Below are positions 1 to 32,319 of a stretch of DNA of 32,319 bases, piece after piece. The translations under genes were made by a program, and so were the position numbers. This stretch comes from an uncultured Alphaproteobacteria bacterium. Its GTDB lineage: Bacteria > Pseudomonadota > Alphaproteobacteria > RF32 > CAG-239. The notes under the pieces were generated by a model. The model made no database searches. It was not told where the DNA came from and was given only the letters and a program-made list of their open reading frames with translations. The stretch spans positions 1-32,319 of the forward strand of contig CALXTO010000015.1 of NCBI GenBank assembly GCA_944391425.1, given 5' to 3'. The first letter of the stretch is position 1; every line of letters starts with the position of its first letter.

Positions 1-21
1 TACGAACGCGAAACTTTGCAT
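1..21 (-). CDS. Start of an unidentified protein gene running off the left edge
   Basis: Seven codons (MQSFAFV) are visible on the minus strand before the window ends. A GAGG Shine-Dalgarno-like motif lies about 9 nt upstream of the ATG, and a near-consensus promoter lies about 65 nt upstream (84-112). An in-frame ATG at 36 is an alternative start but would overlap that Shine-Dalgarno. Too little sequence is present to name a product. The call rests on signals, not protein similarity. Confidence 0.35.
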
Positions 22-83
22 GGCGGATATCCTCATAAGTAATTGGTTTGGGAAGCGGCAATTGGCCGCCTGCCTCTCCTATT

Positions 84-112
84 ACTTTATCCTAATAAAT
101 GCAAAGTGTCAA
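84..112 (-). promoter_or_regulatory. Sigma70-type promoter for the left-edge gene
   Basis: On the minus strand a perfect -35 box TTGACA (112-107) is followed after exactly 17 bp by TAAAGT (89-84), a 4/6 match to the -10 consensus. The predicted leader of about 55 nt contains a GCGGC/GCCGC hairpin (55-69) before the ribosome binding site. The rest of 1-206 holds no other feature I can support. Confidence 0.5.
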
Positions 113-206
113 TCTATAATTAAAACGCCTGGACGGAGGGTATAAGAGGTTATCTTATAAAGTAATCTAAATATTAATAACAGACAGGAAAATTTTTCTA
201 CAAAAA

Positions 207-1424
207 CTATAAAGAATTTTTTTCCAGCACACTAACAAAAAAACCGTCCGATCCCGTTGACAATGGCGACATTTTCAAATATTTCTCCGACCGGTGCGGA
301 TAAGGCAAAGACAACAGACTTTCCCACAAACAGCGCAAATCAACGCTTTGAAATTCTGGATGTCTGAGCAAAAATCTGTCAATCTGCTCTTCATCCTCTT
401 CCGGCAAAAGCGAACAAGTAATATAAATAATCCTGCCGCCGGCTTTTACTTTGGATGCGGCCGTTTCCAACAATTTTTCCTGCGTATGTTTCAAACCCGC
501 AAGCTTTTCCGGCGTCAACCGGAACTTTCCGTCAGGAGAACGCCGCCATGTCCCGGTTCCCGAGCAGGGAACATCAAGAACAAAACGGTCAAAATCTTTA
601 TCACTGTCGGCAACAATATCCGTCAGTTCAATATTTTTCACTCCCAGACGTTCCAACCGCGGCTTAATCGCCTCCAGCCTTTTGAGCGAAACATCATGCG
701 CCAGAATATGCCCCTTATTTTGCAATATATGGCTCAATGCCAGACTTTTTCCGCCCGCACCGCAACAATAGTCGATAATTCTATGCCCGGGTTTCACATC
801 GCACAAAACCGCCGCCAGCTGTGATGCTTCGTCCTGAACTTCCAGCCAGCCGTCCTGATAAGCGGCACAATTATTAAGATTCAAGCGTTCCCCGCTGCGC
901 AGGCCGTAAGGGGAATAAACTGTCGGCACCATCCCAATTCCTTCATTCTCCAAACGCCGCAAAACTTCGCCGCGCTCATGCCCGTGAACCCGAAAATCTG
1001 CCGGTGCCGGTACATTCAGAGCCTTGCACAAAGCCACATTTTTAAGCTTCACAAACAGCCACTGCGGGCATTCCGCCTCCACATAATCCGGATACGGGGT
1101 TTCCCGGGGAATTTCCAGCCATTTTTCTTCTTCGGCGGAAAGCGGAGCAATACCGTATTTGCTTCCATCAAAAACTTCCGTTAGCCTGTCTTTGGCATAA
1201 ATGAGCAAAATTTTGCGTGGTTCCGAACTTTCGGCATCAAATGTCAATTTCATCCGGTTGCGGATAATATGCCATACCGTTTCGCTGATAAAACGTCGGT
1301 CTTTTGCGCCAATGTACTTGCGTGCGCGCAGATAATCGCCGATAATGCCGTCTGCCGGCCGTTCGTCTTTAAAAATCTCCTCAAGCAATTCCAATACAGC
1401 CTGATACCTTGCGCCGCTCTGCAT
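207..1424 (-). CDS. rsmB: 16S rRNA (cytosine-C5) methyltransferase, RsmB/Sun family
   Basis: This is an S-adenosylmethionine-dependent RNA m5C methyltransferase of the NOL1/NOP2/Sun family, which in bacteria typically modifies C967 of 16S rRNA. Residues 1-60 resemble the NusB-like N-terminal part. The SAM motif DYCCGAGGKS is at about 219-228. The two catalytic cysteines are in DVPCSGTG (Cys287) and ITCSLLPEED (Cys337), which separates m5C RNA enzymes from other methyltransferases. At 405 aa it is near the usual length. It is the last gene of a minus-strand run, 24 nt after rlmE, with AGGGAAAAG before the start. The family is certain; the exact target base is inferred from the family. Confidence 0.9.
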   Translation of the reverse strand: MQSGARYQAVLELLEEIFKDERPADGIIGDYLRARKYIGAKDRRFISETVWHIIRNRMKLTFDAESSEPRKILLIYAKDRLTEVFDGSKYGIAPLSAEEEKWLEIPRETPYPDYVEAECPQWLFVKLKNVALCKALNVPAPADFRVHGHERGEVLRRLENEGIGMVPTVYSPYGLRSGERLNLNNCAAYQDGWLEVQDEASQLAAVLCDVKPGHRIIDYCCGAGGKSLALSHILQNKGHILAHDVSLKRLEAIKPRLERLGVKNIELTDIVADSDKDFDRFVLDVPCSGTGTWRRSPDGKFRLTPEKLAGLKHTQEKLLETAASKVKAGGRIIYITCSLLPEEDEEQIDRFLLRHPEFQSVDLRCLWESLLSLPYPHRSEKYLKMSPLSTGSDGFFVSVLEKNSL

Positions 1425-1448
1425 CTCTTTTCCCTATTAGCCGCAACC

Positions 1449-2147
1449 TTATGACACCGGTTTTTTATACCCGATTGCCACCAAATAAGTTTCCGGTGAA
1501 CTCGGACGACTGGCATCCGGTTTAAAATGTCCGACTTTTTTAAAGTTCTTTTTAATATCAGCCAACAGTTCTCCTTCCGCGCCGCCCTGAAAAACCTTGG
1601 CAATAAAGATTCCCCCTGAAGACAACACCTCTTTGGCAAAAACATAGGCGGCTTCCACCAGTGCAATTGTCCGCAAATGATCGGTCTGTTGATGCCCCGT
1701 CGTATTCGCAGCCATATCGCTCATCACGATATCCGCTTCTCCGCGCAACAGGGTTTTCAGCTTGTCGGCGGCACCCTCATCGGTAAAATCCTGACAAATA
1801 ACGGTTGCTCCTTTTACCGGCTCAGTCTCCAAAATATCAATCCCTACGACCTGGCCGCTGCCTTTGTTGCGCTGCACCGCTACCTGGGTCCAGCCTCCGG
1901 GCGCGCAGCCCAAATCGACAATCGTTTTCCCTTTGCCGAGAAATTTGTATTTTTCATCCAGCTGAATCAGTTTGAAAGCCGCCCGCGAACGATACCCTAC
2001 CCGTTTTGATTCGGCCACATAAGGATCATTCAGTTGGCGCGCCAGCCACTGGTTAGATGATTTTTTTCTAAACTTGGCGGTTTTAACGCGAACGGACAGA
2101 CTGTGCCGCCCGGTAATTTCCCGCGCTGATTTGGTCAGTTTTCCCAT
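1449..2147 (-). CDS. rlmE: 23S rRNA (uridine-2'-O) methyltransferase RlmE (FtsJ/RrmJ)
   Basis: RlmE methylates the 2'-O of U2552 in the 23S A-loop during late 50S assembly. The SAM motif VDLGCAPGGWTQVA is at 77-90, and the catalytic residues of the family are present: Lys59 (RAAFKL), Asp144 (MSDMAANTTGH), Lys184 (FIAKVFQGG) and Glu219 (SSPETYLVA). I chose the ATG at 2147 because AGGA lies just upstream; extending to 2165 would require a TTG start. The start lies inside the upstream Ppx/GppA gene, giving a 65-nt overlap and suggesting translational coupling. With a basic N-terminal extension the protein is 232 aa, slightly longer than the E. coli enzyme. Confidence 0.92.
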   Translation of the reverse strand: MGKLTKSAREITGRHSLSVRVKTAKFRKKSSNQWLARQLNDPYVAESKRVGYRSRAAFKLIQLDEKYKFLGKGKTIVDLGCAPGGWTQVAVQRNKGSGQVVGIDILETEPVKGATVICQDFTDEGAADKLKTLLRGEADIVMSDMAANTTGHQQTDHLRTIALVEAAYVFAKEVLSSGGIFIAKVFQGGAEGELLADIKKNFKKVGHFKPDASRPSSPETYLVAIGYKKPVS

Positions 2148-3087
2148 TTTTCCTGTCTTTCTCAATCAACTCGCCGACAATGCCGTCCGTCGCGCTTTTC
2201 AGAGATGCGGTCAGTTCCCGTGCGCCCAGACCGTCATAAATGGTTTTGAAAATAACGCATCCGGCAATAAAGATATAGGATCTTTTGTCACCGATATACG
2301 GGTTATCGGCCATTTCGGCGCGGCTGGAATGCAAAACCTTGTCAATGGCCGCATCCATATCTGCCTTTTTCAGAACCTTGCCATCCGACTTTTCCCGGTC
2401 ATAACTGCCGCTGTCTTCAATCATGGATGCCAGACGCAACGGCGTGCTCGACGTGGCCACAAAACAAACGTTATCAATATAATTTTCCAAATATGACTTT
2501 TTCACAAAACTCTCAATTCTGGCTTTGATATCCTGCCGCAAACGGGCAGCATTTTCCTCGCGGTACTCGACCAGATTAAAAGCCTCCGAAGCATTGCGCG
2601 CACCCCACGGAATAGATATGGTATGCAAAATATGCGGATTAGGCGTATTCGTTGCCAGGGTAACTTCTGTAGAACCGCCGCCCAGATCATACAAAACGAC
2701 AAAATCGGTTTTGCCGCAAACATGACTCAACGCCCCTTTCAAATTGAGTCTTGCTTCCTCGTAACCGTTAATGACCTCTACCGGAATGTGCGATTCGTCA
2801 TATACGCTTTTAAGAAATTCGGCACTGTTTTCGGCCATCCGGCAGGCTGCCGTGGCAACCGCCCGGGTTTTCACCACGTTATATTTGTCGATAATCTGCC
2901 GATAGTCAAAAAAGCACTTAATGCCGCGTACCATCGCATCGTGAGTAAAACGGTTACTCTTATACAAACCTTCGCCCAAACGTACCGGACGCGATTCCTT
3001 ACATATCTGCCGACCGGACGCGTCACAAATCAAAAGTTTGCAGGAATTCGTGCCCAAATCAATTGCGGCGTAACATTCATCCGTCAT
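2083..3087 (-). CDS. ppx: Ppx/GppA family phosphatase (second copy)
   Basis: A member of the exopolyphosphatase / guanosine pentaphosphatase family of the ASKHA superfamily. It has the phosphate-1 loop AAIDLGTNSCKLLI at the N terminus, ATAACR at about residue 80, and the phosphate-2 loop YDLGGGSTEVTL. These are the nucleotide/phosphate-binding loops used to hydrolyse polyphosphate or pppGpp. The start at 3087 (MTDECYAAIDLG) aligns with family starts, has a GGGGGCAG stretch upstream and overlaps the preceding paralogue by 11 nt; an earlier in-frame start would lie far inside that gene. It is 334 aa and lacks the C-terminal HD-like extension of long Ppx proteins. The substrate cannot be told from sequence. 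Confidence 0.88.
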   Translation of the reverse strand: MTDECYAAIDLGTNSCKLLICDASGRQICKESRPVRLGEGLYKSNRFTHDAMVRGIKCFFDYRQIIDKYNVVKTRAVATAACRMAENSAEFLKSVYDESHIPVEVINGYEEARLNLKGALSHVCGKTDFVVLYDLGGGSTEVTLATNTPNPHILHTISIPWGARNASEAFNLVEYREENAARLRQDIKARIESFVKKSYLENYIDNVCFVATSSTPLRLASMIEDSGSYDREKSDGKVLKKADMDAAIDKVLHSSRAEMADNPYIGDKRSYIFIAGCVIFKTIYDGLGARELTASLKSATDGIVGELIEKDRKNGKTDQISAGNYRAAQSVRSR

Positions 3088-4195
3088 TGGCTGCCCCCTT
3101 ATATTTGTCATTAAAACTGCTGCGCCTGTTCCGACTGAACGGATAACGCGGTTTGTGCCTCTTTTTGCGGCGGGCATGCATCATATCCAGCAAAATTCCT
3201 TCCCGGATGCCGCGGTCGGCCACCGTAATTTCGGAAATCGGCCAAAAAGAAATCAAAGCTTCAATAATTGCGCAGCCGGCCATGGTCAGATCAGCTTTCT
3301 GAGCGCCGATACAGGGGTGCTTGCGCCGCCCCTCATCGCCCAGCCGTTTGATTTTATTAATCGTCCGTTCAATATCCTGTTTGCTCATAGCGATTCCGTC
3401 CACGGCCGAACGGTTATAACGCGGCAAATTCAAATGAACGGCTCCCAAAACCGTAACCGTGCCGGAAGTTCCGATAATCTGGATTTCCTGTTTGGCGATT
3501 GCATCGCGGATATGGTGCTTTTCCTCAAACTCGGCCAAAATTTTGTGCGTGCGTTCAATAATCGTATCATAAGCCAGCGGCGTCATTTCCTGCGACGGAA
3601 AAGCCTCTGAAATGGTAACCACGCCATACGGCAGAGAAACATAGCCTTCAATAAATGTATTACCGCTGTTGGTTGTCCGTGCCAGAGAAACTTCCGTCGA
3701 ACCGCCGCCGATATCAAAAACCACTGCTCTCTTAATGTTCCGGCTCAGCAAAGGAATACATCCGACCACCGCCAGCCGGGATTCTTCCTTCGGCGAAATA
3801 ATTTCCAAATTCAAACCGGTTTCCCTTTTTACCAAATCTAAAAAAGGTTTACAGTTCAATGCCCGACGGCATGCAGCCGTCGCCACGTAGCGCGACTTGC
3901 AGATCGGAGCATATTCAGCCAAAACGCCGGCACAGACCTTCAGGGCCGCCAACGTCCTTTTAACAGCTGCTTTGGAAAGTTCGTTATTGTTAATGATACC
4001 TTCGCCCAATCTGGTTATTTTTGAAAAAGTTTCCACAATTCTGAACGAACTCGGAGTCGGAGTGGCAATCACCAACCGACAGGAATTTGTCCCCAGATCA
4101 ATTGCGGCATAGTTGGGCTGGGAGGCCTGGTTTGCCACATTTTTTCCCTTGCCGGGCAATGAAGGCGTCATCGTTTTTTTGCGCCATTTTTGCAT
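3077..4195 (-). CDS. ppx: Ppx/GppA family phosphatase (first copy)
   Basis: This is the first of two adjacent paralogues. The signature loops are NYAAIDLGTNSCRLVI (about residues 28-43), YVATAACRRAL and VFDIGGGSTEVSL. It carries about 27 extra residues before the conserved domain; the start could be the ATG at 4195 or the one at 4171, and neither has a convincing Shine-Dalgarno. The 3' end overlaps the second copy by 11 nt, so the order ppx-ppx-rlmE-rsmB reads as one operon. Two side-by-side copies may have split roles (for example polyphosphate versus pppGpp hydrolysis), which is inference. The upstream gap 4196-4307 is AT-rich and I see no clear promoter in it. Confidence 0.87.
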   Translation of the reverse strand: MQKWRKKTMTPSLPGKGKNVANQASQPNYAAIDLGTNSCRLVIATPTPSSFRIVETFSKITRLGEGIINNNELSKAAVKRTLAALKVCAGVLAEYAPICKSRYVATAACRRALNCKPFLDLVKRETGLNLEIISPKEESRLAVVGCIPLLSRNIKRAVVFDIGGGSTEVSLARTTNSGNTFIEGYVSLPYGVVTISEAFPSQEMTPLAYDTIIERTHKILAEFEEKHHIRDAIAKQEIQIIGTSGTVTVLGAVHLNLPRYNRSAVDGIAMSKQDIERTINKIKRLGDEGRRKHPCIGAQKADLTMAGCAIIEALISFWPISEITVADRGIREGILLDMMHARRKKRHKPRYPFSRNRRSSFNDKYKGAANDG

Positions 4196-4307
4196 TTACA
4201 TATTCAATCTTGTCAAAATTATTCTAAAATTATTTCTTTTATACTGCATAAAAGCGCCGAGCACAATAATTTTATTGCTTCACATAAAAAAAATATTGCT
4301 GAACGGA

Positions 4308-5468
<1,161 letters not shown>

Positions 5469-5488
5469 TTATTAACAAAGCCGAAATT

Positions 5489-5537
5489 TAAAATAAAAAC
5501 GCCGCAGCCTTTTGAAACGGCGGTGTTTTTATTTTTC
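5489..5537 (-). terminator. Rho-independent terminator after rnhB
   Basis: Read on the minus strand, CGCCG and CGGCG form a stem around a 13-nt loop and are followed by TTTTTATTTT. The opposite side carries a matching A-rich tract, so it could act in both directions, but no plus-strand gene ends here. It separates rnhB from ccrM, so ccrM probably has its own promoter in 5397-5488. Confidence 0.7.
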
Positions 5538-5587
5538 AGGATTTCAATATAAACGCAGGCTGAATTAGCCGCGGCGTCAACAATGCA

Positions 5588-6220
5588 TTATGCGGCTTTG
5601 GAAGACAAAAACGTCTGAATCGGTTTGTAAGACTTGCGGTGCTCCGGCGTCACGCCGTATTTCTCCAAACCTTCGACGTGAAGACTGGTTCCGTATCCGG
5701 CATTTTTTTCAAAACCATACCCGGGATACTCTTTCGCCAATTCCGCCATCAGGCGGTCACGAAACACTTTGGCAACAATTGATGCGGCCGCAATTGAATA
5801 GCAGCGGCTGTCCCCTTTTACGACCGTATGGCTGCAGCAGGGAAAACTCTTTGGATTCTGATTACCGTCAATCAGTGCCGCTTGCGGCTTCACTTTTAAG
5901 GCGGCAACAGCGCGGCGCATAGCTTCAAATGTTGCCTGCAGAATATTCATGGAGTCAATCTCGGCAGCCGAAGCTTGCCCGATTCCTATCGCGACCTGTC
6001 CTTTCGCCTCGGCATCAAACAGTTTTTCATAAAGCTGCTCGCGTTTCTTGGCACTGAGTTTTTTGGAATCATCCAGCCCGTCCAACAAAAAACCTTCCAG
6101 ATTATGGTCAACAATCACCACGGCCCCGGCCACTACCGGACCGGCCCAGGGTCCACGCCCTGCCTCATCAACGCCGGCAACAACGCCGCCAAGCTTATCC
6201 TCCAGTTCAAAATCAGGCAT
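5588..6220 (-). CDS. rnhB: Ribonuclease HII
   Basis: RNase HII cleaves RNA in RNA-DNA hybrids and starts removal of misincorporated ribonucleotides from DNA. The active-site block GVDEAGRGPWAGPVVAGA has Asp18 and Glu19. DDSKKLSAKKRE, AALIDGN and the SIAAASIVAKVFRDRLM block, which supports catalysis, follow in the expected order, then PGYGFEKNAGYGTSLH. At 210 aa it is the normal length. It starts 13 nt after the stop of the S66 peptidase gene, so the two may be co-transcribed, and it ends at a terminator before ccrM. Confidence 0.93.
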   Translation of the reverse strand: MPDFELEDKLGGVVAGVDEAGRGPWAGPVVAGAVVIVDHNLEGFLLDGLDDSKKLSAKKREQLYEKLFDAEAKGQVAIGIGQASAAEIDSMNILQATFEAMRRAVAALKVKPQAALIDGNQNPKSFPCCSHTVVKGDSRCYSIAAASIVAKVFRDRLMAELAKEYPGYGFEKNAGYGTSLHVEGLEKYGVTPEHRKSYKPIQTFLSSKAA

Positions 6221-6233
6221 ATCAGTTCTTTCG

Positions 6234-7220
6234 CTAAATCTGTATTAGAATACCGTCAGACGTGATTTTACAGTTTCCGCCGACGGGCAACGTTAAATTC
6301 GGCGTCGTATGACCAAAATCCAAATTGGCAATCACCGGTAAGCCGCGCAATTGCGGAATAGACTTGACAATATATGTCAACATCTCGCGGCTGATTTCGG
6401 AAGCCTTTTGAAAACGCCCGATTAACACGGCTCGCACGTTTTTGAAATCCGGCTGATAAGCCATCGCCTGCAAATCGCGCAAAAAAGCTTTGGCATCGCC
6501 GCCGGAGGTATAACAGTCTTCCGCCAGCAGGATTGTGTCTTTTTCAAAAGCCGGACGATACGGCGACCCGTTCAGCAGAACCATTGTGCCGATATTGCCG
6601 CCGACCAGCGTCCCCTCGGCTTCGCCTTCTTGCAGCACCCACCAGCCTTCATTTGAAATAAACTGGCGCTTTTGTTGGTCAATAAACCACAAATCATCGC
6701 TCCATTCCGCAGACGGACGGACTTGGCTGCTGCCGCCCTCCAACAGCATTTTGCGCATAAACTCCCAGGTATAGTCAAACCCCTGGGCCATCCCGAAAGA
6801 ACTGTAATGCGGCCCCAAAAAAGTCACCAGTCCGGTTTGCGCATAAATACCGTTAACCAACGCTGTAATATCTGAAAATCCGCACAGAATTTTCGGGTTA
6901 TCGCGGATTGTTTCATAATCCAGAAAAGGCAGCAGCTGATTGGAATTAAATCCGCCGATTATCGTAAAAACGGCTTTAACCTGGGGATCGGCAAATGCTT
7001 CGATAATATCTGCCGCACGTTTTTCAATTGAAGACGTTCCCATCAAGTCAAAATTTTCATCAACGGTATTCTGGCCGAAAGTCACTTTCAAGCCCATTTC
7101 TTCAAAACGCTTGCGGGCCGTGTCCCTGCTGTCGGCACCGATGATTTTAATACCAGTCGAAGGGGCAACCACCCGGATTTCATCTCCCGGTTCAAGCTGA
7201 GGCGGCACAATTTTTTGCAT
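6234..7220 (-). CDS. S66 family LD-carboxypeptidase (MccF-like)
   Basis: A cytoplasmic serine peptidase of family S66, which includes LdcA (trims the terminal D-Ala from recycled murein tetrapeptides) and MccF (cleaves microcin C-type nucleotide peptides). PGDEIRVVAPS near the N terminus and GFSDITAL with the likely nucleophile Ser116 are family hallmarks; LAEDCY and NLDFGHTTP supply the Glu and His of the triad. At 328 aa with a long central region, it looks closer to the MccF-like branch than to LdcA, but the substrate cannot be settled by eye. AGAGGAG lies 8 nt before the ATG. A perfect TATAAT on the minus strand at 7252-7257 hints at its own promoter, though no good -35 is visible. Confidence 0.87.
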   Translation of the reverse strand: MQKIVPPQLEPGDEIRVVAPSTGIKIIGADSRDTARKRFEEMGLKVTFGQNTVDENFDLMGTSSIEKRAADIIEAFADPQVKAVFTIIGGFNSNQLLPFLDYETIRDNPKILCGFSDITALVNGIYAQTGLVTFLGPHYSSFGMAQGFDYTWEFMRKMLLEGGSSQVRPSAEWSDDLWFIDQQKRQFISNEGWWVLQEGEAEGTLVGGNIGTMVLLNGSPYRPAFEKDTILLAEDCYTSGGDAKAFLRDLQAMAYQPDFKNVRAVLIGRFQKASEISREMLTYIVKSIPQLRGLPVIANLDFGHTTPNLTLPVGGNCKITSDGILIQI

Positions 7221-7291
7221 AATGGATCTCCTCTGAAAAATATTTTTGCTTATTATACCCTCTTTTTTCAGATTTTCTAGCCTCCGTTAAA

Positions 7292-7984
7292 CTAACTGTG
7301 CAGAATTTCCGGACTTTCTTCCGTACAGAAAAACCAATCCTGACAAGATGCCCCGGCGCCTTTTTTATTCGTCCATTCGCGCAAAGCGTCCATATCTGCC
7401 GGAGCGGAAACCAAAACGTCTTTTCCCGGCCGCCAGTTTGCCGGAGTTGCAACGCCGTATTTGTCCGTTACCTGCAAAGCCTGAACCACCCTTTTGATTT
7501 CCTCAAAATTACGTCCGGTTGTCTGCGGATAATAAAAAATCGTCCGGATCTTGCCCTGCGGGTCAATAACAAACACGGCACGCACGGCTTTGGTATCGCT
7601 CATGGGCGGTTGCACCATGCCGTACTTGCGGGCAACATCCATCTTTATATCGGCGATAATCGGAAAATTGATTTCCTGCCCGTTATATAGTTCAAACCGG
7701 ATTTTATCCTGAATTTCTTTCAGCCAGGCAACATGCGAATTGCCGCTGTCCACCGACAACCCGACCAGTTCCGTATTAAGGGCGGAAAATTCATCCTGCA
7801 TGGCCGCAAAGGTTGCAATTTCCGAAGTGCACACCGGCGTAAAATCCGCCGGATGCGAAAAGAGGACAACCCATTTTCCTTCATAATCCTTGGGAAAATT
7901 AATTTTTCCGCGTGTCGTATCTGCATGAAAAGCCGGAGCATACTCGCCCAGCAACGGCATGGAAACTGATTCTTGAACTTCCAT
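7292..7984 (-). CDS. Peroxiredoxin, Prx6 / archaeal-AhpC type
   Basis: A thiol peroxidase that reduces H2O2 and organic peroxides. The peroxidatic Cys52 sits in HPADFTPVCTSE. PQTTGRNFEEI and the long C-terminal arm with CQDWFFC are typical of the Prx6 branch found in archaea and many anaerobes, where the C-terminal cysteines can form the resolving disulfide. At 230 aa it matches that branch rather than the roughly 187-aa AhpC. AGGAG is well placed before the ATG and a candidate promoter lies at 8024-8051. No dedicated reductase (AhpF or TrxR) is adjacent, so the electron donor is unknown. Confidence 0.92.
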   Translation of the reverse strand: MEVQESVSMPLLGEYAPAFHADTTRGKINFPKDYEGKWVVLFSHPADFTPVCTSEIATFAAMQDEFSALNTELVGLSVDSGNSHVAWLKEIQDKIRFELYNGQEINFPIIADIKMDVARKYGMVQPPMSDTKAVRAVFVIDPQGKIRTIFYYPQTTGRNFEEIKRVVQALQVTDKYGVATPANWRPGKDVLVSAPADMDALREWTNKKGAGASCQDWFFCTEESPEILHS

Positions 7985-8023
7985 CTCTATTCTCCTGTTT
8001 TAATAATCCTGAAACTAATTTTT

Positions 8024-8051
8024 GATATAAGAAACTTAAAAATAATTTCAA
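8024..8051 (-). promoter_or_regulatory. Candidate promoter of the peroxiredoxin gene
   Basis: On the minus strand TTGAAA (8051-8046) is followed after 16 bp by TATATC (8029-8024), about 40 nt before the start codon. It lies in the 134-bp divergent gap shared with the antiporter gene. No OxyR- or PerR-type operator could be recognised. Confidence 0.35.
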
Positions 8052-8118
8052 GCCGGACTGGTTACGCTTGTTACACCCGGCACAGAGATTATATTATCTG
8101 CAAAAACGGGGATAAATC

Positions 8119-9336
8119 ATGAATCTTGACATATATTTGGCCGTTGCCGGCTTTCTGTTACTGCTATGCGTCTTTGCCAACAAGCTTTCGGACCGTTTCG
8201 GCATACCGTCTCTGCTGCTTTTTCTGGCGCTTGGTATGCTGGCCGGCGTTGACGGTCCGGGACGCATCAATTTTCAAGACAGCCGCCTCACCAACTATGT
8301 CGGAACTCTTGCGCTGATTTTCATTCTATTCAACGGCGGATTACTGACCAACTGGAACAACGTCAAAAGCGAACTGTTCCGTGGTTCGCTTCTCTCTACG
8401 GCCGGTGTTTTTTTCACGGCATTATTTTTGTTCGGAGGTGCTTTCTTCATTATTGGCCTGCCCTTTGAAACTTCTCTGCTCCTTAGCGCTATTGTCTCTT
8501 CAACCGACGCACCGGCTGTCTTCGCAGCCATGCGCACATCCGATGCCCGGCTTAGTCCAAGACTTAAATCCCTACTTGAATTTGAATCGGCAAGCAACGA
8601 CCCAATGGCCGTCCTGTTATCGCTTGCCGCCGTCTCTTACATCAACAAACCTCAAATCAGTTTTGGCGAATTGGGCTTTTTCTTTGCCAACCAAATGTTT
8701 TTGGGAATAATCTCCGGGCTTGTACTCGGCCGCGCCGCCGCCTATATCCTCCAAAATTCCCGCCTGCCTTATCCGGGACTGTACCCGGTATACGGCATCA
8801 GCGCTGCACTCCTGATTTACAGCCTGACCCAGCTTGCCGGCGGCAGCGGTTTCTTGGCGGTGTACATTTCCGGAATTATTCTGGGCAACAGTATGTTTCT
8901 CTACCGCCGACATTTAATTCGCTTTAATGATTCGCTGGCCTGGATTATGCAAATCAGCATGTTTTTGATTCTCGGTCTTCTGGTCAATCCGCACGAACTT
9001 GTCGGCGTCATGCCGGCCGGATTCGCCTGCAGCCTGTTTCTGATGTTCATCGCCCGCCCTCTGGCTGTTTTCATATGCCTGTTCCGCAGTCGCTTCAGCC
9101 TCCGGGAGCAGCTTCTGATAAGCTGGGCCGGGCTCAAAGGCGCCGTACCGATTATTTTGGCAACTTACCCCTTGATGGAAAAACTGCCTAATGCCCAATA
9201 CCTGTTCAATCTGATTTTCTTTTTGGTAATCATTTCGGTACTGTTCCAAGGCAAAACCATCCCGCTCATGGCAGATCGCCTTAATCTGACGGAACCTTCG
9301 TCTTACCGGGAGAAAAAGAATGTCCGCGCCAAATAA
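8119..9336 (+). CDS. CPA1-type K+(Na+)/H+ antiporter, membrane core only (NhaP2/CvrA-like)
   Basis: An inner-membrane monovalent cation/proton antiporter with about 12 predicted hydrophobic segments. It tracks E. coli NhaP2 (CvrA) closely: FLALGMLAGVDGPG near the N terminus, the ion-site region SSTDAPAVFA and EFESASNDPMAV, AGGSGFLAVYISGIILGN, and SWAGLKGAVPIILA. The homology stops after VLFQGKTIP near residue 385. The cytoplasmic RCK-type and following domains of the roughly 575-aa NhaP2 are absent, so this 405-aa form lacks the known ligand-sensing part. The stop overlaps the next gene by 17 nt. GGGGAT lies before the ATG. The transported ion is not determinable here. Confidence 0.9.
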   Translation: MNLDIYLAVAGFLLLLCVFANKLSDRFGIPSLLLFLALGMLAGVDGPGRINFQDSRLTNYVGTLALIFILFNGGLLTNWNNVKSELFRGSLLSTAGVFFTALFLFGGAFFIIGLPFETSLLLSAIVSSTDAPAVFAAMRTSDARLSPRLKSLLEFESASNDPMAVLLSLAAVSYINKPQISFGELGFFFANQMFLGIISGLVLGRAAAYILQNSRLPYPGLYPVYGISAALLIYSLTQLAGGSGFLAVYISGIILGNSMFLYRRHLIRFNDSLAWIMQISMFLILGLLVNPHELVGVMPAGFACSLFLMFIARPLAVFICLFRSRFSLREQLLISWAGLKGAVPIILATYPLMEKLPNAQYLFNLIFFLVIISVLFQGKTIPLMADRLNLTEPSSYREKKNVRAK

Positions 9337-9919
9337 GAATTTTTATATTTTTCGCCACGGAGAATGCCCGTTTAATGTCAGCGGACACATCCAGGGGCAA
9401 AAATTCAACGGCGGCCTCACCCCCAAAGGGCGGGAACAGGCACGCCGAACTGGTGAGATTCTGGCCGGCAGAAACATTGAAATCATCGTCAGCAGCCCGA
9501 TGAAGCGCGCTTTGCAAACGGCAAAAATCGTTGCGCAGAGGATTAATGCGCCTATTTTGATAGACCGCCGTTTCATTGAAGTTAACATGGGCGTTGCCGA
9601 AGGAATGCACATTACTCTGGCTGAAAAAAATTTTGCAGAACTCTACCGTCACTGGCGCAGCAACAGCCCGGACGACAGCGGTACCCGTTTTGAAAAAGGA
9701 GAAAGCAAGGCGGAAGTCCGCAAGCGCCTCTTTGAAGGATTAAATTACTATGCCGAACAAACGCCCTATACCAATATAGGCATTTCCGGCCACGGGATAA
9801 CCATTTCCCAGGCGCTGCTCAGTTTGGGCATCTGCCGAAACAATATCCCCAATGGTTCCGTCCTCCATTTGCTGCACGACGAAACCGGTTGGAAATATGG
9901 CGAATTTCTAAAAAATTAA
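9320..9919 (+). CDS. Histidine phosphatase family protein (phosphoglycerate mutase-like)
   Basis: A small branch-1 histidine phosphatase. The phosphorylated histidine is His13 in FRHGECPFNVSGHIQG; the usual RHGET is RHGEC here. Also present are SSPMKRALQTAK, with the second arginine, then a Glu-rich acid site around VNMGVAEGM, and the second active-site histidine in ISGHGITISQ. At 199 aa it resembles broad-specificity phosphatases such as PhoE/CobC-like proteins rather than glycolytic mutase. The start overlaps the antiporter 3' end with GGGAG upstream, so the two are probably co-translated. It converges on the flavin reductase gene with only 3 nt between them. The substrate is unknown. Confidence 0.85.
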   Translation: MSAPNKNFYIFRHGECPFNVSGHIQGQKFNGGLTPKGREQARRTGEILAGRNIEIIVSSPMKRALQTAKIVAQRINAPILIDRRFIEVNMGVAEGMHITLAEKNFAELYRHWRSNSPDDSGTRFEKGESKAEVRKRLFEGLNYYAEQTPYTNIGISGHGITISQALLSLGICRNNIPNGSVLHLLHDETGWKYGEFLKN

Positions 9920-9922
9920 ATT

Positions 9923-10573
9923 TTACTGAAGTTCAAAAAACTCTTTGCCGACGCCGCACAGCGGGCAAACCCAATCAGCCGGCAGTTCTTCAAACGGAAC
10001 ATCGCCTTCATAAACATATCCGCACACGGTGCAAACCCATTTTTTGCCATCATCACTCATGTTTTTTCCTTTCTTTGTTTCTGTAAATTTTTTAAAACTG
10101 TCCATCACGTCTTTTTTAAAATAAGAACGATAATCCAAATATGTCAGCGGTTCGTCATTACGGCTGTTGTCCGCCGCCACGACCTCCGCCACATACAGGG
10201 TGTTGCTCTCCAGCGGATAGGTATGCAGCACCTTACAGACAAACGTTGCCAGATTGTCTTTAACAAAAGGCAGCCCTTCCTGAACCGTATATTCGACATT
10301 TTCCCACTTGTTAACATTGCGGCTGCTCTGAAATCCGAAATTGGCAACCACAAAAGGATCCACATCCCGGCACAGAACCGAAAGCGCAAACCTACCCTCT
10401 TTATCTATGCAGGATTTGGTATAACTGCCGTTGGAACACGAAAGCGCAATTGCCACCGGTTTGTTGGCAACCTGCATGACGGCATCCACGATGCTACCGG
10501 CAAAGCGCTCTCCGTCTTTTGCGCCCAGCACATACAAACCGTGGGTTAATTTATACATTGCGTCCAGATCCAT
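9923..10573 (-). CDS. Flavin reductase-like protein fused to rubredoxin (high-molecular-weight rubredoxin type)
   Basis: Residues 1 to about 165 form a flavin-reductase-like FMN-binding domain ([35 protein letters not shown]). Residues 177-216 are a complete rubredoxin with four iron ligands: Cys181 and Cys184 ([10 protein letters not shown]), Cys203 and Cys206 (CPLCGVG). This fusion is known from anaerobes, where it takes electrons from NAD(P)H and feeds flavodiiron proteins that reduce O2 or NO. No flavodiiron protein is encoded in this window. AAGGAG precedes the ATG and a candidate promoter lies at 10598-10625. The domain assignment is secure; the partner is inference. Confidence 0.9.
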
Positions 10574-10597
10574 GTCGGCTCCTTATATTTTTGTTAT

Positions 10598-10625
10598 AAT
10601 ATAATGCATTTTATTAGCTCTGCAA
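10598..10625 (-). promoter_or_regulatory. Candidate promoter of the flavin reductase-rubredoxin gene
   Basis: On the minus strand TTGCAG (10625-10620) is followed after 16 bp by TATATT (10603-10598), about 25 nt before the start codon. It sits in the 61-bp gap after slyX, so the gene may be transcribed alone. Confidence 0.35.
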
Positions 10626-10634
10626 GATATAAAA

Positions 10635-10838
10635 TCAATAGTGCGGCGGCGGAGTTTCCTCGCTTTGCGGTTTAACGGCTTCTTCTCCGACCCGGCTCAA
10701 AAGATATTGGTTTTGTTTCAGGAGCTTGTCAATGGTCCTTCCCTGTTCGATAATAACCTGATTCAGATCGTCCAGCATTTTTTCGTGCTCGGCCAAAACA
10801 ACCTCGATATTGACAAACCTTTCTTCATTTTGCGGCAT
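10635..10838 (-). CDS. slyX: SlyX family small coiled-coil protein
   Basis: A 67-aa protein with a heptad-rich helix (IEVVLAEHEKMLDDLNQVI) followed by a short tail ending in PPPHY, the distinctive SlyX C terminus. SlyX is conserved in Proteobacteria, is predicted to form a coiled coil, and has no established biochemical function. AGAGGA lies somewhat far (about 11 nt) before the ATG. It is divergent from the helicase gene and shares a 72-bp control region with it. Confidence 0.85.
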   Translation of the reverse strand: MPQNEERFVNIEVVLAEHEKMLDDLNQVIIEQGRTIDKLLKQNQYLLSRVGEEAVKPQSEETPPPHY

Positions 10839-10853
10839 AACGGCAGATTCCTC

Positions 10854-10881
10854 TTGTTAGGGCTGTAAAATATGTTATCAT
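10854..10881 (+). promoter_or_regulatory. Promoter of the Pif1-like helicase gene
   Basis: TTGTTA (10854-10859) and TATCAT (10876-10881) are separated by 16 bp. The upstream in-frame ATG at 10872 lies inside this promoter, before any plausible transcription start, which is why the ATG at 10911 was chosen as the helicase start. Confidence 0.45.
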
Positions 10882-10910
10882 CTCTTTTGGATTTTACAAC
10901 AAGAAAAGCC

Positions 10911-12428
10911 ATGCCTGAACAATTAGAAATCAATCCGTGTTTTGCCCGGGCTTTTGACCTGCTTCAAAACAGCCGCAAACATCTTTTTATTACCGGAAAG
11001 GCCGGAACCGGCAAATCGACTCTTTTAAAATACTGCGCCGCGAACTGCCGCAAAAACATTGTTGTTTTGGCGCCTACCGGCGTTGCCGCGCTTAACGTCG
11101 GCGGACAGACCATCCATCGTTTTTTCAATTTTCCAATCAATGTAACCCCCGAACAAATCGAAAATTTTAAAATAACGCCCCGGGTCAAAAGAATTTATAA
11201 ATGTCTGGAAACCATCATAATAGACGAAATTTCCATGCTTCGTGCCGACATTTTGGATTGTATTGACGTCTTCCTGCGCCTTTACGGCCCCGATTCTGTT
11301 CAGCCTTTCGGCGGCGTGCAAATGGTTTTCATCGGAGACCTCCACCAGCTTCCGCCCGTCGTTTCCGGTACCGAACAGGAGGCTTTCAGCCGCCGCTACC
11401 CTTCGCCGTACTTTTTTGACGCCGATGTTTTCCGCCGAATAGAAATCGAAACAATTGAACTTACCAAAATATACCGCCAAAAAGACCGCAGCTTTATCGA
11501 ACTTCTGGGACGCATCCGCAGTAACAACCTTACGGACGAGGACCTTCACAACCTAAATCTTTGCTGCCGCCCGCCCGAAAAAGACAATGGTTTTGTCATT
11601 CATTTGGCAACCACCAATCGCCTTGCCGACGAAATCAACAAAAGCCGGCTGGACGCTCTTGAAGGGCGTGCCAGCCTTTCCCAGGCCGTTATTGACGGAA
11701 ACTTCGCATCCGAATATTATCCCGCCGCCGAAATTTTGGAATTAAAACCGGGCGCCCAGATTATGTTTTTAAACAATGACGCAAAAAAACGCTGGGTCAA
11801 CGGCACGCTTGGCAAAATCGAAGATATTCGCCTCAATGAGGATAAAATTCGTTTTTTGCGTATCAGAATTGAAAACTCAGGCAAAATTGTCGATGTTTTT
11901 CCTTACACTTGGGAAATTTATAAGTATTCTCTTGTCGGCAAAGAAATCGTTTCCGATATTGCCGGCTCTTTCACGCAATATCCGCTGCGTCTGGCTTGGG
12001 CTGTTACCATTCACAAAAGCCAGGGCAAAACTTTTGATCATATCCTGCTTGACGTCGGCAGCGGAACATTCGCCCCTGGACAACTGTATGTCGCCTTAAG
12101 CCGCTGTACCTCTCTCAACGGCATACGTCTGGCCAAACCCTTGCAAAAGAGACATGTACTCACGGACGAGCGCATTAATTTATTCATGCGCCGCTGCCTT
12201 GTCCCGGTAATTCCGCCGGTCGACAAAGCCGCCTTGTTTGAACAGGCAGCCTTGCGCAGACAAAAACTCAAGATTGAATACCGGCGGCAAGACGGACAGA
12301 TATCCCACCGTGTCATTATCCCGCTGCGTATTAAAGGAGAAAACCTGCTGGCTTTCTGCACCCAAAGACAAGAACAGCGCAGTTTTAATTTGGAACGCAT
12401 TCTGCGCATAACCCCCTTTTATGAATAA
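10911..12428 (+). CDS. Pif1-like superfamily 1B DNA helicase with C-terminal WYL-like domain
   Basis: An ATP-driven 5'-3' DNA helicase of the Pif1/RecD class (505 aa). Motif I is FITGKAGTGKSTLLKY (Walker A 29-36); VLAPTGVAALNVGG is Ia; IIIDEISMLRADIL is the Walker B motif II; VFIGDLHQLPPVV is motif III; the UvrD_C_2-type end has AVTIHKSQGKTFD and LYVALSRCTSLNGIRL. Residues about 453-505 look like a WYL domain: a basic strand LKIEYRRQDG, then HRVIIPLRI, then RSFNLERILRI. A WYL domain on Pif1 of Thermotoga elfii is reported to bind single-stranded DNA. Pif1 enzymes unwind G-quadruplexes and restart stalled forks. It is monocistronic here, with a weak AAGAAAAG ribosome site. Confidence 0.88.
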   Translation: MPEQLEINPCFARAFDLLQNSRKHLFITGKAGTGKSTLLKYCAANCRKNIVVLAPTGVAALNVGGQTIHRFFNFPINVTPEQIENFKITPRVKRIYKCLETIIIDEISMLRADILDCIDVFLRLYGPDSVQPFGGVQMVFIGDLHQLPPVVSGTEQEAFSRRYPSPYFFDADVFRRIEIETIELTKIYRQKDRSFIELLGRIRSNNLTDEDLHNLNLCCRPPEKDNGFVIHLATTNRLADEINKSRLDALEGRASLSQAVIDGNFASEYYPAAEILELKPGAQIMFLNNDAKKRWVNGTLGKIEDIRLNEDKIRFLRIRIENSGKIVDVFPYTWEIYKYSLVGKEIVSDIAGSFTQYPLRLAWAVTIHKSQGKTFDHILLDVGSGTFAPGQLYVALSRCTSLNGIRLAKPLQKRHVLTDERINLFMRRCLVPVIPPVDKAALFEQAALRRQKLKIEYRRQDGQISHRVIIPLRIKGENLLAFCTQRQEQRSFNLERILRITPFYE

Positions 12429-12503
12429 CGGTGCCCGGACTCTCATGTCCAAATGGTTTGACTTCCAGAAAATCATCCGGCAGTTATGATTGCAGCAACG
12501 CTT

Positions 12504-12535
12504 AAAAAAAGCCTCCCGTTTTGTAATCGGGAGGC
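12504..12535 (-). terminator. Strong rho-independent terminator after the hydrolase operon
   Basis: On the minus strand an 8-bp perfect GC-rich stem (GCCTCCCG / CGGGAGGC, 9-nt loop) is followed by seven T residues. It ends the DUF3737 - small protein - hydrolase operon 30 nt past the last stop codon. The rest of the gap 12429-12565 shows nothing else. Confidence 0.88.
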
Positions 12536-12565
12536 GAAAATGCCCAAACGGCAAACAATATGTGG

Positions 12566-13624
12566 TTATTTCAAATTCGCTTTGAAAAAACTTTCAATCT
12601 TATCAAACGGGATTTTATCCATCTGATCATATAAATCTACATGGTTAGCTTCCGGAATAATCATCAGCTCTTTATTATCACCTTTCAGTTTTTTATAAGC
12701 ATCTTCGCTAAAATAACGGCTGTGGGCTTTTTCGCCGTGAATCATCAAAACGGCGCTTCTGATTTCATTACTGTAAGATAATATCGGCATATTCATAAAA
12801 GAAAGCGAAGATGTTGCGTTCCATCCGCCGGTAGAATTGAGCGAACGTTTATGAAAACCGCGCGGCGTTTTGTAATAACCATAGTAATCCTGGACAAACT
12901 GCGGTTCTTCCCCGGTAAGTTGGTCAGGCAATCCCGGCGCAACGGCATAAACCCCGTTTTTAAAATCTTCCGTTCTCTGGGCATTGAGCTTTTGCCTCTG
13001 CGCATATCGCTCGTCTTCACCCATGGCATCAAAATAACCGTTGGCGTTAACCCGGCTCATATCATACATGGTTGAAGTCACAGTCGCTTTGATACGTGTA
13101 TCATTGGCAGCGGCGTTAAGCGCAAAACCACCGAAACCGCAAATGCCGATAATGCCGATTTTTTCCGCGTCGACATCTGGCATGTTGCTCAAAAAATCAA
13201 CCGCTGCGCTGAAATCCTCCGTATTAATATCCGGCGAAGCAACATTGCGGGGATCACCGCCGCTTTCCCCGGTAAAAGAGGCGTCAAAAGCCAGAGCGAT
13301 AAAGCCGCGCTCGGCCATCGTCTGTGCATACAGCCCGGAGGCCTGTTCTTTAACCGCACCAAACGGCCCGCTAACGGCAATTCCCGGAAGTTTTGCCGCC
13401 GTTTTGTCTTTGGGTATGTACAAATCTCCGGCCAGTTCGATACCGTAACGGTTTTTAAATCTCACCTTTTTAATTTCAACTTTATCGCTTTTGGTAAAAA
13501 CCTTATCCCAATTTTCATCAGATGTTGTCATTTCCGCTCCTATCGTTATTGAACTTATTAAAAATAATCCCGCCAAACTTCCCAAAAAAGCTTTTAAAGA
13601 AAAAATATGTTTAATTTTTTTCAT
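12566..13624 (-). CDS. Exported alpha/beta hydrolase, dienelactone-hydrolase-like (Cys nucleophile)
   Basis: Residues 1 to about 30 form a signal peptide (lysine-rich start, then FLGSLAGLFLISSITIGA). The mature part is an alpha/beta hydrolase: PGIAVSGPFGAVKEQ around the oxyanion region, FDASFTGESGG, and the nucleophile elbow IIGICGFGG with Cys162 in place of serine, as in dienelactone hydrolases and YcjY-like proteins. VLMIHGEKAHSRYFS and IIPEANHVDLYD supply the acid and histidine regions. It is 352 aa. AGGAG precedes the ATG, which overlaps the stop of the small gene upstream by 14 nt. It is the last gene of a LysR-divergent operon. The natural substrate is unknown; periplasmic location is inferred from the signal. 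Confidence 0.83.
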   Translation of the reverse strand: MKKIKHIFSLKAFLGSLAGLFLISSITIGAEMTTSDENWDKVFTKSDKVEIKKVRFKNRYGIELAGDLYIPKDKTAAKLPGIAVSGPFGAVKEQASGLYAQTMAERGFIALAFDASFTGESGGDPRNVASPDINTEDFSAAVDFLSNMPDVDAEKIGIIGICGFGGFALNAAANDTRIKATVTSTMYDMSRVNANGYFDAMGEDERYAQRQKLNAQRTEDFKNGVYAVAPGLPDQLTGEEPQFVQDYYGYYKTPRGFHKRSLNSTGGWNATSSLSFMNMPILSYSNEIRSAVLMIHGEKAHSRYFSEDAYKKLKGDNKELMIIPEANHVDLYDQMDKIPFDKIESFFKANLK

Positions 13625-13856
13625 CTTTATTCTCCTGTAAAGACTGTTGCAGATTAAACATTAAAAAATCCAGACAGTCTATTTTCCGTTGTTCTTCATG
13701 ATACGCTTTCAGCAGTTTTTTCTTATGAGCGGCCAACAGTCTCAGCTGCCCGTGAACATCGCCGTTTTGGCCCAGTTGCCGGAAATGTTCGCACAATCCG
13801 GGACTACAGCCGGCATCTGCCAGATTTTGTTTCAGATTTTCATATGCTTCGCCCAT
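13611..13856 (-). CDS. Small conserved-looking helical protein of unknown function
   Basis: An 81-aa protein I cannot assign to a named family. It has an N-terminal ENLKQNLADAGC segment, a Gly-Asn-Gly turn, then a long charged helix (LRLLAAHKKKLLKAYHEEQ) leading into RKIDCLDFLMFNLQQ. That C-terminal pattern resembles the dimerisation helix at the end of MerR-family regulators, but there is no helix-turn-helix. The ATG at 13856 has GAGGA 8 nt upstream; a GTG at 13877 would overlap DUF3737. It lies between DUF3737 (13 nt gap) and the hydrolase (14 nt overlap), so it is almost certainly translated with them. Two cysteines near the N terminus and one in IDCLD could be redox-active; that is speculation. 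Confidence 0.72.
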   Translation of the reverse strand: MGEAYENLKQNLADAGCSPGLCEHFRQLGQNGDVHGQLRLLAAHKKKLLKAYHEEQRKIDCLDFLMFNLQQSLQENKDEKN

Positions 13857-13869
13857 ATCGGCTTCCTCT

Positions 13870-14733
13870 TCAGGCACAACATTTAAGCCTGTCCCGGATC
13901 TTCACGGTTCCGTTGCATTTCATAACGGCATCCTGCCGTATGACTTCTCCGATGCTGTCTGCCATAATAAGGCCGGACCGGGGATTCTTCACAGACCGGA
14001 TATGTCCGCGAATATCTGCTTCTACATCCGAATACTCAAAAGCCAGATCCGCATCTTCCATCGTACAGTCGACCAACTTGAGATTTTTGCAATAGCACAA
14101 AGGCTGCGTCCCGATAATCCGGCAATTGACAAGCGTCAGGTTTTCGGAAAACCATCCAAGATATTCGCCTTTAACGGTACTGTTTTCAACCGTAACATTT
14201 TTACTATGCCAAAAAGCGTCTTTTGTATCCAGAACGGAATTTTTGATTCTGAGCTTATTCATATACTGAAAGGAATATTTTCCGCTCATTGCCAAATTGT
14301 CAATTTCTACGTTTTTACTCTCAAACAGAAAATAAACCGCGTCGATCCGGGAATTTTCAATTTGAACATTCCGGCAGCGCCAGCCGAATTCGGGAGAAGA
14401 AACGCTGCAGCCTGCAACCTTAATATCGCGACACTCGCGCAGACATTTTATTCCCTCAATCCGGCAGTTTTTAATCATACCGTCGCTGCAATACCATAAC
14501 GGAGCGCGGGTTTTGTCATCCATGGAAGACGATTCCAGCAAAAAATGCCGGGCATGCCACAGCGGATACCGCAATGAAAAACTGCAGTCTTTTACATCAA
14601 AACGACGACACTCCTTAAGAACGGATTCGCCGTCGGCCGGACCGGCAAACACGCATTTCTGTACGCTTGTATCCTTCAGGCTGTACAAAGCCCGCTCTTC
14701 ATCAAAAACCTGATCGGCAATTATGTTTTTCAT
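13870..14733 (-). CDS. DUF3737 family right-handed beta-helix protein
   Basis: A 287-aa protein of family DUF3737. The N terminus (DQVFDEERALYSLKDTSV) and the PLWHARHFLLESSSM and RAPLWYCSDGMIKNCRI blocks are characteristic. The chain consists of repeated short strands with a regular asparagine/cysteine cadence (IENSRIDAV, VEIDNLAMSG, RIKNSVLDT, VENSTVKGE, LVNCRIIGT), as expected for a beta-helix. No signal peptide is seen, so it is probably cytoplasmic. The biochemical function is unknown. It has the best ribosome site in the window (AGGAGGT), a good promoter at 14820-14848, and is divergent from a LysR gene that is its likely regulator. Confidence 0.85.
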   Translation of the reverse strand: MKNIIADQVFDEERALYSLKDTSVQKCVFAGPADGESVLKECRRFDVKDCSFSLRYPLWHARHFLLESSSMDDKTRAPLWYCSDGMIKNCRIEGIKCLRECRDIKVAGCSVSSPEFGWRCRNVQIENSRIDAVYFLFESKNVEIDNLAMSGKYSFQYMNKLRIKNSVLDTKDAFWHSKNVTVENSTVKGEYLGWFSENLTLVNCRIIGTQPLCYCKNLKLVDCTMEDADLAFEYSDVEADIRGHIRSVKNPRSGLIMADSIGEVIRQDAVMKCNGTVKIRDRLKCCA

Positions 14734-14819
14734 ATCTTACCTCCTGACATACCTCAATATTTCTCCTTGCATTGGACAGCTTGGAACAGTTTTTGAGAGT
14801 CTCACCCCTTCTTGTTTTT

Positions 14820-14848
14820 AATATAAAAACTTCTTTACAAAATAGCAA
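14820..14848 (-). promoter_or_regulatory. Promoter of the DUF3737 - hydrolase operon
   Basis: On the minus strand TTGCTA (14848-14843) and TATATT (14825-14820) are spaced by exactly 17 bp. A dyad lies immediately upstream of the -35 box, the usual position for LysR-type activation. Confidence 0.5.
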
Positions 14849-14870
14849 ATACTTATATCCTATATGGTAT
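14849..14870. promoter_or_regulatory. Candidate LysR-type operator
   Basis: A 22-bp AT-rich interrupted dyad with outer arms ATAC/GTAT and inner ATAT/ATAT sits between the divergent LysR and DUF3737 genes, abutting the operon's -35 box. Its position fits a LysR activation site; the assignment to this particular regulator is inferred from adjacency. Confidence 0.35.
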
Positions 14871-14912
14871 TATGCCTTTAAAGCATATCAATAACATAAT
14901 CGGAGAATGGCT

Positions 14913-15803
14913 ATGGAATTAAGGGTTTTGCGTTATTTTTTAGCTGTTGCGCGGGAAGGCAGCATCACCAAAGCGGCCGGCTTTTTAAATGTAACTCAAC
15001 CGACCCTCTCCCGGCAAATAAAAGAGCTGGAAGAAGAACTTGGACAACAGTTGTTTATCCGTGGCAGCCACAGCGTTTCGCTTACGGCCGAAGGAATGAT
15101 GCTCAGAAAAAGAGCCGAAGAAATTATGGACATGGTCGGCAAAACCAAAGCAGAATTCAGTTCCATTCAGGAAACGATTGCCGGCGATATATACATCGGC
15201 AGCGGTGAAACGCATGGTATGCGGCTGATTGCCGAAATCATCAAAGAACTTCGAACAGAGTATCCGGACATCCGGTATCATCTTTACAGTGGCAACGCCG
15301 AAAACGTTACCGAAAGGCTTGACAAAGGCCTGCTGGATTTCGGCGTACTTATCCAGCCTACCGATTTGGCCAAATATCATTCAATCGCCTTACCAGCCAA
15401 AGACATTTGGGGCGTCATCATGCGCAAAAACAGTCCGCTGGCGGACAAACAAACCATTGTCAAAGAAGATTTGCGCGGTTTACCGTTGATCTGCTCACAG
15501 CAGGCCATCCGCAAAAGTTCCGCTTATAATCAATTTCAACGCTGGTTCGGACGGGATTTTGACAAGCTCAACATTGTCGCCACCTATAACCTCGTTTTTA
15601 ATGCCGCTTTGCTGGCCGAACAAGATATCGGCTATGTTTTGAGTCTGGACAGGCTGATCGACGCCATGGACAATGATGTCTGTTTCCGCCCGCTCAACCC
15701 AAGATTGGAATCCGGACTGGATATTGTCTGGAAAAAATACCAGGTCTTTTCTCCGGCCGCCAAAATTTTTCTGGACAGACTGCAAAAAAAATTCATATCA
15801 TAA
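14913..15803 (+). CDS. LysR family transcriptional regulator
   Basis: A 296-aa regulator. Residues 1 to about 60 are the winged helix-turn-helix (LRVLRYFLAVAREGSITKAA, then LNVTQPTLSRQIKELEEELG), followed by a linker helix and a periplasmic-binding-protein-like effector domain (from GDIYIGSGET to about 290). Of two near ATGs, the one at 14913 has GGAG at the right distance; the ATG at 14907 is too close. It is divergent from the DUF3737-small protein-hydrolase operon, the classic arrangement for a LysR regulator and its target. The effector is unknown; companion genes suggest a small electrophile or ester, which is inference. Confidence 0.92.
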   Translation: MELRVLRYFLAVAREGSITKAAGFLNVTQPTLSRQIKELEEELGQQLFIRGSHSVSLTAEGMMLRKRAEEIMDMVGKTKAEFSSIQETIAGDIYIGSGETHGMRLIAEIIKELRTEYPDIRYHLYSGNAENVTERLDKGLLDFGVLIQPTDLAKYHSIALPAKDIWGVIMRKNSPLADKQTIVKEDLRGLPLICSQQAIRKSSAYNQFQRWFGRDFDKLNIVATYNLVFNAALLAEQDIGYVLSLDRLIDAMDNDVCFRPLNPRLESGLDIVWKKYQVFSPAAKIFLDRLQKKFIS

Positions 15804-15871
15804 TGCCGACAACAACTCTGCCGCTTCAAAGCCAAGAGTAAACCCTTTCCACTTGGTTGCCGGACTTCTGT

Positions 15872-15932
15872 AAACAAAAAAACCACCTCGAAAGATGGCC
15901 TTTTTATTGGTCGAAATGACTGGACTCGAACC
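15872..15932 (-). repeat. Direct repeat copy 1: terminator plus tRNA-Pro 3' end
   Basis: About 61 nt that repeat 16126-16185 with only a few changes, all in the terminator part. On the minus strand it reads: tRNA 3' end, spacer, hairpin CCATCT-TTCG-AGGTGG (one U-G pair), then a T-tract. It lies just after the LysR gene. The hairpin could also help terminate LysR transcription from the other side. 15804-15871 shows nothing recognisable. Confidence 0.85.
15908..15932 (-). pseudogene. tRNA-Pro 3'-end fragment (attachment-site-like remnant)
   Basis: 25 nt identical to the last 25 nt of the intact tRNA-Pro at 16161-16185, running from the T-loop GGTTC through the acceptor strand to CCA. The 5' two thirds of a tRNA are missing; unrelated repeat sequence takes their place. 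Such 3'-end duplicates are what integration at a tRNA gene leaves behind. Confidence 0.8.
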
Positions 15933-15996
15933 TCTCTTGCTTCGTAAATTTCGCGCTGCAAAATGCTGGCGCTCAATAACTGCGCTTCGGTCAAGC

Positions 15997-16048
15997 CAGA
16001 TGTAACACTCGCTTCCATTCGCTGTCGCTCATCGCTCGCCGACATCTG
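15997..16048 (-). repeat. Repeat core inside a short stem, shared with the right-edge locus
   Basis: CAGATGT (15997-16003) and ACATCTG (16042-16048) form a 7-bp stem around a GC-rich core (16007-16041) built from variants of TTCGCT and CGCTCA. A recognisably related core occurs at 32151-32183, also next to a tRNA 3'-end look-alike. No coding potential is credible here. Confidence 0.5.
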
Positions 16049-16053
16049 CTACC

Positions 16054-16101
16054 CTTATCACTGAAAAAGCTGCCATACTAGGCAGTTTTTTCAGTGATAA
16101 G
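16054..16101. repeat. Long palindrome, 21-bp arms with 6-nt loop
   Basis: The arms 16054-16074 and 16081-16101 are complementary at 20 of 21 positions around loop ATACTA. The mismatch is a G-U pair if the plus strand is transcribed, so plus-strand RNA would pair fully. A-rich and T-rich tracts inside the arms mean it could work as a bidirectional terminator, but the pairing extends well beyond a normal terminator, so it may instead be a terminal or regulatory structure of the mini-element. Confidence 0.85.
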
Positions 16102-16125
16102 CCTCTCCCGAGGTCGCTGGTTCTC

Positions 16126-16160
16126 AAACAAAAAACCACCTCAAAAGGTGGCTTTTATTT
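16126..16160 (-). terminator. Terminator of tRNA-Pro (part of direct repeat copy 2)
   Basis: Immediately downstream of the tRNA on the minus strand, CCACCT/AGGTGG (16136-16141 and 16146-16151) forms a 6-bp stem, followed by TTTTTTGTTT. Copy 1 of this terminator is at 15872-15907. Confidence 0.82.
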
Positions 16161-16237
16161 TGGTCGAAATGACTGGACTCGAACCAGCGACCTCTTCGTC
16201 CCGAACGAAGCGTTCTACCAGGCTGAACTACATTTCG
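16161..16237 (-). tRNA. tRNA-Pro(CGG)
   Basis: A complete 77-nt cloverleaf with encoded CCA. The 7-bp acceptor stem CGAAATG/CATTTCG is perfect; D-stem GTTC/GAAC; anticodon stem CTTCG/CGAAG with loop TTCGGGA, so the anticodon is CGG; T-stem GCTGG with loop TTCGAGT; discriminator A. The gene reads leftwards and ends in a terminator. Its 3' end is duplicated 253 bp downstream. A poorly defined minus-strand promoter may lie in the AT-rich 16238-16290. Confidence 0.95.
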
Positions 16238-16384
16238 TTTATTTGCGAATACCCTTTTATCACAAAAAAAAAAATTCTCAAGCTTTTTTATTAAAAATTT
16301 TCAGATATTTTTTATCTGGACAACTTAATAATGTTATGCTACTTGTTTTTCCGCCGTTTATCAACAAAAATTTGGATTTCCGCA

Positions 16385-17056
16385 ATGAAGCTTCAGGAAC
16401 TTATTCCCAACATCAGCCAAATGATATCTTATGAATATGACGCAATCCGCTGTGCCGAATATGACGCCATCATCAGTCGCTATCTCAATGCAGCTGCCGA
16501 AGAAGCTCAGCCGCGTCTGTTTCACCTCTGCGGCCTGCCCGGCGCCGGAAAAACCACGTTTTACCGCAGTCATGACTGGCCGGCTCATGTTTTCATCGGC
16601 TTTGACGACATTATGGAAAGCATCCCTCAATACCAGAAAGACGTTCGCACCCTCGGATCGGTTGCGGCTTTCCAAAAATGGGAAATTCCTGCCCGTACCG
16701 TCGGCTATGAACTTCTCCGCCGTGCCGTTTCCGCCCGTAAAACAATTTTCTTTGACAACGGAGCTTTATCCGAAGCTCACTTGCATCTGTTGAAAAATAT
16801 AAAACAATACGGCTATAAAACTTATATGTATTACATCCGCTGCGACATTTCAACTGCCTGCCGGCGTGCGCAAATCCGCCAGCAGGAAACTCTGCGCCAC
16901 ATCCCGGTTGAAACGATTGAAAAACGTGCCGAAATTGAACAAAAAGTCGTTCCGCAGTATCAAAAAATCGCCGACGAATTTTACACCTATAATAACGGCG
17001 AAAAAGGCTTCCAACTCATTGAAAGCCTTTCCTTTTCCCAATCAAAAGCCGTTTAA
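16385..17056 (+). CDS. Zeta-toxin-like P-loop kinase, no partner antitoxin
   Basis: A 223-aa nucleotide-binding protein. The Walker A is FHLCGLPGAGKTTFYR (about residue 48), followed by FIGFDDIMESIP with an aspartate at the position used for substrate phosphorylation in zeta-toxin and related kinases, and a basic lid region (CRRAQIRQQETLRHIP). The overall pattern fits the zeta toxin / AAA_33 group. Zeta toxins phosphorylate UDP-GlcNAc, but related stand-alone kinases act on other substrates, and no epsilon-like antitoxin precedes it. An upstream in-frame ATG (16331) adds 18 residues that do not fit; no strong ribosome site is seen at either. It converges on ugd with a 4-nt overlap. Confidence 0.7.
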   Translation: MKLQELIPNISQMISYEYDAIRCAEYDAIISRYLNAAAEEAQPRLFHLCGLPGAGKTTFYRSHDWPAHVFIGFDDIMESIPQYQKDVRTLGSVAAFQKWEIPARTVGYELLRRAVSARKTIFFDNGALSEAHLHLLKNIKQYGYKTYMYYIRCDISTACRRAQIRQQETLRHIPVETIEKRAEIEQKVVPQYQKIADEFYTYNNGEKGFQLIESLSFSQSKAV

Positions 17057-18354
17057 CGGCAGCCAATGCACTGATATTCAAAACCGTTGGCGCGTGCCTC
17101 TTCCGGCCGCAGCATATTGCGCAAATCAACAATACTGGCGCAGCGCATTGCCTGTTTCAGTTCAAGCCAGTCAACCTTTCCGAACTCCGGCCATTCAGTT
17201 AAAATTGCCAAAACATCCGCACCTTTCGCCGCTTGCAAAGCGCTATCCGCATACTCGACCTTGTCGCCGAGAAGTTTGCGAGCATTTTCAATCGCTTTCG
17301 GATCATAAACGCTCAGACGGACATCATGCTTAAGCAGCTCCGCCACAATCTGCATCGCGGGAGATTCGCGGCAGTCGTCTGTACCATTTTTAAATGCCAA
17401 GCCCCAAACCGCTATCCTGGCTTCCGGAACATGGCGCACGGCTTCCAGCACGCGCTCGGCCATTTCGACTTTACGGGCATCGTTGCCTTTGATGGCGGCT
17501 TCAATCAGCGACAAATTGACGCCGTTCATGCGCCCCATATAAGCCATGGCATTGGTATCCTTCGGAAAACAGGAACCGCCGTAGCCTGGCCCCGGATTCA
17601 AAAAGCGATTGCCGATGCGGTTGTCCAGCCCCATTCCCTGAGCAACTTCATAAACATCGGCGCCGGCCTTTTCGCAGAAATTTGCCATTTCATTAATATA
17701 ATGAATCTTAATGGCCAAAAAAGCGTTTGACGCATACTTGATTGTTTCCGAAGAACGCCGTTTGACAAACAGCATTTTGGTTTTGCCTTCAAAGGGCTTA
17801 TAAAGTGTCTTAATCAGATTGGCAGCCTTTTCCGTATTGGCGCCGACCACGATTCTGTCCGGAGCAAAAAAATCATGCACGGCAAAGCCTTCCCGTAAAA
17901 ATTCCGGTAACGAAACCACATCAAAGTCGGCACTGGGATTTTTCTTGCGGATCAGCCCCTCCACAACATCCCCCGTTCCGACAGGAACTGTGGATTTGGT
18001 GGCAATCACGGTATATCCCTGCAGATACTCGGCCAATTCCGTCGCCGCGGCATGAATATACTTCATGTCGGCTTCTTTAGTAACCGGATGTGGCGGCGTA
18101 CCAACGGCAATAATCACCAAATCAGCATTTTCGACGCCTTCTTTCATCGACGTCGTAAACGTCAACCTCCCGGCGGAGACGTTTTTCTTGAACAAATCTT
18201 CAAGCCCGTCTTCAAAAATCGTCAGTTTCCCGGCGCGCAAAGCCTCTATCTTTGAAGCCTCCCGGTCAATGCAGACCACGTCATTGCCCAGCTCCGCCAG
18301 CCCGACGCCCGTCGGCAGCCCGACATAGCCGGTCCCGATAATTCCAACTTTCAT
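17053..18354 (-). CDS. ugd: UDP-glucose 6-dehydrogenase
   Basis: Oxidises UDP-glucose to UDP-glucuronate with two NAD+, supplying acidic sugar for capsule, exopolysaccharide or lipid A modification. The Rossmann motif GIIGTGYVGLPTGVGLAELG is at the N terminus; IIAVGTPP, TKSTVPVGTGD, LPEFLREG and the catalytic GGSCFPKD (Cys262) follow, then the C-terminal UDP-binding domain (VWGLAFKNGTDDCRESPA). It is 433 aa, normal length. GAGGACTTT precedes the ATG. Its promoter (18389-18417) holds a GANTC site. It faces away from the glycan cassette, so it is linked by position and function but not by operon. Confidence 0.95.
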   Translation of the reverse strand: MKVGIIGTGYVGLPTGVGLAELGNDVVCIDREASKIEALRAGKLTIFEDGLEDLFKKNVSAGRLTFTTSMKEGVENADLVIIAVGTPPHPVTKEADMKYIHAAATELAEYLQGYTVIATKSTVPVGTGDVVEGLIRKKNPSADFDVVSLPEFLREGFAVHDFFAPDRIVVGANTEKAANLIKTLYKPFEGKTKMLFVKRRSSETIKYASNAFLAIKIHYINEMANFCEKAGADVYEVAQGMGLDNRIGNRFLNPGPGYGGSCFPKDTNAMAYMGRMNGVNLSLIEAAIKGNDARKVEMAERVLEAVRHVPEARIAVWGLAFKNGTDDCRESPAMQIVAELLKHDVRLSVYDPKAIENARKLLGDKVEYADSALQAAKGADVLAILTEWPEFGKVDWLELKQAMRCASIVDLRNMLRPEEARANGFEYQCIGCR

Positions 18355-18388
18355 AAAGTCCTCATTATTAAAAATTACAACTGAAAAA

Positions 18389-18417
18389 GTATTAACAAAT
18401 TGGATTCAATATTGCAA
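18389..18417 (-). promoter_or_regulatory. ugd promoter with a CcrM (GANTC) site in the spacer
   Basis: On the minus strand TTGCAA (18417-18412) and TAATAC (18394-18389) are spaced by 17 bp, 35 nt before the ugd start. The spacer holds GATTC at 18403-18407 on the plus strand, a GANTC methylation site for the CcrM encoded in this window. The rest of the 208-bp gap 18355-18562 is AT-rich; a TATACT near 18514 may belong to a plus-strand promoter for the next gene. Confidence 0.45.
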
Positions 18418-18562
18418 CCAATTAATAAATTTGTACACTATGTCATGGTAAGGCAACTACTTATACTACTTTTTGCAAAAATCATTTTTTTAACTTGCAA
18501 AATGCAGACAGCTATACTAGTTTTCTAGCATATTGTCATTTTTATATCAGTTTGGAAACAGA

Positions 18563-19420
18563 ATGTCAGCGACAGCCGTCCATCTCCACATTTTTTACAA
18601 AGATATGTGGCCTCAGTTTAAATATTATCTTTCCAGCCTCAACGGAACGGAATATGACCTCTATGTGACGCTGATAAAGGAAGACCCGAAGCTGGAAAAA
18701 GAAATACACAGCGCTTTTCCTGAGGCAGTTATCTGGCATGTCCCCAACTGCGGCTATGATATCGGCCCTTTTTTTTACTTCCTGCGCCATATTGACCTTG
18801 GGCGCTATGACTATATCCTCAAACTCCACGGCAAAAATGAAAAACGTTATTGCATCACCCGCGTAAACGGACTGTACCTCACCCGCGAAATATGGAACAG
18901 GCTTTTATATCGCGCTTTGCTCGGCAGTCCCAAAATCGTCAAAAACAATCTGAAAATCATGGCGGAAAATCCTCAAGTCGGCCTGATAAGTTCCCGTTAT
19001 CTGATTACGGACAATCCCTGTTATTATCATAAACAAAAAACAGAAATCAAAAACATTTTACAAAAAATGGGGCTGACGGATATGCCGAAACGGATAAAAT
19101 TCGTTGCCGGCACCATGTTCTTGATTCGCACCCGAATTTTACGCCCCCTGCTTGACGCCGGTTACGATATTAACAGCTTCAAACCTTCCGACATCCACGT
19201 TCATGACGGAACACTTGCCCACACGATGGAACGGGTCCTGGGCGCAGTTACAATCGCGCAGGGTTACCGCATCTGCGGCTTTGACACACATAAATTTCTG
19301 TGGTTGAACTCCCTTTTTCACAATATTTTGCGTTTTGTGTTTCAGAAAAAAGTTTCCAAAAAAAATTACCTGACCATAAAAATCCTCAAAGTAACCGTTT
19401 ATCGCAAAAAATTATCTTAG
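18563..19420 (+). CDS. RgpF-like (rhamnan synthesis F family) glycan protein
   Basis: A 285-aa protein resembling the rhamnan synthesis protein F family, whose members act in rhamnose-containing or related surface polysaccharide assembly. Recognisable blocks are AVHLHIFYKDMW at the N terminus, VPNCGYDIGPFFYFLRHIDLGRYDYILKLHGK in the centre (quoted here only in name as the NCGYDIGPF and ILKLHGK motifs), FVAGTMFLIRT and HTMERVLG. NxGxDxGPF followed by KLHGK is characteristic. The ATG at 18563 has GGAAA upstream; an in-frame start at 18533 is possible but less likely. No signal peptide is seen. It opens the cassette, and its sugar specificity is unknown. Confidence 0.78.
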   Translation: MSATAVHLHIFYKDMWPQFKYYLSSLNGTEYDLYVTLIKEDPKLEKEIHSAFPEAVIWHVPNCGYDIGPFFYFLRHIDLGRYDYILKLHGKNEKRYCITRVNGLYLTREIWNRLLYRALLGSPKIVKNNLKIMAENPQVGLISSRYLITDNPCYYHKQKTEIKNILQKMGLTDMPKRIKFVAGTMFLIRTRILRPLLDAGYDINSFKPSDIHVHDGTLAHTMERVLGAVTIAQGYRICGFDTHKFLWLNSLFHNILRFVFQKKVSKKNYLTIKILKVTVYRKKLS

Positions 19421-19484
19421 CGGCTTGCCAAAAGGAAAAAAACACTTTAGCATAAACACTGGCTACAAAAATTCGGAATAAAAC

Positions 19485-21248
19485 ATGTTCGGCAAAATCA
19501 AAGACAAAATCAAAAACACCTATGTCATCAAAAACTATTCCAAAATCTACCCCTATGTAAAGCCTTATATGTTCAGGGCACTTTTAGCTGTGCTGATAAC
19601 AATCCCGATCGGTTCCATGGATGCCGTCATCGCCTGGTCGCTCAAACCATACATGGACGTCGTCATGGTTGAAAAGAATACGGCCTCTACCAACTACATC
19701 CCGCTCTTGATTATCATCTTCAGCGTTTTGCAAAGCCTGCTCAACTATACCGCGACCTACCTCAACACCTGGGTCGGCTGCAAAATTGCCAACGACGTCA
19801 AAATGGATTTGTTCAAAAAGCTGATGCATTACGACGCCGGATTTTTTGATAAACGCAATTCCGGTGACATTCAGTTCCAGTTCAACAATCAAGTTGATAT
19901 GGCCTGCAACGGGCTTCTCTCCAACCTCAAGCTGTTCACCACTCGCGTCTTTTCCTCTTTTTCTTTGATCGCCGTCCTCTTCTACAATTCCTGGCAACTG
20001 GCTATCGTAGCCGTTGTCGTTCTCCTTGGGGCGCTTTATCCTTTGACGACAATTCGCCGCAAAATCAAATCGCTGTTTAATAAAAGCATTTTCTCCGGGG
20101 CCGCCGTCATGACTCATTACAACGAAACTTACAGCGGAAACCGAATTATCACCTCTTATAATCTGTATGATTATCAGTTCAGCCGTTTTAAAGAAACGCT
20201 GCACTCCGTTTTCAAAATCGGCATCAAAATGATTCAGCGCACGGGTATTATCTCGCCGCTGATGCATTTTGTTGTTTCTTTGGGAATTGCCCTGATCATC
20301 TGGCTGGGCAGTTACCTGATCGTTACGCACCAGATCACCGCCGGAAACTTTGTTTCCTTTATTGCCGCCTTGATTATGCTTTACAACCCCATCAAAAGCA
20401 TCGGTAACAATTTTAACTCTGTTCAGCTTTCTCTGATTGCCATGGAAGGCGTTTTTGGCACACTTGAAGGCGTCCCCGCAATAACAGACCGCCCCGGTGC
20501 CAAACCGCTTAAATCCGTCAAAAAGGAAATCGAATACAAAAATGTCAATTTTGAATACATTCCAGGCAAGCCGGTCCTCAAAAACATCTGCCTGAAAGTT
20601 AAAATCGGCGAAACCATCGCCTTCGTCGGCAACTCCGGCGGCGGCAAAACCACTATGGTCAACCTGTTGCCCCGCTTCTACGATGTCAAAAGCGGACAAA
20701 TCACGATAGACGGCACCGATATCAGAGATTTCACCCTGGATTCCCTGCGCGATAAAATATCAATCGTCTTTCAGGATAATTTCCTTTTTGCCGGAACAAT
20801 CCGCGAAAACATTCTCCTCGGCAAAAAAGACGCTACGCCGCAGGAAATTGACAACGCCGTCAAATCCGCCTGTCTGGAAGAATTTATCTCATCCCTTGAC
20901 AAAGGTTTGGACACTCAGATTGGCGAACGCGGCGTCCTTTTGTCCGGCGGTCAAAAACAACGGATTGCCATTGCCCGTGCTTTTATAAAAAATGCGCCGA
21001 TTGTCATCCTTGACGAAGCGACTTCTGCCCTCGACAACAAATCAGAAGCGGTTGTTCAGGCTGCCATTGACAACCTGATGAAAGACCGTACGGTTTTCAT
21101 CATCGCTCACCGCCTTTCCACCGTCCGCAATGCCGACAAAATTGTCGTCGTCAACTACGGAGAATTGGTCGAAAGCGGTTCCCATGAAGAACTTCTGGCC
21201 CGGGAAGGAAGCATCTACGCTTCCCTGTATAAAACCCAGCTCAAATAA
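19485..21248 (+). CDS. MsbA-like ABC exporter (lipid or lipid-linked glycan flippase)
   Basis: A 587-aa half-transporter with a fused membrane and ATPase domain. The first 320 residues hold about six membrane helices. The nucleotide-binding domain has Walker A GNSGGGKTT (from about 382), Q-loop VFQDNFLFAGTIRENI, signature LLSGGQKQRIAIARA (about 485-499), Walker B IVILDEATSALD (about 506-517) and switch histidine IIAHRLSTV. The closest general class is MsbA / lipid A exporters and related multidrug pumps. Its position between an RgpF-like protein and a glycosyltransferase suggests it flips a lipid-linked glycan or glycolipid across the inner membrane. That substrate is inference. Confidence 0.87.
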   Translation: MFGKIKDKIKNTYVIKNYSKIYPYVKPYMFRALLAVLITIPIGSMDAVIAWSLKPYMDVVMVEKNTASTNYIPLLIIIFSVLQSLLNYTATYLNTWVGCKIANDVKMDLFKKLMHYDAGFFDKRNSGDIQFQFNNQVDMACNGLLSNLKLFTTRVFSSFSLIAVLFYNSWQLAIVAVVVLLGALYPLTTIRRKIKSLFNKSIFSGAAVMTHYNETYSGNRIITSYNLYDYQFSRFKETLHSVFKIGIKMIQRTGIISPLMHFVVSLGIALIIWLGSYLIVTHQITAGNFVSFIAALIMLYNPIKSIGNNFNSVQLSLIAMEGVFGTLEGVPAITDRPGAKPLKSVKKEIEYKNVNFEYIPGKPVLKNICLKVKIGETIAFVGNSGGGKTTMVNLLPRFYDVKSGQITIDGTDIRDFTLDSLRDKISIVFQDNFLFAGTIRENILLGKKDATPQEIDNAVKSACLEEFISSLDKGLDTQIGERGVLLSGGQKQRIAIARAFIKNAPIVILDEATSALDNKSEAVVQAAIDNLMKDRTVFIIAHRLSTVRNADKIVVVNYGELVESGSHEELLAREGSIYASLYKTQLK

Positions 21249-21374
21249 TATTTCTTTTAAGGCGAATTGTACTGAACATTCCCCCGAAAGTGTTAACAAT
21301 CGGAAGATTTTGCTGGATTTTAAACATTGTAATGGTAACATTTCCCGTTGTCTGTACAAATCCGGAGAATAGCA

Positions 21375-22334
21375 ATGGAACTCGACGCTTTGCGGGAAAA
21401 ATACCTCCCGATTGTATTTAAGCTGGCTTCAAAATTCATACCGGGGCGTAAACGCCGCCGTCGGCTCCGCCAATCCTGGTGGTATAACTATATCGTCCGG
21501 CCTCACATTGCTGCCGGAAAATTAAAATACGGTCTCAACACCGAACCGCGTTCTCATGAACTGATTGTTTCCCTGACATCTTATCCAGCCCGCATCAACG
21601 AATTATATGCCTGTGTTTTTTCTTTGCTCGAACAAAGCGTTAAAGCCGACCGGGTTATTCTGTACCTGGCCAAGCCTCAGTTTCCGGGGCTCGAAAAAGA
21701 TCTCCCGGCATCCCTGCTGGACTTGCGCCGGCTCGGCCTCACCATATCCTGGTACGATGATGACATCCGGTCTTATAAAAAACTGGTGCCCGCTCTGCAG
21801 CAATACCCCGAAGCCGTCATTATTACCGCCGACGACGATTTTTATTATCCTCGGGATTACATCAAAATCCTTTATGAAGCTTATCTGCAGGATCCGAGCT
21901 GTCTGCACTGCCACCGCGCTCACTGGATCGGATTTAATCCGGACGGCAGCCTTGCGCCCTACCTCTCCTGGGGAAAAGGCCACAAAATTGCCAAACCGGC
22001 GTTTTCCAACTTTTGTACCACCGGTGCCGGCGTCATCTACCCGCCGCACATTCTTCACCCTGACGTCACCCGTAAAGAACTTTTTTCCCAACTGAGCCCG
22101 ACGGCGGATGATGTTTGGTTTTGGGCAATGGCTGTTGCCAACGGCGTCAAAATAAACAAACTGCCGACGCTCCTCATGGAAAAACGCAATGTTCTTCCCT
22201 GCCTGTCCGAAGACGAGGTACCACTAAACGTCATCAATTGCGCCCGGGGACAAAACGATGTCCAGCTGGCAGCCGTGCTCGGACGTTATCCGCAAATTCT
22301 GGAAAGATTACACGCTGAAAGGAACCTACAATGA
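21375..22334 (+). CDS. GT-A type glycosyltransferase
   Basis: A 319-aa putative glycosyltransferase. After a basic, membrane-associating N terminus (KRRRRLRQSWWYNYI), LIVSLTSYPARINELYACV starts a family-2-like nucleotide-sugar domain. VIITADDDFYYPRDY holds an acidic DDD motif (153-155) expected to bind the metal and nucleotide sugar. WFWAMAVANGVKI follows near the C terminus. The ATG at 21375 has GGAG 9 nt upstream. Its stop codon overlaps the start of the deacetylase gene (ATGA), so the two products are made together, probably transferring an N-acetylated sugar that is then deacetylated. The sugar is unknown. Confidence 0.78.
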   Translation: MELDALREKYLPIVFKLASKFIPGRKRRRRLRQSWWYNYIVRPHIAAGKLKYGLNTEPRSHELIVSLTSYPARINELYACVFSLLEQSVKADRVILYLAKPQFPGLEKDLPASLLDLRRLGLTISWYDDDIRSYKKLVPALQQYPEAVIITADDDFYYPRDYIKILYEAYLQDPSCLHCHRAHWIGFNPDGSLAPYLSWGKGHKIAKPAFSNFCTTGAGVIYPPHILHPDVTRKELFSQLSPTADDVWFWAMAVANGVKINKLPTLLMEKRNVLPCLSEDEVPLNVINCARGQNDVQLAAVLGRYPQILERLHAERNLQ

Positions 22335-23167
22335 AAGATATGCTTATCAGACTGCTGTCACTATTTATTCCGTCCAAAAAACAACGTCGCAACGTCCGCG
22401 ACTATTTGCGCGCCCGCTTCAGTGTCAACAGCAATCGCAATCCCATGCTGATCAAAAAATATCCCTGTTTTCCCAATGCCCTGATAAAAAAAAACCACCG
22501 CTGCCTGATTGTAGCCCCTCACCCTGACGATGAATGCATCGGCTGCGGCGGCATCATCTCTAAATACGCATCCAATATTGATGTTCTGATTGTCAACAGT
22601 TCTGGTGTTGCCCGCAACAAAAAAGAGCTCAATGCCGAACACATGGCTGACATTCGCATCAAAGAATTCAACCAGTGCATGGACAAAGCCAAAATCAAAA
22701 ACCGCTGGATATTCAGAATTTTCGGTACACCGCCGATGTTTGAGCAAATTGAAGCGCACTTTGACGACTACCTTAAAACAATCAATTTCAAAAGCTATGA
22801 CCGTATTTTCATGCCCCACGTTTCCGACGGACACAAAGAGCACCGCTACGTCAGTGCCTGTCTGCTGCCCCGCCTGCTGCAAAAAAGCGGTTTTAAGAAA
22901 TCGGCTCTGGCCGTTTTTTACGAAGTCTGGTCGCCGGTTGATTCGCCTAATTATTTTGAAGACATTTCCGCCGTCGTCAAAAATAAAGCCAAATTACTCA
23001 ACATATACAAAAGCCAAGGCGGCAGCAATTATGCCAAACGCATCCTGGGACTGAATCAGTACCGCGGATTAACAACCAAGTATGAATATGCCGAAGCTTT
23101 CAGAGTCGTTCCCATGGCTGACTTTCTGGTTGAAGCGCAAAAAGACAACAGCGATTTTCCGGCATAA
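22331..23167 (+). CDS. PIG-L/LmbE family N-acetylglucosaminyl deacetylase-like protein
   Basis: A zinc-dependent deacetylase of the PIG-L (LmbE) family (278 aa). APHPDDECIGCGG holds the zinc-binding His64, Asp67 pair with catalytic Asp66, and SDGHKEH near residue 180 supplies the third zinc ligand. The family removes acetyl groups from GlcNAc in GPI, mycothiol, bacillithiol and several antibiotics or glycans. A positively charged N-terminal stretch precedes the domain without a clear signal peptide, so it would act on the cytoplasmic face. It is translationally coupled to the glycosyltransferase upstream. Confidence 0.87.
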   Translation: MKDMLIRLLSLFIPSKKQRRNVRDYLRARFSVNSNRNPMLIKKYPCFPNALIKKNHRCLIVAPHPDDECIGCGGIISKYASNIDVLIVNSSGVARNKKELNAEHMADIRIKEFNQCMDKAKIKNRWIFRIFGTPPMFEQIEAHFDDYLKTINFKSYDRIFMPHVSDGHKEHRYVSACLLPRLLQKSGFKKSALAVFYEVWSPVDSPNYFEDISAVVKNKAKLLNIYKSQGGSNYAKRILGLNQYRGLTTKYEYAEAFRVVPMADFLVEAQKDNSDFPA

Positions 23168-23231
23168 ATTTAACCGACGCATACTTCAAAAAAAACATTC
23201 TGCTGCTTATATTTTGGCAGAGGAGAAAGTT

Positions 23232-24119
23232 ATGAGCTTATCATATGCCATTTTTGCGGCAGGTTGCTTTTGGGGTGTCCAAGCCGCATTTGATGCTGCA
23301 CCCGGAGTTGTCGAAACCGTTGTCGGATATACCGGCGGCAGTGTCGTTTCTCCAACCTATCGTCAAGTTTGTTCAGACAATACCGGACATGCCGAAGCCG
23401 TTAAAGTAACCTTTAACGACCGGATAATCAGCTATGAACAGCTGCTCGACATCTTTTTCAGTTCCCATGATCCGACAACTCTGAACCGCCAGGGACCGGA
23501 CATCGGCTCGCAATACCGTTCGGCAATTTTTTACCTTTCTCCCGCTCAAAAACAAGCTGCTCTGAATAAAATACAAACGCTGCAAAAATCGGGCATTTAT
23601 AATCATCCTGTCGTAACCGAAGTAACGGCTGCTTCTGAATTTTATCCGGCCGAAGAATATCATCAAAAATATTTGGCCAAACACGGCGGCAGTTGTTCTG
23701 TTCCGAAACCACAAACAGAAGCCGGCGAACGTGAATGGCGGCAAAAACTCTCTCCGGAACAATATGCGGTGCTGCGCCAAAAACAGACCGAACGCCCCTT
23801 CAGCGGAAAATTGCTAAATGTTAAAGATGACGGAACATTCGTTTGCGCCGCCTGCGGCAACCGGATTTTTTCTTCTCGCGACAAATTCGATTCCGGCAGC
23901 GGCTGGCCGAGTTTTGACCGCGCTGTCCCCGGCAGTGTCACCCTCTCCCCGGATTACAGCCACGGCATGATACGTACCGAGGTCAGCTGTGCCCGCTGCG
24001 GCTCACATCTCGGACACTTGTTTGAAGACAGCCCTACGGCAACCGGCAGCCGTTTCTGCATCAATTCCGCGGCAATGGATTTTCTCCCGCAAAAATCGAC
24101 GTCTTTTAACGAAAAATAA
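23232..24119 (+). CDS. msrAB: Bifunctional peptide methionine sulfoxide reductase MsrA-MsrB
   Basis: Repairs both stereoisomers of oxidised methionine. MsrA is residues 1 to about 160, with active-site GCFWGVQ (Cys12), GYTGG, EAVKVTF and EYHQKYLAKHGG. MsrB is about 170-290, with zinc cysteine pairs CAACGN and CARCGSHLGH, GSGWPSF and the catalytic RFCINSAAMDF. The ATG at 23232 has AGGAGA upstream; an extension to 23082 would overlap PIG-L and adds non-family sequence. There is no signal peptide, so it is cytoplasmic. It follows PIG-L by 64 nt but is probably functionally unrelated to the glycan genes. Confidence 0.94.
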   Translation: MSLSYAIFAAGCFWGVQAAFDAAPGVVETVVGYTGGSVVSPTYRQVCSDNTGHAEAVKVTFNDRIISYEQLLDIFFSSHDPTTLNRQGPDIGSQYRSAIFYLSPAQKQAALNKIQTLQKSGIYNHPVVTEVTAASEFYPAEEYHQKYLAKHGGSCSVPKPQTEAGEREWRQKLSPEQYAVLRQKQTERPFSGKLLNVKDDGTFVCAACGNRIFSSRDKFDSGSGWPSFDRAVPGSVTLSPDYSHGMIRTEVSCARCGSHLGHLFEDSPTATGSRFCINSAAMDFLPQKSTSFNEK

Positions 24120-24169
24120 ACCAAACGAATTTATGTTAAACTAAGAATAAATTTCATTCGGAAAAATTA

Positions 24170-26089
24170 ATGCATACCATTCACAGCCTGATCGTCGACC
24201 TGACGCTGATAACGATTTATGCGGGAATTATCACGCTGATTTTCAAAAAGCTCAAACAACCTACCGTTTTGGGCTATATTCTGGCAGGTATCATCGCCGG
24301 CCCTTTCTTTAATTTCCTGCCTACCGTCAACGACAGGGAAAACTTGACCATTTGGGCAGACATCGGCGTGATCTTTCTGCTTTTCGGACTGGGACTTGAA
24401 TTCAGCTTCAACAAAATGGTCAATGTCGGCAAAGCAGCCATGATAACCGCAACCGCTAACATATTTTTCCTGCTTTTTCTGGGCTACAACACCGGCTTGC
24501 TGCTCGGCTGGTCCACCATGGACAGCTTTTTTCTTGGCAGCATGATTTCAATGTCATCAACCACTATTATCATCAAAGCTTTTGACGACCTCAATATCAA
24601 AAGACAAAAGTTTACGGATTTGGTTTTTGGCGTACTGGTTGTTGAAGACATTGTCGGCATTTTGCTTTTGGTACTGCTGCCGACCATTGCCCTGAGCAAC
24701 AGCATTAACGGCATTGAATTGGCCGTCAGCACGCTGAAACTGGTATTCTTTCTGGTACTCTGCTTTATTCTCGGTATTTATCTGATACCCACTTTCCTCA
24801 AAAAAATAACCGTTTTTCTCAATGATGAAATGCTCCTTTTGATAACAATCAGCCTGTGCTTCGGCATGGTTCTGCTCGCCACTTCTTCCGGTTTTTCGGC
24901 AGCGCTCGGCGCGTTCATTATGGGGTCCATTCTGGCTGAAAGCGAATTGATTCAACGCATTGAACATATCATCAAGCCCCTGAAAGATTTCTTCGGCGCC
25001 GTCTTTTTCGTTTCCGTCGGCATGATGGTCAACCCGGCCATGTTTGTGGAATATGCCTGGCCGATTCTGGCAATCACCGTAATTGTTATTGCCGGTAAAA
25101 TCGCCTTTTCCTGCTTTGGTTTCACGATTTCGGGACAACCGTTGAAAACCGCTATCATGGGCAGTTTTTCTTTAGCTCAGGTCGGAGAATTTGCTTTCAT
25201 TATTGCCAGCCTGGGCATGAGTCTGGGTGTCTTAGACGCCAAGGTATACCCGATTATCGTAGCCGTATCGGTCATCACCACATTCCTGACGCCCATGATG
25301 ATAAAAGCGGCTGAACCGTTTTACCGTTTCATCAAAAAAATTCTCCCCGGCTCATGGAGCAACTACATTGACCAGAATACCTCATCCGCTCCAATTTCTC
25401 AGTCAGAAGAAAAATTATGGGGAGCCCTCTTTAAAAATTATTTTCTGCGTCTGGTCATTTTTTCCATCATCCTTTACAGTATCATCTTTTTATCGGCACA
25501 TTTCCTGCGTCCTTTTTTACGGACCTTGCTGCCCGACTACGCGCAAAGATTTACGACTACGGCACTCACTTTTATCTTTATGTCTCCTTTCTTAAAGGCT
25601 CTCATTGGCTGGGAAGCGATTATTCCCGCCTTCATCAAAGATTTTATTGCCCGCTTCTTCTGCCGTCTGAGCCGGCATGAAAACAAAGAAGAAGTCAAAA
25701 ACTCCGTTTTGCGCCGACTTGAAAAATACCTCAGTTTCTGCAGTGTCGACCATGCTGAAGATACCAAAAACTTCTTTATTTCCAACAACAAAGTCGCCAA
25801 AATATACTACAAACTCTGGATGGCTAAAAAGTCAAACCGGTTGCCGCTGATCTTCCTCACCAGCTTTCGTTTGCTGATAATTTCTTTCTTTATCGTCACC
25901 GTCGTCCATAAATTTCTGACCGAAAATACACAGGTCACCATGCTGCTGGTTCTGCTTTCCATCTTCCTGTTGCTGCAATCGCGCTGGCTGCTGAATCAGT
26001 ACATCAAGATAGAGACTCAGTTTTTCAAAAACCTCAACGGCAATGCGCCGCGCGGTGAAATCCCAGAAAAAACGGATTCCAAATCATAA
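24170..26089 (+). CDS. CPA2 family cation/proton antiporter without RCK domain
   Basis: A 639-aa integral membrane protein. Residues 1 to about 390 form the antiporter core with GYILAGIIAGP, DIGVIFLLFGLGLEFS, SMSSTTIIIKAF, GVLVVEDIVGILLL (ion-site region), GFSAALGAFIMGSILAES, FFVSVGMMVNP and SLAQVGEFAFIIAS. This is the Kef/YbaL-like pattern. Instead of a cytoplasmic TrkA-N/RCK domain, the remaining 250 residues hold about five more hydrophobic segments with a charged loop. So the ligand-gating domain of Kef proteins is missing. A GGAAA site precedes the ATG. The ion specificity (K+ or Na+) is undetermined. Confidence 0.88.
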   Translation: MHTIHSLIVDLTLITIYAGIITLIFKKLKQPTVLGYILAGIIAGPFFNFLPTVNDRENLTIWADIGVIFLLFGLGLEFSFNKMVNVGKAAMITATANIFFLLFLGYNTGLLLGWSTMDSFFLGSMISMSSTTIIIKAFDDLNIKRQKFTDLVFGVLVVEDIVGILLLVLLPTIALSNSINGIELAVSTLKLVFFLVLCFILGIYLIPTFLKKITVFLNDEMLLLITISLCFGMVLLATSSGFSAALGAFIMGSILAESELIQRIEHIIKPLKDFFGAVFFVSVGMMVNPAMFVEYAWPILAITVIVIAGKIAFSCFGFTISGQPLKTAIMGSFSLAQVGEFAFIIASLGMSLGVLDAKVYPIIVAVSVITTFLTPMMIKAAEPFYRFIKKILPGSWSNYIDQNTSSAPISQSEEKLWGALFKNYFLRLVIFSIILYSIIFLSAHFLRPFLRTLLPDYAQRFTTTALTFIFMSPFLKALIGWEAIIPAFIKDFIARFFCRLSRHENKEEVKNSVLRRLEKYLSFCSVDHAEDTKNFFISNNKVAKIYYKLWMAKKSNRLPLIFLTSFRLLIISFFIVTVVHKFLTENTQVTMLLVLLSIFLLLQSRWLLNQYIKIETQFFKNLNGNAPRGEIPEKTDSKS

Positions 26090-26156
26090 ATCTTGAGTTG
26101 ATTTATCTTTTAAAATCTATAAAATAAATGCAACAAAAAACTCTGTCAGGAACACT

Positions 26157-29100
26157 ATGCCATATACAATTAACGACCTGCGGCGCACTTGGGCCGAAAA
26201 TGCCAATGACTACCAAAATAAGGAAATCGGTGGCGGCGTACATAATTTCATCAATATGGCTCTGCAATGTCCGGAACTTTTCGGCCTCAAGCTCAAACCT
26301 AAACGTTCCACAATGCCGTTTTCCTACACGCATGACACAGAGGGCGCTCCCAACGGACGCCCTGATTTTGTTATCTATATTGACAAAGAAATCGCCATCC
26401 CTGTTGAAGCCAAACGCTATACCCATATCAACGAGGGCGAAAAACAACTTTTCCGCTATCAGCTGGATTGGTGCCAAAATGCCCGTTACGGCATTCTCAC
26501 CGACGGCTACACCTGGCGTTTTTACAATAACACCGCCAGCCGCGAACTGAATCTGGATGACCTCCTGAATACGCCGCAAAAATTCACGGACTTCTGGCAG
26601 GACTATACCAAACCCGAAAAATACTATCTTTCTTTTTTTGAACCTCAGATGCAGGACAATTTGTTTTCCCAAGAAGAGAGCATCAACGTCGAAAACAATC
26701 GCGGCATATTTTTTGACGACATCACCAAACTGATTGATAAATTCAAAAACAAGCTTGACCTGGCCGGATACTTTACCGATCTGGAACCCAAAGAACGGCA
26801 GAAAAAAGCAACCGAACTCTCTTATGCTTACCTGATTCAGTTTATTCTTTACAAAACCCTGGTTGACAACGCCTACGCCGCATTCTCCGACGAATTTGCC
26901 CTGCGTACGGAGCAAATCTACCGCGCTCTTAAAGCTCGGTCCTACAGCGCCGTGCTCAATCAGATTTCAGGCATTTCCAATACCATTTCCCAACACATCT
27001 ACCGCCCTTTCAGCAGTGAACAATCCCTCATTGAACAAAAAATCCGTAATGTTTTAATGCTTCCCCAACAGGAGATCAGCGACATCTCATTGTGGTTAGA
27101 CATTATCATTTTTATCCGTCGTTACGATTTTTCCTCCATTAAAAACGACATTTTCGGCTTCATTTATGAAAACTACCTCAAGGACCTTTATGAAGAACAG
27201 CAAAAAGGCCAGTATTTCACCGATCCGGCCGTTGTCAACTTCATGCTCGACGAAATCGGCTTCACCACAAACTACATTCGCGGAGAGTATCAGAATTTCC
27301 GCAACAGCAAAAACAAAGAGATACGGCTGTCACTGATTGATCCTTCCTGCGGCAGCGGAACTTTTCTTTACAGTGCCGTCGACCGCATTATTGATGCCCT
27401 GGACGACAACTCTGAAAATATGTCCATGTTCATTAAAAATCTTGTCAACGGCAATATCTTTGGCCTCGACATTGCCGAATTTCCGCTCTATCTGGCGGAA
27501 ATGAGCATTTTGATGCGCATGCTGCCGCTGATTGTTAATCAAAGATACAACAATCCCGTTGACAAGAAAATAAAGGTTTTCAAAACCAACGACAGCATCA
27601 GCGAATTCATGGACACGGGAATTATCGCTGGCGACATCGTCCGTGCCAAAAACGAAAACCAGCTTGACTTCTTTTCCGAAAGACAGGATCTTGGCTACCA
27701 AAGCTATATTCGCGACGAAGACGACCTCCGCGAAATGAAAACCAGCCTGCAAAAACGGACGCGCTTTGACTTTGTCATCGGCAACCCGCCCTACATCGGT
27801 TACAACGAATGCTGCAGACAAAAAGCCCTTTTCACCGAGCTGATCCGAGAACGCAAAATGTTTATGAACAACATTTACGGCATCAACCTCCACAGCATCC
27901 CCGGACATCCCAAAAAATCCCCGCCCAAACCGAACCTTTACGCCTTTTTCATGGCGCTTGGCCTGGGACTGCTTAAAGACAAAGGTGTCATCTCCTACAT
28001 CATTCCCCAGACTTTGCTTAATGCCGAAGCTTTTGACGTTTTGCGCTACCATCTGGCCAAATTCACCACGATTGACAAGATCATCACCTTCGCCGGTAAT
28101 ATGTTTATTGGCCGTGGCATTCACCAAAACAAGCCTGTTGCCACCTCCAGCCTGATTTTTGTCGTCCGCCGCAAAAAGCCTTCTGCCCGTCACAAGGTCA
28201 AAGTCATCCGCTATCAGAACTATGACAACGACGGCAGCCTTGGCGCATACCTTTCCTCCGAACGGAAAACGACCGCTTCCGTTTTGCAGTCCGAACTCCT
28301 TAAAAAAGCAGGCAATTGGAACTTTTTGCAGTACTTAGGTAATCTGGGAATTATCAAATTCTGCCAACAATATGAAAAAAATGCCGGTTTGTCACAATAC
28401 TACAATCACGACGAAGCCCAACAGGAATTCAACTCCGCTTTTTATTTTGACATCGGATACAATATCGATGAATCAAATCTGTCCCCGCAGGAAGACGGCT
28501 TTCTCTACCCTAAAATCAACGAGCAGTTCTACAATATTCTTCAGGCGCGCGGCTATTATCCCGAAGACCGACCGATAAAACTCCTCAAAAACAACCAGGG
28601 CCTCAAGCTGCTCAACAGCCGCTGCAAAATTCTCTGGTCATACAACAACCCGCGCAAATTTCATTTTACGGATCAAAAAGTAATCTGGGCGCGCAACAGC
28701 ATTTGCGGCATCGGCAGCAACAATCATGAAGAACTTTTATACCTTTTTGCTTTGCTGAATGCGCCGGTCAACATCGCCATCCTCAATCTCAAGCTGCGCA
28801 ACCCCAATGAGAAGGCGCTTTTGGTATCTTTGCAGGCAATCCGTCAATATATCAAAGCTCCGAAGATTACCAAAACAAACCTGCCGCTTAAAAAGGAAAT
28901 CATTTCCCAAACCCAAAAACTCCTGAATATGGAAAAGGTTTTCCTTAAAGACATCGTTGATTTTTCCGCCATCGGCATCCAAAAATTCGATTCTGTCGCC
29001 GTTGAAGATTGCAAACTCCTTCTGTCCAACGGCAGCCGACATTTTGAATTAAATATTCCGCCGGCTCAGGCTCCTGTCGTCGTTTCAGCCTTAAACGCCG

Positions 29101-29351
29101 CATTTGTCAAAGACGGGAAACCCTTGTTTGAACAAATCAGCTTGACCGAACTTAAGTACCTCTGTTGTATCGACACAACAGCCCAGAATAAGCTGAAAGA
29201 ATACATTGATGACTTGGTCTTCGCTCTTTACTTTAACATAAGGATAGGCAAACCGGACTTTTCCCAAGCCGAGAAAATACATCAAACCTGCGCCCGAAAT
29301 CCGCATTACGCCCTGCCGCTTTCTATAGCCTCAAGACATAACATTTTATAA
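26157..29351 (+). CDS. Single-chain type IIG restriction-modification enzyme (Eco57I-like)
   Basis: A 1064-aa protein joining nuclease and adenine methyltransferase. The N-terminal PD-(D/E)xK nuclease has GRPDFVIYID (Asp70) and IPVEAK (Glu84, Lys86). A helical connector follows. The gamma-type N6-adenine methyltransferase has motif I DPSCGSGTF (from 395), GLDIAEFPLYLAEMS, and motif IV DFVIGNPPYIGY (about 538-549). The last 350 residues would be the target-recognition domain. In type IIG enzymes one chain both methylates and cuts at a distance from an asymmetric site. AGGA precedes the ATG. It stands alone, with no specificity subunit or helicase gene. The nuclease looks intact, so it is probably active; the recognition sequence is unknown. 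Confidence 0.9.
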   Translation: MPYTINDLRRTWAENANDYQNKEIGGGVHNFINMALQCPELFGLKLKPKRSTMPFSYTHDTEGAPNGRPDFVIYIDKEIAIPVEAKRYTHINEGEKQLFRYQLDWCQNARYGILTDGYTWRFYNNTASRELNLDDLLNTPQKFTDFWQDYTKPEKYYLSFFEPQMQDNLFSQEESINVENNRGIFFDDITKLIDKFKNKLDLAGYFTDLEPKERQKKATELSYAYLIQFILYKTLVDNAYAAFSDEFALRTEQIYRALKARSYSAVLNQISGISNTISQHIYRPFSSEQSLIEQKIRNVLMLPQQEISDISLWLDIIIFIRRYDFSSIKNDIFGFIYENYLKDLYEEQQKGQYFTDPAVVNFMLDEIGFTTNYIRGEYQNFRNSKNKEIRLSLIDPSCGSGTFLYSAVDRIIDALDDNSENMSMFIKNLVNGNIFGLDIAEFPLYLAEMSILMRMLPLIVNQRYNNPVDKKIKVFKTNDSISEFMDTGIIAGDIVRAKNENQLDFFSERQDLGYQSYIRDEDDLREMKTSLQKRTRFDFVIGNPPYIGYNECCRQKALFTELIRERKMFMNNIYGINLHSIPGHPKKSPPKPNLYAFFMALGLGLLKDKGVISYIIPQTLLNAEAFDVLRYHLAKFTTIDKIITFAGNMFIGRGIHQNKPVATSSLIFVVRRKKPSARHKVKVIRYQNYDNDGSLGAYLSSERKTTASVLQSELLKKAGNWNFLQYLGNLGIIKFCQQYEKNAGLSQYYNHDEAQQEFNSAFYFDIGYNIDESNLSPQEDGFLYPKINEQFYNILQARGYYPEDRPIKLLKNNQGLKLLNSRCKILWSYNNPRKFHFTDQKVIWARNSICGIGSNNHEELLYLFALLNAPVNIAILNLKLRNPNEKALLVSLQAIRQYIKAPKITKTNLPLKKEIISQTQKLLNMEKVFLKDIVDFSAIGIQKFDSVAVEDCKLLLSNGSRHFELNIPPAQAPVVVSALNAAFVKDGKPLFEQISLTELKYLCCIDTTAQNKLKEYIDDLVFALYFNIRIGKPDFSQAEKIHQTCARNPHYALPLSIASRHNIL

Positions 29352-29375
29352 CTCCCTTCACTATATTGTGGATAA

Positions 29376-29525
29376 TCCTCTGCGTTGCGCAGTTTATCTT
29401 TACCACTGTCACAATTACCAATTCTCCCCGCAAAACTTCAATTGGATGTACAACCCGGGACAATCCGCTTGCTTGAAACCAATGACAACATGGTCTATAA
29501 CGCCGACATCAGAATCAATTTTTGA
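29376..29525 (+). pseudogene. Possible C-terminal remnant of an outer-membrane beta-barrel protein
   Basis: An open stretch of 49 codons without a start codon runs from a stop at 29373 to a TGA at 29523. Its end (LETNDNMVYNADIRINF) alternates polar and hydrophobic residues and finishes in phenylalanine, like the last strand of BAM-inserted barrels. The first half does not look like a barrel. It may be the scar of a gene deleted when the restriction gene arrived. Weak evidence. Confidence 0.25.
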
Positions 29526-29529
29526 CTCA

Positions 29530-29561
29530 AATGAAGCCTGACAAACTAATCAGGCTTCATT
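29530..29561. terminator. Perfect 12-bp hairpin between convergent genes
   Basis: AATGAAGCCTGA and its exact complement enclose an 8-nt loop, 10 nt from the hydrolase stop. There is no long T-tract on either side, so it may be a weak bidirectional terminator or an mRNA 3'-end stabiliser. Confidence 0.6.
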
Positions 29562-29571
29562 GCATAAAATC

Positions 29572-30390
29572 TTACTCAATAAACTGAATGATTGAGTCAT
29601 ATAATTCTGTCCGGCTCCGTTCAGTCGTAAAATTATGTCCGCCACCGGAAACGACACTCAAAGCTTTATTGCTGCCCAAAGTCCGGTAAAGATCTTTAAC
29701 GTCTCGAGGAGCAATAATGTTATCATCGCTTGTTGTAATTAGCAAAACCTTTGCTTTAATATTTTCTGCAAGTTTAAGCGCATCATATGTCTTGGATTCC
29801 TCAACAACGGCATAAGGAATAATTGCCGTCTGATAATGATAAATCCCATTTTTCTTCCAATCCTTGCAAAAATCAGGCATATTGTCCATGCAGCTTTTTT
29901 CCCATCTGTTTCCGCTCACAACCGGGGTTATTGCAATGACATCTCTGACCAAGGCAGGATTTTCGGCAGCATATTGCAAAATTGACGCTCCGCCCAACGA
30001 ATGCCCAGCCAACGTCACCGACCCGTCATAAAATTTTTGTGTTTTTATCCAGTTGATAACCGTTTCCAAATCATTTTTAAAAGTAGACAGGCGAACATCA
30101 GCAACATTCCTGCCGCTTTTGCCCAAAGAATATCTGCTGTCAAACGTTATAACCAAATACCCCTTGTCCAAAAAGGCTTTTTTAGCCGTCTGCACGGCAG
30201 GATGTTCCATATTCGAAGCCAGTCCGTGTTGAATAATGGCTACTTTTTTATTACCGGTACTCTCATCTCTCGCCAGTTCCAAATAAATTGATTCATTTTG
30301 TGCGTTTTGAATCAAAACCTCATACGGCAGTTCATTTTTTGAACATGCCGTCATTAAAAATAAAAAAATGGCAAAGCCAAATCTTTTCAT
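29572..30390 (-). CDS. Alpha/beta hydrolase lipoprotein
   Basis: A 272-aa envelope-anchored hydrolase. The signal MKRFGFAIFLFLMTACSK ends in the lipobox LMTA-Cys. The fold signatures are IIQHGLASNMEHPAVQ (oxyanion HG), VITFDSRYSLGKSG, the nucleophile elbow LAGHSLGGASI, VLLITTSDDNIIAPRD (acid) and GGGHNFTTER (histidine), so unlike the exported hydrolase at 12566 it uses serine. Such proteins are annotated as esterases or peptidase-like hydrolases. The ATG at 30390 has GGAGAAGG upstream; a GTG at 30402 is in frame but unlikely. It is divergent from the DUF362 gene and could share its control region. The substrate is unknown. Confidence 0.85.
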   Translation of the reverse strand: MKRFGFAIFLFLMTACSKNELPYEVLIQNAQNESIYLELARDESTGNKKVAIIQHGLASNMEHPAVQTAKKAFLDKGYLVITFDSRYSLGKSGRNVADVRLSTFKNDLETVINWIKTQKFYDGSVTLAGHSLGGASILQYAAENPALVRDVIAITPVVSGNRWEKSCMDNMPDFCKDWKKNGIYHYQTAIIPYAVVEESKTYDALKLAENIKAKVLLITTSDDNIIAPRDVKDLYRTLGSNKALSVVSGGGHNFTTERSRTELYDSIIQFIE

Positions 30391-30521
30391 TACCTTCTCC
30401 ACTGCTGTTTCCGCTAATTATGCCGATATTTGCAAAACTTTTGAGATTTTTATGTTATTCGGATTTAGATTAAAAACAATATCTTTTTAATATTTTAAAA
30501 CTTAAAACATCAATTTTTGTC

Positions 30522-30552
30522 TTGACTTAGAGTATACTCAAAGAATTACCCT
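30522..30552 (+). promoter_or_regulatory. MerR-type promoter/operator of the DUF362-flavodoxin operon
   Basis: TTGACT (30522-30527) and TACCCT (30547-30552) are 19 bp apart, too far for good unaided transcription. The spacer is filled by the near-perfect 18-bp palindrome CTTAGAGTATACTCAAAG (30526-30543). A 19-bp spacer with a central dyad is the hallmark of MerR-family activation by DNA distortion. No complete MerR regulator gene is in this window. The remaining gap back to 30403 is AT-rich with no other clear signal. Confidence 0.68.
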
Positions 30553-30581
30553 AATTAAAAAATGTTCTACAAGGAGGAAAA

Positions 30582-31466
30582 ATGCCAAAACCCATTGTTT
30601 ACTTCACGAAAGAAATCACGCCGGACAGCCTGATTAAAATCTACAAAAAACTGAATAAAAAACTCAACGGTAATATCGGAGTCAAAATCTCAACCGGAGA
30701 ACCAGGCGGACATAATTACCTAAAACCGGATCTAATCGGTAAACTGGTCCAAGAGCTTAACGCCACAATCATTGAATGCAATACGGCCTATAACGGCCGC
30801 CGCAATACTTCCGCCGCACACTGGGAGGCAATTAAAGAACATGGCTTTACTCAAATCGCTCCGGTCGATATTATGGACAGTGAAGGAGAAATAGAGCTTC
30901 CTGTCCATGGTCGGCATCTGGATGTCGATATTGTCGGCAGCCATTTGCAAAACTACGACGCCATTTTGAATCTTGCTCATTTTAAAGGTCATGCCATGGG
31001 CGGTTTTGGAGGCGTCCTAAAAAATCAATCCATCGGCATCGCTTCCAGCAATGGTAAAACATATATCCACACCGCTGGCGTCACCCGCAATCCGGCCGAG
31101 CTGTGGGACAACCTTCCGGAGCAAAACGCTTTCCTGGAATCAATGGCCGAAGCAGCCAAAGCCGTCGCCGATTATATGAAAGGAAATATCCTCTACATTA
31201 ATGTCATGAACAATCTATCTGTCGACTGTGATTGCGACTCTCACCCCGAAGCCCCTTGCATGAGCGATATCGGCATCTTGGCCTCAACTGATCCGGTAGC
31301 CGTTGATCAGGCATGTATTGATAAAATATGGACTTCAACGGACAAAGGGCGCGATCATTTTATTGCCCGGGTAGAAAGGCAAAACGGACGCCACATCCTG
31401 CCATATGCAGAGGCAATCGGCTTGGGTTCGCGCGATTATGAATTAGAAGACCTGGACAATGGCTAA
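30582..31466 (+). CDS. DUF362 domain protein
   Basis: A 294-aa DUF362 protein. KISTGEPGGHNYLKPDLI near residue 35, ECNTAYNGRRNTSAAHW, and NLAHFKGHAMGGFGGVLKN in the centre are family blocks. A cysteine cluster DCDCDSHPEAPCMSDIG (around 220) may bind iron-sulfur or another metal, but the two-cluster ferredoxin domain found in longer members is missing. AAGGAGG is an excellent ribosome site. It is the first gene of an operon with a membrane-directed flavodoxin and is preceded by a MerR-type promoter. Function in the family is uncharacterised; a redox or stress role is inferred from the neighbour. Confidence 0.88.
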   Translation: MPKPIVYFTKEITPDSLIKIYKKLNKKLNGNIGVKISTGEPGGHNYLKPDLIGKLVQELNATIIECNTAYNGRRNTSAAHWEAIKEHGFTQIAPVDIMDSEGEIELPVHGRHLDVDIVGSHLQNYDAILNLAHFKGHAMGGFGGVLKNQSIGIASSNGKTYIHTAGVTRNPAELWDNLPEQNAFLESMAEAAKAVADYMKGNILYINVMNNLSVDCDCDSHPEAPCMSDIGILASTDPVAVDQACIDKIWTSTDKGRDHFIARVERQNGRHILPYAEAIGLGSRDYELEDLDNG

Positions 31467-32040
31467 TAAACCTACAAAAATAATCATCCTGGCTGCCATA
31501 CTCTTTCTTATGACAGCCGGAATTTCAGTATCCCGGGAGAACAATAAAATGAATATACCCCAAACCTTAGTTGTCTACTTTTCCCATAGCGGCAATACCA
31601 AACGCATCGCCGATAAAATCGCTCTTGCTGTTAACGCGGATACCGCGCGTATAGAAACGGTCATTCCTTACAGCGGCACTCCTGATGAAATTTCGAATCA
31701 AGGAAAAAAGGAAGTTCACAGTGCCTATAAACCTGAAATCAAACCTTTAAATGTCAACCTTTCCGATTATAAACGAATTGTCATCGGCACGCCGACATGG
31801 TGGTATACAATGGCGCCGGCCGTTCTTACTTTCTTTTCCCAAACCGACTTAAGCGACAAAGATGTTGTTCTATATATGACAAATGCCGGGTGGCCCGGAC
31901 ATACAATCAAAGATATGCAAAAAGCAGCCGGTAGAGCCAACATTATTTCGACCAAAGAAATCTTATTTGATTCTGGCGGCGGTAATCAAATGATTACGTC
32001 TGAAAAAGAAATCGATGCTTGGATTGCCAGCTGGAAATAA
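31459..32040 (+). CDS. Exported or membrane-anchored flavodoxin
   Basis: A 193-aa flavodoxin-like protein. An N-terminal hydrophobic segment (KIIILAAILFLMTAGISVS) acts as signal or anchor. The FMN phosphate loop is YFSHSGNTKRIA; IVIGTPTWWYTMAPAVLTF and NAGWPGHTIKDM form the isoalloxazine-binding loops. This is the flavodoxin_4-like group common beside stress genes in gut bacteria. Its ATG overlaps the DUF362 stop by 8 nt, implying coupled translation. An internal ATG at 31549 (MNIPQTLVVYFS) could give a cytoplasmic form. Its electron partner is unknown; DUF362 is the obvious candidate. Confidence 0.87.
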   Translation: MANKPTKIIILAAILFLMTAGISVSRENNKMNIPQTLVVYFSHSGNTKRIADKIALAVNADTARIETVIPYSGTPDEISNQGKKEVHSAYKPEIKPLNVNLSDYKRIVIGTPTWWYTMAPAVLTFFSQTDLSDKDVVLYMTNAGWPGHTIKDMQKAAGRANIISTKEILFDSGGGNQMITSEKEIDAWIASWK

Positions 32041-32101
32041 TGCAAAAAATATGTTATTGACGCTCATTAATTTCACCGAAGTCATCGTTTCGTCTGGCTC
32101 T

Positions 32102-32120
32102 TGGCTGCGGGGGTAGGATT
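32102..32120 (-). pseudogene. tRNA 3'-end look-alike (19 nt)
   Basis: 17 of 19 positions match the start of the tRNA 3' end at 32283-32301, including CCA, and stop at the T-loop, where GGTTC sits in reverse orientation. It lacks a terminator on its left. It is probably an old or related attachment-site remnant. 32041-32101 shows nothing else. Confidence 0.5.
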
Positions 32121-32223
32121 GGTTCTCACACTCGCATTGCTCGGTTTGTTCCACTACGCTCATTCGGCTTTCGCTCACCGGCGTTCTTTCGCTTGTAATG
32201 AACCTGCTTTTCCCGTAGGTTCA
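32121..32223 (-). repeat. Repeat unit related to the tRNA-Pro mini-element
   Basis: Bounded by GGTTC (32121-32125) and GAACC (32200-32204). The core 32151-32183 shares the CACT-CGCT-CATTCG-CT-TCGCTCA series with 16007-16041. A perfect 7-bp hairpin TGAACCT/AGGTTCA (32199-32205 and 32217-32223) ends it. It lacks a credible reading frame. Confidence 0.5.
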
Positions 32224-32245
32224 GATCTAACCACGCCATACAAAA

Positions 32246-32279
32246 ACAAAAAAAAGCAGCCGCGAGGGCTGTTTTTTGT
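32246..32279 (-). terminator. Terminator of the right-edge tRNA
   Basis: On the minus strand CAGCC/GGCTG (32267-32271 with 32257-32261) forms a 5-bp stem followed by an eight-T tract after one C. It lies immediately downstream of the tRNA 3' end; A/T tracts on both sides allow action in both directions. Confidence 0.8.
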
Positions 32280-32282
32280 TAA

Positions 32283-32319
32283 TGGTTGCGGGGGGAGGAT
32301 TTGAACCTCCGACCTTCAG
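32283..32319 (-). tRNA. tRNA, 3' part only (5' part outside the window)
   Basis: On the minus strand the sequence ends in CCCCCGCAACCA with T-stem GGAGG/CCTCC around TTCAAAT. The anticodon lies outside the window. The CCCCCGCAACCA end and AAGGTCGG variable region resemble initiator tRNA-fMet, but the isotype cannot be assigned. Confidence 0.88.

Follow-up and report, generated by a model that had tools for sequence, protein, structure and literature searches.

Downstream of the tRNA-Pro(CGG) gene in the stretch of uncultured alphaproteobacterial DNA analysed here (the window; 32,319 nucleotides, contig C15 of the 1.47 Mb, 52-contig draft genome G000) lies a small repeat unit, which we tentatively interpret as a tRNA-tail palindromic unit of the RtT kind that acts as a DNA-level attachment or recombination module, a reading to which we attach nearly even weight. 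Comparison with relatives establishes the anatomy of such units, their tRNA-specific fit and their dynamics, from which we infer a mechanism. We find this anatomy behind about 30 tRNA species, both in Alphaproteobacteria and in E. coli-like genomes, with arms fitted to the tRNA and DNA-like hairpin changes, so that what was a puzzle of a single locus becomes a class open to testing.

At the window locus a 56-nucleotide stretch, comprising 25 nucleotides of the tRNA 3' end, a spacer and a terminator, occurs at 16130-16185 and again at 15877-15932. The two copies lie 253 bp apart and are 91% identical, and their 25 tRNA bases (16161-16185 and 15908-15932) are identical throughout; an initial annotation had described this duplication, and our repeat comparison confirms it. 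That annotation had also placed a palindrome and a repeat core, but no gene, between the copies, which agrees with the features that we recover (Table 1), although it overlooked the inverted copy of the tRNA arm. No integrase gene is present in the 253 bp between the tRNA 3' copies, and a check of open reading frames found no convincing gene in the unit: the sole frame of 137 residues (15632-16045, minus strand) reads across the duplicated tRNA end and on, in antisense, through a LysR-type gene at 14907-15803. The first terminator is scored by the terminator scanner on the plus strand (16136-16151); when the minus strand is read, a T run comes after this stem. The predicted fold of the unit on the tRNA strand has a z-score of -5.9 against shuffles, and in the nearest unit, that of genome G020, the palindrome arms change in concert (CTTATCACTG.. 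versus CTTATCTCTT..), which constitutes a compensatory change.

Table 1. Features of the tRNA-Pro(CGG) locus, in the direction of the tRNA (positions in the window)
Feature	Position	Strand	Evidence
tRNA-Pro(CGG), host gene of the unit	16161..16237	-	ARAGORN; Rfam RF00005
First terminator-like hairpin (AAAAAACCACCTCAAAAGGTGGCTTTTATTTT), between tRNA and unit	16130..16160	-	sequence, repeat comparison
Inverted copy of the tRNA T-arm and variable-loop side (GAGGTCGCTGGTTC), opposite to the tRNA direction	16110..16123	+	14/14 complementary to 16181-16194
Short direct remnant GAGG, pairs with the inverted copy across a GGGA loop	16102..16105	-	sequence and predicted fold
48-bp palindrome of the T1 core	16054..16101	.	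21-nt arms, 95% complementary
Conserved T1 core motif (TGACCGAAGCG..GAGCGC..GCGCGAAA..ACGAAGCAAGAG)	15935..15995	-	recurs in units behind other tRNAs and in those of further genomes
Direct copy of the tRNA 3' end, T-arm to CCA, 25 nt identical, closes the unit	15908..15932	-	repeat comparison
Second terminator-like hairpin, copy of the first	15877..15907	-	repeat comparison

A DNA search of G000 with the interior of the window unit recovered no second copy, matching only the palindrome itself and tRNA genes, because the units at other tRNA genes of this genome have other arms and cores; the repeats were discovered only via their anatomy and via relatives. Read in the direction of the tRNA, a locus begins with the intact tRNA, as a rule followed by a terminator; next come an inverted copy of the 3' part of that same tRNA, a core, and the right half of the T-arm through to CCA, after which the units of the window's family have a second terminator. 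The core is often preceded by a short direct repeat of the left T-arm half (such as GGGTTCGA). Thus, with the left half before it and the right half after it, the core occupies the T-loop position of an incomplete tRNA copy. The inverted copy of the unit's own tRNA is present in 111 of 112 units, and in 111 of the 112, spread over 29 tRNA species, this arm fits its own tRNA better than others (mean local score 13.6 versus 8.5). Since the arms of nearly every copy match their own tRNA, a single element hopping unchanged between sites is excluded.

The cores are non-coding, contain several hairpins and fall into at least three families, which we term T1 (that of the window), T2 and T3. By eye, the T1 core occurs in both orientations within the same arms (Lys-TTT versus Pro); loci L109, L123 and L130 likewise have a T1-like core reversed inside the same tRNA arms (Lys-TTT, Val-TAC). 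For the T2 core, which we modelled as R1, changes on both sides of a pair were seen at 12 of 19 pairs in 19 sequences and at 18 of 19 in 108 distinct sequences. Its covariation score of 0.289, against 0.094 when shuffled (0 of 500 shuffles as high), collapses when the partners are slid. The consensus fold of T3 was derived from nine units and is too shallow for use. Among 112 distinct T2 units, 82 start at most 130 bp from a same-strand tRNA and another 15 are found 130-450 bp downstream of one; the remainder mostly have no tRNA within the contig piece examined.

To gauge how common such units are we applied one uniform test, which asks for a copy of the 17-nucleotide tRNA end no further than 450 bp away and differing at 3 positions at most. 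By this measure about a third of the tRNA genes bear a unit in G000 (7/24) and in a second genome of the genus, G004 (9/27), against none of 36 tRNA genes at 29 control loci of other alphaproteobacterial families. In a wider scan (at most 2 mismatches, within 450 bp downstream) the tRNA end recurs downstream at 112 of 247 tRNA loci, though these were partly chosen for carrying units and the preceding figures are the unbiased rates; an upstream copy is found at one locus. In ten shuffles per locus the tRNA end never recurs, and chance is excluded as the explanation of the copies. The 112 units stand behind 29 tRNA species, with periods mostly of 170-195 bp. This enrichment, together with the fit of the arms to their own tRNAs, supports the reading as a DNA-level module.

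Within G000, clear 3' copies are seen at Pro-CGG, Pro-GGG, Lys-TTT, Lys-CTT, Ser-CGA (two), Val-TAC and Arg-CCG, and decayed or divergent units occur at further tRNA genes. The T2 core is found in 116 of 125 genomes of the order, nearly all from one family of uncultured gut and rumen Alphaproteobacteria (e.g. 'Azospirillum sp. CAG:239'). A search with R1 of 289 alphaproteobacterial and 398 Pseudomonadota genomes recovered only two carriers outside this family, and the T2 core is therefore nearly family-specific. Short units of like layout occur outside the family at tRNA-Glu and tRNA-Arg of G311. Comparison of the window unit with phage and plasmid collections gave, among the matches listed, matches to tRNAs only; the best 'phage' match, the unannotated MT836925 (L411; named 'Bacteriophage sp.'), has a tRNA-Pro 94.5% identical to that of the window over the matched part, with an empty site behind it, and its open reading frames resemble ordinary bacterial genes, so that it is probably a bacterial scaffold.

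The tRNA-Pro(CGG) site differs across the genus: it may bear a T1 unit, a T2 unit or a remnant, or be empty, and these states are intermixed over the tree of a XerD-like protein. Among four close siblings, the site is empty in G021, G019 and G030 have the terminator and the inverted arm only, and G020 has the same plus exactly one period of 259 bp. Units are gained or lost by one whole period at a time. Near-identical tandem copies are seen at tRNA-Arg(CCT) of G002, with three units of 166-167 bp and part of a fourth; there are two units at tRNA-Thr(GGT) of G004, tRNA-Pro of G010 has two different T2 units, and G756 has six copies with a 167-bp period. The initial annotation had proposed a comparison with relatives, and this revealed both empty tRNA-Pro sites and copies elsewhere that each end in a 3' fragment of their own tRNA; a unit carried by all relatives at this place, with neither copies elsewhere nor empty sites, is clearly not what we find.

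The exact 259-bp difference, the empty site of G021 and the near-identical tandem copies support a DNA-level module, a support tempered by the fact that homologous recombination or slippage between repeats also gives whole-period changes. The units might accordingly be passive tandem duplications. Chance duplication and template switching would have produced them at tRNA 3' ends, homologous recombination would have multiplied or removed them, and they would be kept because their hairpins aid termination or for no reason at all. Such an origin would suit the perfect tandem periods, the copy difference of one period and the decayed remnants at some loci. However, the same core families recur at many tRNA genes and in many genera with arms fitted to the local tRNA, whereas independent chance duplications would not share cores; moreover, the hairpins show compensatory changes and the same layout is found in other Pseudomonadota. 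We consider passive duplication unlikely. The initial annotation also suggested the scar of a deleted island at tRNA-Pro(CGG), with which the direct copy of the tRNA 3' end would agree; this is refuted by complete units of the same kind at 29 tRNA species that change by whole periods, and we give it next to no weight.

The closest counterpart of these units is the RtT element of E. coli (rtT, rttR; Rfam RF00391), which lies behind tyrT/tyrV as 178-bp tandem units (3 repeats), each ending in the tRNA 3' end. The tyrT repeats have been known for decades and, to our knowledge, have no accepted function; a literature search on RtT and related terms found nothing specific. The RtT unit has an inverted arm (GGGGAAGGATgaGAAgCTTCGA) that fits its own tRNA (score 16 against a mean of 8.8 for others; 1 of 247 as high), a copy of the left half and a hairpin core ending in GAGTAATCC, in the same layout as the units studied here. 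RF00391 also matches units in 46 of 398 Pseudomonadota genomes; those loci that we read are at Tyr, Lys, Pro, Ser and Gln tRNAs, with inverted arms of their own tRNA, in tandem in places and sometimes inside tRNA operons. At or above the gathering score, RF00391 has no match in the window, in 16 related loci or in G000, with the E. coli control at 134-138 bits, and Rfam as a whole gave nothing convincing except tRNA in the window and those 16 loci. An alignment of the T2 and E. coli RtT cores reached z = 2.0, with 26 of 1000 shuffles as good and 294 of 1000 when the ends were kept, and R1 gives the three E. coli repeats its highest ranks in a 1.6-kb stretch, at 15-18 bits. We therefore do not take direct homology of the two cores as established, given that z = 2.0 loses significance once the ends are kept. 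Two features also set the window's family apart from E. coli RtT: the unit comes after a terminator, and a single genome has units at a considerable fraction of its tRNA genes. We file the window unit under an RtT-type architecture and not under the Rfam family RF00391. This architecture comprises a closing direct copy of the upstream tRNA's 3' end, an inverted copy from that tRNA inside the unit, and a non-coding hairpin core, with periods of about 150-260 bp and, in some cases, tandem copies.

The resemblance to RtT raises the question of whether the hairpins belong to DNA or to RNA, for which the pairing statistics are informative. RNA stems tolerate G-U pairs, and the stems of 143 tRNAs from the same loci show 1564 Watson-Crick, 132 G-T and 7 A-C cells. 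Hairpins 1 and 2 of T2, in contrast, show 1066 Watson-Crick, 4 G-T and 4 A-C cells, and 23 RtT-type units from E. coli and other Pseudomonadota show 226, 5 and 5, respectively. Rare and equally frequent G-T and A-C are what would be expected of inverted repeats kept at the DNA level; this is evidence but not proof, since hairpin 3 of T2 (26 G-T versus 13 A-C cells) and the loop of hairpin 1, which is mostly GNRA, point the other way. The lack of the G-T excess expected of RNA, the compensatory changes in the core and the terminator that separates tRNA from unit favour a DNA-level module.

Under the main alternative, the units would be small structured RNA genes: read-through transcription from the tRNA promoter would include the unit, processing would release it together with the tRNA, the hairpins would form in the RNA, and the tRNA-end copies would aid processing or mimic tRNA. 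The unit lies on the tRNA strand, as the T2 units close behind a same-strand tRNA illustrate, RF00391 is an RNA family whose E. coli member rttR is annotated as a small RNA, the units in gammaproteobacteria-type genomes may lie inside tRNA operons with no obvious terminator, and GNRA-type loops also suit this interpretation. The RNA annotation of RtT, the G-T cells of hairpin 3 and the GNRA loop weaken the DNA-level reading to that extent. Against an RNA gene, the terminator that precedes the unit makes its routine transcription less likely in the window's family, no sigma-70-like promoter was found in the window unit, and hairpins 1 and 2 are nearly free of G-T, with G-T no commoner than A-C, unlike the tRNA stems of the same loci. 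On balance an RNA gene appears rather unlikely.

Mobile elements dock at tRNA ends that bear these units. In G004 the T1 unit behind tRNA-Pro has three further repeat copies after it, spaced 1 to 5 kb apart, and in G002 a 1.9-kb insert (cassette) lies between two T2 units. Gaps between T1 repeat copies at L034 (G004:C5, 3369-11230), and the region beyond, contain cassette-like genes, namely class II tRNA-synthetase-like, TIM-barrel and GNAT genes and a restriction-modification (R-M) operon whose products are two DNA methylases, an AIPR protein and one that is PD-(D/E)XK-like. In G062 near-identical tRNA-Ser units flank both ends of a 20-kb stretch with R-M genes and a terminase-like gene; this stretch (L231, L230) also encodes a CcrB-like large serine recombinase (L231, 937-2568). 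The same element end, ..ATACCGTTG..CTAC(A/T)CCGCCATT, adjoins units of the tRNA-Ser type, without a tRNA, in L255 and L316, so that three genomes share it, one with the CcrB-like gene in its stretch. Islands with tyrosine integrases use such tRNA ends too and sit between the tRNA and the unit, e.g. at tRNA-Val of G003 (L374). The proposed module gains support from cargo between repeats and from elements that sit at the tRNA 3' end before the unit, and is weakened in that most units are without cargo.

These observations bear on the proposal, made in the initial annotation, of a non-autonomous element moved by an integrase encoded elsewhere, here taken as carriage between tRNA genes by the integrase of a prophage or island. 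The unit resembles tRNA-targeted genomic islands in its direct copy of the tRNA 3' end, and the islands of this genus use the same kind of tRNA ends, but it has neither an integrase nor any other gene inside, possesses an inverted tRNA arm and a hairpin core, and is the size of a single attachment region. Part of the proposal stands: copies do occur at other tRNA genes with the 3' fragment of each, tRNA-Pro sites are empty in relatives, the presence, absence and core type at the same tRNA change between species, and a near-identical unit lies at either end of the G062 stretch. The expected integrase with the same target did not materialize, the tyrosine recombinases of G000 being only XerC- and XerD-like. 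Moreover, one integrase would need to accept some 29 tRNA ends and re-fit both arms each time, the L374 island has other arm repeats (TAGCTAACA), and the T2 start motif is present in none of the IMG/VR viral contigs. We therefore regard movement by such an integrase as decidedly improbable.

We also searched for an enzyme that might act on the units. G000 and G004 each encode two PF00589 proteins, nearest to XerC and XerD, slightly below the curated cut-offs of both models. The integron integrase models score far below cut-off in both genomes, and Y1_Tnp (PF01797) has zero matches in either, although it occurs in 8 of 35 genomes of the genus. No dedicated recombinase thus accompanies the units in these two genomes, which weakens the DNA-level reading. 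REP sequences mobilised by RAYT transposases are likewise non-coding palindromes repeated in a genome, but the present units stand behind tRNA genes with tRNA copies, and G000 and G004 have no Y1_Tnp gene. Integron attC sites offer a parallel in that the imperfect palindrome of the units could fold single-stranded with unpaired parts, and in that repeats are separated by cargo genes, as in cassette arrays, at one site each in G004 and G002. The ends of attC are defined by R'' and R' heptamer boxes (PMC2727003), whereas those of the units are, by inspection, tRNA sequence with no R'/R'' boxes; most units are also without a gene, and the integron integrase is absent from G000 and G004.

If the units are DNA-level modules, the direct tRNA-end repeats would let whole periods come and go while the tRNA itself stays intact, and the hairpin core with the imperfect palindrome would be the recognised or folding part. 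Every unit would add a further tRNA-end copy as a docking site for integrating elements, which bears on why tRNA genes draw mobile elements: each unit would offer another site with the tRNA spared. A site-specific recombinase may act on the folded strand, the candidates being XerC/XerD or an integrase supplied by visiting elements, and docking may be selected rather than incidental. More speculatively, tRNA-tail palindromes, RtT included, might be the DNA sites of an as yet unrecognised recombination system, integron-like or dependent on Xer, by which arrays are tied to tRNA genes, its substrate being the folded tRNA-derived hairpin, with whole units and cargo added at the tRNA end, the tRNA left intact and RtT RNA arising as a by-product and not as the function. 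We put this generalization forward with considerable doubt.

Further repeats and elements were seen beside the units. At contig ends of G020, G021, G019 and G030 (L038-L041), T1 cores are followed by a conserved sequence, CCGGGTTCTTCG.GCATAGCC, not obviously a tRNA end itself; it seems to be a repeat of another kind that breaks assemblies. In L366 a T3 core lies in the T-loop of a displaced tRNA-Val fragment beside an 8-kb island, and the counterpart in L369 is uninterrupted. Finally, in L010, L022 and L024 (G002, G011 and G006, respectively) a conserved end, CAT..GACAGCTAGGA..TCCTAGCTTTTTTGTT.TCTAA, stands directly behind the tRNA-Pro 3' end and represents a further element.
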